From Spirochaetae bacterium HGW-Spirochaetae-2 (lineage in GTDB: Bacteria > Spirochaetota > Spirochaetia > Sphaerochaetales > Sphaerochaetaceae), in NCBI GenBank assembly GCA_002839355.1, contig PGXW01000013.1, positions 62,001-126,000 of the forward strand: DNA of 64,000 nucleotides, written 5' to 3'. Made by a program: the position numbers and the translations under genes. Shown here one piece after another: positions 1-64,000 of the stretch. Below the pieces are notes generated by a model. The model was given only the letters and a program-made list of their open reading frames with translations, ran no database searches and was not told the origin of the DNA. Each line of letters begins with the position of its first letter. Positions within the stretch are counted from its first letter, which is position 1.

Positions 1-803
1 GTAAAAGAGTCTCCGCAGCCGATGGTATTGACCGGAACCACCGCGTCGACTCTCCTCTCATCGATTGTTCCTCCATGACAGGTAAATACCGAGCGCGCCC
101 CTTGGGTAAGGACGGTGGTGACCCCATATGTCTGCTCAAGCTCCAGCATCCGCTCTTTCACGGCATCCAGGATGCTGGATTCGGTCGCGTGTTCCTTGAA
201 CGTTTCCTTTGGGAATAGGGTTTCGGAAAACTCCTTCAAGTTCGGTTTGATCACAGCCGGACGGTATTCCAGCGAGTTCAGCAGATCATCTCCCCGGACA
301 TCCAGGACTATCTTCTTACCCAGTGCCGCCGCTGTCCGTACCATCCATGGAATGATATCGTCGGAATATCCGGAGGCCTTGGTTCCGCTTATGGTCACGA
401 TCCCCACATCCTTCACCAGCTCGGCATACTGGTCCCGCAACAGGCTGTCGGTTTCCCCGCATACGGGTACCGCCTCCTCGACGATTTCCGTCACCGTGTG
501 GTGTTCCTGGTTTATCAGGGTGTAGCAAAGCCTGATCTCACTCTTGGAGTCGACGATATGTACCTGTACGCCATCTTCGGCCAACATGGAGGCGAAGGTA
601 TCCCTGAACAGTCCTCCCCCGTGGGTCAGGTGGATGGTCCGGGCTCCCAGTTCGGTAAGGACCCGAGCGGTATTGGCTCCCTTCCCCGCAACACTGAACA
701 GGTAGTTCCCGCTACGGTTGACTTCATTTTCCCAAAGATGTTCGAGGACGATTGTCTTTTGCATGACAGGATTCAAGCCTACAGCCAATATCTTTTGTAA
801 CAT
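1..803 (-). CDS. PfkB-family sugar or sugar-phosphate kinase (3' end beyond window)
   Basis: The reading frame starts at the ATG at 803-801, with AAGGG a few bases upstream, and stays open to the window edge, so only the first 267 codons are visible. The protein starts MLQKILAVGLNP and has the PfkB/ribokinase Gly-rich segment FSVAGKGANTARV near residue 40. The last visible residues include GCGDSF, the form here of the GAGDSF motif that carries the catalytic Asp. The N-terminus is closest to the FruK/LacC branch, which phosphorylates phosphosugars, but the substrate cannot be read. It lies 9 bp after the response regulator and is the last visible gene of the sensor operon. Confidence 0.85.
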   Translation of the reverse strand, partial: MLQKILAVGLNPVMQKTIVLEHLWENEVNRSGNYLFSVAGKGANTARVLTELGARTIHLTHGGGLFRDTFASMLAEDGVQVHIVDSKSEIRLCYTLINQEHHTVTEIVEEAVPVCGETDSLLRDQYAELVKDVGIVTISGTKASGYSDDIIPWMVRTAAALGKKIVLDVRGDDLLNSLEYRPAVIKPNLKEFSETLFPKETFKEHATESSILDAVKERMLELEQTYGVTTVLTQGARSVFTCHGGTIDERRVDAVVPVNTIGCGDSF

Positions 804-812
804 GTCGGACCC

Positions 813-2420
813 TTATTCGTGGTGAAATTCGTTCTGGTATTCCTTGGGAGTCTTTCCCACGGCCTTCTTGAAAATATAATTGAAATACGATGAGGAGTTA
901 TACCCCACATCGGCCGCAATGGCGGAAATTTTCATCTGATGGTTTTCCTGCAGGATTGTCTTGGCCTTGTCCAAACGCAGTTGGGTGATGTAATCGATAT
1001 AGGTCCTGCCATAGGCCCTCTTGCACAGTCTGCTGAAATATGCGGGAGTCAGTCCCAAATATTCGGATACTATCTCCAGCGAAAGCAATGGATCATCGAA
1101 ATGTGCCATGATATACGCCTTGGCCTTGTCCATGAGGTCGATCCCGGTATGGTCATCACGGGTCGCGAACTGACTGGTGATCGTCCTGCAGGCCCACGAT
1201 ATCTTGGTGAACAACTCTTCGATGCTCTTGAGATTGCTGTAGCGGTACAGTGTCATGAGATCCGGAAAGAACTTTCGGACCGGAATACCCAGCTCGTCAC
1301 CAGCCGAGAGAACGCAAATCAATACATTCCGCAGTAGTCCCTGTTTGTACTCGATACTCTTGTCTTCGTAGGAGATCTCCTTTTCCAGCGATTTCAAGTA
1401 TGCATCCAAGGGTGCCCGGTCACTCTGGGAAAGCAGATCGTAGAGTTGTTTGGTAGTGTCGTGGATCGGAAGCGGGATAGTGTTCGATTCGGAGCTGTCG
1501 GTTTTTTGGCGTACGTTGAATCCAGAGATCATCGAGAACAATGCATGGGTCTTGGCCTTGCGATATGAGAATGATAGGTCTCCCAAAGAATGGACAAGCT
1601 CACCGACTCCGACACCCAACAGGGAGAATTCAGACAGGGAATCCATGGCAAGCTTCAAATCCGCCATGAACCCGAGGGTGTTGAACGAGGGCTTGTCGGC
1701 AGACATGACGATAGTGATGTCGGTATAGAATATTTCATTGGGAAAGAAGAACAGGCTTTCCAGCTGCAACGCGTGTTTTTTCAGGTAGGGGTTGAGTACC
1801 TTTTTCAAGGTCACATACAGATTGTTGCTTTCAATGGGCGTCCGGATTTCGGAATAGAGGACAACAGGGACATGGGGAGAGTCTTTCCGCGTATACTCGT
1901 GGAGCTGCAGTCCCCGCTCTATATCTTCATCGGACAGGGTGCCGAACAACAGGTCCCTGAAGAAATCGTCCAATAGGGTTTGGCGATACTCGTCGTAAAA
2001 GGCCGAAAAGCGGTCGAAATCGTTTCTCAACAGCTGCTCTTCCTTGATGGATTCGATCAATCGCGCAAGTATGCCTTGCAACTCATCGATATTGACGGGT
2101 TTCAGTATATATTCCTTTACACCTAGTTGAATCGCCTGTTGTGCATAGGAAAAGTTGTTGTACCCGCTGATGATTATGATCTTGATGTCCGGATTCGTGC
2201 GGTTGACAGCCTTTATCAGTTCAAGGCCATCACCTCCGGACATCTGGATGTCTGTCAGCAGGATATCCGGGTTATGCGTTTGGATAGCAACGAGCGCTTC
2301 TTGTCCATTCTTCGCCAAGCCGACAACCTCGGCATCGAGCTTGTCCCAGGCTATCGATTCCGCAATGCCGTTTCGAATCAGTTTTTCATCTTCTGCAATA
2401 ACTACGGAATAAGTTCCCAT
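813..2420 (-). CDS. YesN-like response regulator (REC + AraC HTH)
   Basis: A 535-residue response regulator. Residues 1-120 are a receiver domain with the acidic pair near residue 10, the phosphoacceptor Asp57 in ILLTDIQM and Lys107 in YILKPVN. About 300 residues of poorly conserved linker follow, as is usual for YesN proteins. The last 100 residues are an AraC-type double helix-turn-helix, including YFSRLCKRAYG and VGYNSSSYFNYIFKK. It begins 3 bp after the histidine kinase stop and is its obvious partner. By analogy with YesM/YesN pairs it should switch on the divergent or downstream sugar genes; this is inference. Confidence 0.93.
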   Translation of the reverse strand: MGTYSVVIAEDEKLIRNGIAESIAWDKLDAEVVGLAKNGQEALVAIQTHNPDILLTDIQMSGGDGLELIKAVNRTNPDIKIIIISGYNNFSYAQQAIQLGVKEYILKPVNIDELQGILARLIESIKEEQLLRNDFDRFSAFYDEYRQTLLDDFFRDLLFGTLSDEDIERGLQLHEYTRKDSPHVPVVLYSEIRTPIESNNLYVTLKKVLNPYLKKHALQLESLFFFPNEIFYTDITIVMSADKPSFNTLGFMADLKLAMDSLSEFSLLGVGVGELVHSLGDLSFSYRKAKTHALFSMISGFNVRQKTDSSESNTIPLPIHDTTKQLYDLLSQSDRAPLDAYLKSLEKEISYEDKSIEYKQGLLRNVLICVLSAGDELGIPVRKFFPDLMTLYRYSNLKSIEELFTKISWACRTITSQFATRDDHTGIDLMDKAKAYIMAHFDDPLLSLEIVSEYLGLTPAYFSRLCKRAYGRTYIDYITQLRLDKAKTILQENHQMKISAIAADVGYNSSSYFNYIFKKAVGKTPKEYQNEFHHE

Positions 2421-2423
2421 GCT

Positions 2424-4115
2424 TTAAATCCTTGGTATATGGACAACCACAGTCGTCCCTTCTGAATTCGACGAGAAGTGCAACCCATAGTGTTGGCCGA
2501 AATACAGTTTAATCCGCTCATTCACATTTCGCAACCCTAGTCCAAAATCCGATTCGCTTCCCTCTTCGAGCAATTGATTGATCTCATCAATGCGATCCTG
2601 TGGAACTTGTGGACCCGAATTCGTGACATGTATACGTATATCCGTGCCGGACTCTTCCCCTACAATGGTGATTTTTTCCGATGTATCCGATTGCTGTACA
2701 CCATGGATGATTGCGTTTTCAACTAGCGGTTGCAGTATGAGCTTGAGAGTCTTGTTCTTGAGAATCGAATCGGGAATGTTGATTTCGTACACGAAGTCAT
2801 CGGCATAACGGACTTCCTGGATTATCAGATAGTTGCTGATGTGCTCTATCTCCTCTTCGATGGTGACCATGGTCCGGCCCCTGTTGAGACCAATACGCAA
2901 TAGTTTGGACAGGGAATACACCAGCCGGGTCACATCATCCATCTTTCCCTTTCGTGCCAGCCAAATAATCGAATCCAGTGTGTTGTACAGGAAATGTGGA
3001 TTGATCTGGGCTTCGAGTGTCTTCATTTCAGCGATACGGAGTTTCTCGTGTTCATCATGCAAATCCCGCAGCAGATTGTTGATCTGCGAGACCATGACGT
3101 TGAAGGTAGTTCCCAACAGGGCGACTTCGTCATCGCCGGATGTGTCCATGGTGACACGGAAATTTCCCGATTGCACGACTTCCATCAAGGATGCCAATTC
3201 GCGCAATTGAGCCGTTATCCGGTATGATATGGAACTGGAGGCGAACAATACGATGATAGCGATGACAGCAATGAGGATCAGTATGGGGGTAATCATGGAC
3301 AACACGGAGTTTTCGATGAGGGAAGGATGCAGATAACCGGTGAGTTCCCATCCCGCCAATGAAATATCCTTCGTGTATGAGAAGCTGTATTCCGAATTGT
3401 TTGTATCATTCGCCGATTGGGAGATAATCGTCTTGTCCGAACTGGTCAGTATGAAATGCCCGGTTTCTCCCATCCCTTTCCGGACGATCGTTGATAACGT
3501 CGAAACTTCGATATCGGTCAACAAAGCCCCAAGGATGTTTCCCGTGGATTTGTCCATAATCCGCAATCCCATGGTTATCAACGGTTGACCGATAGTATTG
3601 ACGGTAAATGAGCCCTCGTGCGGGTTGAACCAGACCGGACTGTCGCTGGCAATAATGCTTTGGTACCAATCGAAGTCTTTCCAATCCTGGTAAATGGGCG
3701 AGGAGAAGTTCGACTTGAATTGCATCCCGTTGGCTCCGATGATATAGAAGCCGAACAGGTGGTCGACATAGTTCTGCACAAACGATAGCTGATTGTCCAT
3801 CTCCAATTCCAGGGAATAGGCTTCCGCAATGGATTCGGGACGTGGATTCCTCAATACCGCTTGGATCTTCGGATCGTTCGTTATCCTCAAGGCATTTTTC
3901 AACGCATTGTCCAACAGATTTTCGATCTCTATGGCATTGCTGTCGACAATTGCGACCAGGACTGTCTGCAGGTGGTCCTTGATGATGTTGGTGGAAAGGT
4001 AGCTGAACGTAAATCCAAGCAACGCCACCATACTCAAGGTGATTGTCATGGTGAGGACGAATATCCTCTTGCCCAATGAATTCTTCTTAGGCGGAAACCA
4101 TTTAAAAACCTTCAT
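2424..4115 (-). CDS. YesM-like sensor histidine kinase
   Basis: A 563-residue membrane sensor. A transmembrane segment at about residues 17-40 and another at about 272-295 flank an extracytoplasmic Cache-like sensor domain. A HAMP linker follows, then the His_kinase domain of the LytS/YesM type with phosphoacceptor His374 in INPHFLYNTL. The ATPase has an N box (LVENAIIHG) and a G box (GLGLRNVNER). The start codon overlaps the end of the upstream binding-protein gene by 14 bp, so the two are probably translationally coupled. The order binding protein-kinase-regulator suggests that the lipoprotein presents sugar to this sensor. Confidence 0.93.
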   Translation of the reverse strand: MKVFKWFPPKKNSLGKRIFVLTMTITLSMVALLGFTFSYLSTNIIKDHLQTVLVAIVDSNAIEIENLLDNALKNALRITNDPKIQAVLRNPRPESIAEAYSLELEMDNQLSFVQNYVDHLFGFYIIGANGMQFKSNFSSPIYQDWKDFDWYQSIIASDSPVWFNPHEGSFTVNTIGQPLITMGLRIMDKSTGNILGALLTDIEVSTLSTIVRKGMGETGHFILTSSDKTIISQSANDTNNSEYSFSYTKDISLAGWELTGYLHPSLIENSVLSMITPILILIAVIAIIVLFASSSISYRITAQLRELASLMEVVQSGNFRVTMDTSGDDEVALLGTTFNVMVSQINNLLRDLHDEHEKLRIAEMKTLEAQINPHFLYNTLDSIIWLARKGKMDDVTRLVYSLSKLLRIGLNRGRTMVTIEEEIEHISNYLIIQEVRYADDFVYEINIPDSILKNKTLKLILQPLVENAIIHGVQQSDTSEKITIVGEESGTDIRIHVTNSGPQVPQDRIDEINQLLEEGSESDFGLGLRNVNERIKLYFGQHYGLHFSSNSEGTTVVVHIPRI

Positions 4116-5088
4116 CGAACAGCTCTATCGCATTTGAAGAATCGAACAGACGGTCTTCGATTATGATCTTTGGCGGTATCTCTTTGCCGAGAAGGTGGTC
4201 CGAGATCGTGTCGAACACCGTCTTGGCGAGCCGGGGAGTACATTCGATTGTCGCGCCGAGTTCTCCGGCGATTATGGATTTCAATGCATCCTTGCTTCCG
4301 TCGATACTTATGATCGTCACGTCGGTGTTCGGCCTGATATTTGCTGCCTTGAGTGCCTGTATCGCACCGATTGCCATTTCATCGTTATGCGCGTAGACCG
4401 CATTGAACTCCTTCCCAAAGGAGAGGATGATATCTTCCATCACATCCTGGCCTTTTATCCGTTCAAAATCGGCGTATCCGAAGGCCACGATTTCCATGCC
4501 ATCGATTGATCGGATGCCATCATGGAATCCGTTGGCACGATCGATTCCACACGAGGAACCCTCGTTTCCATGGAGTTCGACAATCTTTGCATTGTTCCCC
4601 ATGATATCGGCGAGCCAGTTGGCGGCACGTACTCCCTCTTCGTAGAAGTCGGAACCGATAAACGTCAGGAAATCGACTCCACCGGTTCCCGCGATTTCCC
4701 TGTCCAGCATGATCAGTGGAACCCCAGCCTCTTTGCAGATATCCACAATTTCCTGATATCCATCATACGTGAATGGAGTACAGACGATATATTGGGCACC
4801 TTGAGCGATAAAGTCCCTGATATCCTGTGTCTGTTTTGCAATGGAGCTGTCGGCATCCGCAACCAACAAGTTGATTCCCCGTTCGTCGGCTACCTGCCGC
4901 ATATCGTTGGTTTCGGCAACTCGCCAAGGATTTATATGGTTCATCTGGGAGAATCCCACGATCAGCCGTGTATCCGCAACCTGTGGCTTTACCGGCTCGG
5001 ATGTGCGTCGAGACTGCCCTTCTTTCACTGGAGAGCAACCGGAAAAGAGGATAACGACAAGGAGGGCGAGTGTAATAAATTTCTTCAT
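4102..5088 (-). CDS. Periplasmic sugar-binding lipoprotein (YtfQ/RbsB-like), first gene of sensor operon
   Basis: A 328-residue LacI/RbsB-fold solute-binding protein. The signal peptide ends in the lipobox LFSGC with acylated Cys18. It shares YtfQ-like landmarks with the divergent gene at 5247: GFSQMNHINPWR near residue 45, DFIAQGAQYIV, FIGSDF and VYAHNDEMAIGAIQA. No permease or ATPase follows; the next genes are a histidine kinase and a response regulator. It may therefore work as a ligand-presenting co-sensor, as ChvE-type proteins do, rather than as a transport component, or it may also serve the divergent transporter. Its family is clear; its role is inferred. Confidence 0.9.
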   Translation of the reverse strand: MKKFITLALLVVILFSGCSPVKEGQSRRTSEPVKPQVADTRLIVGFSQMNHINPWRVAETNDMRQVADERGINLLVADADSSIAKQTQDIRDFIAQGAQYIVCTPFTYDGYQEIVDICKEAGVPLIMLDREIAGTGGVDFLTFIGSDFYEEGVRAANWLADIMGNNAKIVELHGNEGSSCGIDRANGFHDGIRSIDGMEIVAFGYADFERIKGQDVMEDIILSFGKEFNAVYAHNDEMAIGAIQALKAANIRPNTDVTIISIDGSKDALKSIIAGELGATIECTPRLAKTVFDTISDHLLGKEIPPKIIIEDRLFDSSNAIELFDEGF

Positions 5089-5105
5089 GGTTTTCCAACT
5101 TCGTA

Positions 5106-5134
5106 ATGGTATAATGGGAGTCTACCCCCGTCAA
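5106..5134 (-). promoter_or_regulatory. Candidate sigma-70 promoter of the leftward sensor operon
   Basis: Read on the minus strand, TTGACG and TACCAT are separated by 17 bp. Initiation would fall near 5099, about 11 nt before the start codon at 5088, which leaves room only for the weak GGAAAA ribosome site. The -10 matches the consensus at four of six bases. The distance is tight, so this is tentative. Confidence 0.4.
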
Positions 5135-5140
5135 GGAGAA

Positions 5141-5215
5141 TTGGGGCAGTACATAATATTGATATGATAAGACAAGAAAGTGAAATTTACAGCGAGAAGG
5201 AAGGCACCATACACT
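5141..5215 (+). promoter_or_regulatory. Candidate promoter region of the rightward furanose/glycyl-radical operon
   Basis: Two possibilities are seen. One is TTGGGG with TATGAT at 5163-5168, 16 bp apart. The other is TTTACA at 5186-5191 with TACACT at 5210-5215, 18 bp apart. A short inverted repeat, ATACA-CTA-TGTAT, overlaps the second and could be an operator. AGGAGG precedes the ATG at 5247. The sequence alone does not decide between them. Confidence 0.3.
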
Positions 5216-5246
5216 ATGTATACAATTCCAAGAGGAGGATTATGTT

Positions 5247-6212
5247 ATGAAAAGGAACATCATGGTTCTTGTGATGGTTGCCCTGCTGGTGCTTTCCGCA
5301 GGAAGCATCTTTGGTGCTGGTAAAACCGAAGCGGCAGCCGATGGCCCGAAGGTAATCGGGTTCTCGCAATGTGACAGCCAACAGGCATGGAGATGGGCTG
5401 AAACCGAATCGGTGAAGGAAGAGGCCGCCAACCGTGGCTATGTACTCCAGTACAACGACGCACAATCCAGCCAAGCCAACCAGATCGCTGCAGTCCGCTC
5501 TTTCATCGCCCAGGGCGTGGATGGCATTCTGCTCGCTCCGCAGGTTACCACTGGTTTCGGTCCTGTGCTTCGTGAAGCGAAGGAAGCCGGAATCCCCGTC
5601 GTTCTGCTCGACCGAAAAGTCGATGAAAGCGAAGACCTGTTCGTAACCTTCATTGGTTCCGATTTCGTGTGGGAAGGTGAGCAAGTCGGTAAACTCGTAC
5701 TGGAAGACACCAAGGGTAAGGCGAATATCGTCGAGCTGCAGGGAACTCCCGGAGCCGACCCGGCGATCGAACGGAAAGCCGGTTTCGAGAAAGTCGTGAA
5801 GGCGAATCCCGGAATGAAGATTATCCTTTCCCAGACTGGCGATTTCAATAGGACCAAAGGTAAGGAAGTCATGGAAGCGTTCCTGAAGGCTGAAGGAAAG
5901 AACATCGATGTCGTGTATGCCCATAATGACGACATGGCAATCGGTGCTATCCAGGCTATCAAGGAATACGGCATGGATCCGGGCAAAGACATTCTCGTCT
6001 ACTCGATCGATGGTGTCAGGGACGGTTTCCAAGCCATGGTTGATGGTGATTTGAACGCGCTCGTGGAATGCACCCCGTTACTCGGACCCCAAGGTTTCGA
6101 TGCTCTCGAGGCAGCATGGCGCGGCGAATCTGTACCCAAGTGGGTAAAATCGGAAGACGGTATTTTCCGCATGGCCGATGCGGCAGCCCTTATCGGTGGA
6201 AGAAAGTTCTAG
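5247..6212 (+). CDS. ytfQ: YtfQ-like furanose ABC transporter substrate-binding protein
   Basis: A 321-residue periplasmic binding protein with an N-terminal signal segment (about residues 1-24) followed by GAGKTEAAADG. It closely resembles E. coli YtfQ, which binds galactofuranose: GFSQCDSQQAWRWAET, AVRSFIAQGVDGILLAP, VVLLDRKVDE, GDFNRTKGKEVMEAF and VYAHNDDMAIGAIQAIKE. AGGAGG lies 9 bp before the start. It is followed after 17 bp by the ATPase and then by two permeases in the same order as ytfQ-ytfR-ytfT-yjfF, which supports the family call. Binding of a furanose is likely; which sugar is not known. Confidence 0.9.
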   Translation: MKRNIMVLVMVALLVLSAGSIFGAGKTEAAADGPKVIGFSQCDSQQAWRWAETESVKEEAANRGYVLQYNDAQSSQANQIAAVRSFIAQGVDGILLAPQVTTGFGPVLREAKEAGIPVVLLDRKVDESEDLFVTFIGSDFVWEGEQVGKLVLEDTKGKANIVELQGTPGADPAIERKAGFEKVVKANPGMKIILSQTGDFNRTKGKEVMEAFLKAEGKNIDVVYAHNDDMAIGAIQAIKEYGMDPGKDILVYSIDGVRDGFQAMVDGDLNALVECTPLLGPQGFDALEAAWRGESVPKWVKSEDGIFRMADAAALIGGRKF

Positions 6213-6229
6213 AACAAGAGGAGTGTGCA

Positions 6230-7722
6230 ATGGGTGGAAAACTCCTAGAGGTTCACAACGTCTATAAGGTTTTCCCAGGTGTCACCGCTCTCGCAGATGT
6301 GGATTTCGCCCTCGAAAGGGGCGAAATCCACGGTTTAATGGGAGAGAACGGGGCTGGGAAGTCGACTCTGATCAAAGTCATCACCGGAGTATACCAGAAG
6401 GACGCCGGTACGATTGTGCTCGACGGTCAGGAAATACATCCGACCTCTCCTTTGCACGCCGAGGCATTGGGAATCAGTACGGTGTACCAAGAGGTCAACT
6501 TGTTGACCAATCTGTCGGTCGCCGAGAATCTCGCGATCGGCCGAAAACCCACCGGTACTGTTGGAATCGATTGGAAAACAATGAATCGGCGGGCCGCAGG
6601 GATCCTTGAGAAATTCGATATCGATATCGATGTCACCGAATTGCTGGGGAATTATTCGATCGCCATCCAGCAGATGGTTGCAATCGCCAGGGCTTTGGAA
6701 CTGGACTCGAAACTGCTGATTCTGGATGAACCTACATCGAGCCTCAATGCCGATGAGGTCGAGAAGCTCTTCAAGCAGATGCGTCGGTTGAAAGAACAAG
6801 GCCATGCGATAATTTTTGTGACCCACTTTCTTGATCAGGTATTTGAGATCACTGATCGGATCACCGTACTGCGCAACGGCAAATATGTCGGCGAGTATGC
6901 GACCCCGTCAATGACCAAATTGGACCTGGTGTCGAAGTTGATGGGGAAATCCCTCGATGATTTGAAGAACTTCGACAGTATCTCGAACCATGTGGAGACC
7001 GGTGACGATGCCAACCTGATCGATGTGAAGGGAATGGAAAAGACCAATTACATGAATCCTTTCGATCTGAAGGTACGCAAGGGAGATATTGTCGGGTTGG
7101 CAGGATTACTCGGTTCGGGTAGGACAGAAATCACCAACCTGCTGTTCGGCACGCAAAAACCGGAAGGGGGAGAACTCCATATCAAGGGAAAGCGGGTCAA
7201 CCTCAATTCCCCACGGAAGGCAATCGCCCATCATCTGGCCCTGAGTCCGGAGGACCGCAAGCAGGAAGGAATCATCTCAGGTTTGTCGGTGCGGGAAAAT
7301 ATCGTCCTTGCACTGCAAGTCAAGAAGGGATGGTTGCACAATATCAGTGTCCGCAAACAAAACGAACTGGCAGAGAAGTACATCGGAATGCTTTCCATCA
7401 AGACCTCCGGGGTGAACCAGCCGATCGAGACCCTCTCGGGCGGCAACCAACAGAAGGTGATCTTGGCCCGTTGGCTTGCCACCAATCCGGAACTCTTGAT
7501 TGTCGACGAACCGACACGTGGTATCGATGTCGGTGCAAAGATGGAAATAAGCAAGGTATGGGAATCGTCTTCGTATCATCGGAAATCGAAGAGGTTGTGC
7601 GCTGTTCAAACCGTGTATATATCCTTCAGAACCGCAATATCGTCGGAGAATTGCGGGGAGACGAAATCTCGGAACAGGAAATCATGGTCAGGATTGCGGC
7701 AAAAGGGGATAGAAACGTATGA
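6230..7722 (+). pseudogene. ytfR: YtfR-like sugar ABC transporter ATPase, frameshifted in the second ATPase domain
   Basis: Start ATG at 6230, after a GAGGAG ribosome site. The first ATPase domain is complete: Walker A GENGAGKST, signature-region IAIQQMVAIARA, Walker B LLILDEPTSS and switch His in FVTHF. The second reads normally through LSGGNQQKVILARW and IVDEPTRGIDVGAKMEI, where the frame is lost at about 7548-7550. Homologous sequence (QGMGIVFVSSEIEE to the end) continues in another frame to a TGA at 7722 that overlaps the next start codon. Compared with YtfR about eight residues plus one base are missing, which fits a 25-nt deletion. Unless read through or mis-sequenced, the product has a wrong C-terminus that runs on to 8239. 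Confidence 0.88.
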
Positions 7723-8768
7723 TGAAAGGACGACAAATACCGCGAATAGCATGGCCGTTGTTCGCCCTGGGCTTGATACTCTTGTTCAATCTGGTGTTCA
7801 CGGATTCATTCTTCGCCATTACGGTCAAGGATGGGCACTTGTTCGGTTCATTGATCGATATCTTGCGACGGAGTGCTCCCACGTTGATCATGGCAGTCGC
7901 GATGACCTATGTGATCGCGACGGGTGGGATCGACATATCCGTGGGATCGGTGCTCGCCATCTCGGGATCGATTGCTTCTCTGATGGTCTGGGGAGGAAAC
8001 ACCCAGTATCTCACCTCGGCTGGTTCCCAGTATTATGCTCCGATGCTCACGATTATTCTGATTCCGTTGGTCGCCTCCATCCTCTTGGGAGCATTCAACG
8101 GCGTCATGGTATCGTTTATCGGGTTGCAGCCGTTTATCGCAACGCTCATCCTCATGACCGCTGGAAGAGGACTCGCCCAACTGTTGACCGGGGGCAAGGT
8201 TCTCAATTTCAGGCATGCCGGATTCGAGTTTGTGGGTAGGGGATACCTGTTCGGGCTTCCTTTTCCGTTCCTGCTCGCCTTGGGGGTCATCGTGTTGGGG
8301 ACCGCCATTACCCGGCTGACTCCCATGGGGTTGTATATCCAAGCCGTAGGTGGCAATAGGAGTGCCAGCAACTTCTCAGGTGTGAATACCCGTCTCGTAT
8401 TGCTGTTCGTCTATGTCTTCAGTGGTTTTGCCGCCGGGTTGTCCGGCCTGGTCATGACAAGCGATATTACGGGGGCCGATGCCGGATTCATGGGATTGTA
8501 TATGGAGCTCGACGCAATTCTTGCAGTCGTCATCGGCGGGACCCCAATGGAGGGCGGCAAATACAATGTCGGCGGAACAGTGGTTGGGGTACTCATCATA
8601 CAGACCTTGACCACAACAATCCTGACAAAGGGTATTCCGACAGAATACACGCTCCTGGTGAAAGCTATCGTGGTGGTGGTCGTGCTTATCATCCAATCGA
8701 ACAAGATGCGGGAAGTGATGGGTAAACGACAAGGCAAGATGATACTCAAGGGGGGATCTGCAGTATGA
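7719..8768 (+). CDS. ytfT: YtfT-like furanose ABC transporter permease
   Basis: A 349-residue membrane protein of the BPD_transp_2 family with about eight to ten hydrophobic segments. Strong similarity to E. coli YtfT: GHLFGSLIDILRRSAP, YVIATGGIDISVGSV, QPFIATLILMTAGRG and LDAILAVVIGG. The first ATG overlaps the stop of the ATPase frame (ATGA), so translation was coupled to the intact ATPase reading frame. This supports the view that the upstream frameshift is recent or a sequencing error. Confidence 0.92.
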   Translation: MMKGRQIPRIAWPLFALGLILLFNLVFTDSFFAITVKDGHLFGSLIDILRRSAPTLIMAVAMTYVIATGGIDISVGSVLAISGSIASLMVWGGNTQYLTSAGSQYYAPMLTIILIPLVASILLGAFNGVMVSFIGLQPFIATLILMTAGRGLAQLLTGGKVLNFRHAGFEFVGRGYLFGLPFPFLLALGVIVLGTAITRLTPMGLYIQAVGGNRSASNFSGVNTRLVLLFVYVFSGFAAGLSGLVMTSDITGADAGFMGLYMELDAILAVVIGGTPMEGGKYNVGGTVVGVLIIQTLTTTILTKGIPTEYTLLVKAIVVVVVLIIQSNKMREVMGKRQGKMILKGGSAV

Positions 8769-9751
8769 GTCGCAAACGATTGTTCCAGATTTCCCGTCGC
8801 GACATGCCTCTGGTGGCTACGTTCATTGTCTTTTTGCTGTTGTATGCCTTCGGTGGTTTCAGTTACCGCAATTTCATGACTCCACGTGTATTTCTCAATT
8901 TGTTGACGGACAACGCAGTATTGGGGATCACTGCGGTCGGTATGACCTTCGTCATCATCTCGGGTGGAATCGACTTGTCAGTCGGGGCGGTGATCTCCAC
9001 CACGGCCATGATTGTCGCCGTGTTGACCAAAGCCGGCATGAACAACGTGTTGGTCATTGCCATTGCGTTGCTCTTTGGTACGACACTCGGGTTTCTTATG
9101 GGCGGCATGATCCAGTATTTCAAGACACCTCCGTTTATTGTTACCTTGGCGGGTATGTTCTTTGCCCGCGGATTGGGGTATGTGTTGAGTTTGGGATCGG
9201 TGCCGATCACGCATCCCTTCTATACCAATGCCTCGTCGATAGGAATAAAGATCGGGAATGGCAAACTCAGCATGCCCGCTATGGCTCTGTTGGCTATGAT
9301 CCTGATCGGATGGTTCATATCCCGGCGTACCCGCTTCGGAAGAAATGTTTTCGCTGTGGGGGGTAATGAACAGTCGGCCATACTCATGGGGCTTCCGGTT
9401 ACCCGGACCAAGATCGCCGTCTATACCTTCAGCGGTTTCTGCTCCGCGGTCGCAGGTTTCATCTACACCTTCTATACATTGTCCGGATATGGCTTGGCAG
9501 CCATGGGGTTGGAGATGGAGGCGATCGCTTCGGCGGTTATCGGCGGGACCTTGATGACCGGCGGCTACGGGACAATCCTGGGTACGCTGCTGGGCACGCT
9601 CATCCAAGGGTTGATCAAGTCCATCATAGCGTTCAACGGACAATTCAGTGTCTTCTGGATCAAGTTGTTTACCGGAGGCATGTTGCTGGGATTCATCCTA
9701 TTGCAAAAGATTTTTGTGTACGGGACCAAGTCCCGGAGGAAAAAGCGATGA
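8765..9751 (+). CDS. yjfF: YjfF-like furanose ABC transporter permease
   Basis: A 328-residue BPD_transp_2 permease. It matches E. coli YjfF in FLNLLTDNAVLGITAVGMT, FVIISGGIDLSVGAV, PPFIVTLAGMFFARG, VPITHPFY and RTRFGRNVFAVGGN. The ATG overlaps the preceding permease stop by 4 bp. With YtfT it would form the heterodimeric channel of the importer. Confidence 0.92.
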   Translation: MSRKRLFQISRRDMPLVATFIVFLLLYAFGGFSYRNFMTPRVFLNLLTDNAVLGITAVGMTFVIISGGIDLSVGAVISTTAMIVAVLTKAGMNNVLVIAIALLFGTTLGFLMGGMIQYFKTPPFIVTLAGMFFARGLGYVLSLGSVPITHPFYTNASSIGIKIGNGKLSMPAMALLAMILIGWFISRRTRFGRNVFAVGGNEQSAILMGLPVTRTKIAVYTFSGFCSAVAGFIYTFYTLSGYGLAAMGLEMEAIASAVIGGTLMTGGYGTILGTLLGTLIQGLIKSIIAFNGQFSVFWIKLFTGGMLLGFILLQKIFVYGTKSRRKKR

Positions 9752-10527
9752 ATGGAACCGTTTCATTCGATTTCTCCGAAACCTGCATGATTGTCACGGG
9801 TTCGTCCAAAGGCATAGGAAAGGATATTGCTTTCCAGTTGATGGCCAAAGGGGCTCGAGTCGGCATAACCGGTCGTGATACGGATGCCCTGCGATTGTTG
9901 CAGGAAGAAGCCGCTTCCAATGGCTACAGGTGTGACACCTACACTGTGGATCTCGCCCAAGTGGAATCAATCGGTCCCATGGTCAAGTATTTTGCCGAAT
10001 TGTTCGGCAGGATCGACGGCTTGGTCAATTGTGCGGGAGTCAATATATTGGAGCCAATGGGTTCTCTTTCGGCATCCGCTGTCAAGCGTGTTATGGATGT
10101 GAATCTCATAGCACCCATGCTGGTGACCAATGCGGTTGTCCCATACATGAAGGAACAGGGGTGTGGTAGTATCGTGGATATCGCGAGCCTTTCCAGTGTG
10201 ACCGCATTCGATCGGCATAGTGCCTACTGCGCCTCCAAAGAGGGACTGTTGGGGTATGTGAAAGTTGCCGCCATGGAATTGGGACCCTATGGAATCCGGA
10301 TCAATGCTGTCGGTCCGACGGTCGTGCTTACTGAAATGGGGAAGGCGGCTTGGGATTCCGATCCGGTGAAACGCAAGAGGATGGAGAGTTCCATTCCGCT
10401 CGGACGGTTCCTGGAATGTGACGATGTCTCTCCAGTGGTGATGTTCCTCCTTTCCGGTGCCGCATCGATGATAACGGGTGAATTCCTGCTGATCGACGGT
10501 GGTTACATGGCTGGAAAGGGGATTTGA
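9748..10527 (+). CDS. Short-chain dehydrogenase/reductase (sugar or polyol oxidoreductase)
   Basis: A 259-residue classical SDR. NAD(P)-binding motif TGSSKGIG at residues 17-24, NCAG near residue 92, and the catalytic Tyr160-x-x-x-Lys164 in YCASKEG, with the Ser in SSLSS about 14 residues earlier. The C-terminus GEFLLIDGGYMAGKGI is typical of gluconate or polyol dehydrogenases of this family. The start codon overlaps the YjfF stop by 4 bp, placing it in the transporter operon. It probably oxidises or reduces the imported sugar or the product of the glycyl radical enzyme. Confidence 0.88.
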   Translation: MNGTVSFDFSETCMIVTGSSKGIGKDIAFQLMAKGARVGITGRDTDALRLLQEEAASNGYRCDTYTVDLAQVESIGPMVKYFAELFGRIDGLVNCAGVNILEPMGSLSASAVKRVMDVNLIAPMLVTNAVVPYMKEQGCGSIVDIASLSSVTAFDRHSAYCASKEGLLGYVKVAAMELGPYGIRINAVGPTVVLTEMGKAAWDSDPVKRKRMESSIPLGRFLECDDVSPVVMFLLSGAASMITGEFLLIDGGYMAGKGI

Positions 10528-10543
10528 TAAGAAGGTGGATGGT

Positions 10544-11713
10544 GTGCGGATCAAAACGGGAAAACAGATTTCATCCTCTGCGATAATACTGGCTGTCGCC
10601 TCGTTGGCATTCTTCTTCATGGGTTTTTCCGATGTACTCAAGGGAAGTGCTGTTGCTGAGATGGTGGGTACCCTTGGAGTGGACTACGCCTTGGGAGGAT
10701 CGATTCTCGGCATCACCTATTTCGGCTTCTTCGCCGGTACCCTTTCATCGGTATCACTGCTTAAACGGTTCGCGGTTGCCCGCCTGTTGGTGGTCGCAGT
10801 CGCAACCACAGCCCTGGGAGTCATCCTATTTGGTTTTGCGAATCATGTTTCGGTAATCCTGTTCGCAACTTTTCTGACTGGAAGCGGGTGTGGTCTGATC
10901 GATGTGGCGGCAAATCTTACGGTGCGTTTGGCAGCCAAACCCGAACGGGTTGGACGGGAGCTCAACCGGCTCGCATTCTTCCATGGATTCGGGTCGATCG
11001 TCTCTCCACTGTTCGCTGCGATGGTGCTGAATCTATATGCCGATTGGCATATGATCTATAGGTTCGCCGCAATCCTGTTGGTAGCCGCTACATTCGCCGT
11101 CGCCAAGGGGGTTTCCACCAGTACGATATCGACCCGCGTGGCATACGACAAGGATGACCGGCTGGTATTGAATTTGCCGGTTGTCTTATTGGGAGGGTTT
11201 CTCTTTTGGTATATGACCTTGGAGACAGGGATCGCCGGATGGTTGGTTGCCTATGCCCGTCAAGCTGTCGGCTTGTCCGATCGGGTGGCCACTACGTATC
11301 TCTCCCTGTTCTTCATCATGCTTACCATAGGAAGATTCCTTGGCAGTTGGTACGTTGATAAGGTCGGGCTATTGAGAACCATCGTCATCCATGTGGTCGC
11401 ACTGCTGGCCATTACCTCAGTCTCGGCATTGTTTCCACGCGCCCATATACTGCTACCCTTGTCCGGATTCCTCATGGCACCGTTGTTTCCAACGACGGTA
11501 GCCCTCTTGGTGAATGAATTGGGAACCGTAGGATTGAGAGCGACAGGAATCTTCTTCTCGATCGCAGGGTTGGGTGGATTGTTCGGACCTTGGATCATCG
11601 GGATAGCCTCCCGTGCATTTTCCTTGCGGTTCGGATTCGGTTTGTTGGCGGTGTTTGCTGCATGCTTCCTCTGCATGACTTTGCTCTATCGGGTGAAGAG
11701 GAAGGTGGTCTGA
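10544..11713 (+). CDS. MFS transporter, FucP-like sugar permease
   Basis: A membrane protein of about 389 residues with twelve predicted hydrophobic segments. Landmarks of the fucose-permease branch of the major facilitator superfamily include MGFSDVLKG, GCGLIDVAANLTV and FFHGFGSIVSPLFAA. I place the start at GTG 10544, behind AAGGTGG; GTG 10535 is an alternative, and an ATG at 10499 lies inside the SDR gene. It is the second transport system in this operon and could import a related sugar or export a product. Confidence 0.8.
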   Translation: MRIKTGKQISSSAIILAVASLAFFFMGFSDVLKGSAVAEMVGTLGVDYALGGSILGITYFGFFAGTLSSVSLLKRFAVARLLVVAVATTALGVILFGFANHVSVILFATFLTGSGCGLIDVAANLTVRLAAKPERVGRELNRLAFFHGFGSIVSPLFAAMVLNLYADWHMIYRFAAILLVAATFAVAKGVSTSTISTRVAYDKDDRLVLNLPVVLLGGFLFWYMTLETGIAGWLVAYARQAVGLSDRVATTYLSLFFIMLTIGRFLGSWYVDKVGLLRTIVIHVVALLAITSVSALFPRAHILLPLSGFLMAPLFPTTVALLVNELGTVGLRATGIFFSIAGLGGLFGPWIIGIASRAFSLRFGFGLLAVFAACFLCMTLLYRVKRKVV

Positions 11714-11714
11714 C

Positions 11715-12617
11715 ATGATTGGTCGATATTCACACATACAGCGGTTCAGCACAAAGGATGGCCCAGGCATACGTACCACGGTATTTCTCAAGGGATGCAA
11801 TTTGCGGTGCCGGTGGTGCCATAATCCCGAGACCATTCCCTATGCGAGATTATTGCATTACTCGGAAAGTGCTTGTGTGCATTGTGGAGCATGTGCCCGC
11901 GTGTGCCCTACAGGAGCCACCACGATGTACCAGGGGCACAGGAAGTTCGATTTCCATTCGTGTACAGCTTGTGGACTTTGCGTCCCGGTGTGCATGCAGG
12001 GTGCATTGGCGATAACCGGTACCGATATAGGTGATTCCGACTTGTTCGATCTTCTTATGCGTGATGCCGACTATTACCGGAATTCCGGGGGGGGTGTCAC
12101 ATTTTCCGGTGGAGAGCCTTTGTTGCAAGCTGAATTTGTCCGCGTTGCCGCCGGTAGATTGCATAGCGAGGGTATTGCGGTTGCATTGGATACCGCCTTC
12201 AACCTCGAATGGACTGTCATTGCTCCCGTATTGCCCGAAATAGATTTGGTCCTGCTGGATATCAAGAGTATGGATCGCGAGACCCATTACGATTGTACGG
12301 GAGTTTATCCCGATTTGATCTGGGAGAATATCGGGCGGTTACGCACTATGGACAAGCAGGTGCTGGTGAGGATGCCCCTCATTGCCGGAATCAACGATTC
12401 CGACCGGGAAATAGCGGATGCGATAGCGTTTCTTTCCGGTTGGGATTCCCTGCTGGGGGTGGAGTTGTTGGCTTATCATGATATGGGCCTTGAAAAGGCC
12501 ACTTCGTACCATGGGGCGATAGGAGAACAGGAAGCGTTCCTTGCACCAGATAAAAATGCCATGGAAACTATTGCGCAACGCTTCAGGGCAAACGCTATTG
12601 CTGTAATCGGATACTAG
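11715..12617 (+). CDS. Glycyl-radical enzyme activating enzyme (radical SAM)
   Basis: A 300-residue PflA-family activase. The radical SAM cluster is held by Cys28, Cys32 and Cys35 in GCNLRCRWC. An inserted ferredoxin domain with two [4Fe-4S] sites follows (CVHCGACARVC and CTACGLCVPVC), as in activases of dehydratase-type glycyl radical enzymes and unlike the short PflA of pyruvate formate-lyase. The SAM-binding GGE appears as FSGGEPLLQ. It begins 1 bp after the MFS stop and ends 12 bp before the glycyl radical enzyme, its expected substrate. Confidence 0.95.
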   Translation: MIGRYSHIQRFSTKDGPGIRTTVFLKGCNLRCRWCHNPETIPYARLLHYSESACVHCGACARVCPTGATTMYQGHRKFDFHSCTACGLCVPVCMQGALAITGTDIGDSDLFDLLMRDADYYRNSGGGVTFSGGEPLLQAEFVRVAAGRLHSEGIAVALDTAFNLEWTVIAPVLPEIDLVLLDIKSMDRETHYDCTGVYPDLIWENIGRLRTMDKQVLVRMPLIAGINDSDREIADAIAFLSGWDSLLGVELLAYHDMGLEKATSYHGAIGEQEAFLAPDKNAMETIAQRFRANAIAVIGY

Positions 12618-12629
12618 CGGAGGTATACT

Positions 12630-14966
12630 ATGATTCCGAAACATGTCCAGAAATCAATTGAGAAATGGTTTGACAAAAGCGATGAGGCAACCTTCTACGA
12701 GCGGATTGTCCTACAAGAGGAGGCTGTGGAAAAATATGCTGACGAACCGTATGCGGTTCGGTTCGCCCATATCCTCGAACATATTCTTGCCAACATGACG
12801 GTTATCGTCGATGAAGGCGAACGGATAGTGGGCTCGGTGCTTGAAATAATTCCTACTGCGGAGCAACGGGAGTATGCCGAAAGCTTGAGCCTGAAATGGT
12901 GGGGGCCCCTGGTTTCCGAAGAGGAACGTCAGCAACAGGTGAACTTCTATTTTTCCCCAGGTTGGGTCAAACGGCGAAACCCGGTGTTCTTTTCCCTCGG
13001 ACACCTTGCATACGATTGGGAAACGATTGTCACCAAAGGCTTGGGGTGGTATGCGAACCGGGTAGCGGATTTGCTCGCAAGTGGAGAATTCGACGATGAC
13101 CCCGAGAAGATGCAGTTCCTGCAAGGAGCCCAGATCGCCTATGATGCGCATTCGGCATTCATTGCCCGATACGCGAGGTATGCGGCCGAAGCGGCTCGGA
13201 TGGCAGGGAATCTCCAGGAACGGAATCGCTTGGAGACAATTTCAGAAGTGTGCTCCCATATCGCAACAGGAAGTGCCAGGGGATTGCGTGATGCATTGCA
13301 ATTGATGTGGATGGTCGTGTTGGTCTCCCAGAAGACCGCCGGTTGCGGAGTCTTCAATTTTTCCCGCATGGACCAGTATCTGCTACCCCTGTTTGCCAAG
13401 GATATCGAAGCGGGAACACTCACCGAGCAGGATGCGTTGGAACTGATCGTCGAGTTTTATAACAAGAATAACGAAATCATGTTCCCTACCGACCACATGT
13501 CGCAAGAAAACGATTCGGTCATCAAGAATCTTGAAGTCTCGTACGATGACCCCAACTACCTTGTTGTCGCAGGCAAGCTGGCGAATGGAACTTCCGGTGT
13601 GAACAGGCTCTCGTTTCTCCTGGTACAAGCCGCAAAGTTGCTTCGACTCAAGAATCCGTTCATTGTGGTCAGGTGGCATGACGGTATCGATTCCGCTTTC
13701 TGGCAAGAGACAGTCGATGCCATGCGGATGAATGCCACAGTCGTCATATACAACGATGAGACCATGATTCCTGCCCTCAAGGAGTTCGGTATCGAAGAGC
13801 AGGATGTCTATTCCTATGGATTCTACGGTTGCAACGATCCCAACATCCCCGCACTGGAGGGAGGGTTGCGACAACTGTGGATGAACTTGGTATGGCCATA
13901 TGAATTGGCTCTCAATGGTGGGCGTCCTTTCGGTGATCCGAGCCGCAGTGTCGATCTCAACTTCAGCCTGCGTGATAGGATCCAGATCGGATTGATGAGC
14001 GGTCCGTATGCGGGCAAGAAGTTTGATGCCGAAGAACCCTGTCTGTCCATGGAAGCCTTCATTGCCCGGTATCGACAGCAGATGTCCTTTCTGCTCGACC
14101 AGTATCGGCGGGTGATGGAACAGGATTACGAAAAGGAGTCCCAATGGAACAAAGGTCGCATCCGGATCGAGGACCTCTTCCTCAAGGGGACGATTGAATC
14201 GGCCACGACATGGCTCATCGGTGGTACCAAATACCATAAGGTAACCCTGCAGGGTAGTGGTCTCGCGACCGCCGTCGATTCTCTGGCAGCGATAGATATC
14301 GCGGTATTCAAGGAAAAGCGGTATACATTTGATGAACTGAGGCAGGCAATCAAGGCGAATTTCGTTGGATACGACGAGATGCGTACCTACCTGCTCAAGT
14401 TGCCCAAATTCGGGAACGACCTGGATAGTGTGGACGAATATGCAAAGATTGTCGTTGATGCCTTTTGTGATGCCGTCGTTGATATGAATCGGAAGAGGGA
14501 AGGTCTGTATACCTATATGCCGGCGATTTCGACGGATAGGGATTTCACAACCATGGGAGAGGCACTTGCGGCGAGTGCCGACGGTCGATTGGCGGGAGCT
14601 CCGATTTCAGAGAACCAGTCACCATATATCGGGTCGGACAAGTCTGGTATGACCGCACTGCTGAATTCGGTCACCCGGGTGCCGTTCAACCGGATTACCG
14701 GTGGCCCCTTGAACCTCAGGTTGCACCCGTTGACCGTTGAAGGCCCGGAAGGGCTGGCCAAATTGGCCTCTCTTCTCGAAGTATATCTGCGCAAGGGTGG
14801 TATGCAGGCGCAGATGAACGTCGTAGGCAAGGCCGAGCTAATCGAGGCACAGAAAAATCCTGAAAAATATAAGAATCTTTGTGTACGGGTCGTCGGTTAT
14901 GCCGCATACTTTGTGCAGATGGGAAAGAAAGCCCAAGACGAGCTGATCCAAAGGACGGAGTTGTAA
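12630..14966 (+). CDS. Glycyl radical enzyme of unassigned reaction (Cys-Asn-Asp active site)
   Basis: A 778-residue member of the pyruvate formate-lyase superfamily. The glycyl radical Gly756 sits in RVVGYAAYF near the C-terminus. The catalytic cysteine is Cys401 in FYGCNDPN. In characterised dehydratases, lyases and decarboxylases this motif is usually Cys-Val-Glu, where Glu is the base, and in pyruvate formate-lyase it is Cys-Cys; here it is Cys-Asn-Asp. So it is not a pyruvate formate-lyase and is unlikely to be a glycerol, choline or propanediol enzyme. It sits behind a furanose transporter, an SDR and an activase. I infer radical cleavage or dehydration of a sugar derivative; the substrate is unknown. 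Confidence 0.9.
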   Translation: MIPKHVQKSIEKWFDKSDEATFYERIVLQEEAVEKYADEPYAVRFAHILEHILANMTVIVDEGERIVGSVLEIIPTAEQREYAESLSLKWWGPLVSEEERQQQVNFYFSPGWVKRRNPVFFSLGHLAYDWETIVTKGLGWYANRVADLLASGEFDDDPEKMQFLQGAQIAYDAHSAFIARYARYAAEAARMAGNLQERNRLETISEVCSHIATGSARGLRDALQLMWMVVLVSQKTAGCGVFNFSRMDQYLLPLFAKDIEAGTLTEQDALELIVEFYNKNNEIMFPTDHMSQENDSVIKNLEVSYDDPNYLVVAGKLANGTSGVNRLSFLLVQAAKLLRLKNPFIVVRWHDGIDSAFWQETVDAMRMNATVVIYNDETMIPALKEFGIEEQDVYSYGFYGCNDPNIPALEGGLRQLWMNLVWPYELALNGGRPFGDPSRSVDLNFSLRDRIQIGLMSGPYAGKKFDAEEPCLSMEAFIARYRQQMSFLLDQYRRVMEQDYEKESQWNKGRIRIEDLFLKGTIESATTWLIGGTKYHKVTLQGSGLATAVDSLAAIDIAVFKEKRYTFDELRQAIKANFVGYDEMRTYLLKLPKFGNDLDSVDEYAKIVVDAFCDAVVDMNRKREGLYTYMPAISTDRDFTTMGEALAASADGRLAGAPISENQSPYIGSDKSGMTALLNSVTRVPFNRITGGPLNLRLHPLTVEGPEGLAKLASLLEVYLRKGGMQAQMNVVGKAELIEAQKNPEKYKNLCVRVVGYAAYFVQMGKKAQDELIQRTEL

Positions 14967-14967
14967 T

Positions 14968-15432
14968 ATGAAGATCCAACCATTGAACCAAAAGAACTTT
15001 TCCGAATTCGGAGAGATACTCACCATGGATACTATTCCAAACGTGAAGGAAGAGAATGAATTCGATTGGCATGATACTGCGGGAATGATCAAACTGGCAC
15101 CCTTGTGTTGCACAGGACTCCTTTCCTGCCGCTCGCGCGAACGGCGTGTGGAAAAGATGGAACGGCACCATGGATCCAGTGAAGTGATCGTAGCCTTGGA
15201 TGCCGACATGGTCCTGGTCGCCTCTCCGCATGACGATGAATTGGCGGACCATTCACGTATCCGGGCGTTCCTTTTGAAGCAGGGACAGGCAGTAGTGATG
15301 AAACCCGATACCTGGCATTGGATTCCTTTTCCGGTGAACCAGTACGATGCCCATGCGTTGGTGTTGTTCAAGGATGGTACCGGAGCGAACGATCTGCATT
15401 TTCGGGAGTTGACGGTTCCTGTAATCCTCTGA
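14968..15432 (+). CDS. Ureidoglycolate lyase (AllA)-like cupin protein
   Basis: A 154-residue single-domain protein resembling AllA. The N-terminus IQPLNQKNFSEFGEIL, the central MERHHGSSEVIVAL and the distal PDTWHWIPFPV correspond to AllA segments with conserved His residues. Its ATG lies 1 bp after the glycyl radical enzyme stop, so the two are tightly coupled. No other allantoin genes are present, so ureidoglycolate is an unlikely substrate. It may process the unstable product of the radical enzyme; this is inference. Confidence 0.75.
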   Translation: MKIQPLNQKNFSEFGEILTMDTIPNVKEENEFDWHDTAGMIKLAPLCCTGLLSCRSRERRVEKMERHHGSSEVIVALDADMVLVASPHDDELADHSRIRAFLLKQGQAVVMKPDTWHWIPFPVNQYDAHALVLFKDGTGANDLHFRELTVPVIL

Positions 15433-15473
15433 ACAGGTCCCATCCTCGTGATCATGGACAATTGGAGGTTCCC

Positions 15474-16319
15474 ATGGACGTGTTGAAAAAACAGACAATA
15501 CAGGTCCCTGTGGACTCGAGGGAAACATTCCAACCACTCGGTGTGCATTTCATGTGGTTGGGGCAGTCGGGTTTCCTTTTTTCTGTCAATGGAATGTTGG
15601 TTTTGGTCGATGCCTACCTCTCGAATTATCTCGAACATAACCATGGAAACCTTCCCTATGCGCATGATCGCATGATACCTCCACCTATTGCCGACAACCT
15701 GATTTCCGATATCGATCTGATTGTGGTGACCCATGGGCACGAGGATCACCTGGATCCCGAACTGATGCGGCGTTTGAGCCGAAGCAATACAAAGGCGGTA
15801 TTCGCGGTGCCTCCCGGGTGCGTCGGATCTTTGGAAACATGTGGTATCTCCAGCGAATTGATTCGTTCGGTTTCACCGGAAGAGCCATTCACTTTCAACG
15901 ATTCGATTCGGATCGAATCCTTTCCGGCCGCACACCCACAACCTAATTTCGACACAGCGAAAGTCTGGGCATTGTCATACCGCCTCTTCTTTGCGGATAA
16001 GACTATTCTTTTTGCGGGAGATACCACTATTTTCAGACAGTGGGCGGTCTGGGCCGCTTCCAAACCATGCGATCTTTTCGTGCTCCCCATCAATGGGAGG
16101 GATCCTGTGAAGGAAGCCCGTGGAATTGTCGGAAATATGGATTTCCAAGAAGCGGTGATTATCTCCCAGTCATTGGCGACACCGTTGTTGGGAACCCATT
16201 TCGGCATGTTTGCCTTCAATACAATCGATGAAACCGCTGTCCACGAAGAGATCGACCGGTTTGGACTCGAGCAGAAGGTGGAACTTACTAGAATAGGTGT
16301 AATATATTCTATGATTTAG
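15474..16319 (+). CDS. UlaG-like metallo-beta-lactamase-fold hydrolase
   Basis: A 281-residue MBL-fold protein. I place the start at the ATG 15474, five bases after GGAGG. Metal ligands are visible as THGHEDHLD, a later His in PAAHPQPN, Asp in FAGDTT and His in GTHFGMF. The fold resembles UlaG, the L-ascorbate-6-phosphate lactonase, and related hydrolases. It is probably the last gene of the furanose/glycyl-radical operon, 41 bp after the AllA-like gene, and could open a lactone or cyclic intermediate. Confidence 0.85.
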   Translation: MDVLKKQTIQVPVDSRETFQPLGVHFMWLGQSGFLFSVNGMLVLVDAYLSNYLEHNHGNLPYAHDRMIPPPIADNLISDIDLIVVTHGHEDHLDPELMRRLSRSNTKAVFAVPPGCVGSLETCGISSELIRSVSPEEPFTFNDSIRIESFPAAHPQPNFDTAKVWALSYRLFFADKTILFAGDTTIFRQWAVWAASKPCDLFVLPINGRDPVKEARGIVGNMDFQEAVIISQSLATPLLGTHFGMFAFNTIDETAVHEEIDRFGLEQKVELTRIGVIYSMI

Positions 16320-16415
16320 AATTATGTATGTATTTCCCGTAGCTCCCCAATAGTGTTGCCTGAGGAGATTTGTCGTACTGTCAAAGTAAATCTGTTTGGA
16401 AAACCAATTACAAAA

Positions 16416-16444
16416 TTAGTTTATAAAACATGTTGACAAACTAA
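16416..16444. promoter_or_regulatory. ROK-type operator: inverted repeat TTAGTTT-N15-AAACTAA
   Basis: The arms TTAGTTT (16416-16422) and AAACTAA (16438-16444) are perfect inverted repeats around a central AACATGTT palindrome. The arms are the same as those of the Firmicute XylR (ROK family) xylose operator as I remember it. The right arm overlaps the -35 of the promoter for the ROK gene, so autorepression is the natural reading. Confidence 0.65.
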
Positions 16445-16460
16445 AAAGTCGTGATACTCT
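16433..16460 (+). promoter_or_regulatory. Promoter of the ROK/CUT2 operon, possibly giving a leaderless mRNA
   Basis: TTGACA at 16433-16438 and TACTCT at 16455-16460 are 16 bp apart. Transcription would start within a base or two of the ATG at 16467, and there is no Shine-Dalgarno sequence before that ATG. The rest of 16320-16432 is AT-rich and shows no gene or convincing terminator. Confidence 0.5.
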
Positions 16461-16466
16461 TCTTAT

Positions 16467-17687
16467 ATGAAACGTCAATCCGTAAAACAAAACAACCGTC
16501 GGTTTATCGTCGACTTTTTGAGAAACCATGAAGAGGTTCCCATAACACATATAACCAAGGCCGTGCGTGTCAGTACACCTACTGTGAAAAAGGTGCTCGA
16601 CCACTATATGAATCTTGGTCTGGTCATTATGACAGGAAAAGGCGAGTCGACCTTGGAGGGTGGCAAACGCCCCGAGCTGTACCGGCTGAACCAGGAATAT
16701 GGTTATGCGATCGCACTGCATGTCGGTCCTGATTTCATCTATGGGGGAATGACCGACCTGAAGCTACAGAACGTGCAGTCGTTCCATGAAATTGTGGACA
16801 GGCCGGTCTCGGATGAAGAGATGGTGGACAAGTTGGTTTCCATAGCGAAAGATTTCCGGAAATCAAAGTGGGCGGAAGGCAAGAAGTTGGTCAATGTGGT
16901 GATAGCCCTGCCAGGTATTGTCAATGCTTACACCGGTGAGTCGATCTACTCTCCCCACTATCCGCAGTGGCAGGAGAATTTCCCGTTCATACGGAAATTT
17001 GCGGAACGGTTCGATATGGATATCCCGATATTTCTCGATGGAGTCAACAGGCTTCAGGCGTGTGCCGAGCGGATGAAGGGCAAGGCGCGCGGAAAGCAGG
17101 ATTTCCTGATTGTAGATGCCATGGAAGAGGGAGTCGGTGCCGGAATCATAGTACAGGGTACGATCATGCATGGATTCAACAATCTTTCTGGTGAAATCGG
17201 GCATGTCATCGTGGACCCCCGCGGTCCCGATTGTATCTGTGGTGGAACGGGGTGTTTCGAAGCCGCGGTATCCGTCAAGCATATAAACGAACTGCTGCGC
17301 CAAGGGTACGATACACATAGGGGATCCGCGATCTACCAGGGCAAATCTCCTGCCGATGTCTCCATCCGGGACTTGTTCATCCATGCCAAGCAGGGTGATG
17401 CCTATGCGATCGAACTGTTGGATCTTATCGCCGCCTATTTCGCGAATGGATTGAACAATGTGATTATGATCAGCGATCCCGAACTGATAATTATCCAAGG
17501 TATTTATGTCGAGGCGGGACAGGGCTTTATCGAGAACATCAAGAAAAAGCTTTCCGAACTGTCACTTCCCAGGGTGAAACGGGAATTCGATATTGTCTAC
17601 ACCGACTTTGGAATCGAACGCGGTGCCCTCGGGGCGGGCTGTTACGGGATCTCGCAATTCTTCGAGGAACAGGAGCTGTATAGGTAA
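16467..17687 (+). CDS. ROK-family transcriptional repressor (XylR/NagC-like)
   Basis: A 406-residue protein. A winged helix-turn-helix occupies residues 1-75 (THITKAVRVSTPTVKKVL is the recognition region), followed by a ROK sugar-kinase-like domain. The ROK zinc site is CICGGTGCFEAA with the upstream GEIGHVIV. The N-terminal phosphate-binding kinase motif is degenerate, as is usual for repressors. An operator-like palindrome lies over its own promoter and the sugar operon follows directly, so it probably represses 16467-27883 and is released by the sugar or a phosphorylated product. Confidence 0.9.
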   Translation: MKRQSVKQNNRRFIVDFLRNHEEVPITHITKAVRVSTPTVKKVLDHYMNLGLVIMTGKGESTLEGGKRPELYRLNQEYGYAIALHVGPDFIYGGMTDLKLQNVQSFHEIVDRPVSDEEMVDKLVSIAKDFRKSKWAEGKKLVNVVIALPGIVNAYTGESIYSPHYPQWQENFPFIRKFAERFDMDIPIFLDGVNRLQACAERMKGKARGKQDFLIVDAMEEGVGAGIIVQGTIMHGFNNLSGEIGHVIVDPRGPDCICGGTGCFEAAVSVKHINELLRQGYDTHRGSAIYQGKSPADVSIRDLFIHAKQGDAYAIELLDLIAAYFANGLNNVIMISDPELIIIQGIYVEAGQGFIENIKKKLSELSLPRVKREFDIVYTDFGIERGALGAGCYGISQFFEEQELYR

Positions 17688-17730
17688 AAACAGACCTGCG
17701 TTGCAGGTAGAACGATATGAGGAGGAATGT

Positions 17731-18768
17731 ATGAAAAAAAGAGGTTTACTGATAATTGCTCTTGCAATGCTTGTGCTCGTCACACCATTGTTTGCGCAAG
17801 GCGGAAAAGAGGCTGCAGCTTCACCGACGACACTGAGTATTGCGATCCGGACTTTGACAAATCCGTACCAAGCCAACTATAAGGTTGGAGCAGATATGCT
17901 CGGTAAATTGGAGGGACTGCCGGTAGTGACACTGACATGCGAAGGGTCAAGCGAGAAGCAGCTCAACGATGTCCGTGCCTTGGTTGCCAAGACCAACGGA
18001 AACGTTGTGTTCATGATCGATCCCAACGAATCCCCCAACGTGATTCCGTTGGCACGTGAATTGGATGCAGCCGGAGTATACTGGGTTTCCTGGTGGAACA
18101 AGCCCGAGGATGTGAAAGTCTGGAACTATAAGAACTGGGTCAGCCACATTTCATTCGACGGTATCAGCGCCGGTGAATTTACCGCGGAGACACTTTTCAA
18201 GAGCTTCGGATATGAAGGCAAGATCATCGCATTGCAAGGATTGCTCTCCAACTCCATCGCACAAGACCGGTTTGTTGGTCTGCAGAATATCCTGAAGAAA
18301 CACCCGAAGGTGCAAATGGTTGCTTTCGAAGCCGCTGACTGGGACCGCACGATCGCGTACGAGAAGACCCGGAATATGCTGGTCGCCCACCCGGACATCA
18401 AGGGAATCTGGGCCGCCAACGACAACATGGCACTCGGTGCACTCGAAGCACTTCGGGCTGTAGGCAGGGCTGGACAGGTCTTGGTTACCGGTGTCGATGG
18501 AACGACTGAAATCTATGAAGCCATCAAGAAGGGTGAAGCAGCTGCAACCGTTTACAACGACTCGACATATCAGGCTGGAATCGGTTTGGCTATCGCTCTT
18601 GCCGCAAAGAATGGCGAGCTCGATGTGGCCAAGATGCCGAAGGAACAGCGCCAATTCTTCGCGGAAGCTACCAATGTCGATATCAACAATGTGGATGAGA
18701 TCATGAAGGGTGCTTCAAGCTACGATTTCGAGAATCTGTTCGCCTCGTTCTCCCGCCCGATGAATTGA
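17731..18768 (+). CDS. CUT2-type sugar ABC transporter substrate-binding protein
   Basis: A 345-residue RbsB-fold protein starting at ATG 17731 behind GGAGGA. Signal peptide to about residue 23 (VTPLFAQ) followed by GGKEAAASP. Recognisable segments are TNPYQANYKVGAD, WAANDNMALGALEALR and VLVTGVDGTTE. The divergence from YtfQ-type proteins and the ROK context suggest a different sugar from that of the first island. It is the most highly placed transport gene and is separated from the permease by a strong hairpin. Confidence 0.9.
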   Translation: MKKRGLLIIALAMLVLVTPLFAQGGKEAAASPTTLSIAIRTLTNPYQANYKVGADMLGKLEGLPVVTLTCEGSSEKQLNDVRALVAKTNGNVVFMIDPNESPNVIPLARELDAAGVYWVSWWNKPEDVKVWNYKNWVSHISFDGISAGEFTAETLFKSFGYEGKIIALQGLLSNSIAQDRFVGLQNILKKHPKVQMVAFEAADWDRTIAYEKTRNMLVAHPDIKGIWAANDNMALGALEALRAVGRAGQVLVTGVDGTTEIYEAIKKGEAAATVYNDSTYQAGIGLAIALAAKNGELDVAKMPKEQRQFFAEATNVDINNVDEIMKGASSYDFENLFASFSRPMN

Positions 18769-18800
18769 TCGTCCTGGAGAAATCTAACGCATGTACAGCT

Positions 18801-18829
18801 CCAGTGTACGGCCGTGTGCCGTACACTGG
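18801..18829 (+). terminator. Stem-loop between binding-protein and permease genes (partial terminator or mRNA stabiliser)
   Basis: CCAGTGTACGGC (18801-18812) and GCCGTACACTGG (18818-18829) form a perfect 12-bp stem with loop CGTGT. Only a short T-poor tail follows, so full termination is unlikely. Elements in this position usually raise the binding protein level relative to the membrane parts. Confidence 0.75.
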
Positions 18830-18865
18830 TTTCATTGGACAGTAAAAAGAAGGAAATGGGATCCC

Positions 18866-19894
18866 ATGAAAACCAAGAACTCAAGAAGATTGGAAAACCT
18901 CTTTGCCTTGCGATCGAAGGTGTCGGCTTCGATTGTGGGGAAGTTGTACCACTCGATACCGATATCCGGGCAAATCATATCCTTGGGAATTGTCGCATTG
19001 ATCTTTTCGGTAGGTACCAACGGACAGTTCCTGCACATATCCAATATCATGACGGTATTGGGGCTTTCAGCTATTCCCATGATTCTCTGCCTTGCGGTCC
19101 ATCAAGTGATTATCCTTGGTGCCATGGACCTCTCGTTGGAAGGGATCGTGGCTATCACAGCCGTTTCGGCGGGATTGCTGTTGAAAAATTCGGTTACAGC
19201 CAACGATGTCGGGCTTTGGATCATTCCCATTGTGATGCTGATCGGTGGATTGGCCGGTCTGGTGAACGGCTTGTTGAACACTAAGCTCAGGATGCCGAGT
19301 TTCATCAGTACCTTGGGTATGAGTTGGACCCTGTTCGGTGTGGCAATCATGATCAGCAAAGGTTCGAGCATTCCGTTGCGTGATTTACGTTTTCAGAAGG
19401 TCATCATTTCGGAGTTCCTGGGAATTCCGACAGTATTCATTTTGGCAATACTCCTTGGATTGGTGTTGTACATCATGCAAAACAAGACCAAGCTCGGAAA
19501 ACATATGTATGCTATCGGCGGCAATGAAATCCTGGCCAAGCAAGCCGGAGTCAAGGTGGACCGGATCAAGATTTCGATTTTTGGGCTGACCGGTATGATA
19601 TACGGTCTTGCCGGATTGTTGCTGGTCGCCCGCCTCAACAGCTCTGCCGCACGCTATGGGAACAACTTGTTGTTTCCGGCTATGACTGCGGTAGCTGTCG
19701 GAGGGGTCTCCCTATCCGGTGGTGTCGGAGGAGCCCTGAATGCTGTGATCGGTACGATCATTGTCGTTGCTTTGAACAATGGATTGGTCCTTATGCAGAT
19801 CAATCCCTATATGCAGAGCGCCGTGAATGGTATCGTACTGATTTCCGCTGTCGCCTTGACCATCGACCGAAATAAAATCGGTATCATCAAATAG
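18866..19894 (+). CDS. CUT2 sugar ABC transporter permease (first)
   Basis: A 342-residue BPD_transp_2 permease. I start it at ATG 18866 (MKTKNSRR), since the upstream in-frame ATG at 18791 precedes the 18801-18829 hairpin and has no ribosome site. Family landmarks: ILGAMDLSLEGIVAI (the G-x-DLS-x-G motif), MPSFISTLGMSW, GKHMYAIGGNEILAK and AVAVGGVSLSGG. It pairs with the permease at 21440. Confidence 0.9.
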   Translation: MKTKNSRRLENLFALRSKVSASIVGKLYHSIPISGQIISLGIVALIFSVGTNGQFLHISNIMTVLGLSAIPMILCLAVHQVIILGAMDLSLEGIVAITAVSAGLLLKNSVTANDVGLWIIPIVMLIGGLAGLVNGLLNTKLRMPSFISTLGMSWTLFGVAIMISKGSSIPLRDLRFQKVIISEFLGIPTVFILAILLGLVLYIMQNKTKLGKHMYAIGGNEILAKQAGVKVDRIKISIFGLTGMIYGLAGLLLVARLNSSAARYGNNLLFPAMTAVAVGGVSLSGGVGGALNAVIGTIIVVALNNGLVLMQINPYMQSAVNGIVLISAVALTIDRNKIGIIK

Positions 19895-19904
19895 TGAGGC
19901 CCAG

Positions 19905-21425
19905 ATGGAAAAGAAAAAGATTATCGAATTCAAGGGCATTCGCAAGGTCTTTCCCGGTGTGGTTGCATTGAAAGGCTTTGATCTTGCCATCTACGAAAAG
20001 GAAATCTTGGGACTGGTCGGTGAGAATGGTGCGGGCAAATCGACACTCATGAAAATAATGACAGGCAATTACCAACCGGATGGAGGTCAATTCCTTTTGC
20101 GTGGAAAACCGATAGTCCTTGGTGGTTCGATGGAAGCGATTGAGCATGGGATCGGTATGGTGTTCCAGGAAGGATCGATCCTTCCCAACCTTACAGTCAC
20201 AGAAAACCTGTTTTTATGCCATGAGAAGGAATTCTCCAAGGGTTGGTTCATTTCAGAATCCGCCATGGTCGCCGAGGCCCGGAGGGCTTTGGAAGAGAAT
20301 GGTTTGGATATCAATCCAACGACCCTCTGTGGAAATCTGAGTCCCGCACAACGGCAAATGGTCGAGATTACCAGACTGCTCTGGTTGTCGCGATTGTATC
20401 GCCATGAAAATCCTGTATTGATTCTTGACGAGCCGACAACCGTGTTGTTGGAAAAGGAAATCAAGACCCTGTTTGAAATCCTCAACAGGATAAAGGAGTA
20501 TGCGACTGTCGTACTCATTTCCCACCGGCTGGAGGAGATTATCGAGAACAGCGACAGGATCGTGGTCCTCAAGGATGGCGACTATGTGACCGAGATGCTC
20601 CGTGAAAAGGCGGATATATTCAAGATTGAACAACTCATGGTCGGTCGTGATATGGTCGAAGGTTATTATCGTCGCAATGAGCAAATCGATCCAACCGACT
20701 CGGTGGTGTTGGAAGTCAAGGATTTGGCGATTGAATCCATTTTGGAACCGATATCCTTCACCTTGCACAAAGGTGAGATACTGGCATTGGTCGGATTGAT
20801 CGGATCAGGAAAAGAAGAACTGGTAAAATGTCTTGGTGGCAGCATGCAAGCTACCCATGGCAGCATCTATCGGAACGGCAAGAAAATTTCAATCAAACAG
20901 CCGAAACATGCGATTGCGCATGCGATAGGATATATTCCCATCGACCGTCGTGTGGAGGGCTTGGCTACCGATCTTGATATCGCCGACAACATCAACATGC
21001 TGGTCTACAAGAACCTGAAGGTGCGGGGCTTCATCGACAAGAAAAAGGAACGGGACAATGCAACCCACTGGATGGGTGTGGTCAAGGTAAAGGCGACCAG
21101 CCATCGTATGAAGTGTGGCAATCTGAGCGGAGGAAACCAACAGAAGGTGGTCCTTGGGAAATGGCTCTCAGCCGATGCGGAGATCCTGATAGTCGATCAT
21201 CCGACCCGAGGTATTGATGTCGGTGCGAAGGATGAGATCTACCACCATATTCGCCAACTCGCAAAACAGGGGAAAAGTATGATCATCATGTGCGATACGC
21301 TCGAAGAGGATATCGGACTGTGCAATCGCATGCTGATCCTGAAGGATGGAAAGAAAGTCAACGAGGTTTCTTGTCCGCCGGATGCAAAACCGGCTCCTAC
21401 CGACATTATCGAATCAATTGTGTAA
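19905..21425 (+). CDS. CUT2 sugar ABC transporter ATPase (RbsA/XylG-like) with atypical second domain
   Basis: A 506-residue double ATPase. Domain 1 has Walker A GENGAGKST, signature LSPAQRQMVEI, Walker B LILDEPTTV and switch His in LISHRLEE; a short extra segment, SRLYRHENP, sits before Walker B. Domain 2 has the expected degenerate P-loop (GLIGSGKEE) and LSGGNQQKV, but Walker B reads IVDHPTRGID, with His in place of the catalytic Glu, and the switch region is MCDTLEED. Domain 1 therefore probably does the hydrolysis. It begins 10 bp after the permease stop. Confidence 0.92.
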   Translation: MEKKKIIEFKGIRKVFPGVVALKGFDLAIYEKEILGLVGENGAGKSTLMKIMTGNYQPDGGQFLLRGKPIVLGGSMEAIEHGIGMVFQEGSILPNLTVTENLFLCHEKEFSKGWFISESAMVAEARRALEENGLDINPTTLCGNLSPAQRQMVEITRLLWLSRLYRHENPVLILDEPTTVLLEKEIKTLFEILNRIKEYATVVLISHRLEEIIENSDRIVVLKDGDYVTEMLREKADIFKIEQLMVGRDMVEGYYRRNEQIDPTDSVVLEVKDLAIESILEPISFTLHKGEILALVGLIGSGKEELVKCLGGSMQATHGSIYRNGKKISIKQPKHAIAHAIGYIPIDRRVEGLATDLDIADNINMLVYKNLKVRGFIDKKKERDNATHWMGVVKVKATSHRMKCGNLSGGNQQKVVLGKWLSADAEILIVDHPTRGIDVGAKDEIYHHIRQLAKQGKSMIIMCDTLEEDIGLCNRMLILKDGKKVNEVSCPPDAKPAPTDIIESIV

Positions 21426-21439
21426 TGGAGACCTTGAAT

Positions 21440-22426
21440 ATGCAAAAAGATGGAATTGGGAAACAGCCGGCAATCAGACGTATAAAAGGTAAGCTGGCAG
21501 GACTGCCGGCGATCTCCTATGCACTGGGAATGCTGGTATTGTTCATTGCTATTTTCGCCGTCGGTAGCGCCACCTTCCTCACGCGCTACAACATGCTCAC
21601 TATCGGAAATTCGGCGGCCATACTGCTTGCGGTTGCCATGGGACAGGTCTTCGCCATCCTTACCGGTGGCATAGACCTGTCTGTCGGTGGAATCATGTCC
21701 CTGGTTTCCGTCGTACTCATGAAGACCTTGGAACCGTTGGGATTTTGGGCATATCCACTCAGTCTTGCTGTCGGTATTGCCGCGGGATTCTTGAATGGAC
21801 TGGTCAACTCGCGTTTGAGGATACCCTCGTTCATCACCACGTTGGGATCGAACGGCATTTTCATGAGTATCGCCTACATGATCAGCATCAAGCCCCTTTC
21901 CGCTCCCTCGTCATCGTTTGGTGTACTGGATATCGTCAATGGTACAACCTTGGGGATACGGAATATCATGTTGTTGGGTGTGCTTGTTTTTGTGCTGTTT
22001 TTCGTTATCCAGCGGTATACTATCACCGGTAGGAATATCATGTTGCTGGGTAGCAACGAAAAGATGAGCTGGCTTTCCGGAGTCGATATATTCAAGGTCC
22101 GGACCATCGCTTTCACCCTCTCTGGTCTCGGTGCCGCTCTGGCTGGGGTCATGCTGGCGAGCAACCTGTACAGTGGGTATCCTACATTGGGGACGGTTTA
22201 TATCTTGAATTCGATCGCATCGGTCGTCATCGGCGGTACGGCAATGACTGGAGGAGCCGGTGGTGTTCTCAATACGTTGGTTGGAGTCATGGTGATGAGC
22301 GTAATCAACAACGGTATGAATATCATCGGAATCGATGTGTATGCACAGCAGTCGTTCCTTGGAGTGCTGGTGATAATTGCCGTTGCGATCTCGTTCGACA
22401 GGTCGAAGTTGTCGGTTATCAAATAG
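21440..22426 (+). CDS. CUT2 sugar ABC transporter permease (second)
   Basis: A 328-residue BPD_transp_2 permease. ATG 21440 has GGAG nine bases upstream; ATG 21425, which overlaps the ATPase stop, would add five residues. Landmarks are ILTGGIDLSVGGIMSL, IPSFITTLGSNG, NIMLLGSNEKMSW and ASVVIGGTAMTGGAGG. It completes a transporter of one binding protein, one double ATPase and two permeases. Confidence 0.9.
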   Translation: MQKDGIGKQPAIRRIKGKLAGLPAISYALGMLVLFIAIFAVGSATFLTRYNMLTIGNSAAILLAVAMGQVFAILTGGIDLSVGGIMSLVSVVLMKTLEPLGFWAYPLSLAVGIAAGFLNGLVNSRLRIPSFITTLGSNGIFMSIAYMISIKPLSAPSSSFGVLDIVNGTTLGIRNIMLLGVLVFVLFFVIQRYTITGRNIMLLGSNEKMSWLSGVDIFKVRTIAFTLSGLGAALAGVMLASNLYSGYPTLGTVYILNSIASVVIGGTAMTGGAGGVLNTLVGVMVMSVINNGMNIIGIDVYAQQSFLGVLVIIAVAISFDRSKLSVIK

Positions 22427-22451
22427 AACAATAAATTTTGGAGGTATATGT

Positions 22452-23246
22452 ATGGATTTGAAAGTCAAAGGTAAGAATGCCGTGATCACAGGCGGAAGTG
22501 TAGGTATAGGGTTGGCAGTTGCGAGGAAATTCGCACAAGAGGGGATGAATGTCGCAATCCTCGCCCGCGGGGGAGAACGGGCTGAACAGGAAGCCAAGAG
22601 GATTGTCGAAGATTTCAAGGTCAAGGCACTCGGGATCGCATGCGACGTGTCGAAAGCCGACGACATCTCCAGGGCGGTCAAGACGGTTCTGGACACCTAC
22701 GGCGGTGTCGACGTGTTGGTGAACAACGCAGGTACCGGAAGTGAAGAGACTATCATGGAAGCAACCGACGAGAAGTGGCAGTACTATTGGGATCTGCATG
22801 TCATGGCGGCGATCCGGATGTCGCGGGCTGTCATACCTTCAATGCGCGAACGCAAAGGTGGCGTCATAATCCAGACCGCATCCATATGTGCCAAACAGCC
22901 GTTGTGGTATGAGCCAATCTACAATACGACAAAAGCTGCGTTGGTAATGTACAGCAAATGTCTGTCCAATGAGGTCGTGAAGGATGGGATTCGTGTCGTC
23001 ACGATCAGCCCCGGCCTGGTACTTACCCCGGACTGGTGGAAAACCGCGGGAATCCTATCGGAAAAAGAGGGAATTACTCCCAAGGACTATCTCGACAACA
23101 TTGCGAAGGAGAACGCTCCGATCGGCAGGTTCGCATCACCTGAGGAAATCGCCGAATTCTATGTGTTCATGGCATCCGAGAAGGCAAGCTATAGCGTCGG
23201 ATCGAATTATTCCTTGGATGGGGGGTGGTTGCGTGTCATCGATTAA
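22452..23246 (+). CDS. Short-chain dehydrogenase/reductase
   Basis: A 264-residue SDR starting at ATG 22452, seven bases after GGAGG. Cofactor motif TGGSVGIG at residues 13-20, NNAG near residue 93, and the active-site Tyr-x-x-x-Lys in IYNTTKAAL. The C-terminus keeps SLDGGW. It lies in a run with two medium-chain dehydrogenases and a kinase, so it probably oxidises the imported sugar or polyol or a later intermediate. The exact substrate cannot be told from sequence. Confidence 0.88.
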   Translation: MDLKVKGKNAVITGGSVGIGLAVARKFAQEGMNVAILARGGERAEQEAKRIVEDFKVKALGIACDVSKADDISRAVKTVLDTYGGVDVLVNNAGTGSEETIMEATDEKWQYYWDLHVMAAIRMSRAVIPSMRERKGGVIIQTASICAKQPLWYEPIYNTTKAALVMYSKCLSNEVVKDGIRVVTISPGLVLTPDWWKTAGILSEKEGITPKDYLDNIAKENAPIGRFASPEEIAEFYVFMASEKASYSVGSNYSLDGGWLRVID

Positions 23247-24285
23247 TACCACAATGAGACAGGCGGTCATGACCGCACCAGGTGTCATAGAGTTGCGGGA
23301 AGTGCCTGTGCCTGAGGCACAGAAGGATACGGTGGTTGTGGAGATCGCCTATATCGGCGTATGTGGGAGCGATATCCATGTGTATCATGGAAAGCACCCT
23401 TATACCTCGTATCCGGTGGTCCAAGGCCATGAGGTGTCGGGAAAGGTTGTGGCGGTCGGGCCGGAAGTGAAGGACATCAAGGTTGGCGACCGGGTCACCA
23501 TTGAGCCGCAGGTCGCTTGCGGCACCTGCTATCCCTGTACCCACGGTCTCTACAATATCTGCAACAATCTGAAGGTATTGGGATTCCAGACGACAGGGAC
23601 GGCTTCCGACTATTTCGCGATTTCCGAACACCATATCGTGAAGCTTCCCGACGGCATGGACTATCGGTTCGGAGCGATGATCGAGCCGCTCGCTGTGGGA
23701 GTCCGGGCAGTACAGAAAGCCGGCGACGTGAAGGATAAGCAGATTCTGATTATCGGAGCCGGTCCGATCGGAAATTTGGTCGCGCAGACGGTCAAGGCCA
23801 TGGGTGCTTCGAAGGTCATGGTATCCGACGTGAATTCGCTCAGGTTGGAGAAGGCACTCGCCTGCGGTATCGATGTCGCGGTGAACGTGAAGGAAGAGAA
23901 GCTGATTGTTGCTATCGAACGCGAATTCGGTGCCGAACGTCGAGCCGATATCATATTCGATTGCGCTGGAGTCCAGCCGGCGATAAGCAGTGCGGTTTCT
24001 GTTGCACGCAAGGGATCCGACATTGTCGTGGTTGCGGTCTATGAGGGAGTTCCGCAAGTCGATCTGGCCTATATCAACGAGTGCGAGATTCGGATCATCG
24101 GTACTGCCCGCTACAATTTCGACGATTTCAAGACGGCCATCCGACTTGTCGGTGACGGTCTGATCAATTTGGAGGCATTGATTACCGATGTCTATGAAAT
24201 GCCCGAATATCTGGAAGCGTATCGCAAGATTGCCACGACTCCCGATTCGACGATGAAGGTGTTGGTGCATGTGCACGCATCCTAG
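23233..24285 (+). CDS. Zinc-dependent medium-chain dehydrogenase (sorbitol dehydrogenase-like)
   Basis: About 350 residues. The best-supported start is GTG 23233, five bases after GGGGGTGG and overlapping the SDR by 14 bp; ATG 23254 has no ribosome site. The catalytic zinc set is visible as CGSD, GHEVSG and a later Glu, and the structural zinc lobe as [15 protein letters not shown], the spacing seen in sorbitol and threonine dehydrogenases. The Rossmann motif is IIGAGPIGN. Probably NAD-dependent oxidation of a polyol or sugar. Confidence 0.9.
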
Positions 24286-24303
24286 GTTGGGAGGGTATCG
24301 CCG

Positions 24304-25362
24304 ATGAAATCAATTGCTGTGGTGGAACCTGGAAAACTGGCGATCGTGGAATTGCCGGAACCAACACTGGGTCCATACGATGCCTTGGTGCGTAGTGAGA
24401 TAGCATTCATCTGCAATGCTACGGACCGCAAGGTGGTCGACGGTCACTTCCCAGGAATGGATAGAAGCCGCTATCCCTTGCTGCTCGGCCATGAGAATGT
24501 TGGGAAAGTCTGTGCCGTCGGTACCAAGGTCACCAGCTTCAAGGAGGGGGACCGGGTAGTGGGCGGCCTGGTGCTCGAACCTCCCGATCCCCGGTACCAG
24601 TCGGGGTGGGGAGGCAATTCCCAGTATGTCCTTGTCCGTGACCATCAGGCCATGGTCGCCGATCATGTGGACGACGAGGCTCATGGATGGAACGATTCGT
24701 TCCAGATCATGCGCATCGTTCCCGATGGAATCGACTTGGGAGCCGCGGGGCTATTGTGCACCTGGCGTGAAGTGTACGCCGGAATGTTCACCGATTTCGG
24801 GTTCAAGCCAAAGCAGGATATTGTCGTGTTCGGCGCGGGACCGGTCGGATTGAGCTTTATCCGGTTCGCCCGGTTGCAGGGATTGAACCGGATCGTCAGT
24901 ATGGATCCCCTTCCCTCCAAACGGGAACGGGCTCTGGCGATGGGGGCCGATGAAGCCCTTGTTCCCGACGAACAGGGACTCGCTCGAATTCGGCAGTTTT
25001 TTCCACACGGAGTGGATGCCTTGGTCGATGCCGTAGGACACAACCGGATTATCCAATCTGCGGTTCCGTTGGTCCGGATGGGTGGATCGATCTGTGTATA
25101 CGGCGTAGTCGGATCTCCCACCATTACGTTCAACAAGGAACAAGGTCCATACAATTTCAATCTGTTCATCCACCAATGGCCGACGCGGGCAGCGGAAGCC
25201 GCCGCACAGGATCCGTTGGTGTCTTGGATCCGAAAGGGGCTGTTGTCGGCCGGGGATTTCGTCACCGGAACGTATTCCATCGACGACTTCGAAGAAGCCT
25301 ACGCCGCTTCGCAAGAACCGGATGCGATAAAGACCATGCTTGATTTCAGCGCGTGGAATTGA
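24304..25362 (+). CDS. Medium-chain dehydrogenase without structural zinc lobe
   Basis: A 352-residue MDR-superfamily protein behind GGAGGG. It keeps the catalytic Cys (FICNATD), GHENVG and the Rossmann motif FGAGPVGLSF, but the four-Cys structural zinc loop of its neighbour is absent. It resembles glucose dehydrogenase-like members of the superfamily. The second such enzyme in a row implies at least two oxidation steps or two alternative substrates. Confidence 0.85.
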   Translation: MKSIAVVEPGKLAIVELPEPTLGPYDALVRSEIAFICNATDRKVVDGHFPGMDRSRYPLLLGHENVGKVCAVGTKVTSFKEGDRVVGGLVLEPPDPRYQSGWGGNSQYVLVRDHQAMVADHVDDEAHGWNDSFQIMRIVPDGIDLGAAGLLCTWREVYAGMFTDFGFKPKQDIVVFGAGPVGLSFIRFARLQGLNRIVSMDPLPSKRERALAMGADEALVPDEQGLARIRQFFPHGVDALVDAVGHNRIIQSAVPLVRMGGSICVYGVVGSPTITFNKEQGPYNFNLFIHQWPTRAAEAAAQDPLVSWIRKGLLSAGDFVTGTYSIDDFEEAYAASQEPDAIKTMLDFSAWN

Positions 25363-25378
25363 GCTGTCGGGAGGAACT

Positions 25379-26854
25379 ATGTCCAAAACCCTATTGTTGG
25401 CACATGATCTTGGTACGAGCGGAAACAAGGCGACATTGTTCGATACCGACGGGAATCTGTTGGTGAGCAAGACCGTACCCTACGATACGTGGTGGGAGGC
25501 GGTATGCGCCTCTACCCGCGCAATCCTGCGGGAACGCAAGGCGGATGAAATCGGTGTCGTTACCTTCAGCGGACAGATGATGGGATGTCTGGCTGTCGAT
25601 GCCAAGGGACGTCCCCTCAAGAACCATATCATCTACAGTGACCAACGGGCTGTGAAGCAAACCGAGGAACTGGTGGGTAGGATCGATGGCAAACGGATAT
25701 TCGAGATTACCGGGCATCGGGCTAGTCCCTCGTATTCCATCGAGAAACTCATGTGGCTACGGGACAATGAGCCTGAAACCTATGCGCAGACGGCCAAGAT
25801 GCTCAATGCGAAGGACTTTATCAATTTCAAGCTCACCGGAAGGATGGCCACCGAATACAACGATGCCAGTGGCACCAACGCCCTGGACCTGCATCAGCTC
25901 GCATGGTCGGATCAGATTATCGAAGCCGCACGAGTCGACAGGTCGAAGTTTCCCGAGCTCCTTTCATCGATCGATATTGTGGGTGAAATCACCTCCGAAG
26001 CTGCCGAAGCGACGGGTTTGCGAAAGGGGACCCCGGTCGTGGCAGGCTCGGGTGATGGTGGTTGTGCGACGGTGGGCATCGGTTCGGTCAAGCCCGGGAT
26101 CACCTACAATTACATAGGTTCCAGCAGCTGGATCAGCACAACCAGCCTCACCATTCTCGATGATCCCGAGATGCGCAACTTCACATGGGCGCATCCTGTT
26201 CCCGGGTATGTCCAACCATGCGGTACCATGCAGACCGCTGGTGCCTCATATGCATGGTTGAAGGACCAGCTTGGAGGACTCGAGACCGAACGGGCGTTGC
26301 AAGCGGGAATCAGTCCATACCGATTGTTGGATGAGCTCGTCGAGACATCCCCTGTGGGAGCGCATGGGGTGTTGTTCCTTCCCTACTTGTTGGGAGAGCG
26401 GAGCCCCCGGTGGAACCCCGATGCAAAGGGAGCTTTTCTTGGATTGACATTGGAACGGACCAAAGCCGATATGTTCAGGTCGGTCTTGGAGGGAATCACC
26501 TTGAATTTGGGTATGATCCTAGAAACCATGAGAAAACAGATTCCCATCGAAGAGATGCGTGTGCTCGGAGGTGGAGCAAAGGGTAGGCAATGGAGACAGA
26601 TTCTTGCCGATGTCTTCGACTTGCCGATCCTTGTGCCGCGGTATTTGGAGGAAGCTACGAGTATGGGTGCGGCCGTCATAGGTGGCGTCGGTGTAGGACT
26701 GTTGGATTCATTCGACCGCATAGGGTCGTTCATACAATTTACCGATACGGTGTATCCGATTTCCGCCCATGTGAAGCGATACAGGGAGGCAAGTGTCCTG
26801 TTCGACGAAGCCTATCATGTCCTGGAGCCATTGTTCTCCAAGATTTCCGGTTGA
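25379..26854 (+). CDS. FGGY-family sugar kinase (xylulokinase-like), short N-terminal loop
   Basis: A 491-residue kinase starting at ATG 25379, with GGAGG six bases upstream. The phosphate motif is DLGTSGNKATLFD, the catalytic base is in VAGSGDGG, and the adenosine motif is VLGGGAKGRQW. Two oddities are seen. The loop that normally carries a Gly-Trp-x-Glu-Gln motif before the Trp-Trp pair is missing (VPYDT runs directly into WWEAV). The usual GQMHG is GQMMG, changing the His that binds substrate in xylulokinase. It may therefore act on a ketose other than xylulose. Operon position supports phosphorylation of an oxidised sugar. Confidence 0.88.
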   Translation: MSKTLLLAHDLGTSGNKATLFDTDGNLLVSKTVPYDTWWEAVCASTRAILRERKADEIGVVTFSGQMMGCLAVDAKGRPLKNHIIYSDQRAVKQTEELVGRIDGKRIFEITGHRASPSYSIEKLMWLRDNEPETYAQTAKMLNAKDFINFKLTGRMATEYNDASGTNALDLHQLAWSDQIIEAARVDRSKFPELLSSIDIVGEITSEAAEATGLRKGTPVVAGSGDGGCATVGIGSVKPGITYNYIGSSSWISTTSLTILDDPEMRNFTWAHPVPGYVQPCGTMQTAGASYAWLKDQLGGLETERALQAGISPYRLLDELVETSPVGAHGVLFLPYLLGERSPRWNPDAKGAFLGLTLERTKADMFRSVLEGITLNLGMILETMRKQIPIEEMRVLGGGAKGRQWRQILADVFDLPILVPRYLEEATSMGAAVIGGVGVGLLDSFDRIGSFIQFTDTVYPISAHVKRYREASVLFDEAYHVLEPLFSKISG

Positions 26855-26884
26855 AGACGGGATACCAAAAGGAGTACAACGATT

Positions 26885-27883
26885 ATGATCAAACCCGAAC
26901 TGTTCGCGTTGCTTGACGACTATGCCACGACTCCAGACGGTATGGCTGTCTCTCCCCAAGGACAGCTCGTTCTTGCCTGTCCCAATTATGCCGACCAGTC
27001 CAAGCCGGGTTGTCTGGTCCTGTTCGATACGTCCAGACATGCCCGCCATTGGGTCGATGTTCCGGTGCATCCCGAGACCGCCCTCGCATCACCCATGGGG
27101 ATTGCATTTGCTCCCGATGGAGATCTCTTCATCTGTGACAACCAAGGGTGGCCGGGTAGGCCGGAATTGCAATTCAAGGGAAGGATCCTGCGGTTGCGGA
27201 TAGAAGGGGATCGGCTGGTCAAGACCACTGTGGTCGCCGATGGTATGGAACACCCTAACGGTATGCGTATCCACAACGGCTATGTGTATGTCACCCAAAG
27301 CATGCTGTCGAGGGTGAAGGATCCATCCGGGCTTCTGGTGAGTTGCGTGTACCGGTTTCCACTCGATGCGAAGGGGATCCAGGTTTCGAATACACTGGCT
27401 GACGAACACATCGTCTACTCGGTGCTGACCCGCAACAAGCTTTGCCAATATGGTTTGGATGGTATCGAATTCGACCATGAGGGAAATCTTCTGGTCGGGA
27501 ACTTCGGAGATGGTGCCATCCATAGGATACGGTTCGACCGGCAGGGTGCTGTTGCGGGTGAAGAGGTTTGGGTGCAGGATCCACAACAGTTGAAAAGTAC
27601 GGACGGCATGATTATGGATGGGAAGGGAAATCTGTTCATCGCCGATTTCTGTGCCAATGCGATTGCGCGGGTATCACCCGCTGGGAAGGTGTCGAGAATT
27701 GCCCAAAGCCCCGATTCCAACGGATTTGCCGGTGAACTGGACCAGCCTGGCGAACCATGCATATGGAACGGTCTATTGGTGGTATCCTGCTTCGATCTGG
27801 TGACAGACGACTACAATATCAATACAGAGCACGAACTTCCCGCCACCATGAGTTGTTTCAATTTGGAAGAGGTTTCCCGTTAG
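26885..27883 (+). CDS. SMP-30/gluconolactonase-family lactonase
   Basis: A 332-residue six-bladed propeller protein of the SMP-30/LRE family. Typical segments are TTPDGMAVSP, SPMGIAFAPDGDLFICDNQG, EHPNGMRI, GIEFDHEGNLLVGNFGDG and STDGMIMDGKGNLFIADF. These carry the Glu/Asn/Asp positions used for metal binding in family members. No signal peptide is seen, so it is cytosolic. As the last gene of the ROK operon it probably opens a sugar lactone formed by one of the dehydrogenases. Confidence 0.87.
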   Translation: MIKPELFALLDDYATTPDGMAVSPQGQLVLACPNYADQSKPGCLVLFDTSRHARHWVDVPVHPETALASPMGIAFAPDGDLFICDNQGWPGRPELQFKGRILRLRIEGDRLVKTTVVADGMEHPNGMRIHNGYVYVTQSMLSRVKDPSGLLVSCVYRFPLDAKGIQVSNTLADEHIVYSVLTRNKLCQYGLDGIEFDHEGNLLVGNFGDGAIHRIRFDRQGAVAGEEVWVQDPQQLKSTDGMIMDGKGNLFIADFCANAIARVSPAGKVSRIAQSPDSNGFAGELDQPGEPCIWNGLLVVSCFDLVTDDYNINTEHELPATMSCFNLEEVSR

Positions 27884-27895
27884 GTGTTCGGAACC

Positions 27896-28387
27896 TTACG
27901 AATCCACACTGAACGAGATGTGCAGGTCGGGGCGCTTCAACTCCAATTTTCGCAAGGTTACGCCAGCCTGCTTCAGCATCCGTTTCGACGCAACCACACT
28001 GTCAGTGCCGTCGTACTTGTCGGATAGATACACGATTTCCTTGATTCCCGACTGGATGATCGCTTTCGCACACTCGTTGCAGGGAAATAGCGCCACATAG
28101 ATCGTTCCATTTTTCAGGTCGCGGGAAATGCTGTTGAGGATCGCGTTCAACTCCGCATGGCACACATACGGATATTTGGTGTCCAAGTACGCCCCTTCAC
28201 GGTCCCAAGGGAGTTCGTCATCGTCGCATCCCGAGGGGAACCCATTGTATCCGACTCCCACAATCTTCTTGTCAGAATTGACGATACACGCTCCCACCTG
28301 GGTATTCGGATCCTTGCTTCTCTGGGCCGATAATAAGGCGACCCCCATGAAGTATTCATCCCAACTGATATAATCGGCTCGTTTCAT
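27896..28387 (-). CDS. Deoxycytidylate (dCMP) deaminase family protein
   Basis: A 163-residue zinc deaminase of the ComEB/dCMP deaminase type. The active site is HAELNAIL (His ligand and proton-shuttle Glu) and PCNECAK (two Cys ligands). An additional conserved stretch, [14 protein letters not shown], is typical of dCMP deaminases. It makes dUMP for thymidylate synthesis. AAGGAG precedes the start. It converges on the lactonase gene with only 12 bp between the stops and no clear terminator. Confidence 0.92.
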
Positions 28388-28418
28388 GTGTGTTTCGACT
28401 CCTTGTGTACATCATGGT

Positions 28419-29339
28419 TCAATCATTCCGATCGAAGAAGGCCAGTATTTCGTCGATCAACTCGGTCTGGACCGAAGGATACATCAACAATATGTGCCTG
28501 TTGTGGTTGGACTTCATGGCGGTTGTCCTGGCGACAAAACGACTGGAGTTCACGGCATCTTGTATTTCCGCAAGGTTTTGGAACGAGATCGTCCGGTCCC
28601 CCATATCATGAATGGACATCAACGGGACTGTTATGCGACCGAGATTCTTCCTGATACCCTTGAGCGCATGCATGAAGCTGACACCACCACCGACGAAGGA
28701 TCCTCCATAACCGACCCACAGCTCCTCCCCATCATTCTCCTTCTCACTTCCCAAGTGGATCCTGGGGTGCAATGCCGGAGTAAAGAGGGCGACCAGCCGC
28801 ATGAAATAATACCCCCACCTCTGGATAGCACCCAAGCGGATGTCGTTGAGGAAAACCGGAGTGGCTACTGTCGCAAGGGCATCGGGAGCATCTTCAGTTC
28901 CTGACAACTGCTCACCAAGCTTCAGGGCCATGGCCCCTCCCATGGATGTTCCCACCACATACAGCTTGTCGTATTCCATCCGCTTGTCCCGATAGTAGGA
29001 TTCGAGATACCCATACCATTGGGTGAATGTTGTTCCATACAGGTCTTCGGGTTTGGTCCCGAACCCGGGAAGCAAGGGGACATAGACGTCGAAGCCCTGC
29101 CCAAAAGCCCTATGGGCCGCGTAATCGTACGAATAGGGCGTGCTCGGGTATCCATGGACCATGACGATGGCTTTCCGAACCGGCGGGTCATGTTCCAGCA
29201 CAATCGGGAGGCAACGTCGATCGAAAACTTCATCGATATTGGTTGTCAACGGTGCAACGTTCCGGTCACGGTATCCCCATAACAGTGCGCTCCAACTAAA
29301 AACCAAACCCAGCAGTATGGTGGCTACTACATATACCAT
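28419..29339 (-). CDS. Alpha/beta hydrolase, membrane-anchored esterase/lipase-like
   Basis: A 306-residue protein. Residues 1-22 are a hydrophobic anchor or uncleaved signal. The oxyanion segment is VHGYPSTP, the nucleophile elbow is GTSMGG, the acid is in SIHDMGDRT and the base in SNHNRHIL, all in the expected order. Closest in style to carboxylesterase/monoacylglycerol lipase proteins. No Shine-Dalgarno is evident, and the promoter lies so close that the mRNA may be leaderless. Confidence 0.85.
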   Translation of the reverse strand: MVYVVATILLGLVFSWSALLWGYRDRNVAPLTTNIDEVFDRRCLPIVLEHDPPVRKAIVMVHGYPSTPYSYDYAAHRAFGQGFDVYVPLLPGFGTKPEDLYGTTFTQWYGYLESYYRDKRMEYDKLYVVGTSMGGAMALKLGEQLSGTEDAPDALATVATPVFLNDIRLGAIQRWGYYFMRLVALFTPALHPRIHLGSEKENDGEELWVGYGGSFVGGGVSFMHALKGIRKNLGRITVPLMSIHDMGDRTISFQNLAEIQDAVNSSRFVARTTAMKSNHNRHILLMYPSVQTELIDEILAFFDRND

Positions 29340-29345
29340 ACCGTT

Positions 29346-29374
29346 AGCATAAACGAAATTGTGGCACCCGGCAA
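29346..29374 (-). promoter_or_regulatory. Candidate promoter of the alpha/beta hydrolase gene
   Basis: On the minus strand TTGCCG and TATGCT are 17 bp apart. The predicted start of transcription falls at or next to the ATG at 29339. Confidence 0.45.
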
Positions 29375-29383
29375 GGATGGAAT

Positions 29384-29416
29384 AAAAAACGGCTCTCCGA
29401 AAAATCGAAGAGCCGT
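29384..29416 (-). terminator. Rho-independent terminator of the oadGAB operon
   Basis: Arms ACGGCTCT (29389-29396) and AGAGCCGT (29409-29416) form the stem, followed on the minus strand by six T (29384-29389). It lies about 20 bp after the oadB stop. Confidence 0.9.
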
Positions 29417-29435
29417 CGTATGTAATAATCGTGAA

Positions 29436-30662
29436 TTACATGAATACTGCCAATGCGGGGCGAACGCCGTCGATCAACTGTTCCATGTAGGGAACGACTG
29501 CGAGCAGGACGCCTGCTGCGACAGCCGAGCCAAGTACTCCCGCGACGTTCGGGCCCATGGCATGCATGAGCAGGAAATTCTGCGGATTGTATTCTTGACC
29601 GACCTTGCTTGAGACACGGGCTGCCATGGGTACTGCCGAGACACCGGCGGAACCGATCAGCGGGTTCACCGGGTGTTTCGGGTCGAGCTTGTTCATTACC
29701 TTTGCGATAAGGACACCGGTTGCGGTACCCAATGTGAACGCTACCAACCCCAAGAGCAGGATGCCCAAGGTGTTGAGGTTGAGGAACTTGTCAGCTTCCA
29801 TTTTCGAACCGACCGAAAGGCCGAGGAAAATGGTTACGATGTTCATCAATGCATTCTGCATGGTATCGCTGAGGCGATTGACCACTCCACATTCCTTGGC
29901 GAGATTGCCAAACATGAGGGATCCGACCAGAGGAGTAGCCGAAGGAAGCAGGATCGCACAGACTGTCAGTACCGAAATCGGGAACAGGATCTTCTCGATC
30001 TTCGAAACGGGTCTGAGCTGTTCCATCTTGATCAATCGTTCCTTCTTGGTGGTGAGAAGTCTCATCACCGGCGGTTGAACGATTGGAACCAAGGCCATAT
30101 ACGAGTAGGCGGCTACGGCAATCGATCCCAGGAGATCGGGAGCCAGGCGGCTGGTCACGTAAATGGCGGTAGGACCATCGGCACCACCGATGATACCGAT
30201 CGAAGCGGCTGCATGGAGGTCGAAGTTGATTCCCGGCAGGAAGCTGAGCAACAATGCTCCAAGCAATGCCGCGAAAATACCGACCTGGGCTGCCGCTCCC
30301 AAGAGCAATGTCTTTGGGTTTGCGATGAGGGGTCCGAAATCGGTCATTGCTCCGACACCCATGAAGATGAGGATCGGGAACAATCCGGTTTCAATACCCA
30401 TGTCATACAGTAGTTTGATAAAACCTACGCCACCGGAAGCGCTGGTTGGATCCACACCTGCGATGTAGGCGAACGGAATATTTGCGAGAATACAGCCGAA
30501 ACCGATCGGTATGAGCAACAACGGCTCGAATCCTTTGGAGATAGCCAGGTACAACAGGCCGAGTCCCACAAGGATCATCACCACGTTGCCCCAACCGCCA
30601 GCGGACAGGAAGCCGACGAGACCGGTAGTCAGCCACAATTGATTAAATGCTTGTCCAATCAT
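29436..30662 (-). CDS. oadB: Oxaloacetate decarboxylase, sodium pump beta subunit
   Basis: A 408-residue integral membrane subunit of the biotin-dependent sodium-pumping decarboxylases. The conserved [14 protein letters not shown] segment with its sodium-site Asp, [21 protein letters not shown] and the C-terminal [15 protein letters not shown] are all present. It decarboxylates carboxybiotin on the alpha subunit and exports sodium. Third gene of oadG-oadA-oadB, 12 bp after oadA. The substrate could in principle be methylmalonyl- or glutaconyl-CoA, but the alpha subunit below points to oxaloacetate. Confidence 0.95.
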
Positions 30663-30674
30663 GTCAAAACTCCC

Positions 30675-32786
30675 TTAACCGATAATGGCGAGAACGTCGT
30701 CCGCCATCAGCTGATCACCCTGCTTGACCAAGATCTTCTTGATTGTTCCGGAAACCGGAGCGAAGATCTCGTTTTCCATCTTCATGGCTTCCATGACGAG
30801 TATCAGACCATTCTGCTGGACCTGGTCACCCTCTTTTGCCTCGATGCGCAACACGAGCCCGGGCATCGGAGCTTTCACTTCGGTCCCGGCTCCAGGAGCA
30901 GCCGAAGGTGCTGGGACAGCGGCAGCATGTGCCACAGGCGCTGCGGGTGCAGCTGCCGGAGCGTTGCTTCCGATTACCAACAGGACTTCATCCGCATTCA
31001 GCTGGTCGCCTTGCTTGACTTTGATTTCGGTCACTACGCCGGAAACCGGAGCGAAGATCTCGTTCTCCATCTTCATGGCTTCCATGACCATCAACACGTC
31101 GTTTTCCTTGACCGTGTCTCCAACCGATACGTTCGAACGGAGGATGAGACCCGGCATGGGAGCTTTGACCGAAACGGCAGTCGTCGCTGCGACAGGAGCC
31201 GCTACAGGAGCTGCCACAGGGGCTGCGATTCCCTCTTGTACGGATACGTTGTATGCGACTCCATTGACCAAGGCTTGTCCTTCCTTGAGCTGGACTGCGT
31301 AGGTATTGTTGTTGACCTTGACGGTGTAGTCGTTTCCACCGCTCTTGACCGGTGCGGCTGCTGCGGGTTCTTCCTTCTTTTCCGCACTCTTCAGGCGGAC
31401 ACCGTTGACCTTCGCCTTTCCGGTGAGGTAGAGGATTCCCTTATCCTTGCAGGACGCGGCAATGAAGATATTCTCTTCGGTCTCAGGCAGATTCTCGGCC
31501 TTCAACATCGCTATCGCCACATCACGGCCTTTCTTTGGATCCTTGTCGTTGAGGTCGACAGCCTTCTCGGTGGTAGGCGTGAGGTTGAGTTGCTCGGCGG
31601 AAATCTTGATGACTTCGGCATCCGGTGCGACCGGGGTCTTTCCGAAATAGCCGAGGACCATCTTTCCGTAACCTTCCGCTATCTTCTTCCAAGGCCCGAA
31701 CAGTACGTTGTTGAAAGCCTGTTGGAAATAGAACTGTGAAACTGGGGTAACACTGGTAGCGTAGCCGCCCTTTGCGACTACATCGCCCATGGCTTTGGTG
31801 ATCTCGCTGAAACGGTGCATCATACCGTTGTCACGCAACATCTGGGTGTTTGCGGTAAGAGCACCACCAGGGAGGGGGAAGAATGGGATAAGTGGATTGA
31901 CCATGGTGGCTTCGGGAGGGAGGAAGTAGTCGGCCATGCATTCTTCGAATACCTGTTCGGCTTCCATCACCTTGTCGATATCGATATCGAGGGTGAATTC
32001 CGTACCACGCAATGCGTGCCACATGGTGATGACGTCGGGTTGGCAGGTGCCGCCCGATACCGGTACGAGTGAAAGGTCGACCTGGTCGGCACCGGCATCG
32101 AGTGCGCTGATGTACTGCTGGATACAGACACCGGCGGTATCATGGGAGTGGAAAACGATATTCATGTCCTTGCCGAGCATCTTTCTCGCCCGTTTGATGG
32201 TCTCGTGGACGATACGTGGAGTACTTGTCCCCGAGGCATCCTTGAAACAGACCGAATCGTAGGGAATACCGGCATCGAGGATATCCCTGAGGGTCTTCTC
32301 GTAGAATGCCGGATCGTGGGCGCCGGTTGCCCCCGGGGGAAGCGCCATCATGGTAACGCAGACCTCGTGTCTAGCTCCGGACTCGTGGATCGCACGGCCG
32401 CTGTCGATCAGGTTGTCGACATCGTTGAGTGCATCGAAGTTGCGGATTGTGGAGATACCATGCTTCTTGAACAGTTGGGCATGCATCTTGATGATGTCAC
32501 GTGGCTGGGAATCCAGGCCAACGACGTTGATTCCCCGGGAGAGGGTCTGCAAATCGGCATTCGGGCCGGCAACCCGTCGGAATTCGTCCATCATGTCGAA
32601 TGCGTCTTCATTGGTATAGAAGTACAGCGATTGGAACCGGGCCCCGCCGCCTGCCTCGAAGTGACTAATTCCAGCATTGCATGCAGCTTCGACAGCCGGC
32701 ATGAAATCCTTGGTGAATACCCTGGCTCCATAGACCGATTGGAATCCGTCTCGGAAAGCCGTACACATAAAATTTACCTTTTTCAT
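30675..32786 (-). CDS. oadA: Oxaloacetate decarboxylase alpha subunit with two tandem biotinyl domains
   Basis: A 703-residue protein. Residues 1-290 are the carboxyltransferase TIM barrel, with RDGFQS near the N-terminus, CFKDASG and the metal ligands HSHDTAG. The conserved PYC_OADA domain follows to about residue 450. Then come two biotinyl domains, each with EAMKMENEIF; the biotin lysines are Lys572 and Lys669. Ala/Pro-rich linkers separate the domains. Usual family members are about 590-600 residues with one biotin domain. It transfers carboxyl from oxaloacetate to biotin for OadB. Confidence 0.94.
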   Translation of the reverse strand: MKKVNFMCTAFRDGFQSVYGARVFTKDFMPAVEAACNAGISHFEAGGGARFQSLYFYTNEDAFDMMDEFRRVAGPNADLQTLSRGINVVGLDSQPRDIIKMHAQLFKKHGISTIRNFDALNDVDNLIDSGRAIHESGARHEVCVTMMALPPGATGAHDPAFYEKTLRDILDAGIPYDSVCFKDASGTSTPRIVHETIKRARKMLGKDMNIVFHSHDTAGVCIQQYISALDAGADQVDLSLVPVSGGTCQPDVITMWHALRGTEFTLDIDIDKVMEAEQVFEECMADYFLPPEATMVNPLIPFFPLPGGALTANTQMLRDNGMMHRFSEITKAMGDVVAKGGYATSVTPVSQFYFQQAFNNVLFGPWKKIAEGYGKMVLGYFGKTPVAPDAEVIKISAEQLNLTPTTEKAVDLNDKDPKKGRDVAIAMLKAENLPETEENIFIAASCKDKGILYLTGKAKVNGVRLKSAEKKEEPAAAAPVKSGGNDYTVKVNNNTYAVQLKEGQALVNGVAYNVSVQEGIAAPVAAPVAAPVAATTAVSVKAPMPGLILRSNVSVGDTVKENDVLMVMEAMKMENEIFAPVSGVVTEIKVKQGDQLNADEVLLVIGSNAPAAAPAAPVAHAAAVPAPSAAPGAGTEVKAPMPGLVLRIEAKEGDQVQQNGLILVMEAMKMENEIFAPVSGTIKKILVKQGDQLMADDVLAIIG

Positions 32787-32807
32787 TGGAACTCCTTGGA
32801 AGTGTTT

Positions 32808-33080
32808 CTAGCGCTTTGACTGCGCGACTGCTGCGGCAATGGCCGCGGCGATCTCTGACCCCACAGTCTCTACAGCTGGGGACCCGGATGCGGAAACCGG
32901 TCGTTTCGCGATGGTCGGTACTTTTTCGGGAAGATACTTCCGTACGAAGAACGAGAGGAACTTTGTCGTGAATACCAGCAACGTGAGGAACAGGAATACA
33001 ACCCCCATTCCAAGTAGCAAGAGTATCAGACCATTGTTCACTTGCTCGAGAAGTAACTCTTTCGGCAATTGGTGTAGCAT
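32808..33080 (-). CDS. oadG: Oxaloacetate decarboxylase gamma subunit
   Basis: About 90 residues. I start it at ATG 33080, eight bases after AAGGAG; an upstream in-frame ATG at 33128 would add 16 residues but lies at the predicted 5' end of the mRNA. One transmembrane helix (GLILLLLGMGVVFLFLTLLV) is followed by a cytosolic, Ala-rich tail. This matches OadG, which anchors the alpha subunit to OadB. First gene of the operon. Confidence 0.88.
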   Translation of the reverse strand: MLHQLPKELLLEQVNNGLILLLLGMGVVFLFLTLLVFTTKFLSFFVRKYLPEKVPTIAKRPVSASGSPAVETVGSEIAAAIAAAVAQSKR

Positions 33081-33141
33081 GTGCTGTGCTCCTTGAATCA
33101 TATTGTCTGCACCCATCCATAGGTGCAAAAGAATTCAATCT

Positions 33142-33170
33142 ACTATAGCTGGAATGCCTATGTCTTTCAA
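33142..33170 (-). promoter_or_regulatory. Promoter of the oadGAB operon
   Basis: On the minus strand TTGAAA and TATAGT are 17 bp apart. The leader of about 55 nt holds a small hairpin (TGCACC/GGTGCA arms at 33108-33113 and 33122-33127) before the oadG ribosome site. Confidence 0.7.
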
Positions 33171-33234
33171 GGTGTATGGTTTACATATTTGGTTTTTTGG
33201 AATACGGAATCCCGCCGAAACGGATGCTTTTCCC

Positions 33235-33263
33235 TTGCATTTTATATCTCCTGTCACTACATT
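33235..33263 (+). promoter_or_regulatory. Candidate promoter of the mrp-Nudix-SIMPL genes
   Basis: TTGCAT and TACATT lie 17 bp apart, 25 bp before the ATG at 33289. Each box matches the consensus at four of six positions. Confidence 0.45.
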
Positions 33264-33288
33264 TTTGGGCAGAGGCAGGAGAAGTGCG

Positions 33289-34110
33289 ATGGCTGCATTG
33301 GATTTCGAGAAGCGTGTTGCCCAGCGGTCGGCGATTCGGGAACACATGGACAAGATCGGACGAAAGATCCTGGTGATGAGCGGTAAAGGCGGGGTAGGTA
33401 AGACGACAATCGCCGTCGGATTGGCCCGGGCCCTTTCTGCACGGGGTGAACGGGTGGGGATCCTCGATACCGACCTGCATGGACCGAATGTCGCAAAGAT
33501 GCTGCAGGTGGATATGGCAAGTAGATTCTCCGAAGGTCCCGACGGATTGTTGGTGCCGGTGGAAGTCGATGGGAATCTGAGTATCGCCGGCGTCGATTCG
33601 GCGATGGAGGACAAGGAGGATGCCGTTATCTGGCGGGGTCCCATGAAAAGCATGGTGATCAACGATCTTCTTGCCCGGGTCGGGTGGGGCCGCCTCGATT
33701 ATTTGTTGATCGATTCACCTCCGGGTTCGGGTGACGAGCAGCTCACGGTCTGCAAGAGTATACCGGAGTTGACCGGAGCGATAATCGTCACCACGGCGCA
33801 AGAAGTCTCCCTGCTCGATGCGGTGAGAAGTGTAACCTTTTGCCGGAAAATGGGAATTGCCATTATAGGTATCGTGGAGAACATGAGTTCCTTCGTATGT
33901 CCCGATTGCGGGAGCACCATGGCACTATTCGGATCGGAAGGCGGACGCCGGATCGCCGCCAGGACCGGTACTCCATTCCTTGGTTCGGTGCCGTTGGTCG
34001 CCCACCGTTCCAATGGTACAAGCGATTCGCATGCATTGGACAAAGCTTTGGATGATATTGCCCGGATAGTGCACGAGGGCATGACCTGTTCCTCGGTGGA
34101 AGGGAGGTGA
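33289..34110 (+). CDS. mrp: Mrp/ApbC-family P-loop ATPase (iron-sulfur cluster carrier)
   Basis: A 273-residue Mrp/NBP35 protein. The start at ATG 33289 follows AGGAG by eight bases. It has the deviant Walker A GKGGVGKTT, switch I DTDLHGPN, Walker B IDSPPGSGDE and the CPDC motif near residue 204 that bridges a [4Fe-4S] cluster in a dimer. It probably delivers iron-sulfur clusters, for which this genome has much use (radical SAM enzymes). The Nudix gene starts 3 bp after it. Confidence 0.92.
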   Translation: MAALDFEKRVAQRSAIREHMDKIGRKILVMSGKGGVGKTTIAVGLARALSARGERVGILDTDLHGPNVAKMLQVDMASRFSEGPDGLLVPVEVDGNLSIAGVDSAMEDKEDAVIWRGPMKSMVINDLLARVGWGRLDYLLIDSPPGSGDEQLTVCKSIPELTGAIIVTTAQEVSLLDAVRSVTFCRKMGIAIIGIVENMSSFVCPDCGSTMALFGSEGGRRIAARTGTPFLGSVPLVAHRSNGTSDSHALDKALDDIARIVHEGMTCSSVEGR

Positions 34111-34113
34111 CCG

Positions 34114-34698
34114 ATGGATGACAAGACCCGTTTGACCTGGCGAACCTTGGAGCGCGAAAAGGTGTATGCAGGTCCGATTTTCGATATACGCAAGGTCCGA
34201 CGCGAATCTTCGGATGGGAGGGAAGGGGATTTTATTGAAATAGATGCGCCGAAGTGGGCCACGGTAATTCCCTGGTTCCGCAATGAAGCGGGCCTGCCGT
34301 GTTTCCTTATGGTGCGGCAATATCGGCATGGTAGCGATTCGGTCACCATCGAGTTTCCCGCGGGAACCGTGGATCGCGATGAAGAGCCGAAAGAAGCCGC
34401 ATTGCGCGAGTTGCGGGAGGAAACCGGGTGCATCCCGACCGGTGGGGTTGTCGAGATCGGCTCCGTCTCACCCAATCCGGCATTCATGAACAACCGGGTC
34501 TGGTTTTATTTTATCGAGGGCGTCAAGCGAGTGGGAGACCAACATCTCGATGCCCATGAACAACTCGACATATTGACGATTCCTGTCCAAGAGGTACTCG
34601 ATTCCATGGGAACCGAAGCCTATGACAATGGAATCATGATGATTGCACAGGCGTTTTTCCTGCGTTTCGCGCAGAAACGGCCTGATCTATTGAAATAG
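34114..34698 (+). CDS. Nudix hydrolase, ADP-ribose pyrophosphatase-like
   Basis: A 194-residue Nudix protein. The Nudix box is complete: Gly in EFPAGTVDRDEE, then AALRELREETGC. The upstream MVRQYRHG segment, in which Arg contacts substrate, is typical of the ADP-ribose/NUDT5 group. Cytosolic clean-up of ADP-ribose or nucleoside diphosphate sugars is likely. Translationally close to mrp (3-bp gap). Confidence 0.9.
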   Translation: MDDKTRLTWRTLEREKVYAGPIFDIRKVRRESSDGREGDFIEIDAPKWATVIPWFRNEAGLPCFLMVRQYRHGSDSVTIEFPAGTVDRDEEPKEAALRELREETGCIPTGGVVEIGSVSPNPAFMNNRVWFYFIEGVKRVGDQHLDAHEQLDILTIPVQEVLDSMGTEAYDNGIMMIAQAFFLRFAQKRPDLLK

Positions 34699-34707
34699 GG
34701 GGATCGC

Positions 34708-35439
34708 ATGCGAAAATTTGCATTGTTGCTGGTGGTGGTTCTGGTCGGTCTGGTCGGATTCGGTTGCCAGAGCGTGTCGCTGCTCGAAAGCAGCCGTACG
34801 ATTTCTGTCCAAGGTAGTGGTAAGGTTTCGGTATCGCCCGATATCGCCTCATTCTCCATAACCGTTTCGGAGTTGGCCGAGACTACCCGGGAAGCACAGC
34901 TGAAGACGAATGAAAAAGTCGGGACTCTCCTTGCCATGGTCCGTGACGTGGGGGTGGAAAACAAGGACCTCGCGACCACTTCCCTGGAATTCTACCCTGA
35001 GTACCGGTGGAAAGAGGACGAACAGATTCTTGTGGGGCAGCGGGTCAGGCAAACCATACATGTCACCGTTCGGGGAATTGGCGGGACTTCGACAATATTG
35101 CCGGCCTTGATCGACGGGATAGGCTCTGTTTCCAATATCTCCATGAGTTCCATCCGATTCAGCAAAGAGGATACGACAGCCGAATTTTCGGAGAGCAGGA
35201 AGATGGCAATGGAAAAAGCCCTGCAGAAGGCTTCCGAATATGCCCTCGCGGCAAACATGAAGCTAGGGAACCCGATTTCCGTATCGGATTATTCCAGTAC
35301 GGATTACCAGGGTGTCTCACGAAACACCATGGTCAAGGCTGCCGGTGCCTATATGATGGAAAGCCTGCCCGTTGCGGATGTGCCGACCGGAGAACTTGAT
35401 ATCATAAGTACGGTCTCGGTCGTATTCGAGTTGTTATGA
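34708..35439 (+). CDS. SIMPL-domain (DUF541) lipoprotein
   Basis: A 243-residue envelope protein. The signal peptide ends in the lipobox VGFGC with Cys20. The rest is one SIMPL domain, recognised by SVQGSGKVSVSPDIASFSI at its start and an alternating pattern of Val/Ser-rich strands. Such proteins are periplasmic with poorly known roles. It converges with the acetyltransferase gene and overlaps it by 6 bp. Confidence 0.85.
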   Translation: MRKFALLLVVVLVGLVGFGCQSVSLLESSRTISVQGSGKVSVSPDIASFSITVSELAETTREAQLKTNEKVGTLLAMVRDVGVENKDLATTSLEFYPEYRWKEDEQILVGQRVRQTIHVTVRGIGGTSTILPALIDGIGSVSNISMSSIRFSKEDTTAEFSESRKMAMEKALQKASEYALAANMKLGNPISVSDYSSTDYQGVSRNTMVKAAGAYMMESLPVADVPTGELDIISTVSVVFELL

Positions 35440-35973
35440 ACCGGCTTGCGATCCGCATGGCACCAATGAATGCGGGTCGCTGTCGATAAAACGGTCCTCG
35501 GCTTCAAGGGGGATTCTCATGGTAACGTGGGGGATTCCGGCTTCGATGGTATGTTCCCCGGTCTCGATAAAACCCATGGAGTGGTAGAAGGGGGCGGCGT
35601 GCTGCTGGGCGTGGAGGTATATCTGGGCGGTCGCCCCACTCATACGCACGGCCCGCAGGCCTTCCCGTATGAGCAGTTTTCCCAAATGCCGACCCCTGTA
35701 GGGCTTGAGCACTGCGATGCGCTCGAGCTTCACTCCTTCCTCTGTCTGACGGAATCGGAGTGTTCCCACTGGAGCACCTTGGATCCACAACAGGACATGC
35801 CCACTTTCATTGTCCTTTCCGTCCTGTTCGATTCCGATCGGGACTTTTTGCTCTTCGATGAACACCTGTTCCCTGATGGCGATGCAATCCAGCAACGATT
35901 GCATCGCAAACGGTTGCCGTTGATCTTCGATTGGAATCACCGTTATATGGCATTCTTTTTGCTTCATGGTCAT
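35434..35973 (-). CDS. GNAT-family N-acetyltransferase (ElaA/YjcF-like)
   Basis: A 179-residue acetyltransferase. The N-terminal IREQVFIEEQKVP and the acetyl-CoA loop LKPYRGRHLGKLLI followed by HAQQHAAPFYHSMGF place it with the ElaA/YjcF group. The acceptor is unknown. It overlaps the SIMPL gene tail to tail. Confidence 0.88.
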   Translation of the reverse strand: MTMKQKECHITVIPIEDQRQPFAMQSLLDCIAIREQVFIEEQKVPIGIEQDGKDNESGHVLLWIQGAPVGTLRFRQTEEGVKLERIAVLKPYRGRHLGKLLIREGLRAVRMSGATAQIYLHAQQHAAPFYHSMGFIETGEHTIEAGIPHVTMRIPLEAEDRFIDSDPHSLVPCGSQAGS

Positions 35974-36006
35974 ATATCCTTGTGCCTTCCCCCTATCGAT
36001 ATGTCT

Positions 36007-38361
36007 TCAGTTCCTCAAAGTCTTCAAATGGTAGATCCGTGAACCGAAATCTCCCAATACTCGGGTCTCCTTGTCATATCCTGTTCCTCCGAACTGTTGG
36101 TTCAGCACGATTCCGTGATAGGCGAGTACGTCTCCACCGACAATGTAATACTCCAGTTCGTTGTCCAGATGCACCGTCTCGCTGACCAGACGCTGCAATG
36201 TGCCGTCATTCTTCAGGCGGATGGGGGAAATCGTGTTCACCAGCGACCCGAATACCTTTATGTCCATCCGCTCCTTGCGGGGAGTGACCGCATAGTTGGC
36301 TTCCGGATCGGCAATGGGGATGCGCAGTATGTCGGCAGGTGGATTGGGTTCGTTCAGGCTCTGGAAAAAGAGCACCAGCATCTCGCTCCTATCGGGAGTG
36401 GCGACAACCCAACTCGCCTGATTGTTTCCCGTCGCAATCGGTTCGATCCGGAAGAACTCGCCATATTGCAGCAATGAACGATGCACCTTGTAGAAGGCGA
36501 TCTGTTGTCGAACCGATTCCTTCTCCAGTGGGGAAAGTTGGGCAAGGTCCATTTCATATCCGAGGACACCGAACGACGCGACATTGAACCTCGACTCTAT
36601 GTTCGATTTGCGCAATGTCTGGTGGTTGGGCGATTCAGAGACATGTGCTCCGATTGTGGAGAGCGGGTACCCGCATGAAGTACCTTCCTGGATATGCATC
36701 CGGCTGAGGGCATCGGTATTGTCGCTCGTCCAAGTCTGCGGCATGTAGCAGAGCATGCCGAGGTCGAACCGGTTTCCTCCCGATGCGCTCGACTCGAACA
36801 GTATATGGGGAAAGGCGTCCACAAACTTCTGCAACAGGGAATAGAGTCCCAACATGTACCGGTGGTTGAATTCATCTTGTCTGAACTGGGCGGTGCTGCT
36901 GTGCATGTCGCTGAAAGTGCGGTTCATGTCCCATTTGACGTAGTCGACCTCGGCGAGGCGCCAGATGGTCGACAGGGATTCGAACAGGTATTCCCGCACG
37001 TCCTCCCTGGTCATGTCGAGCAGGTATTGGTTTCTTCCAAGCGATGGGGAGCGATCGGGAAGTGTTACAACCCAATCGGGATGTGTCCTGTACAGTTGGC
37101 TTTTCCGACTTATCATCTCCGGTTCGCACCAGAGTCCGAACAACATGCCCATCCCGTGGATTTTCTTGGAAAGGCTCGCGATTCCATCGGGGAGTTTCTT
37201 CGTATTGACTGTCCAGTCGCCCAGACTGGTCGTATCATCGTCCCTGCTGCCGAACCAGCCGTCATCAAGCACGAACAGTTCCACCCCCATGTCGGCCGCC
37301 TCCTTGGCAAGACCGAGCAGTGAAGTGTCGGTGAAATTGAAATAGGTGGCTTCCCAGTTGTTGAGCAGGATCGGCCGTTGGTGATATTTCCATGTTCCCC
37401 GAACAATGTGTCCGTTTATGAACCTGTGGAAATTGCGGCTGGCTCCGTTGAGCCCTTCGTGGGAATAGGTCAGGATAGCCTCCGGTGCATGGAACTTCTC
37501 ACCCGAGTGCAATTGCCAGGCGAAGGTCGCGGGATTCAGACCGGTAAGCAACCGCAATTTCCCATATGGCGATACCTCCACGTGCTGGGCATGGTCTCCA
37601 CTATACAGGAGATTGCAACCGAAACAGTCACCATGGAATTCGTCCGATGCATCGGAGACAAGGAAAATGCAAGGGTTGTGTCGCGATGAGCTGCTACCGG
37701 TCTTCGAATCGTTCACATGCACTCCGGGTCGCAAGGAATGGGTGCTCCTATACCGCTCACGGGCCCAAGCCCCGTCGAACGTGACCAGGTCGTATCGGCT
37801 CGAAGGCAAGTCCAGTTGGAGGCTTGCCAGCCGTCTCAAATCGATCGTTTCATTCGAGTCGTTGGTGATGGCGACCTTGCGCACGATAGTGTCGGCGTGG
37901 TCGAAAGTCGTAAAGGAGAGCTCCAGTCGGATCGACGAGGCTTTTTCAAGTAGTACGACTATCAGGGTTGTGCATTGGTTCTTATCCCCATACGATTCCG
38001 GTAAACCGGAGAAGGCCCTGGGTTTCCCCTTGATGATCCTATGTTCCTTGTACAGGAAGTCGGAGACACGGTCGCCGTTGGGTCGGCTGAATAGGATTGG
38101 TGGCTCACGGAAGTCCCCCTTTCCGTATCCGGAATATTCAAGACACAGGTTGTCCAGTGTCAATGTCGGATGCTCCTCATCGTAGGAGATCGCGTTGCCT
38201 GTGGGGATAGTGTGCTTGTCGTACAAAGGTTCCACATGGTCTGTGGTACGGATTCTCCTGCCGTAATAGAGGTGTTCAAGGTGATGTGATTCATTGACCC
38301 TGAACATATAGGTCGTCCACGCGGTATGAAGGGTGAATACCAGATTCTTCTCAATTATCAT
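36007..38361 (-). CDS. Alpha-galactosidase, glycoside hydrolase family 36
   Basis: A 784-residue GH36 enzyme without a signal peptide, so it acts on imported oligosaccharides. N-terminal beta domain to about residue 320, (beta/alpha)8 barrel to about 660, then a C-terminal beta domain. The nucleophile is Asp478 in VKWDMNR and the acid/base is Asp547 in WTSDNTDA. LFVLDDGWFGSRDDD is the usual family landmark. AGGAG precedes the start. It would release galactose from raffinose- or melibiose-type sugars. Divergent from the mutarotase-fold gene. Confidence 0.94.
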   Translation of the reverse strand: MIIEKNLVFTLHTAWTTYMFRVNESHHLEHLYYGRRIRTTDHVEPLYDKHTIPTGNAISYDEEHPTLTLDNLCLEYSGYGKGDFREPPILFSRPNGDRVSDFLYKEHRIIKGKPRAFSGLPESYGDKNQCTTLIVVLLEKASSIRLELSFTTFDHADTIVRKVAITNDSNETIDLRRLASLQLDLPSSRYDLVTFDGAWARERYRSTHSLRPGVHVNDSKTGSSSSRHNPCIFLVSDASDEFHGDCFGCNLLYSGDHAQHVEVSPYGKLRLLTGLNPATFAWQLHSGEKFHAPEAILTYSHEGLNGASRNFHRFINGHIVRGTWKYHQRPILLNNWEATYFNFTDTSLLGLAKEAADMGVELFVLDDGWFGSRDDDTTSLGDWTVNTKKLPDGIASLSKKIHGMGMLFGLWCEPEMISRKSQLYRTHPDWVVTLPDRSPSLGRNQYLLDMTREDVREYLFESLSTIWRLAEVDYVKWDMNRTFSDMHSSTAQFRQDEFNHRYMLGLYSLLQKFVDAFPHILFESSASGGNRFDLGMLCYMPQTWTSDNTDALSRMHIQEGTSCGYPLSTIGAHVSESPNHQTLRKSNIESRFNVASFGVLGYEMDLAQLSPLEKESVRQQIAFYKVHRSLLQYGEFFRIEPIATGNNQASWVVATPDRSEMLVLFFQSLNEPNPPADILRIPIADPEANYAVTPRKERMDIKVFGSLVNTISPIRLKNDGTLQRLVSETVHLDNELEYYIVGGDVLAYHGIVLNQQFGGTGYDKETRVLGDFGSRIYHLKTLRN

Positions 38362-38512
38362 TACAGACTCCTAAGGACAGAGAGTTGTGGATGCCGTTTT
38401 TCCGTGATACCATCATGATGCTGTCAGTATAGCCTGCTCCGACCGATTTGACACCCGTCTGTCGCAAGAAATCGGAACGGAACGTAGCAATTTGTCTTCA
38501 AGGGGAGGTCCT

Positions 38513-39760
38513 ATGGACGTAAGAAGGTTGCAATTGTGGGAAGGTAGGCATGCCACCATGCTCTCGAACGAATCCCTCAGGTCTGTAATCGAGGATCGTG
38601 GCGGAATGGTTCTCGAGCTGAGCAACAACAACGCCACGGGTGGGAGGGTCAATGCACATCCACAGTATTGGTTCCACGGCAAGGGGTACTCTGTCGCTTC
38701 GGATGACAATCATGAATTCTGGCGGGACAGCACGTTGCTCTATTATCTCGGGGGAAATTTCCTCTGTTTTCCCAATTTCGGACCGGACCATCGGGTAGGG
38801 GATGTTTATCATGAGCCGCATGGTTGGACGGCCAACGGCCTATGGAATGTGGTCAAGTATGGTACAGATGCAGAATTCGGCGCGAATTGGCTGTTGTCCA
38901 GCATGAAAGGCCCCGATTCGGCATATCCGTTCGACGCATGGAAGATTGATATGCTATTGCCAGGGCATCCCGTCCTCTACAGCAGTGTCACGGTCAAGAA
39001 TACCGGAACCGTTCCTCTCCCCGCAAATGTGGCGTGGCACAATACGACCGGCGCTCCCTTCCTGGAATCCGGTAGTGTGATCAACTTGTGTGCCGATAGC
39101 TTCAGTACGGTTGTCGAGAATTCCGAATTCGATCGTACCGGACGATTGGCCATGGGCAAGGAATTCACCGATTTGTCAAAAGCCCCGTTGAGGAAAGAGG
39201 GAACGTGCGATCTGTCGGTTGTCCCCGGCATGATCGGGTATACCGATTTCGTGACCGGCAAAGTTCCCGATGACTCCCGGTTGGGGTGGAGCAGCGTAAT
39301 CAACCCACGACAGAAGATGGTGTATTTTTCGTTCTTTACCGGTCCGGCGGCGGCCGAGGCCAATGAAATCCCCTTGCGTTTCAACAATTTGTGGATGCAA
39401 TATGGTGGCCGGCCATTCACGCCATGGGCTTTGTATGACGGTGGTACGGACCAGACCTTCTGTCTTGGGGTCGAGAATGCCGTAGGACACTTTGCGAACG
39501 GATTGGGACGGGCAGCCGCCGAGGAGAAGTTGTTGGGAGCTCCAACGGTGGTAATGCTTCCTCCCGGAGAAACCCGTGTACAACGGTATGGAACCGCTTT
39601 TACCAGCTTTGAGAACAGCAAGATGGGTGCGGGTATACAGTCGGTGGAACAGGTTGTCGAGGGTCTGGTGCTCAAACGGGGAAAGGCCTGGGCTTTCATC
39701 GAAAGCGATTCCACATTCCATTTCCTCAAGAAGATGGAGGGCAAGCTGTTGCACCTGTAG
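38513..39760 (+). CDS. Galactose mutarotase-fold protein of unknown function (DUF4432-like)
   Basis: A 415-residue cytosolic protein starting at ATG 38513 behind GGGGAGG. I see no catalytic motif I can name with certainty. The pattern of Trp, Gly and His in a beta-rich protein (LEDRGGMVLELSN, CFPNFGPDHRVGD, EPHGWTANGLWN, NVAWHNTTGAPFL) is that of the aldose-epimerase/mutarotase superfamily. Lying divergent from an alpha-galactosidase, it may be a sugar epimerase or binding protein. The function is not assigned. Confidence 0.65.
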   Translation: MDVRRLQLWEGRHATMLSNESLRSVIEDRGGMVLELSNNNATGGRVNAHPQYWFHGKGYSVASDDNHEFWRDSTLLYYLGGNFLCFPNFGPDHRVGDVYHEPHGWTANGLWNVVKYGTDAEFGANWLLSSMKGPDSAYPFDAWKIDMLLPGHPVLYSSVTVKNTGTVPLPANVAWHNTTGAPFLESGSVINLCADSFSTVVENSEFDRTGRLAMGKEFTDLSKAPLRKEGTCDLSVVPGMIGYTDFVTGKVPDDSRLGWSSVINPRQKMVYFSFFTGPAAAEANEIPLRFNNLWMQYGGRPFTPWALYDGGTDQTFCLGVENAVGHFANGLGRAAAEEKLLGAPTVVMLPPGETRVQRYGTAFTSFENSKMGAGIQSVEQVVEGLVLKRGKAWAFIESDSTFHFLKKMEGKLLHL

Positions 39761-39796
39761 GTCCGGTCGCCCTCTGGGTGGAATGGGGATATGAGA

Positions 39797-39826
39797 AAGG
39801 GGACACCGTTTTGCGGATGTCCCCTT
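39797..39826. terminator. Bidirectional terminator between the mutarotase-fold gene and tRNA-Cys
   Basis: AAGGGGACA (39797-39805) and TGTCCCCTT (39818-39826) form a 9-bp stem. Read leftward it is followed by TTTCTC, after tRNA-Cys; read rightward it closes the 38513 gene. Confidence 0.75.
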
Positions 39827-39831
39827 GTCAT

Positions 39832-39903
39832 AGGTGCCGACCGGATTCGAACCGGTGCATAGAGGTTTTGCAGACCTGTCCCTTACCACTTGGGTACGGC
39901 ACC
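39832..39903 (-). tRNA. tRNA-Cys (anticodon GCA)
   Basis: The minus strand gives a full cloverleaf. The acceptor arms are GGTGCCG and CGGCACC, the anticodon loop CTGCAAA carries GCA, and the T arm includes GGTTCGAATCC. The discriminator base is U, the usual identity base of tRNA-Cys. CCA is not encoded. Confidence 0.95.
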
Positions 39904-39915
39904 ATTGCATTTGGG

Positions 39916-39944
39916 AAGATACCAGAAAACCTGCCGATATGCAA
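39916..39944 (-). promoter_or_regulatory. Promoter of tRNA-Cys
   Basis: On the minus strand TTGCAT and TATCTT are 17 bp apart, placing the transcript start a few bases before the mature tRNA. Confidence 0.65.
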
Positions 39945-40012
39945 CCCCAGCCTTTATTGACTCACAGATAATAAACATGAACTATTTTGGATGATTATAT
40001 CATCTCATCGGA

Positions 40013-40064
40013 TTGACAGATATTCAAACGTTCATTATAATTCAAAAAAGTTCAAATATTATTC
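40013..40064 (+). promoter_or_regulatory. Consensus sigma-70 promoter with TTCA direct repeats (probable DeoR operator)
   Basis: TTGACA (40013-40018) and TATAAT (40036-40041) are perfect consensus boxes with the ideal 17-bp spacer. TTCA repeats start at 40023, 40031, 40041 and 40051, the last three exactly 10 bp apart, that is on one face of the helix. They overlap the promoter and initial transcribed region, which suggests autorepression by the DeoR-type protein that follows. Confidence 0.8.
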
Positions 40065-40079
40065 GAAGAGGAGCTCATT

Positions 40080-40853
40080 GTGGGAATGATTCCCGCCGAT
40101 CGACAGCGTCAGATCCTCAGTCTGGTTACCCAGGACAAGGTTGTGCAAGTCCAGGATTTGAGCGAGCGGTTCGGTGTCAGCGTACTCACAATCAGGAGAG
40201 ACCTGGATCATCTTGCCGAACAGGGCCTCGTCGAGAGGACACACGGCGGTGCAACTCTACGGCGGAGCCTTCCGATAGAACCCGCCTATGCGCAAAAGGC
40301 CCTCGAGTTTCCCCAAGAAAAACGCGCGATCGCCGAAGCGGCGGCTGCTTTGATCGACGATGGCGATACGGTGTTCATCAATAGTGGCTCGACTACCTTC
40401 GAAGTGCTCAAAGCCCTCAGGGAGCATAGGATTACAATCGTAACCAACAATATAGATGCGGCCTGGATTGCCAACGAGGAGGCACAGTTCCGTCTTGTCT
40501 TCGTCGGAGGCGTCTACCGTACCCGTTCCCATTCCGTTTCCGGGGGCCTTTCCCAACCGATCATCGACCAGGTGTATGCGAACAAGGCCATAATCGGAGT
40601 CGATGGTTTCAGTTTGAGCGCGGGTCTCACAACTCCGGTCATAGAGGAAGCCGAGACGACACGTAGGATGATCGACCGTACGGTCGGCAAGGTCATTGTA
40701 GTCGCCACCGGCAACAAGATCGGGGTCCTGTCGAATTTTAGTACCGTAGCGGCTACGGATATTGACGTGTTGATTACCGATGACAGGGGCGACAAGCTTC
40801 TCTCGCGGGATGAGCTTGGGGATAAGGATATTGAACTGATAATTGCACGGTAG
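40080..40853 (+). CDS. DeoR-family transcriptional regulator
   Basis: A 257-residue repressor. GTG 40080 is favoured over ATG 40086 because GAGGAG lies six bases before it. The winged helix spans residues 5-60 (VQDLSERFGVSVLTIRRDLDHL). A DeoR sensor domain of the ribose-isomerase-like fold follows, with INSGSTTFE as phosphosugar-binding loop and later IIGVDGF. The ligand is probably a sugar phosphate. Likely targets are its own gene and the dehydrogenase and malic enzyme genes downstream. Confidence 0.92.
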   Translation: MGMIPADRQRQILSLVTQDKVVQVQDLSERFGVSVLTIRRDLDHLAEQGLVERTHGGATLRRSLPIEPAYAQKALEFPQEKRAIAEAAAALIDDGDTVFINSGSTTFEVLKALREHRITIVTNNIDAAWIANEEAQFRLVFVGGVYRTRSHSVSGGLSQPIIDQVYANKAIIGVDGFSLSAGLTTPVIEEAETTRRMIDRTVGKVIVVATGNKIGVLSNFSTVAATDIDVLITDDRGDKLLSRDELGDKDIELIIAR

Positions 40854-40917
40854 TGGTCTGCAATAGATGGATTGCATATGCTGCTGGTTTTGCTTGCAAA
40901 GAATAGGGAGGTGGGCA

Positions 40918-42048
40918 ATGGCTTACGAAGATGCGTACAAGGATTGTGTGTGGGTTGATTTTGACATTTTGGAACGGTTCATGGTCGATGCATTGAAGGC
41001 GAGTGGTGTTCCCGAGGAAGATGCGAAGGTGATTGGGGATGTGTTGATCGAGTCGGACAAACGTGGGATCGACTCCCATGGGATCGGCCGTCTGAAACCA
41101 ATCTATATCGATCGGATCGCTATCGGAATCATGAGTCCGGTAACGGAGATAGAGATCCTCAAGGATGACATGACCACTGCGGTCCTCGATGGCCATAATG
41201 GCATGGGGCATGTGGTTGGCAAGAAAGCCATGGAGATGGCTATCGAGAAGGCCAGGAAGTACGGCATGGGAATGGTCGCGGTACGCAACAGCAACCACTA
41301 TGGTATTGCAGGTTACTATGCGACCATGGCGACCGATGCCGGAATGATCGGTATAACCGGAACCAATGCACGACCATCGATCGCTCCCACCTTCGGTGTC
41401 GAGAACATGATGGGTACGAATCCCATGACCTTCGGTATTCCCACGGATGAGGAATTTCCGTTCGTACTCGATTGTGCCACCAGCGTGACCCAACGTGGCA
41501 AGATCGAGGTATACGGTCGTGCCGGCAAGGAATTGCCTCCAGGTTGGGTTATCGGATTGGATGGGAAGACCCGGACCGATACGCAACAGGTCCTCAAGGA
41601 CCTTACCACGGGAGAAGCCGCACTCACTCCGCTCGGTGGGATCGGCGAAGAGACCGGTGGCTACAAGGGGTTCGGATATTCGATGGTAGTCGAAATCCTG
41701 TCGGCTGCCCTCCAGGATGGTGCGTTCATGAAGGAATTGAATGGATTCGATGCCGACCATAAGCCGATTCCGTACCCACTCGGACATTTCTTCATGGCGA
41801 TCGATCCGCAACGATTCATGGGTTTGGAAATTTTCAAACGGGTCGCGGGAACCATTTGCCGGGAGATCAGGGCTTCCAAGAAAGCCCCTGGGGCCGATAG
41901 GATCTTTACCGCAGGTGAGAAGGAATTCGATGCATGGCAATATCGGAAGGAACATGGGTGTCCAGTTCCCCCAAGCTTGCGGAAGATGATGGTCGAATTG
42001 CGCGACACCTACAAGCTCGACTATAGTTTCGACTTCGAAAAGAAATAA
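40918..42048 (+). CDS. Malate/L-lactate dehydrogenase family (Ldh2) oxidoreductase
   Basis: A 376-residue member of the Ldh2/MDH2 superfamily, unrelated in fold to classical lactate dehydrogenase. ATG 40918 follows AGGGAGG. Family landmarks: SDKRGIDSHGIGRL, the NAD-binding VRNSNHYGIAGYY, GTNARPSIAP, GTNPMTFGIPT and GGYKGFGYSMVVEIL. Substrates in the family include malate, lactate, 2,3-diketogulonate and ureidoglycolate. Next to malic enzyme, a 2-hydroxyacid such as malate is plausible. Confidence 0.88.
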   Translation: MAYEDAYKDCVWVDFDILERFMVDALKASGVPEEDAKVIGDVLIESDKRGIDSHGIGRLKPIYIDRIAIGIMSPVTEIEILKDDMTTAVLDGHNGMGHVVGKKAMEMAIEKARKYGMGMVAVRNSNHYGIAGYYATMATDAGMIGITGTNARPSIAPTFGVENMMGTNPMTFGIPTDEEFPFVLDCATSVTQRGKIEVYGRAGKELPPGWVIGLDGKTRTDTQQVLKDLTTGEAALTPLGGIGEETGGYKGFGYSMVVEILSAALQDGAFMKELNGFDADHKPIPYPLGHFFMAIDPQRFMGLEIFKRVAGTICREIRASKKAPGADRIFTAGEKEFDAWQYRKEHGCPVPPSLRKMMVELRDTYKLDYSFDFEKK

Positions 42049-42062
42049 AGAGGAATACAATC

Positions 42063-43349
42063 ATGGATGTTTTGAAAGAGAAGGCCTTGAATTACCATTC
42101 GATGGATGGGGTACCCGGAAAGATCTCGGTGGTACCCACCAAACCTTGCCAGACCGCCGACGACCTGTCCCTCGCCTATACCCCGGGAGTGGCCAAGCCG
42201 GTCCTGGAGATCGAGAACAATCCCGAGGATGCGTACAAGTACACATCGAAAGGGAACCTCGTGGCGGTAATCTCCAACGGCACTGCCATCCTTGGTCTTG
42301 GTGACCGGGGAGCACTAGCCTCCAAGCCTGTCATGGAGGGAAAGGGTGTCTTGTTCAAACGGTTCGCGGATATCGACGTGTTCGACATCGAGCTGAATGA
42401 AAAGGATCCCGAAAAGGTGATCCAGATTGTCAAGGCGATGGAACCGACATTCGGTGGTGTCAATCTCGAGGATATCAAAGGTCCCGAATGCTTCGAGATC
42501 GAACAACGGCTTATCGAAATGTGCAATATCCCGATTTTCCACGACGATCAGCACGGGACCGCTATCATTTCGACCGCTGGACTTATGAATGCCATGGAGA
42601 TAGTCGGCAAGAAACTGTCCGATATCAAGGTGGTGGTCAACGGGGCGGGAGCAGCCGGGATTTCCTGTTCCAAGATGTTTGTTGCAGCGGGTGTTGCTCC
42701 AGAGAACCTGATCATGCTCGACAGCAAGGGAGTGATCTTCAAGGGGCGCCAAGCGGGAATGACCAAGGAGAAGGAGGAGTTCGCCAGGGAAACCGGAATG
42801 AGGACTCTTGCCGAAGCCATGGAAGGTGCCGATGTGTTCATGGGATTGTCGATCGCCGATTGTGTCACCCCTGAAATGTTGCTTTCGATGGCCAAAGATC
42901 CGGTTGTATTCGCCATGAGCAATCCCAATCCCGAGATTGCCTACGATCTGGCCGTTGCGACCCGAAGCGATTTGATCATGGCGACGGGAAGAAGCGATTT
43001 CCCCAACCAGATCAACAACGTCCTCGGCTTCCCCTTCATTTTCCGTGGAGCGCTGGATGTCCGTGCTTCCAGGATTTCCGAAGGGATGAAGATGGCAGCG
43101 GCCAAAGCACTTGCCTCCTTGGCGAAGGAACCGGTCCCCGAAGTAGTCCGCAAAGCTTATGGGGGGAAGGATTTCACCTTCGGACGCAACTATATTGTTC
43201 CCAAGCCCTTCGATCCACGTGTGATCGAATATGAGGCTGTGGCGGTTGCCAAGGCAGCTTGTGAAGAAGGTCTTGCGTTGCACCCGATCACCGACTGGGA
43301 AGGATACCGGCAGTCGCTTGTCGATAGAATGGCGCACTACTGGAACTAG
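42063..43349 (+). CDS. Malic enzyme (NAD(P)-dependent, short bacterial form)
   Basis: A 428-residue malic enzyme. It shows the catalytic YTPGVAKP, GDRGALASKPVMEGKG with the general-base Lys, the metal site HDDQHGTA and the cofactor fold VVNGAGAAG. It lacks the C-terminal phosphotransacetylase-like domain of the long form. It decarboxylates malate to pyruvate. Located 14 bp after the Ldh2-type gene and ending at a strong terminator, so the DeoR-type gene, Ldh2-type gene and malic enzyme gene probably form one operon. Confidence 0.94.
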   Translation: MDVLKEKALNYHSMDGVPGKISVVPTKPCQTADDLSLAYTPGVAKPVLEIENNPEDAYKYTSKGNLVAVISNGTAILGLGDRGALASKPVMEGKGVLFKRFADIDVFDIELNEKDPEKVIQIVKAMEPTFGGVNLEDIKGPECFEIEQRLIEMCNIPIFHDDQHGTAIISTAGLMNAMEIVGKKLSDIKVVVNGAGAAGISCSKMFVAAGVAPENLIMLDSKGVIFKGRQAGMTKEKEEFARETGMRTLAEAMEGADVFMGLSIADCVTPEMLLSMAKDPVVFAMSNPNPEIAYDLAVATRSDLIMATGRSDFPNQINNVLGFPFIFRGALDVRASRISEGMKMAAAKALASLAKEPVPEVVRKAYGGKDFTFGRNYIVPKPFDPRVIEYEAVAVAKAACEEGLALHPITDWEGYRQSLVDRMAHYWN

Positions 43350-43368
43350 ATGAATTTCGACCACTTTC

Positions 43369-43408
43369 GGCTCCCGGTTCTTCTGAATCGGGAGCCTTGG
43401 TCTTTTTT
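43369..43408 (+). terminator. Rho-independent terminator after malic enzyme
   Basis: GGCTCCCG (43369-43376) and CGGGAGCC (43389-43396) form an 8-bp stem followed by TTGGTCTTTTTT. Confidence 0.92.
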
Positions 43409-43418
43409 GCAATGAATA

Positions 43419-43447
43419 TTGTTTAATAAGGTTAATGATACTATGAT
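43419..43447 (+). promoter_or_regulatory. Promoter of the Cache-GGDEF-EAL gene
   Basis: TTGTTT and TATGAT are 17 bp apart, 17 bp before the ATG at 43465. The leader would be only about 10 nt and has a weak ribosome site. Confidence 0.5.
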
Positions 43448-43464
43448 ACTGTACGGATGGTTGC

Positions 43465-45708
43465 ATGACAAAACGAGCTAGAAGGTTTTTCCTATTGGGA
43501 TTATTCCTCCTTCTCTCCACTTTTTTGACACTGACCGGTTTTATGATGGTGGGAACCGTCAATCGGTTGGTTGCCGAAGATGCGCGCGTGGTCCTCAATG
43601 AAATCGCCAACCAAAGCGTTGTACGTTTGAATTCCATGATCCACAGTCACATAAACTTGCTGCAATTCCAAGCAGCCTTTATCGGACGGTATGAGAATAT
43701 ACAGGATCCGGAAGTGATACGGATATTGAAGACAGAAGTGGACGATGGAAGGTATCTGCGCATTGGTGTCGTACTTCCCGATGGTTCGAGTGTAAATTCC
43801 GACGGTATCAGCAACAATATCGGATATCGACAGTACTTGCAGCAGGCTCTGCTTGGAGAGTCGGTCGTCTCTGAAGTCCTCGATTTTTCCTTGGATCCGA
43901 CGATTCCCATAATAGTGGTTGCCGTTCCGATATTCCGTGATGGCAACGTTGTGGGTGTGCTACGGGGTGTGCGCGAAGTCTCGACGTTCGCGGAGATGCT
44001 CCAGGTGACCACCTATGGTGCAAGTGGGTATGCCTATGTTGTCAGGAAGACTGGGGAGGTGGTGCTTTCGAACAACAGCCCCGATTGGGAACTGTTCTCG
44101 ACCGACGTTCCCTACGCTAAGATTCCACAGTTCTCCCTCGACAACAGGTTGCGGACCATGGCTGCCTCAATGCGTCGGAATGAGAGCGGCATGATCCAAT
44201 TGGGCACTGGCGAATCCAAGAGATTTGTCGATTATCGCCCATTGGGTGTAAACGACTGGTATGTTGTTTCCGTGATATCCGAGACATTGATGATGGGAAA
44301 GGTCGCGTCGGTTATTCGGATAACTGGCATCACCTCGCTCTCCGTACTTGCGCTGTTGTTCCTGTTGTTGCTTGTATTCGTCCTCTTCCGTGAACGGCGG
44401 CAAGAGCTTATGGAGCGGATTGCCTTCAATGATGACTTGACTTTGCTGGGGACTTGGAAGCGCCTGAAGTTCGAGACCCGCAACCGTTTGAAGGATCTCG
44501 CCAGAAAAAACTATTGGTATGTTCTGGTCGACATAGACCGATTCAAACTTGTGAACAGCATGGCCGGTTATATGGTCGGCAATTATATTCTTCAGGAAAT
44601 GGCCCGTGTCCTGCGATCTCTTGTCAATCCGGACGAGTTTGTGGTTCGCGTGGTGAACGACCGGTTCGCACTCATGCTCAGGGCGGATGGGAATATCGAC
44701 AAACGCATCTCGGGATTGTTGGGCAAGCTCGACACTATTTCTAAAGACGGGATGATCGAAGCGTACGGTACCATCTCACTGACCTACTCATGTGGAGTGT
44801 ATCCCATAGGAGAACACGATTCGACCCTCGAGGCAATCCATGACAAGGCCCAATTGGCACTCGAGTCGGTGAAGGCTTCACGGATTTCGACGTATGCGTA
44901 TTACGACGAAACCTTGCATATGGCAATGCAACGGCAACAGGAATTGGAAGGTCATTTTTCGGCGGCCTTGGCTGCGAATGAATTCGAGGTATACCTCCAG
45001 CCCAAATTCCATGTGGAATCCATGACCATTGCGGGTGCTGAAGCCTTGGTTCGGTGGAACCATCCCGACCGGGGGTTTTTGCTTCCAATTGAATTCATAT
45101 CTTTTCTTGAAGAGAACAGCAGGATAGGGGAATTGGATACCTACGTGTTGCGGAAAGTCTGCGAATTGCATACACGGTGGGAACAATTGAAATACCCCAG
45201 GCTTCCGATTTCTGTGAACGTATCCCGGGTACATGCAATGACCCACCAGTTTATCGAAAAATATGATGGCATCTTGAATGAATATGATATTCCAAAAAAT
45301 CTGATTGAGATCGAGTTGACCGAGACAGCCTTCTCCAACGATCCCGACAAGGTGATCGAGACCGTTGGGAAACTACGTGCCTTGGGATTCTCCATCTCGC
45401 TCGATGACTTTGGGACCGGGTATTCCTCGCTGAACCTATTGAAGGACCTGAAAGTCGACATAATCAAAATCGACAGGCTGTTCCTCAAGGATTTCGCATC
45501 GGAGAGCCGCTCGGAGATAATTATCCGTCACGTCCTGAACCTTGCCGATGATCTGGGTATGGTTGTCGTCGCCGAAGGTGTGGAAAGCGAGATGCAACTC
45601 AAATTCCTTCTTTCGGTCGGTTGTCACCAAGCCCAAGGCTTCCTATTGGCCGAACCTATGCCGATTGATACCTTCCTCGAGTACTGGCACCCTTCGGTCA
45701 GTCGGTGA
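43465..45708 (+). CDS. Membrane c-di-GMP phosphodiesterase: Cache-GGDEF(degenerate)-EAL
   Basis: A 747-residue protein. Transmembrane helices at about residues 8-29 and 283-305 enclose a periplasmic Cache sensor. The GGDEF domain is degenerate: residues 397-401 read Val-Asn-Asp-Arg-Phe in place of Gly-Gly-Asp-Glu-Phe, so it should not make c-di-GMP. The EAL domain looks intact, with Glu526-Ala-Leu, NVSR, ELTE, DDFGTGYSS, KIDRLF and EGVES. It is therefore predicted to degrade c-di-GMP in response to an extracellular ligand. Converges with the next gene, overlapping by 11 bp. Confidence 0.92.
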   Translation: MTKRARRFFLLGLFLLLSTFLTLTGFMMVGTVNRLVAEDARVVLNEIANQSVVRLNSMIHSHINLLQFQAAFIGRYENIQDPEVIRILKTEVDDGRYLRIGVVLPDGSSVNSDGISNNIGYRQYLQQALLGESVVSEVLDFSLDPTIPIIVVAVPIFRDGNVVGVLRGVREVSTFAEMLQVTTYGASGYAYVVRKTGEVVLSNNSPDWELFSTDVPYAKIPQFSLDNRLRTMAASMRRNESGMIQLGTGESKRFVDYRPLGVNDWYVVSVISETLMMGKVASVIRITGITSLSVLALLFLLLLVFVLFRERRQELMERIAFNDDLTLLGTWKRLKFETRNRLKDLARKNYWYVLVDIDRFKLVNSMAGYMVGNYILQEMARVLRSLVNPDEFVVRVVNDRFALMLRADGNIDKRISGLLGKLDTISKDGMIEAYGTISLTYSCGVYPIGEHDSTLEAIHDKAQLALESVKASRISTYAYYDETLHMAMQRQQELEGHFSAALAANEFEVYLQPKFHVESMTIAGAEALVRWNHPDRGFLLPIEFISFLEENSRIGELDTYVLRKVCELHTRWEQLKYPRLPISVNVSRVHAMTHQFIEKYDGILNEYDIPKNLIEIELTETAFSNDPDKVIETVGKLRALGFSISLDDFGTGYSSLNLLKDLKVDIIKIDRLFLKDFASESRSEIIIRHVLNLADDLGMVVVAEGVESEMQLKFLLSVGCHQAQGFLLAEPMPIDTFLEYWHPSVSR

Positions 45709-46309
45709 GCTGCCAATCTTGTCGCAACTGGTCCTTGGCCTGTTCCAGGACTTGCTGGTATTGGCTTGAAAGCTGGTTGTAGCTTTTCTGCAGAAGCTGA
45801 ATGAACTCGGGATCCTGGTCCATGGACATTCCTGTCGCTTTCCCATACTTTTGCATCATCCGTTCCCGTTTGTCCTCGAACATGGGTTGGTACTGTTGTC
45901 TTGCCCGTTCGAGCAATGAGTCGCGGGCCTCGATGTATTTGCCCATGAATTGTCCAATCTGTTTGAGCAGTTGGGAAGATTCGCTTTCAGCCCCATCGAT
46001 CAGCTCGGCGAGATGCTGCATCTTGCCGAGCCGCTCCTCGAATTCGGGAGATTGGGGGAGTGCGACATTCAAGAGGATGGTCGAAGCCAGGCCTTTCTTC
46101 AGCAGCGGCTTGTCCTCTTGTGCGGCACTTGCATAAGCCTTTGCCACCGAGGTTCCATCCGCTTCTGGATCTGTCAAATAGGAACCGGCAAGACGTCGGC
46201 CTTCATTGACCAGATTGTCCTGTCTGATCTTCTCGGGATCTGCCTCGATTCCCTCAGTCCTTTCCAGTGCGATTTCCCAAGCCGATTTAAGTAGCGACGC
46301 ACCCGACAT
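45698..46309 (-). CDS. Conserved hypothetical helical protein
   Basis: A 203-residue protein I do not recognise with confidence. It has no signal peptide or membrane segment. The C-terminal half is strongly helical and rich in Gln, Glu and Arg (RARQQYQPMFEDKRERMM, LQKSYNQLSSQYQQVLEQ), suggesting coiled coil. The N-terminus SLLKSAWEIALERTEGIEAD is a regular amphipathic pattern. It is divergent from the TRIC-like gene with 14 bp between the start codons. The coding pattern and good length support a real gene. Confidence 0.75.
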   Translation of the reverse strand: MSGASLLKSAWEIALERTEGIEADPEKIRQDNLVNEGRRLAGSYLTDPEADGTSVAKAYASAAQEDKPLLKKGLASTILLNVALPQSPEFEERLGKMQHLAELIDGAESESSQLLKQIGQFMGKYIEARDSLLERARQQYQPMFEDKRERMMQKYGKATGMSMDQDPEFIQLLQKSYNQLSSQYQQVLEQAKDQLRQDWQLTD

Positions 46310-46323
46310 GATATTCTTGCATC

Positions 46324-46980
46324 ATGGATTCAACGATCATGTATATCTTCGACCTCCTCGGCACGTGTGTTTTCGCCATAACGGGTGCTGTAAGGGGAGT
46401 CCGGCACAAGCTCGATTTTCTCGGTGTCGTGGTGTTCGCCTGCACTGTCGGGGTTGGCGGAGGCGTCTTCAGGGATGTCCTGTTGGGGGCGACTCCGGTT
46501 GCAGCCTACGAACACGAAAGCTATTTGATCGTCTGCATCGTTACCGGAGTCCTGGTGTTCTTCCTCGCTCCACAGATCGTCGGACGGTGGCATCTTGTTG
46601 CGATCGGCGATGCCATAGGTCTTGGGATATTCACCGCCCTTGGGGCTGCGAAAGGGCTCATGTACGGTGCCGGTCCCATAGGAATCGTACTTTCCGGAGT
46701 TTTTTCCGCTGTAGTCGGAGGAGTTCTTCGCGACGTCATGGTACGGGTGGTACCAGCAGTCCTTACCTCGGACTTCTATGCGACTGCCAGTTTGATCGGC
46801 GGGTTGTTGTATGTCCTGTTGTCCAGTACGACACTTCCATTCGCCGTGCAAATAACCGTTACAGCTATAACAGTTACAACAATCAGGTTGTTGGCAATGA
46901 GATTCAAGATCCACCTGCCTGTCGCCAGGTACTGGGTCGAGATTCCCGATGATATGGACGTTGGCAAGAAAAAGCGATAA
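46324..46980 (+). CDS. TRIC-type channel family membrane protein (UPF0126/YicG)
   Basis: A 218-residue membrane protein of two internal repeats of three helices each. Each repeat carries the family signature: GGGVFRDVLLG in the first and GGVLRDVMVR in the second. Bacterial members are thought to be trimeric cation channels or glycine-linked transporters. It is divergent from the helical protein gene. Confidence 0.9.
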   Translation: MDSTIMYIFDLLGTCVFAITGAVRGVRHKLDFLGVVVFACTVGVGGGVFRDVLLGATPVAAYEHESYLIVCIVTGVLVFFLAPQIVGRWHLVAIGDAIGLGIFTALGAAKGLMYGAGPIGIVLSGVFSAVVGGVLRDVMVRVVPAVLTSDFYATASLIGGLLYVLLSSTTLPFAVQITVTAITVTTIRLLAMRFKIHLPVARYWVEIPDDMDVGKKKR

Positions 46981-46989
46981 TCTTTACAT

Positions 46990-48219
46990 ATGTTTACGAC
47001 AACTCCACTGTATTATGAAAAACCATACGAGCGTACTTCCACGGCAACTGTTGTAGAAATTGTGAAATGGAAAGGAATTGATGCGATAATTCTAGACCGG
47101 ACAGTCTTCTATCCTGAAGGCGGCGGCCAACCGGGAGACCGGGGAATCCTCGGGAACTCGAAGGTCGTCGATACCCAGTCGGACGACCGGGGGCAGCTGC
47201 TGCACATAGTGTCGGGGCAGACTGCCCATACGGTTGGCGATACCGTCACCCTCCACTTGGATTGGCACCATCGCTATGACTATATGCAACAACACACAGC
47301 CCAGCACCTCATCTCGGGTACTCTGCACCGACTGTTGGGAATCGGTACGGTCTCGGTACACCTGGGGCACGATGCCATGAGTATCGAACTCGATGCAGAT
47401 ACCATCAACGAGTCCGATATACACCTGGTGGAGGACGAAGTGAATGCGATCGTCCGCAGGTCGGTTCCGGTTACCGCCCAAGTCGTATCCCAAGAGGATT
47501 CTACCGCTCTCGGACTACGACGGCCGGTGAAAGTCGACGGGGAGGTACGGATTGTCCGGATTGGAAAGTACGATACCATTGCCTGCGGAGGCATACACGT
47601 CGCCGACTCTTCGGAACTGATCTCTGTTCAATTCTTGCGTTCGGAACGGATCCGTGGCCATGTGAGGACTTTTTGGACAGCCGGAGAACGCAGTGTGGCA
47701 TTGGTCCGTCGGAACCGGGAACTTGTCGATGCTGTCGGAAGCCGCCTGTCGGTGCCACCCGAAGCGATTCTGCAGGGCATTGCCACCTTGCAGGAGCAAT
47801 TGGCCGATACCAGGTATCAAATCCGCAATGCGGTTTCCCGTTCGGCGACCTTGTTGTTGGACCAGCAGCTGCAAGTTGCCGAACATGCTAACGGGATTCC
47901 CCTCGTGGTATTCGATGCCGCGCAGTGGACAGAGGATGAATTCAAGATCCTTCCCGAACTGGTATTGTCGGTCGAGTCCCTTGCCCTTTGCGCTATCAAG
48001 GAGCGGGAGGATGGCAAGCTAGCTTGGGTGGTGGCTTTGAAGGGTATGGAGGATGGTCAATCCGTTTTCCAAGCGGTTCGCCAGAAACCATTGCTCCTTA
48101 TCGGGGGCAAGGGTGGTGGAAAACCTCCACTGTGGCAAGGCATGGGAACCGATCCGTTGCAGAAAAGCCAATTCTTGGAGCAAATGGTTGCATTGTATAG
48201 GGAGCACCTGCATGTCTAA
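46990..48219 (+). CDS. AlaX-like alanyl-tRNA editing protein with DHHA1 domain
   Basis: A 409-residue free-standing relative of the AlaRS editing and C-terminal domains. The start of the beta barrel is FYPEGGGQPGDRG. Zinc ligands are HTAQH near residue 102 and Cys and His in CGGIH near residue 200. A DHHA1 domain ends in IGGKGGGKPP. It hydrolyses Ser- or Gly-tRNA-Ala made in error. Overlaps the next gene by 8 bp. Confidence 0.92.
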   Translation: MFTTTPLYYEKPYERTSTATVVEIVKWKGIDAIILDRTVFYPEGGGQPGDRGILGNSKVVDTQSDDRGQLLHIVSGQTAHTVGDTVTLHLDWHHRYDYMQQHTAQHLISGTLHRLLGIGTVSVHLGHDAMSIELDADTINESDIHLVEDEVNAIVRRSVPVTAQVVSQEDSTALGLRRPVKVDGEVRIVRIGKYDTIACGGIHVADSSELISVQFLRSERIRGHVRTFWTAGERSVALVRRNRELVDAVGSRLSVPPEAILQGIATLQEQLADTRYQIRNAVSRSATLLLDQQLQVAEHANGIPLVVFDAAQWTEDEFKILPELVLSVESLALCAIKEREDGKLAWVVALKGMEDGQSVFQAVRQKPLLLIGGKGGGKPPLWQGMGTDPLQKSQFLEQMVALYREHLHV

Positions 48220-48841
48220 GTTGGACAGGGAAGGGAAGAGCAATCGCATGCATTTCCTCGATTCCTCGGTTTTCGACCATGCGGGAAATCTCGATTGGCG
48301 GCAGTTGATCGGGAAAGCAATCGCTGTCATGGGATTCTTTCTTGTCGTATATGCGATTGCCTTGTTCTTTATCAAGGACCATTACCATTCGATCGGACAA
48401 TGGGTTATCGACAGTCTCGGTTTTTCTGGACTTGCGCTCTTTGTCATGCTCACCGACATGTTCATAGTCCCCATGACCGTCGACATCATCTTTCCATTTG
48501 TGCTGGAGTGGAATCCCGTTCCGCTGTTGCTCACCATGTCGATCGCTTCGGCGGTGGGGGGAGTGGGCGGATATTGGATCGGTCGCTTGTTGGGGCACCT
48601 TCCGCTGGTCAGGATGTTCACCTCGCGATTTTCCAAGGACGGAGAGCGGCTGATCAATCTGTATGGAGTGTGGGCTGTGGTTATCGCGGGATTGACACCG
48701 ATCCCATACTCTACCGTCTGCTGGCTTGCCGGCATGCTGCGCGTGAATCCATACATGGTGGCCCTGGCATCCTTGTCGCGTTTGCCACGGATGGTCATCT
48801 ATTACCTGTTGATCCGAGGCGGGCTCTCATTCATCTTCTAG
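48212..48841 (+). CDS. VTT-domain (DedA/YqaA-like) membrane protein
   Basis: A 209-residue protein starting at ATG 48212 inside the end of the AlaX-like gene, with GGGAG seven bases upstream. Four or five hydrophobic segments are seen, with the VTT/SNARE-associated core: ASAVGGVGGYWIGRLLG, then INLYGVWAVVIAGLTPIPYSTVCWLAG. Family members handle lipid scrambling or membrane homeostasis; the specific role here is unknown. Confidence 0.85.
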   Translation: MSKLDREGKSNRMHFLDSSVFDHAGNLDWRQLIGKAIAVMGFFLVVYAIALFFIKDHYHSIGQWVIDSLGFSGLALFVMLTDMFIVPMTVDIIFPFVLEWNPVPLLLTMSIASAVGGVGGYWIGRLLGHLPLVRMFTSRFSKDGERLINLYGVWAVVIAGLTPIPYSTVCWLAGMLRVNPYMVALASLSRLPRMVIYYLLIRGGLSFIF

Positions 48842-48892
48842 TGGCCTATAGCCGAACGAACCTGTGTCTGGGCATGGAACGGATGGAACAGG

Positions 48893-50305
48893 TCACTCGT
48901 GTAGGGCAACCTTTATCGCATCCACAACCATACGGGAGCGCACGGGTGCATCGCCCACATACTCCGAAGCATCCAACAGTTCCAATATCTCTGCCTGGGG
49001 AATGAAGGAGAGTATCCTTGCGTCGTTGCCCAACATTTCGGCCAAAGGATTCTGGAGCCCCTGCTGTACACGTGGCCAAGCTTGCAGGGAGTGTTCCCGA
49101 ATCACCTCATGCATCTCCTGCCGGTCCGCACCCCTTCTTCCTAGTTCCATGAGCAACCGTTCACTTGCTGCGAACAAACCATAGCGGGAAAGATTGTTCT
49201 GGATTCCCACTTCATGGAATACCATGCCCCGCACAAGCTTGCCGGCCGTCTTCAACACTTCCTCGGCTGCGAGGAACAGCTCGGGCAGTACGATCCTGCG
49301 GTTCGCCGAATCATCGAGTGTCCGTTCCAGGATGGTATCGGCGGCATTGTGCCACAGCACATCCACCTGTGCGGACGCAAAACGGCACAACGAGTCGATC
49401 TTTTCGGCATTGATGGGATTGCGTTTGAAAGGCATTGCGGATGAGCCGACCTGCTTTGATCCGAACGGTTCGCTCCATTCGCCGATCGGTGGACTCTGCA
49501 TCAACCTGAAATCCAAGGCAAACTTGGCGATAGTGGCGCACACTCCCGCTAGAGCGGATCCAAGGCGCCAGTCCTGTTTGCGGGGATACACCTGTGTGGC
49601 GGCGACGAAGGATGGGATGCCGAGTTCCCGCATCACCTCGGCCTCCAATTCGATCGAACTGGTTTCGGAACCTTCCAGCAATGCTTGATAGGATGCGCTG
49701 GTACCCACCGCTCCCTTGAGTCCCTTTCCCCGCAACGTGGTTTGCAGTCTGCTCAAGTCTTCCACGTCATCAAGCAAATCCTGTGCAGTCTGGGCCAAAC
49801 GATACCCGATGGTTGTCGGTTCGGCTGGCTGGATGTGGGTAAAGGCCATGCAGGGGGTATCGGCTGTTTCCTCAATCCGTTTGGCCAAGTCCTGCAACAC
49901 ATCCTTCGCTTGTGCAATAATCATGGTCAGGGCTTCTCGTTGACGGATCACATCCATGTTGTCCAGGACATCCATGCTGGTTGCCCCGAGGTGGATGATA
50001 CTTCCTCCTACCGGGCATTGTTCGGCATAGGTCCGGATCTCGGCCATAAGGTCGTGGTGGATCTCCGCCTCGATCTGGCTTGCCCGTTCAATATCGATAT
50101 CGTCCTTGTGTGCCTCGAGATCTGCGACTTGGGCATCGGATACCAATCCAACAGTCCGTTCGGCTTTTGCCAATGCGATCCATATCCGTCTGAGGATCGA
50201 TCGCTTGTGATATTCCGACCATACTCCCCGCATCTTGTCGCTGCCGTAGCGCCACGTGAAGGGAGAAATGAAGGAATGGTGGTCGAAGGAACTGTCGGTA
50301 TCCAC
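48893..50305 (-). CDS. purB: Adenylosuccinate lyase
   Basis: A 470-residue fumarase/aspartase superfamily enzyme. I choose GTG 50305, behind GGGAGGG, because it leaves a 10-bp gap to purA; an ATG at 50338 would overlap purA. The signature GSSAMPFKRNPI is present near residue 280, with THIQPAEPTT and LGATSMDV. It makes AMP and AICAR by releasing fumarate. It directly follows purA, so both steps from IMP to AMP are co-transcribed. Confidence 0.95.
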   Translation of the reverse strand: MDTDSSFDHHSFISPFTWRYGSDKMRGVWSEYHKRSILRRIWIALAKAERTVGLVSDAQVADLEAHKDDIDIERASQIEAEIHHDLMAEIRTYAEQCPVGGSIIHLGATSMDVLDNMDVIRQREALTMIIAQAKDVLQDLAKRIEETADTPCMAFTHIQPAEPTTIGYRLAQTAQDLLDDVEDLSRLQTTLRGKGLKGAVGTSASYQALLEGSETSSIELEAEVMRELGIPSFVAATQVYPRKQDWRLGSALAGVCATIAKFALDFRLMQSPPIGEWSEPFGSKQVGSSAMPFKRNPINAEKIDSLCRFASAQVDVLWHNAADTILERTLDDSANRRIVLPELFLAAEEVLKTAGKLVRGMVFHEVGIQNNLSRYGLFAASERLLMELGRRGADRQEMHEVIREHSLQAWPRVQQGLQNPLAEMLGNDARILSFIPQAEILELLDASEYVGDAPVRSRMVVDAIKVALHE

Positions 50306-50315
50306 AAAGCCCTCC

Positions 50316-51584
50316 CTACAGGATGATGATCTGGTCACGCTCGGGCCCGACCGAAATGAATTTGATGGGGGCTCCGGTCAGCTGTGCAAGGCGGGTGACG
50401 TACGCCTGTGCCTTGGGAGGCAAGTCGTCCCATGTCCTGGCATCGGCGGTGCTGGTCATCCAGCCAGCCATCTCCTCATAGACAGGTTCGGCCTTCTCTT
50501 GTCCACTGGTGTCGGGAAGATCGGTTACCAATTCTCCATCGATCATATAGCCGGTACAAATCTTGAGAGTCTCGAAGGTATCGAGAATATCGATTTTGGT
50601 GATTGCGATTCCAGTGAATCCGTTGATCCAACAGGAGAAGGAAGCCGCGACAGCATCGAACCAACCGCATCGTCTGGGACGACCGGTGGTAGCACCGAAT
50701 TCCTGTCCGACAGCCCGGAGCTTCTCTCCCTGTGCATCAAACAATTCGGTTGGGAAGGGGCCCCCACCAACAGAAGTCGAATAGGCCTTGACCACTCCGA
50801 CGACTTCGTCGATATGTCGGGGGGAGATGCCCGCTCCGCTACAAGCGCCACCGGCGGTGGGATTGCTGCTCGTGGTATACGGATAGATTCCCCAGTCCAG
50901 GTCACGCATGATTCCAAGTTGGCCTTCAAGCAGGACTTCCTTGCCACCCTTGATCGCATCGCGAAGGATCGGGAGCGTATCGATGATCTGGGAACCGAAC
51001 CGCTCGCGCCATGCCGCACAGAGGGCCATGAGGTCCTCTACCCGAACCTCCTCCAAACCGTAGTGGGCCAGTTGCCTGTTCTTTTGGGGGAGCATCATCT
51101 CCAGTCTCGTCCTCAGACGTTCCGGATCAAGAATATCGGATGCCCTGATACCGACTCTGGATGCCTTGTCGCTATAGCAGGGGCCGACACCACGTTTGGT
51201 GGTACCGACTGCCCATCCACTTTTCTTGCTTGCCTCTTCGGCACCATCGAGCAGACAGTGGAAAGGCATGATCAGGTGGGCCCGCCTGTCGATGAACAGA
51301 TTCTTGCCATCGACACCCGCTTTCGCGATCGAAGCCAATTCCGTGGCCATCGTCTCGAAGTTCACGACCGTTCCGGCACCGACCAGACAGAGTGTCTCGG
51401 GGTTGAAAATACCGGAAGGAATGATATGGAGGGCGAATTTGCCCTTGTCGTTTATAACCGTATGGCCGGCATTGTCACCACCTTGGTACCTTATGACCAC
51501 CTGGGCCTTCTGGGCAAGATAATCCACGACTCTTCCCTTTCCCTCGTCGCCCCACTGGGCTCCTACAATTGCGGTCACACTCAT
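50316..51584 (-). CDS. purA: Adenylosuccinate synthetase
   Basis: A 422-residue PurA. The P-loop is [10 protein letters not shown] at residues 8-17, followed by [21 protein letters not shown] and the C-terminal [13 protein letters not shown]. It makes adenylosuccinate from IMP, Asp and GTP. The ATG overlaps the preceding phosphoribosyltransferase stop by 4 bp. Confidence 0.97.
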
Positions 51585-52138
51585 ACATCCAACTCCTTGC
51601 CGATACGGCGATATTCAGTGAGCATCAAATGCTCATTGTGGGAATGGTCATCGATATCGAGGGCATCCCATGGGTATTTGATCCAAAGATCGTCAATTTC
51701 CTTTCCAGCAAAATAGCGGGTGATCTCCGGTGGGAATTGTGCGTCCTTGGGTTTGTTCTTGTTGTGCAACACCAGGACAGCAATCTCCTTCGGTTCGTTT
51801 TTCAGCAGTTCCTTGATACAATAGCTCAACGTCGCCCGGGTGTCGTCGACTTCATCGATCAACAGGACCTTCTTGCCCCGAAGCTGCTGTTGCGTCTCGT
51901 CGATCCATTGGATCTTCTGCGGATGGGTACTGTGTTTCTGGTCAAGACCGTAATAGGAGATGCCGACCGCCAGAATCGGACGATTGATGTACGTCTTGAG
52001 AATACGGGCAGGGATGAACCCACCGGACCCGATAGCGACAATGACATCCGGATCATAACCCGATGCCATGAGACGGTCCGCCAGCGACTTCACCAATGTA
52101 TGAATCGACGCGTACCCTACATAATACTTGTTGTCCAT
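51581..52138 (-). CDS. Purine phosphoribosyltransferase-family protein
   Basis: A 185-residue type I PRTase. The PRPP loop is [14 protein letters not shown] near residue 92, and [16 protein letters not shown] is the preceding strand. It resembles xanthine/hypoxanthine phosphoribosyltransferases of the yeast Xpt1/archaeal type more than Hpt. Its neighbours (hpt upstream, purA and purB downstream) support purine salvage. Confidence 0.85.
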
Positions 52139-52154
52139 GTAAAATCCTTTTTAT

Positions 52155-52718
52155 CTAGTCGGTGACAGGCACCATTTCTGCGATATATGGGAGTGTCCGG
52201 TACCGTTCCGCATAATCCAACCCATAGCCCACGACCCAGACATCGGGAATTTGGAACCCGATGTAGTCGAGTTCTACCGCGACCTTGCGGCGGTCGGGTT
52301 TGTCCAGCAGAACCGCAGTCTTGAGTGATGCGGGATTGCGCGCGGCAAAGTTCCGGCAGAGATAGTCGAGGGTGAAGCCACTGTCCAGGATATCCTCGAT
52401 GATCATCACATGCCGGCCTTCCAGATTCTCCCTGGTGTCCATGATGAGTCGGACATTTCCCGTCGATTGGGACGAGGCGCCATAACTGGAGAGGGAGATG
52501 AAATCGACTACGTGCGGTACGTTGAGCTTGCGGCACAGGTCGGCCAGAAAAATAAAAGAGCCTTTCAATACTCCCACGAGTATGAGGCTCTCGGTGATAC
52601 CTGCATATTCCCTGTTGATCTGTTGGGCGAGCTCGTCTACCCGACGCTGAATGGTATCAGCATCGATAAGCACACGGACCAAGTCCTTGGTTAAAGCCGG
52701 AATCGCTATGGACGTCAT
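52155..52718 (-). CDS. hpt: Hypoxanthine phosphoribosyltransferase
   Basis: A 187-residue enzyme starting at ATG 52718, six bases after AGAAGGAG. Landmarks: LVGVLKGSFIFLADL, FISLSSYG, the PRPP loop VMIIEDILDSGFTL and the base-binding VWVVGYGLDY. First gene of the purine operon hpt, PRTase, purA, purB. Confidence 0.95.
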   Translation of the reverse strand: MTSIAIPALTKDLVRVLIDADTIQRRVDELAQQINREYAGITESLILVGVLKGSFIFLADLCRKLNVPHVVDFISLSSYGASSQSTGNVRLIMDTRENLEGRHVMIIEDILDSGFTLDYLCRNFAARNPASLKTAVLLDKPDRRKVAVELDYIGFQIPDVWVVGYGLDYAERYRTLPYIAEMVPVTD

Positions 52719-52756
52719 GGTATCTCCTTCTGACTTACGATAATCGATCCGTCTAT

Positions 52757-52786
52757 GGAATAACAAGAAAACAAGAGGGGTGTCAA
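52757..52786 (-). promoter_or_regulatory. Candidate promoter of the purine operon
   Basis: On the minus strand a perfect -35, TTGACA, lies 18 bp from a weak -10, TATTCC. Initiation would be about 30 nt before the hpt ATG. Confidence 0.5.
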
Positions 52787-52821
52787 GCCTGCAATATATA
52801 CAGCGTCGGATCCGGAACCCT

Positions 52822-54447
52822 CTATTCCACAGCGATCGAGTCTATTGCTTCCACCGCATTGTTGAATATCGCATCCTCTCCGACCGCTTCGTTGAAGCCT
52901 GCCCGCTGGAATTGCCTGTTCACCTGAGGTTGCAGACCACAGAACAACAGTTTGACATTTCTTGCGGCAAGCGAATCGTGCAACTCCTCGAGTGCGACCA
53001 TGGCGCTATGGTCAATGCTCGGGACTCCACGAATGGATAGGATGATCGTGGTGGCATCGGAGATTTCCTCGATCGCGGTGACCATGCGGTCCTGCGACCC
53101 GAAGAACAATTGTCCGGTAACGTACACCAGTTTCACATTCGAGAGGTTCTGGGTGAGGTTTCGCCCCTTCTCATGCCTACTGTCGATGTTTGCCACCGAA
53201 ATCTCCAGATAGGAACTGCGGATTACAAAGAGGATCATGGAGAGGGAGATGCCGATGAGGATTGCGATCGTCAAATCGAAGACGACTGTCGCTATCATGG
53301 TTACCAGGAATTGCGCGATCGATGTCTTGTACTTCTTGTGGAAGAATTTCCGTATGCTATCCCATTCGTTCATGCGCCAGGAAGTCATCATGAGGACTCC
53401 ACCAAGAGCAGCCAACGGAATCCGGGACATCATGGGTCCCAGCAGGAACATCGAAGCTATCAACGTGACGGCGTGGAAAATACCAGTCAGGCGTGTCCTC
53501 CCCCCGGCTTTTATAGCGACACTTGTGCGCGCTATGGCTGCTGTTGCGGGAACCCCCCCGAAGAACGGGATGATGATATTGCCGATACCTTGGGCGATAA
53601 GTTCCCGATCGGCGTTCAACCGTTCCTTTTTCATCTTCCCACCGGCGGCTCCGCAGAGCAGGCTCTCGATCATCCCCAGTGCGGCGATACTGATAGCGGG
53701 AACAATCAGGGAATTCAACATCCCGCTGTTGAGCAGGGAGAGTGTGAAACGGTGGGGCAATAGCAACGATCGTGGAATCGCCCCGACTTCCACGACATCG
53801 AATGGTCCGAGCATGTTGACAACCAGTGCGATGATGATTCCCATCAGCGAGGAGGGGACTTTGGCCGCCCATTTCTTGGGCCAACCGATCATGACAACCA
53901 TGACGAGCAAGCCGAAGAACATCGGTTGCCATTGCGGTGAGAATCCGGTAGAAGCGTAGGAGGAGAGCTTTTGGATGATGGTTTCCCCATGGGAGGTCGT
54001 TCCGAAAAAATTGTCGATTTGCCCGAAGGCGATGAGAATGGCGATTCCCGAAGTGAATCCGGTGATGACCGCAGATGGAATGATCGAGACGATCCGACCT
54101 GCCTTGAGAAGGGCTGCGACCAGGAGGATCACACCCGACAAGGCTCCTGCAGCCAATACTCCCTCGACACCGAATCGTGCCGATAGTGGTAGAAGGATCG
54201 CGGCCATGGCTCCGGTCGGCCCACTGATTTGGAACGAGGATCCTCCGAGGGAGCCGATTACAAATCCGGCGAAGATGGCTGTCACCAGACCGGCTGCGGC
54301 ATCTGCGCCGGAACCGACTCCGAAAGCCAAGGCGAGCGGAAGGGCGACAGCGGCTACCGTCAGACCCGCCAACAGGTCCTGGATCAGGGTACCTGTCTTA
54401 TACCCTGCGAATTCGAGTTTGATATCTTGGGAGAATTGTTTGAACAT
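52822..54447 (-). CDS. SulP-family anion transporter with STAS domain
   Basis: A 541-residue transporter of the SLC26/SulP family. It has about 12-14 membrane segments beginning near residue 25 (LLAGLTVAAVALPLALAFG). The conserved GSSFQISGPTGAMAAIL is followed by transmembrane repeats. A C-terminal STAS domain (about residues 430-541) has GVPSIDHSAMVALEEL. The substrate could be sulfate, bicarbonate or another anion. Confidence 0.93.
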   Translation of the reverse strand: MFKQFSQDIKLEFAGYKTGTLIQDLLAGLTVAAVALPLALAFGVGSGADAAAGLVTAIFAGFVIGSLGGSSFQISGPTGAMAAILLPLSARFGVEGVLAAGALSGVILLVAALLKAGRIVSIIPSAVITGFTSGIAILIAFGQIDNFFGTTSHGETIIQKLSSYASTGFSPQWQPMFFGLLVMVVMIGWPKKWAAKVPSSLMGIIIALVVNMLGPFDVVEVGAIPRSLLLPHRFTLSLLNSGMLNSLIVPAISIAALGMIESLLCGAAGGKMKKERLNADRELIAQGIGNIIIPFFGGVPATAAIARTSVAIKAGGRTRLTGIFHAVTLIASMFLLGPMMSRIPLAALGGVLMMTSWRMNEWDSIRKFFHKKYKTSIAQFLVTMIATVVFDLTIAILIGISLSMILFVIRSSYLEISVANIDSRHEKGRNLTQNLSNVKLVYVTGQLFFGSQDRMVTAIEEISDATTIILSIRGVPSIDHSAMVALEELHDSLAARNVKLLFCGLQPQVNRQFQRAGFNEAVGEDAIFNNAVEAIDSIAVE

Positions 54448-54501
54448 GGCGGAAGGTTCCTTTTAGCGGGCGACGATTTGCCTTTGGGCAAATACGTTGC
54501 T

Positions 54502-54530
54502 GTTATAGCACCCAAGCCATAGAATGGCAA
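54502..54530 (-). promoter_or_regulatory. Promoter of the SulP gene
   Basis: On the minus strand TTGCCA and TATAAC are 17 bp apart. The leader has a small hairpin (TTTGCC/GGCAAA arms near 54478-54493) before the start. Confidence 0.65.
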
Positions 54531-54591
54531 GAGATTGGATCTGGTTTGTTTACCACACCTTTGCGAATCGAGGTTTTGTCAATTTTGAATA

Positions 54592-54620
54592 TTGACGGAA
54601 CAATCGTCGGCTAATATACT
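54592..54620 (+). promoter_or_regulatory. Promoter of the flavin reductase/E1 genes
   Basis: TTGACG and TATACT are 17 bp apart, predicting a start near 54627 and a leader of about 96 nt. Confidence 0.7.
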
Positions 54621-54650
54621 GGATTCACGGTTACGTCTTGGCTTCCTTCC

Positions 54651-54718
54651 ATGCCCTCCCGACGTTCTCATTGTTTGGTCGGGGAGTAAAGTCAGACGAT
54701 ATGAAAAGGCAGGGAGGG
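54651..54718 (+). promoter_or_regulatory. Leader with alternative pairing of the ribosome-binding site
   Basis: CCCTCCC (54654-54660) is exactly complementary to GGGAGGG (54712-54718), which contains the ribosome site of the flavin reductase gene. The same CTCCC can instead pair with GGGGAG at 54681-54686 in a hairpin (arms 54656-54663 and 54678-54686). The two structures exclude each other. A 12-codon reading frame starts at 54651 within it but lacks a ribosome site. Confidence 0.45.
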
Positions 54719-54722
54719 AAGT

Positions 54723-55241
54723 ATGTTCGAACAAGTTGATATCTCTTCATTGGAGTTGAATCCGTTTTCGGCCTTGGAGACGGACAATTTTTTGATAACC
54801 GCCGGTACAGGCGATTCATGGAATACCATGACAGCCGCATGGGGGTTTTTCGGCATCATGTGGTCCAAGCCCGTATTTGCCATTGTCGTTCGCGATTCAC
54901 GCTATACATACGAGTTCCTACAGAAGGCGAAGGGCTATACCGTCTCATTCTTCTCCCCGGAGTACAAGAAGGCGTTGCAGTTCTGCGGTTCCCATTCGGG
55001 GCGCGACACGGACAAGGCCGCGGCAACAGGATTGCTTCCTGTGGTGGTCGAACCTTCCGATGGTCTTGAATTGGTGACCTTCGAACAGGCAAATATGGTC
55101 TTCTGTTGTACCATTGCCTCCAAGACAGTGCTCGACCCCTCGCAATTCATCGATCCGAAAATCGTCGGCAATTACCCGAAGAAGGATTACCACAGCATGT
55201 ATATCGGGTACATCGACCAAGTCCTCGTACAAGACGAATAG
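54723..55241 (+). CDS. Flavin reductase-like FMN-binding protein
   Basis: A 172-residue split-barrel flavoprotein. FLITAGTGDSWNTMTAAWG and the following KPVFAIVVRDSRYTYEF form the FMN-binding region of the flavin-reductase domain, and KGYTVSFFSPEYKKAL is the next strand. It probably binds FMN and reduces flavin or acts in oxidative stress. It ends 11 bp before the E1 alpha start. Confidence 0.87.
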   Translation: MFEQVDISSLELNPFSALETDNFLITAGTGDSWNTMTAAWGFFGIMWSKPVFAIVVRDSRYTYEFLQKAKGYTVSFFSPEYKKALQFCGSHSGRDTDKAAATGLLPVVVEPSDGLELVTFEQANMVFCCTIASKTVLDPSQFIDPKIVGNYPKKDYHSMYIGYIDQVLVQDE

Positions 55242-55252
55242 GAGGCCTCCTC

Positions 55253-56236
55253 ATGGCGATTGCATTTGATCGCGATCGGGGTATGGCCATGCTCTCCCTG
55301 ATGGTACGTTCTCGTCTGTTCGAGCAGAAGGTCGAGGCGTTGTTCTCCTCCCACGAGATGCATGGGACGACACACCTCGCCATTGGCCAGGAAGCGGTAC
55401 ATGCGGGGGTATCCCCCGCGCTCGATCCCGACGACTGGATCGTGACGACCCACCGGTGTCATGGGCACACATTGGCCAAAGGCTCTTCGGTCGAAGCGAT
55501 GTTGGCAGAGTTCTTCGGACTTTCCAACGGGCTGGCCAAAGGCCTTGGGGGATCCATGCACCTGCTCGACTTGGAGCACCACAATGCGGGCTCGTCGGCA
55601 GTCGTAGGAAGTGGTGTCGCACTTGCCACAGGCATGGCCTTGCAACTGAAACGGATGGATTCGCCGAATCTAGTGGTCGCATTCTTCGGTGATGGGGCCA
55701 GCAACCGGGGGATTGTGCACGAATCCATGAACATGGCTTCCATTTGGGGATTGCCCGTCCTGTTCCTTTGCGAACACAACCTCTATGGCATGTCCTCCTG
55801 TGCCGACGAGATGGTATCGGTCGACTCCATTGCGAAGCGTGGCGTCGCGTATGGTATCGAGAGCCGTTCGGTCGATGGAAACGATGTCGAGGTAGTCTAT
55901 GCCGCGGTCCAGGATGCCGCCGCCTACATCCACAAGGAGGGCAAACCGTACCTTTTGGAGACGAGGACCTACCGGTTCTCGGGACATTCGAAGAATGACC
56001 AGCGGGTGTATCGGACCCGCGAGGAAGAACGTGTTTGGGGTCAAAAGGACCCTATCAAGATATTGAGGGACCGCATGGTTTCACGCGGGCACCTCACCGA
56101 AGATGCGTACAAACGGCTCGAAACCCAAGAACAAGCAGTCCTGGATGAAATTGCCGAGCAACTCATCAAGCAACGACACGAACTGACCCTCGATGAAGCC
56201 TATTCCTATATGTACGCCGACGGAGGGAACCGATGA
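55253..56236 (+). CDS. Pyruvate/2-oxoacid dehydrogenase E1 component, alpha subunit
   Basis: A 327-residue thiamine diphosphate enzyme subunit starting at ATG 55253, seven bases after AGGAGG. The TPP motif runs from FFGDGASNRGIVHESMNMA to a conserved Asn (EHNLYGMS). TTHRCHGHTLAKG and the phosphorylation-loop-like TYRFSGHSKND are typical of E1 alpha of pyruvate or acetoin dehydrogenases. The beta subunit follows with a 4-bp overlap. No E2 or E3 gene follows. Confidence 0.93.
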   Translation: MAIAFDRDRGMAMLSLMVRSRLFEQKVEALFSSHEMHGTTHLAIGQEAVHAGVSPALDPDDWIVTTHRCHGHTLAKGSSVEAMLAEFFGLSNGLAKGLGGSMHLLDLEHHNAGSSAVVGSGVALATGMALQLKRMDSPNLVVAFFGDGASNRGIVHESMNMASIWGLPVLFLCEHNLYGMSSCADEMVSVDSIAKRGVAYGIESRSVDGNDVEVVYAAVQDAAAYIHKEGKPYLLETRTYRFSGHSKNDQRVYRTREEERVWGQKDPIKILRDRMVSRGHLTEDAYKRLETQEQAVLDEIAEQLIKQRHELTLDEAYSYMYADGGNR

Positions 56237-57219
56237 GAAAGCTCAGTTATCGCGAAGCCATACGGGAAGCGATGGTCGAGGAGATGGCGAGGGACGAACA
56301 GGTTGTCGTCATAGGTGAGGATGTCGGTTGTTATGGCGGATGCTTCAAGGTGACACCAGGTTTGATAGAACGGTTCGGCACCAGGCAAGTCATAGAGACC
56401 CCGGTCTCCGAGGAAGGTCTTGTCGGTGTGGCTGTAGGAGCGGCGATGATGGGGATGCGTCCCATTGTCGAGATCATGTATGGCGATTTCTCCACCTTGG
56501 CTGCCGATCCGATAATCAACCATGCGGCGAAGATGAGTTTCATGACCGCCGGACAAGTCTCGGTACCTATGGTGTACCGTACCCCGATGGGTTCCGGCAC
56601 CGGTGCGGCGGCCCAACATACCCAGAGTCTGGAAGTGTTGTTCACCAACGTTCCCGGCTTGAAGGTCGTCTACGCCGCGACTCCTGCCGATGCCAAGGGA
56701 TTGCTCAAATCCGCTGTGCGGGATCCCGGTCCCGTCATATTCCTGGAACACAAGCTGTATGGTACCGAGGACATTGTTCCGGAGGGAGAGTATACGATTC
56801 CGATCGGTCAAGCCGATATCAAGCGGCAGGGAACGGATGTGACAATCGTGACCTATGGGAAGACGGTCTTCACCGCCCTTGAAGCTTCACAGGTTCTCGA
56901 GGACGATGAGGTGAGTGTCGAACTGGTGGATTTGCGGTCACTGCGACCCCTTGATACCGCGACGATCCTCGCTTCGGTGCGGAAGACCGGACGGGTGGTG
57001 GTGGTGCACGAAGCTCCAGGTTTCGGTGGTTTTGCCGGGGAAGTGATTTCCCAGATAGTCGAGGATCCCATCACGTTCGCGGCCCTTCGTGCACCGGTTG
57101 CCCGGGTCTGCGGAAAAGAGCTTCCGACGCCGTTCAACAAGACACTCGAGATGCAGTTGCCCCCGTCGTCCCATGCGATCGTGGATGCGGTGTTGTCCCT
57201 GTTTCCCTCAGCCGTGTAG
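56233..57219 (+). CDS. Pyruvate/2-oxoacid dehydrogenase E1 component, beta subunit
   Basis: A 328-residue E1 beta. GEDVGCYGGCFKVT, ETPVSEEGLVGVAVGAA, EIMYGDF and HEAPGFGGFAGEV are the usual landmarks, with the Glu that activates TPP in the first half. With the alpha subunit it makes a 2-oxoacid decarboxylase. Acetoin, pyruvate and branched-chain substrates cannot be told apart by eye. Its 3' end overlaps purH tail to tail by 12 bp. Confidence 0.93.
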   Translation: MRKLSYREAIREAMVEEMARDEQVVVIGEDVGCYGGCFKVTPGLIERFGTRQVIETPVSEEGLVGVAVGAAMMGMRPIVEIMYGDFSTLAADPIINHAAKMSFMTAGQVSVPMVYRTPMGSGTGAAAQHTQSLEVLFTNVPGLKVVYAATPADAKGLLKSAVRDPGPVIFLEHKLYGTEDIVPEGEYTIPIGQADIKRQGTDVTIVTYGKTVFTALEASQVLEDDEVSVELVDLRSLRPLDTATILASVRKTGRVVVVHEAPGFGGFAGEVISQIVEDPITFAALRAPVARVCGKELPTPFNKTLEMQLPPSSHAIVDAVLSLFPSAV

Positions 57220-58791
57220 GAAACTGCGCACACCGGTGAACACCATGGCGATACCGGCTTCGTCGCATGCCGCTATCACCTCCTGGTCTCGGATGGAACC
57301 GCCCGGTTGGATGATCGCAGTCACGCCGCTTCCCCGCAACGCATCGATACTGTCACGGAACGGGAAGAAGGCATCGGAAGCAAGGACCATGGGTCTCGGT
57401 CCACCACTTTTGGAAATGGCTATCTGTGTCGCGTCGACGCGGGAAACCTGGCCACCACCGATTCCGTACGTAGTGTGTCCGAAGGCAGTGACGATCGCAT
57501 TCGATTTGACATGCTTGACCACCTTCCAGGCGAACAGCAGGTCCTCGATCTCGGAATCCGACGGCACCCGTTCGGTGACGATCTTGAGATCATCTTTTCC
57601 GACAACCCTGTTGTCCTTGTTCTGCAGCAACAGGTCGTTGCCGATGAACCGTCCCGTCATGCGGTCGGACAATGGTGGCAACAATCCGGTTTGCAGTACA
57701 CGGAGATTCTTTTTCTTGCCCAGTATGGCCAGTGCTCCAGGTGTGTAGGAGGGTGCGGCGAGTACTTCGAAGAAGATCGGCGACAGGTAGGCGGCCAATT
57801 GTTCGTCGCATACACTGTTCATGGTGATTATGCCGCCAAAAGCACTTGTCTTGTCGGCTTCGAACGCTTTGACAAGGGCGTCCAACGGTGAGTCGGCAAC
57901 GGCGACACCGCAGGGCGTGGCATGCTTGACCACGACACAGGCCGTCCGGTCGAATTCACGCAAGGTATCTATCGCGCCATAGGTGTCTCCCAGATTGTTG
58001 AATGAAAGTTGTTTTCCTTGCAGGACGGGACAGTCGAGCAAACTGAACGGATCTTGTGTTCCAGGTGCTCCCAAGGCCTTGTAGACCGCCGCCTTCTGAT
58101 GCGGGTTCTCGCCATATCTGAGCAGCCGATCCGCGGCTTCAGTGTGTTGCCGTGTGTCGGTATGGAGGGTGAATCCGAGTGATAGTTCGGTCGGAAACGT
58201 CTGTTCGTTCAGATAGTTCATGATCAGGGCATCGTAGGTAGCGGTATGGGCAAAGGCTTTCGCGGCCATTTTTCTGCGAAATTCGAAGGGAACGGCATGG
58301 TTTTCGTGTAGCGCCGCCACCAGTTCCGGATAATCTTCGGCCGATGTCAGAATGGTTGTCCACCCGTAATTCTTGGCGGCGGAGCGTACCATGGTCGGTC
58401 CACCGATATCTATCTGTTCGATCGCATCTTCGCGCGAAACAGTTGGATCCGCAATGGTCTTGGCGAAAGGATAGAGATTGCAGACTACGAGGTCGATCCA
58501 AGGAATAGCATGTTTGTCGGCATCCGCCGCATGGCGGTCCCGAAGTCCCAGTATTCCCCCGGTGATCTTGGGGTGCATGGTCTTTACCCGGCCATCCATC
58601 ATTTCGGGAACCTGGGTATACTGTTCGACCGGAATCACCGGGATGCCTGCATCCCGCAAGACTGCGGCGGTTCCACCGGTCGATAGGATCTCAATATCGA
58701 GCGATACCAATTCCTTGGCCAATGCGACGATACCATTCTTGTCCGAAACGGAGAGCAATGCTCTGCAGATTGGGGTCGGGTTCGTATTCAT
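57208..58791 (-). CDS. purH: Bifunctional AICAR transformylase/IMP cyclohydrolase
   Basis: A 527-residue PurH. The N-terminal MGS-like IMP cyclohydrolase domain covers about residues 1-195 (LVSLDIEILSTGGTAAVLRD, DRVKTMHPK form DGRVKTMHPKITGG). The transformylase domain follows with RYGENPHQKAAVY, VVKHATPCGVA and the C-terminal RDQEVIAACDEAG. It performs the last two steps of IMP synthesis. It stands alone, not in the purA-purB operon. Confidence 0.96.
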   Translation of the reverse strand: MNTNPTPICRALLSVSDKNGIVALAKELVSLDIEILSTGGTAAVLRDAGIPVIPVEQYTQVPEMMDGRVKTMHPKITGGILGLRDRHAADADKHAIPWIDLVVCNLYPFAKTIADPTVSREDAIEQIDIGGPTMVRSAAKNYGWTTILTSAEDYPELVAALHENHAVPFEFRRKMAAKAFAHTATYDALIMNYLNEQTFPTELSLGFTLHTDTRQHTEAADRLLRYGENPHQKAAVYKALGAPGTQDPFSLLDCPVLQGKQLSFNNLGDTYGAIDTLREFDRTACVVVKHATPCGVAVADSPLDALVKAFEADKTSAFGGIITMNSVCDEQLAAYLSPIFFEVLAAPSYTPGALAILGKKKNLRVLQTGLLPPLSDRMTGRFIGNDLLLQNKDNRVVGKDDLKIVTERVPSDSEIEDLLFAWKVVKHVKSNAIVTAFGHTTYGIGGGQVSRVDATQIAISKSGGPRPMVLASDAFFPFRDSIDALRGSGVTAIIQPGGSIRDQEVIAACDEAGIAMVFTGVRSFLHG

Positions 58792-58866
58792 ATATGTGGT
58801 GTATCATATTTCTGGGCAGGCAAACTACCCTTATATTTCCGAGCGGGTGCAGGCAACGTAAGGATC

Positions 58867-58955
58867 CATACCTCGCCCCTTGGGGCGGAGAAGGAGGCTT
58901 AGCCTCCTGGGTCCACCCCTTGTCCTGGGGGGTATCGATACCTTTCATTTTTTTT
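58867..58955 (+). promoter_or_regulatory. Structured leader with terminator-like end upstream of pheST
   Basis: Three consecutive hairpins are seen. They are CTCGCCC/GGGCGGAG (58872-58890), AGGAGGC/GCCTCCT (58892-58908) and CCCC/GGGG (58916-58930). ATACC at 58868-58872 and GGTAT at 58931-58935 could close all three into one multi-branched element. GGTAT can alternatively pair with ATACC at 58938-58942, just before a T-rich run (TTTCATTTTTTTT). That arrangement is typical of transcription attenuation. No T-box consensus is seen. The rest of 58792-59029 shows no gene. Confidence 0.45.
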
Positions 58956-59029
58956 CACGACTCGTTACAATGGGCGGAACCCTTGCGGTATACGTTGCAA
59001 GTGGAATTGAATCGATGAGAGGCTACAAG

Positions 59030-60568
59030 ATGGAGATCGATGTACGGAACCTGCATCCATTGGAGATCAGGTTGCTCAGGCACGTGTCACCCGGTGAAGC
59101 GGTGACGGCCCAACGTCTGATAGATGAACTCGACTACAAGATCGGACAGTGCAACCAGGCTTTCAGCTGGTTGACGGCCAAGGGGTTCCTAGAGGAAACC
59201 GATCGGAAGTTCCGCACATTGTTCGAACTGACCGAACTTGGGCAACAACAGCTTGAAATCGGTACTCCCGCACAAAGGATATTCAATCTCCTGAAGAGCA
59301 AGGGGCCGGCGTCCCTCCCCGAAATCGCTGAAGAGTTGGCATTGGAGAAATCCGATGTCGGCTCGGCCTTCGGTATGCTCTCCAAATCCGGTACCTGTAG
59401 AATGGGTGAAGGCAACAAGGCCGAAGCGGTCGCCGAAAAGGCTCCGGCTGAAGTCCTGGTGGCTGCCAAGGTATTGGAAAAGGCATCGGTCGAAGCACTC
59501 GACGAATCCGCTCTGGATGAAGAGGAACGGAACTTTGTCGCCAAGAATAGCAAGAAGCGGGGAGCCGCGGGCTCACCACTGAAGATAATCGAGCGTGAAG
59601 AGGTATTCTTTGCATTGACCGATGCCGGTGCCAATGCGAAAGCGGCATTGCTGGCAGCGAATATCACCGGAGAGGAACTTGGTTCTGTCACGACGTCCAT
59701 GCTCTCCAGCGGATCGTGGAAACAAGCTTCATTCCGTCCCTACAGCCTCAATACGCCTTCAGCGAGGTTGATTCCAGGACGTAGGAATCCCTATGGCTCC
59801 TATTTGCAATGGGTAAAGGACAAGTTGTGTTCCCTCGGCTTCGAGGAATTCGACGGACCGTTGGTGGAGAACGAGTTCTGGAATGGCGATGCATTGTTCA
59901 TGCCGCAGTTCCATAGCGCCAGGGATATCCATGACGTGTATTATGTGAAGAATCCCTCGCATGCCAAACAGATCGAGGAGCCGTACTTGAGCCAGGTGGC
60001 GCAGACCCATGAGAACGGGTGGTCGACGGGTAGCCGGGGTTGGCGCTACAGTTTCGACCATGAGTTCACACGCAGGCAGGTCATGCGGAGCCAGGGTACC
60101 GTGCTCTCCGCAAAGACACTGCCCCATGCCAAGGTGCCGGGAAAATATTTCGGTGTGGCCCGTTGTTTCCGCTATGACCAGGTCGATGCCACCCATGGAG
60201 CCGACTTCTACCAGACCGAAGGTATCGTGTTGGGAGAGGATGTGAACCTGAAGACATTGCTTGGACTTCTCAAGATGTTCGCCGAGGAAGTTGCCGGTGC
60301 CGAGGAAGTCAAATACGTTCCCGGATACTTCCCGTTCACCGAACCTTCGATCGAAGTGCATATCAAGCACCCGGTATTGGGGTGGTTCGAATTGGGAGGG
60401 AGCGGAATCTTCCGTCCCGAGGTGACCAAAGCCCTGGGTATCGATGTCCCTGTTCTCGCTTGGGGGTTGGGTATCGACCGGATGGCGCTCATGCACCTTG
60501 GCTTGAACGATTTGCGTGAATTGTTCACCCCTGACATCGAGAGCGTACGCATGAGGAGAGGTAACTGA
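59030..60568 (+). CDS. pheS: Phenylalanyl-tRNA synthetase alpha subunit, archaeal/eukaryal type
   Basis: About 512 residues from ATG 59030, seven bases after GAGAGG; ATG 59015 is an alternative. The N-terminal 200 residues hold winged-helix-like modules (SPGEAVTAQRLIDELDYKI and PASLPEIAEELALEKSDVG), a feature of archaeal and eukaryal PheS. The catalytic core has class II motifs 2 (FRYDQVDATHGADFYQTEG) and 3 (GLGIDRMALM). Its stop overlaps the pheT start by one base. Confidence 0.95.
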   Translation: MEIDVRNLHPLEIRLLRHVSPGEAVTAQRLIDELDYKIGQCNQAFSWLTAKGFLEETDRKFRTLFELTELGQQQLEIGTPAQRIFNLLKSKGPASLPEIAEELALEKSDVGSAFGMLSKSGTCRMGEGNKAEAVAEKAPAEVLVAAKVLEKASVEALDESALDEEERNFVAKNSKKRGAAGSPLKIIEREEVFFALTDAGANAKAALLAANITGEELGSVTTSMLSSGSWKQASFRPYSLNTPSARLIPGRRNPYGSYLQWVKDKLCSLGFEEFDGPLVENEFWNGDALFMPQFHSARDIHDVYYVKNPSHAKQIEEPYLSQVAQTHENGWSTGSRGWRYSFDHEFTRRQVMRSQGTVLSAKTLPHAKVPGKYFGVARCFRYDQVDATHGADFYQTEGIVLGEDVNLKTLLGLLKMFAEEVAGAEEVKYVPGYFPFTEPSIEVHIKHPVLGWFELGGSGIFRPEVTKALGIDVPVLAWGLGIDRMALMHLGLNDLRELFTPDIESVRMRRGN

Positions 60569-62262
60569 TGCCTAAGATTGAAGTACATGAGAATTTGTTC
60601 AATTCCCTGTTGGGAACTCCCTATACCGATGAACAGCTTGAGGCGGTGTTCCCTGTAGCCAAAGCGGAACTCGATGGTCACGATGTTGCCGAGAAGTTGT
60701 ATAAGATCGAGTTGAACGATACCAATCGTCCGGACCTGTGGTCTGCGGCAGGCGTTGCCCGCCAGTTGGTCTCGTACCGCGACAAGGCCATTGCCCGGTA
60801 CGACTTCTTCTCGACCGCCGAAGAGGAACTCGATTCGGAGGGAAGACGGTTGGTTGTCCACGAATCGGCAGCCCTGGTGCGGCCATTCTCGATCGGTTTT
60901 GCCGCGACGGGAAAAGTGGTCGATGAAGAGATCCTGTTGAATCTTATCCAATCGCAGGAAAAGCTCTGCAACAATTTCGGACGCAAGCGGAAGACCATCG
61001 CGATGGGTGTATATCGCAGCGACATGATTACCTATCCGGTGCATTTCGAGGGGGCGGACCCCGACAAGGCCCACTTTGTCCCCCTGCATATGGACGAGGA
61101 CCTTACCCTGCGCGAGATTTGCGCCAAACATCCGAAGGGGTTGGAGTATGGTCCGATCGTTGCCGACAAGCCGGTATTCCCGTTCTTGTATGACGATGCG
61201 AACGGGGTGTTGAGTTTTCCTCCTGTCATTAACAGTGCCCGTATCGGAGCAGTCGAAGTCGGAGACGAACACCTTTTCTTCGAGTTCAGTGGTACTGGTC
61301 TGGACGACCTTCTGCTCGCCGCATCCATCGTTGCCTGTGATTGTTCGGACATGGGTTTCACTATTCTTCCTGTCCGTTGTGAGTTCCCGTATGACACCGA
61401 TTATGGTCGGATGATTACGGTTCCCTACTATTTCCAACAACCTGCGGCATGCGAGCTGGGATTCCTGCGGAAGATGTTGGGTGATGCCTTGAGCGGAGAA
61501 CAGGTGGTGGATGCCTTGTGCCGTATGGGTGTGTTCGCCCTGGTGGACGAGAACATGGTCTACATCACCGTTCCCGAATACCGTAACGATTTCCTGCATC
61601 CTGTCGATATCGTCGAGGATGTCATGATCGGACATGGACTGGAGAACTTTGCACCGGAATTGCCCAATGATTCTACTGTTGGAAGAATAACCGAAGAAGA
61701 GGCGTTTGCCCGCAAGGTGAAGGAACTCATGGTTGGTTTGGGATTCCAGGAGATGATGTACAATTACCTGGGATCCAAACGGGAGTATATCGAGAATATG
61801 CACGTGGATGGATCCGATTATATCCAGATAGCCAATCCAATGAGCGAAAACTACGAATATGTCCGTCCTTCGGTGATTCCCTCCCTGTTGGAATCGGAGA
61901 GTGTCAGCGGGCATGCCGTGTACCCCCACCAGATTTTTGAAGTCGGGAAGGTCGCCTTCCTTGACGAGTCCGACAATTCGGGAACCACCACACGCAACTA
62001 CCTCGGGTTCCTAGGGGCAAGCAGCGACATGGGTTTCAACCAGTTGAGCAGCCAGATCTCGACCTTGTTCTATTTCCTCAACCGCGAGTATGTGATGCAG
62101 GAGATGGCCGATCCCCGGTTTATCGACGGACGGTGTGGAAAGCTCGTGTCAAAGGGTGTTGAAGTCGGAATATTCGGCGAAGTGCACCCTGCGGTTCTGG
62201 AAAGTTGGGGTATTGCCATGCCGACCGTTGCATGTGAGATAGATCTGGATTTGCTGAAGTAG
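60568..62262 (+). CDS. pheT: Phenylalanyl-tRNA synthetase beta subunit, archaeal/eukaryal type
   Basis: A 564-residue PheT, much shorter than the roughly 800-residue bacterial form and without its N-terminal tRNA-binding EMAP-like and C-terminal anticodon domains. It contains the B3/B4 editing region in the middle (GVYRSDMITYPVHF), the B5 domain (YRNDFLHPVDIVEDVMIGHG) and the degenerate class II core. It completes the heterotetrameric synthetase with pheS. Confidence 0.95.
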   Translation: MPKIEVHENLFNSLLGTPYTDEQLEAVFPVAKAELDGHDVAEKLYKIELNDTNRPDLWSAAGVARQLVSYRDKAIARYDFFSTAEEELDSEGRRLVVHESAALVRPFSIGFAATGKVVDEEILLNLIQSQEKLCNNFGRKRKTIAMGVYRSDMITYPVHFEGADPDKAHFVPLHMDEDLTLREICAKHPKGLEYGPIVADKPVFPFLYDDANGVLSFPPVINSARIGAVEVGDEHLFFEFSGTGLDDLLLAASIVACDCSDMGFTILPVRCEFPYDTDYGRMITVPYYFQQPAACELGFLRKMLGDALSGEQVVDALCRMGVFALVDENMVYITVPEYRNDFLHPVDIVEDVMIGHGLENFAPELPNDSTVGRITEEEAFARKVKELMVGLGFQEMMYNYLGSKREYIENMHVDGSDYIQIANPMSENYEYVRPSVIPSLLESESVSGHAVYPHQIFEVGKVAFLDESDNSGTTTRNYLGFLGASSDMGFNQLSSQISTLFYFLNREYVMQEMADPRFIDGRCGKLVSKGVEVGIFGEVHPAVLESWGIAMPTVACEIDLDLLK

Positions 62263-62266
62263 ATCG

Positions 62267-63259
62267 TCAAGGCACGATGAAGGTTCCCGTTACAGCCGAA
62301 CGCTGTTCATGCGGGAGCCTTTTTGTTTCCCATGGTCCGATCGGGACCGTGTGGGTTTCGCTCGGCAACAATCCCTTCACCAGGAGGAAGTCGACCCGTT
62401 CGCTGAACCTGGAACCGGTGGTTGTTAATTCCCAGGTGGTTCCGGGAGCTGTTTCGGCATCGTAATGGGTCAAGCGCCAACTGTCCATATAGCCTTGCTC
62501 GTCGAGAAGGTCCGCCATTGGCCATGCGAACGGTATCCTATAGGGGTGTCCTTCAGCGGTCTCGAACCAATCGTCACCAGAAGGCTCGCCCAGGGATGCG
62601 AGTACCAGGAGAGGATAGTTCCCGGTGAATTGCACGAGGGGCTCCATATGTGCTTTTCTCGTTTCATGCGCTTCGAGGATCGTGTCGGTCCAGGCTTCTT
62701 CTGTGGATTCGGCCAGCAGGCTTTGGAACACGTTCGAATCCTGGATATCCATGAGGGCTATCGCCAGTGTTTTTCCTGAATCGAGACTCGCAACCACAAA
62801 TGGACTTTCGGCGTCCAACACCTTCAAGTCGGTGACCAGCAACCGTGTGCTGTCGAGGAGCGTGGAGTTGGAGGGGAATTTGGAGGCGACATGTGCGATA
62901 GACGAAGCCTCGCCGGTAAAGCCCAGGATATCCATATTGGCTTTCATCGCTTCTTCGACAATGCGGTCGAGGAGGCCGGGGGAAGCTTGGCACGGCAATG
63001 GAACCAACGCCGCGGTGAATGTATCTACCAAAGTGGTTGGCCGTGGCTGTGGTGTCGTAGCCATACCCGATAGCGGTTGTTCCCCTATCGCTTCGGCAGG
63101 TTGTGCAGCCTTGGTCGTTGGAAACGGTGTCTCGGGGATCGACCGATCAGCCGGAATCACCTGTCTTGCGTCTGCATAGGTGTAGGTCATGCATGAGGTA
63201 GCCACAGCCAGGACCATCAACAGAAGGCTTGCCGAGAGGATTTTCTTCAATAGTAGCAT
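62267..63259 (-). CDS. Lipoprotein with weak endonuclease/exonuclease/phosphatase-like pattern
   Basis: A 330-residue lipoprotein. The signal peptide ends in VATSC with Cys23, followed by a Pro/Thr-rich linker to about residue 90. The remaining domain has a distant resemblance to the EEP nuclease/phosphatase fold: ANMDILGF near the start, MDSWRLTHYD and the terminal SERVDFLLVKGL, which corresponds to the usual Arg-Ile-Asp-Tyr strand. Most catalytic residues of active EEP enzymes are not evident, so it may be a non-enzymatic relative. Confidence 0.7.
   Translation of the reverse strand: MLLLKKILSASLLLMVLAVATSCMTYTYADARQVIPADRSIPETPFPTTKAAQPAEAIGEQPLSGMATTPQPRPTTLVDTFTAALVPLPCQASPGLLDRIVEEAMKANMDILGFTGEASSIAHVASKFPSNSTLLDSTRLLVTDLKVLDAESPFVVASLDSGKTLAIALMDIQDSNVFQSLLAESTEEAWTDTILEAHETRKAHMEPLVQFTGNYPLLVLASLGEPSGDDWFETAEGHPYRIPFAWPMADLLDEQGYMDSWRLTHYDAETAPGTTWELTTTGSRFSERVDFLLVKGLLPSETHTVPIGPWETKRLPHEQRSAVTGTFIVP
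62281..62329 (+). terminator. Rho-independent terminator of pheST, inside the 3' end of the convergent lipoprotein gene
   Basis: Outer arms AGGTTCCCG (62281-62289) and CGGGAGCCT (62312-62320) and inner arms ACAGC (62292-62296) and GCTGT (62302-62306) make a long stem followed by TTTTTGTTT on the plus strand. It lies 19 bp after the pheT stop. Confidence 0.8.
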
Positions 63260-63262
63260 GAC

Positions 63263-63724
63263 TCAAGCCTCTTGTAGGAACGTTGCGATTTCTTCACCAT
63301 GGGACTGCGGGGATACTTTCGGCCAACTCTTGATCAATATTCCTTGCGGGTTGAAGATGAACGTGCTGCGCAATACGCCGATCGATGTCTTGCCATAACT
63401 GGTCTTCTCACCCCAAGCACCCAAAGCCTCAAGCAGTCGGTGCTCCGGGTCGGAAAGGAGGGTGAAGTTCAGGTTATACTTTTCTTTGAACTTGCGGTGC
63501 GAAGCCGGGGTATCGGGACTGACTCCGAGGACAATGGCCCCAGCCTGCGCAATGGCTGACGATTGGTCGCGGAAAGAACATGCCTCCGCGGTGCACCCGG
63601 GAGTGTCGTCCTTGGGATATGCATACACGACCACATTTCGACCGGAGTAATCCTGCAGGGTAACGGTATTGTCCTGATCGTCCGTCACTGGCACCGAAGG
63701 TGCGGATGAACCGAGGGAAAGCAT
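63263..63724 (-). CDS. bcp: Peroxiredoxin, Bcp/PrxQ type
   Basis: A 153-residue atypical 2-Cys peroxiredoxin. ATG 63724 follows AAGGAGG; an upstream in-frame ATG at 63748 would overlap the preceding gene. The peroxidatic and resolving cysteines lie five residues apart in TPGCTAEACSFRD near residue 45, the PrxQ arrangement. It reduces peroxides with thioredoxin, useful for an oxygen-sensitive fermenter that uses glycyl radicals. It follows a small Cys-rich protein gene. Confidence 0.94.
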   Translation of the reverse strand: MLSLGSSAPSVPVTDDQDNTVTLQDYSGRNVVVYAYPKDDTPGCTAEACSFRDQSSAIAQAGAIVLGVSPDTPASHRKFKEKYNLNFTLLSDPEHRLLEALGAWGEKTSYGKTSIGVLRSTFIFNPQGILIKSWPKVSPQSHGEEIATFLQEA

Positions 63725-63740
63725 GGGGGACCTCCTTGGG

Positions 63741-63986
63741 TCAATCATCGTTGAAGAGCGAGAAGAAACGGGACCGTGCCTCTTCCTGGCTTTTTATCTG
63801 CTGAGCGTCCGAAGTTTCCTTCATGACGAAAAAGTCGCAGAAGTTTGCCAGATCCTTGTATACGACCGGTTCATCTATATCTTCCCGACACTCGTGATAC
63901 GCACTTGGATCATAGAAGCGGCAATTCAGGCACACCTTGAGCGGCCTGCCACAGAAGGCACATGCCGAGGCGTGGCCGACGGTCAT
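63741..63986 (-). CDS. Small Cys-rich (zinc-ribbon-like) protein of unknown function
   Basis: An 81-residue protein. Two Cys pairs near the N-terminus (CAFCGRPL and CLNCRFYD) are followed by single Cys residues in HECRED and NFCDFF, suggesting one zinc or iron-sulfur site. The C-terminus is charged. It lies 16 bp upstream of the bcp start, so the two are probably co-transcribed. The start has no clear ribosome site and the frame could extend upstream; I do not recognise a named family. Confidence 0.65.
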   Translation of the reverse strand: MTVGHASACAFCGRPLKVCLNCRFYDPSAYHECREDIDEPVVYKDLANFCDFFVMKETSDAQQIKSQEEARSRFFSLFNDD

Positions 63987-64000
63987 TGCAGAGGGGACTT

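Follow-up and report, generated by a model that had tools for sequence, protein, structure and literature searches.

The importer locus and its gene cassette

The window analysed here comprises 64,000 nucleotides (contig C52, positions 62001-126000) of a draft spirochaete genome of 3.6 Mb, which consists of 86 contigs and has an estimated contamination of 3.22%. Four genes are located between positions 5247 and 9751, and their best NCBIfam matches in a profile search are YtfQ, YtfR, YtfT and YjfF. Together with the genes that follow, they form the cassette listed below. The sister genome mentioned in the list is the nearest of the genomes compared.

5247-6212, forward strand: ytfQ-like gene (gafA) of a furanose-binding protein, intact (NF041827.1, E = 1.9e-109; dN/dS 0.031)
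6230-7549, forward strand: ytfR-like gene (gafB), residues 1-440 ahead of the apparent deletion, covering NBD1 and NBD2 as far as the D-loop (NCBIfam NF041861.1, E = 4.8e-187; 3 amino acid differences from the sister in 439 codons)
7548-7550, forward strand: junction, 25 nt missing in comparison to the sister genome (sister alignment)
7552-7722, forward strand: remainder of ytfR, encoding the second half of NBD2 in a shifted frame, with a stop codon that overlaps the ytfT start (NF041861.1 positions 442-492; tblastn 93% to sister residues 448-505)
6230-8239, forward strand: predicted mistranslated product of 669 aa, final 229 codons off the original frame (open frame)
7719-8768, forward strand: ytfT-like permease gene, intact (NF041862.1, E = 7.7e-93; ribosome-binding-like sequence AAGGGGA just upstream)
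8765-9751, forward strand: yjfF-like permease gene, intact (NF008630.0, E = 6.6e-116, above the curated cut-off)
9748-10527, forward strand: short-chain dehydrogenase (SDR) of the cassette (profile matches, cassette comparison)
10499-11713, forward strand: MFS permease of the cassette (PF07690.21; elsewhere kept beside a continuous ytfR)
11715-12617, forward strand: glycyl radical enzyme activase (TIGR02494.1, above the cut-off)
12630-14966, forward strand: glycyl radical enzyme of the cassette (PF02901.20, PF01228.26)

On the reverse strand and facing the importer, positions 813-5088 encode a binding protein, a Cache-domain histidine kinase and a response regulator, the latter named from its sequence. 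This set resembles a three-part sugar sensor and is kept together with the cassette at three other loci (L029, L031 and L127).

A passage in PMC10191376 proposes the name gafABCD for the ytfQRT-yjfF operon of E. coli. As in this galacto- and arabinofuranose ABC importer, a binding protein, an ATPase and a pair of permeases from these families adjoin each other in the order Q-R-T-YjfF, which is also found in L029, L031 and L127, and each of the four proteins has the corresponding NCBIfam model as its best match. In contrast to the E. coli system, ytfR is split by a frameshift, so that the two ABC ATPase domains of YtfR/GafB (NF041861) are not encoded in one frame but are interrupted after residue 440, and the cassette additionally comprises the SDR, the MFS permease and the glycyl radical enzyme with its activase. 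Among the models of sugar-importer ATPases, YtfR is the best match of the first ytfR piece (622 bits, compared to 452 bits for AraG); the curated cut-off of 850 bits was set for the whole protein. Three of the four proteins (Q, R and T) score below their curated equivalog cut-offs, so that galacto- or arabinofuranose is only a candidate for the transported sugar. In a search of solved structures with the first frame, the best 60 of 108 matches were ABC proteins of a general kind, and no close relative among the ATPases of sugar importers was in this set.

The frame break in ytfR

The first frame of ytfR starts with the ATG at 6230 and matches positions 1-433 of the 492 positions of the YtfR profile, while positions 442-492 are matched by a second frame on the same strand (ORF 7330-7722). 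Homology in the first frame ends at I440 (codon 7547-7549) and resumes in the other frame near 7552. Alignment with the sister genome reveals one clean gap of exactly 25 nt, that is eight codons plus one base, at 7548/7549. The sequence-only reading had placed a break just past GAKMEI and had attributed it to a loss of precisely this size; the break is confirmed and the count turned out to be exact. The overlap it described between the end of the resumed frame and the next gene is also present, with the TGA at 7720-7722 overlapping the ytfT ATG at 7719.

The gap lies in NBD2, after VDEPTRGIDVGAK, which we take to be the Walker B motif and D-loop, and before VFVSSE, presumably the following strand and switch region. 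Beyond the junction the shifted first frame encounters no nearby stop codon and stays open until 8239, passing the ytfT start in another frame. In a post hoc test, ytfT was shuffled synonymously 5000 times and 3.7% of the shuffles reached this length, which makes it only mildly unusual; we take it as a product of chance and not as a hidden gene. A programmed frameshift can be dismissed, as there is no slippery heptamer near the break (the only one of this type in 7300-7725 is located at 7702, far beyond it) and the relatives compared (best 80 of 179) are continuous. The same applies to tandem-repeat slippage or phase variation, since no repeats bridge the gap.

The assembly contains no second near-identical copy of ytfR; the other matches within the genome are at most 87% identical and cover short stretches of DNA. 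Seven scored loci (L002-L008) were considered as second copies and rejected, because their proteins are only 36-39% identical and thus ordinary paralogs. The window itself encodes a second fused sugar-importer ATPase (19905-21425, forward strand) that is 36% identical to YtfR and has VDHPTRG as its second Walker B motif, where YtfR has VDEPTRG.

Comparison with related genomes

The sister genome (G001, presumably Spirochaetae bacterium HGW-Spirochaetae-4, PGXU01000015.1) belongs to the same genus and aligns collinearly with the initial 18.7 kb of the window (92.6% DNA identity). Its ytfR is a single, unbroken open frame of 505 aa. The collinear alignment contains one gap of 25 nt, and all remaining gaps comprise just 1-2 nt. 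In total, 179 relatives were confirmed among the genome contigs and the best 80 of them, including the sister, were kept. All of these 80 (best match each) run through the deleted segment without gap or stop. Because the sister represents a separate lineage with an intact ytfR, the intact form is ancestral. The orthologs are intact in the sister lineages and the disabling change is found here alone, as in a recent pseudogene.

Between the contig studied and that of the sister, 43,076 aligned columns contain 15 clustered gap events, eight of which have a net length of zero and seven of which change the frame. Of these seven, none but the one in ytfR is placed within a conserved gene. At three others (window-relative positions -1757, -15378 and 27886) the sister lacks any stop-to-stop frame of 150 aa or more, a further one (16362) falls into the interval from the end of one annotated frame (16319) to the start of another (16467), and those at 18797 and 18849 are located ahead of the likely start of the next gene at 18866, as predicted from the sequence.

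Selection and age of the break

Before the break, ytfR differs from its sister ortholog by 3 nonsynonymous and 37 synonymous changes in 439 codons (dN/dS 0.023). After the break, there are 3 nonsynonymous and 8 synonymous changes in the 56 codons of the resumed frame (dN/dS 0.095). The two parts do not differ significantly (Fisher p = 0.106), and we did not use this comparison for dating; the residues after the break are close to the variable C-terminal end and do not date the event. For all 14 stretches measured, dN/dS is below 0.11. Synonymous divergence among these stretches ranges from a minimum in ytfR (6230-7546, forward strand; dS 0.13) to the largest values in the MFS gene (0.44) and a ROK gene (0.45). 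Codon bias or recombination are candidate causes of this spread.

If ytfR had been unconstrained over a large share of the branch (about half of the observed dS), tens of nonsynonymous changes would be expected, and six are seen on both branches taken together. The strong constraint on ytfR therefore lasted for nearly all of the divergence, and the break would be very recent. The small number of nonsynonymous changes supports the earlier suggestion of recent damage. We infer that the deletion is either very recent or absent from the organism altogether.

Deletion or assembly artefact

In our view, the organism, or at least the dominant strain in the assembly, probably carries a very recent deletion of 25 nt in ytfR. 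The placement of the gap is ambiguous by just 1 nt, which corresponds to a microhomology of 1 nt at the junction. Direct repeats of at least 5 nt are present nearby but do not bridge the gap, and ytfR is free of homopolymers of at least 6 nt. This combination makes a real deletion more likely than an assembly slip and renders small-repeat slippage, homopolymer errors and the collapse of a repeat in the assembly graph unlikely. A junction that lacks shared k-mers should normally require reads carrying it and can hardly be made by a k-mer assembler. The lack of a bridging repeat would fit a simple deletion of the end-joining type or by replication slip and not a switchable locus.

It is distinctly less likely, albeit to be taken seriously, that the gene is intact and that 25 nt were lost at a contig join or during the consensus call or gap closing. 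The draft state and the estimated contamination of the genome are in line with such an artefact, as are the lack of any further decay in the operon, the clear purifying selection on the rest of ytfR and the cassette and the universal presence of the intact form in the relatives seen (best 80 of 179); a faulty joining of contig ends is a possible route. Against it, besides the missing homopolymers and bridging repeats, the assembly does not appear to be error-prone in this region, since the 43 kb compared hold no other frame-changing gap in a conserved gene. Moreover, a clean loss of 25 nt with 1 nt of microhomology would be atypical of assemblers. The sequence-only reading regarded an uninterrupted frame in sister genomes as a sign of an assembly error. 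The frame is indeed uninterrupted there, yet the sister is a different lineage and its intact gene does not imply an error in the present assembly.

Probable consequences for the ATPase and the importer

Assuming a real deletion, the fused two-domain ATPase of what would be a furanose importer of the YtfQRT-YjfF (GafABCD) type is cut just past the Walker B motif and D-loop. About eight residues of the following helix would be removed and the rest of NBD2 replaced by unrelated sequence. NBD2 would then be unable to fold and the ATPase would be lost, leaving the importer inactive. The proposal that the importer is disabled thus gains support as the probable outcome, because the frame change cuts NBD2. 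All other genes of the cassette appear undamaged. Their expression may continue, since the shifted frame passes the start of ytfT without a stop codon and a separate ribosome-binding-like sequence precedes ytfT.

It is very unlikely that the shifted product partly works, either through the canonical ATP site of NBD1 together with the NBD2 signature or through a -1 frame change during translation, by which some protein would be made that is full-length but for about eight residues. A passage in PMC11466899 describes one degenerate ATP site, located in NBD2, for the fused sugar importers RbsA and NupO of Bacillus subtilis. The NBD2 Walker A of the present protein (GLLGSGRTE) lacks the lysine too, and its NBD2 signature LSGGNQQ precedes the break, which lends this explanation some plausibility. 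However, the break takes away the core strand of NBD2 as well as its switch region, so that unfolding is to be expected, the nearest slippery-type heptamer is far past the break, and the broken form occurs in none of the best 80 of 179 relatives.

The suggestion that the MFS permease took over the substrate of the importer, which is being given up for this reason, fares slightly worse still. It is prompted by the location of the MFS gene, which follows after a few genes in the same gene run, but in all four other genomes in which both genes are visible, the sister and three more distant ones, the MFS gene is found beside a continuous ytfR. In these genomes (G001, L029; G058, L031; G140, L127; G119, L125) the MFS, activase and glycyl radical enzyme genes adjoin a ytfR that is continuous through the segment; in G119 the contig end cuts the start of ytfR and no SDR passed the filter. 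The MFS gene is therefore an old neighbor and was not gained as compensation, and we reject it as a replacement. Its dN/dS between window and sister (0.10) is near that of the SDR, activase and glycyl radical enzyme genes (0.09-0.10), and the other importer genes are still constrained. Elsewhere, the contig of G132 (L126) stops before the importer becomes visible, L034 has just the four importer genes in the available stretch, L032 (G002) has just a ytfR with 52% identity, and L039 and L041 have relatives of ytfQ, ytfR and yjfF at 41-52%, with no further cassette gene passing the filter there.

The most improbable of these scenarios is that the 669-aa fusion, with NBD1 and the NBD2 signature retained, serves as a stable regulator or leaky ATPase in this strain, which would leave the permeases and the binding protein as a complex that resembles a sensor and does not transport.

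Glycyl radical enzyme encoded in the cassette

The glycyl radical enzyme (12630-14966, forward strand) was matched in only six of the 297 genomes searched in the class (E ≤ 1e-100), and its cassette comprises the furanose importer, the MFS permease and usually the SDR. Its active-site stretch reads GCNDP in 6/6 loci holding the stretch, whereas solved diol dehydratase, glycerol dehydratase and choline lyase have GCVEP at this place (3/3 alignments), the glutamate of which we take to be catalytic. It scores far below the cut-off of every NCBIfam equivalog that it matches. From these sequence features, the enzyme possibly represents a new subfamily. This rare enzyme is more unusual than the break in ytfR and is the better lead.

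Significance

The break in ytfR is a frameshift confined to one lineage; it affects a member of a known family of sugar-importer ATPases and belongs to a very common type of event. Like ordinary recent bacterial pseudogenes caused by a small indel, it shows a single out-of-frame indel in a constrained gene, and we found nothing that distinguishes it from them. It touches no open mechanistic question. For annotation, it should be considered that the open frame of 669 aa is a mistranslation that is overlapped by ytfT. Should the organism truly carry the deletion, then a furanose importer that is strongly constrained in the relatives was lost only very recently in a single strain of this genus of spirochaetes, and this loss would be informative about the recent sugar supply of the strain.
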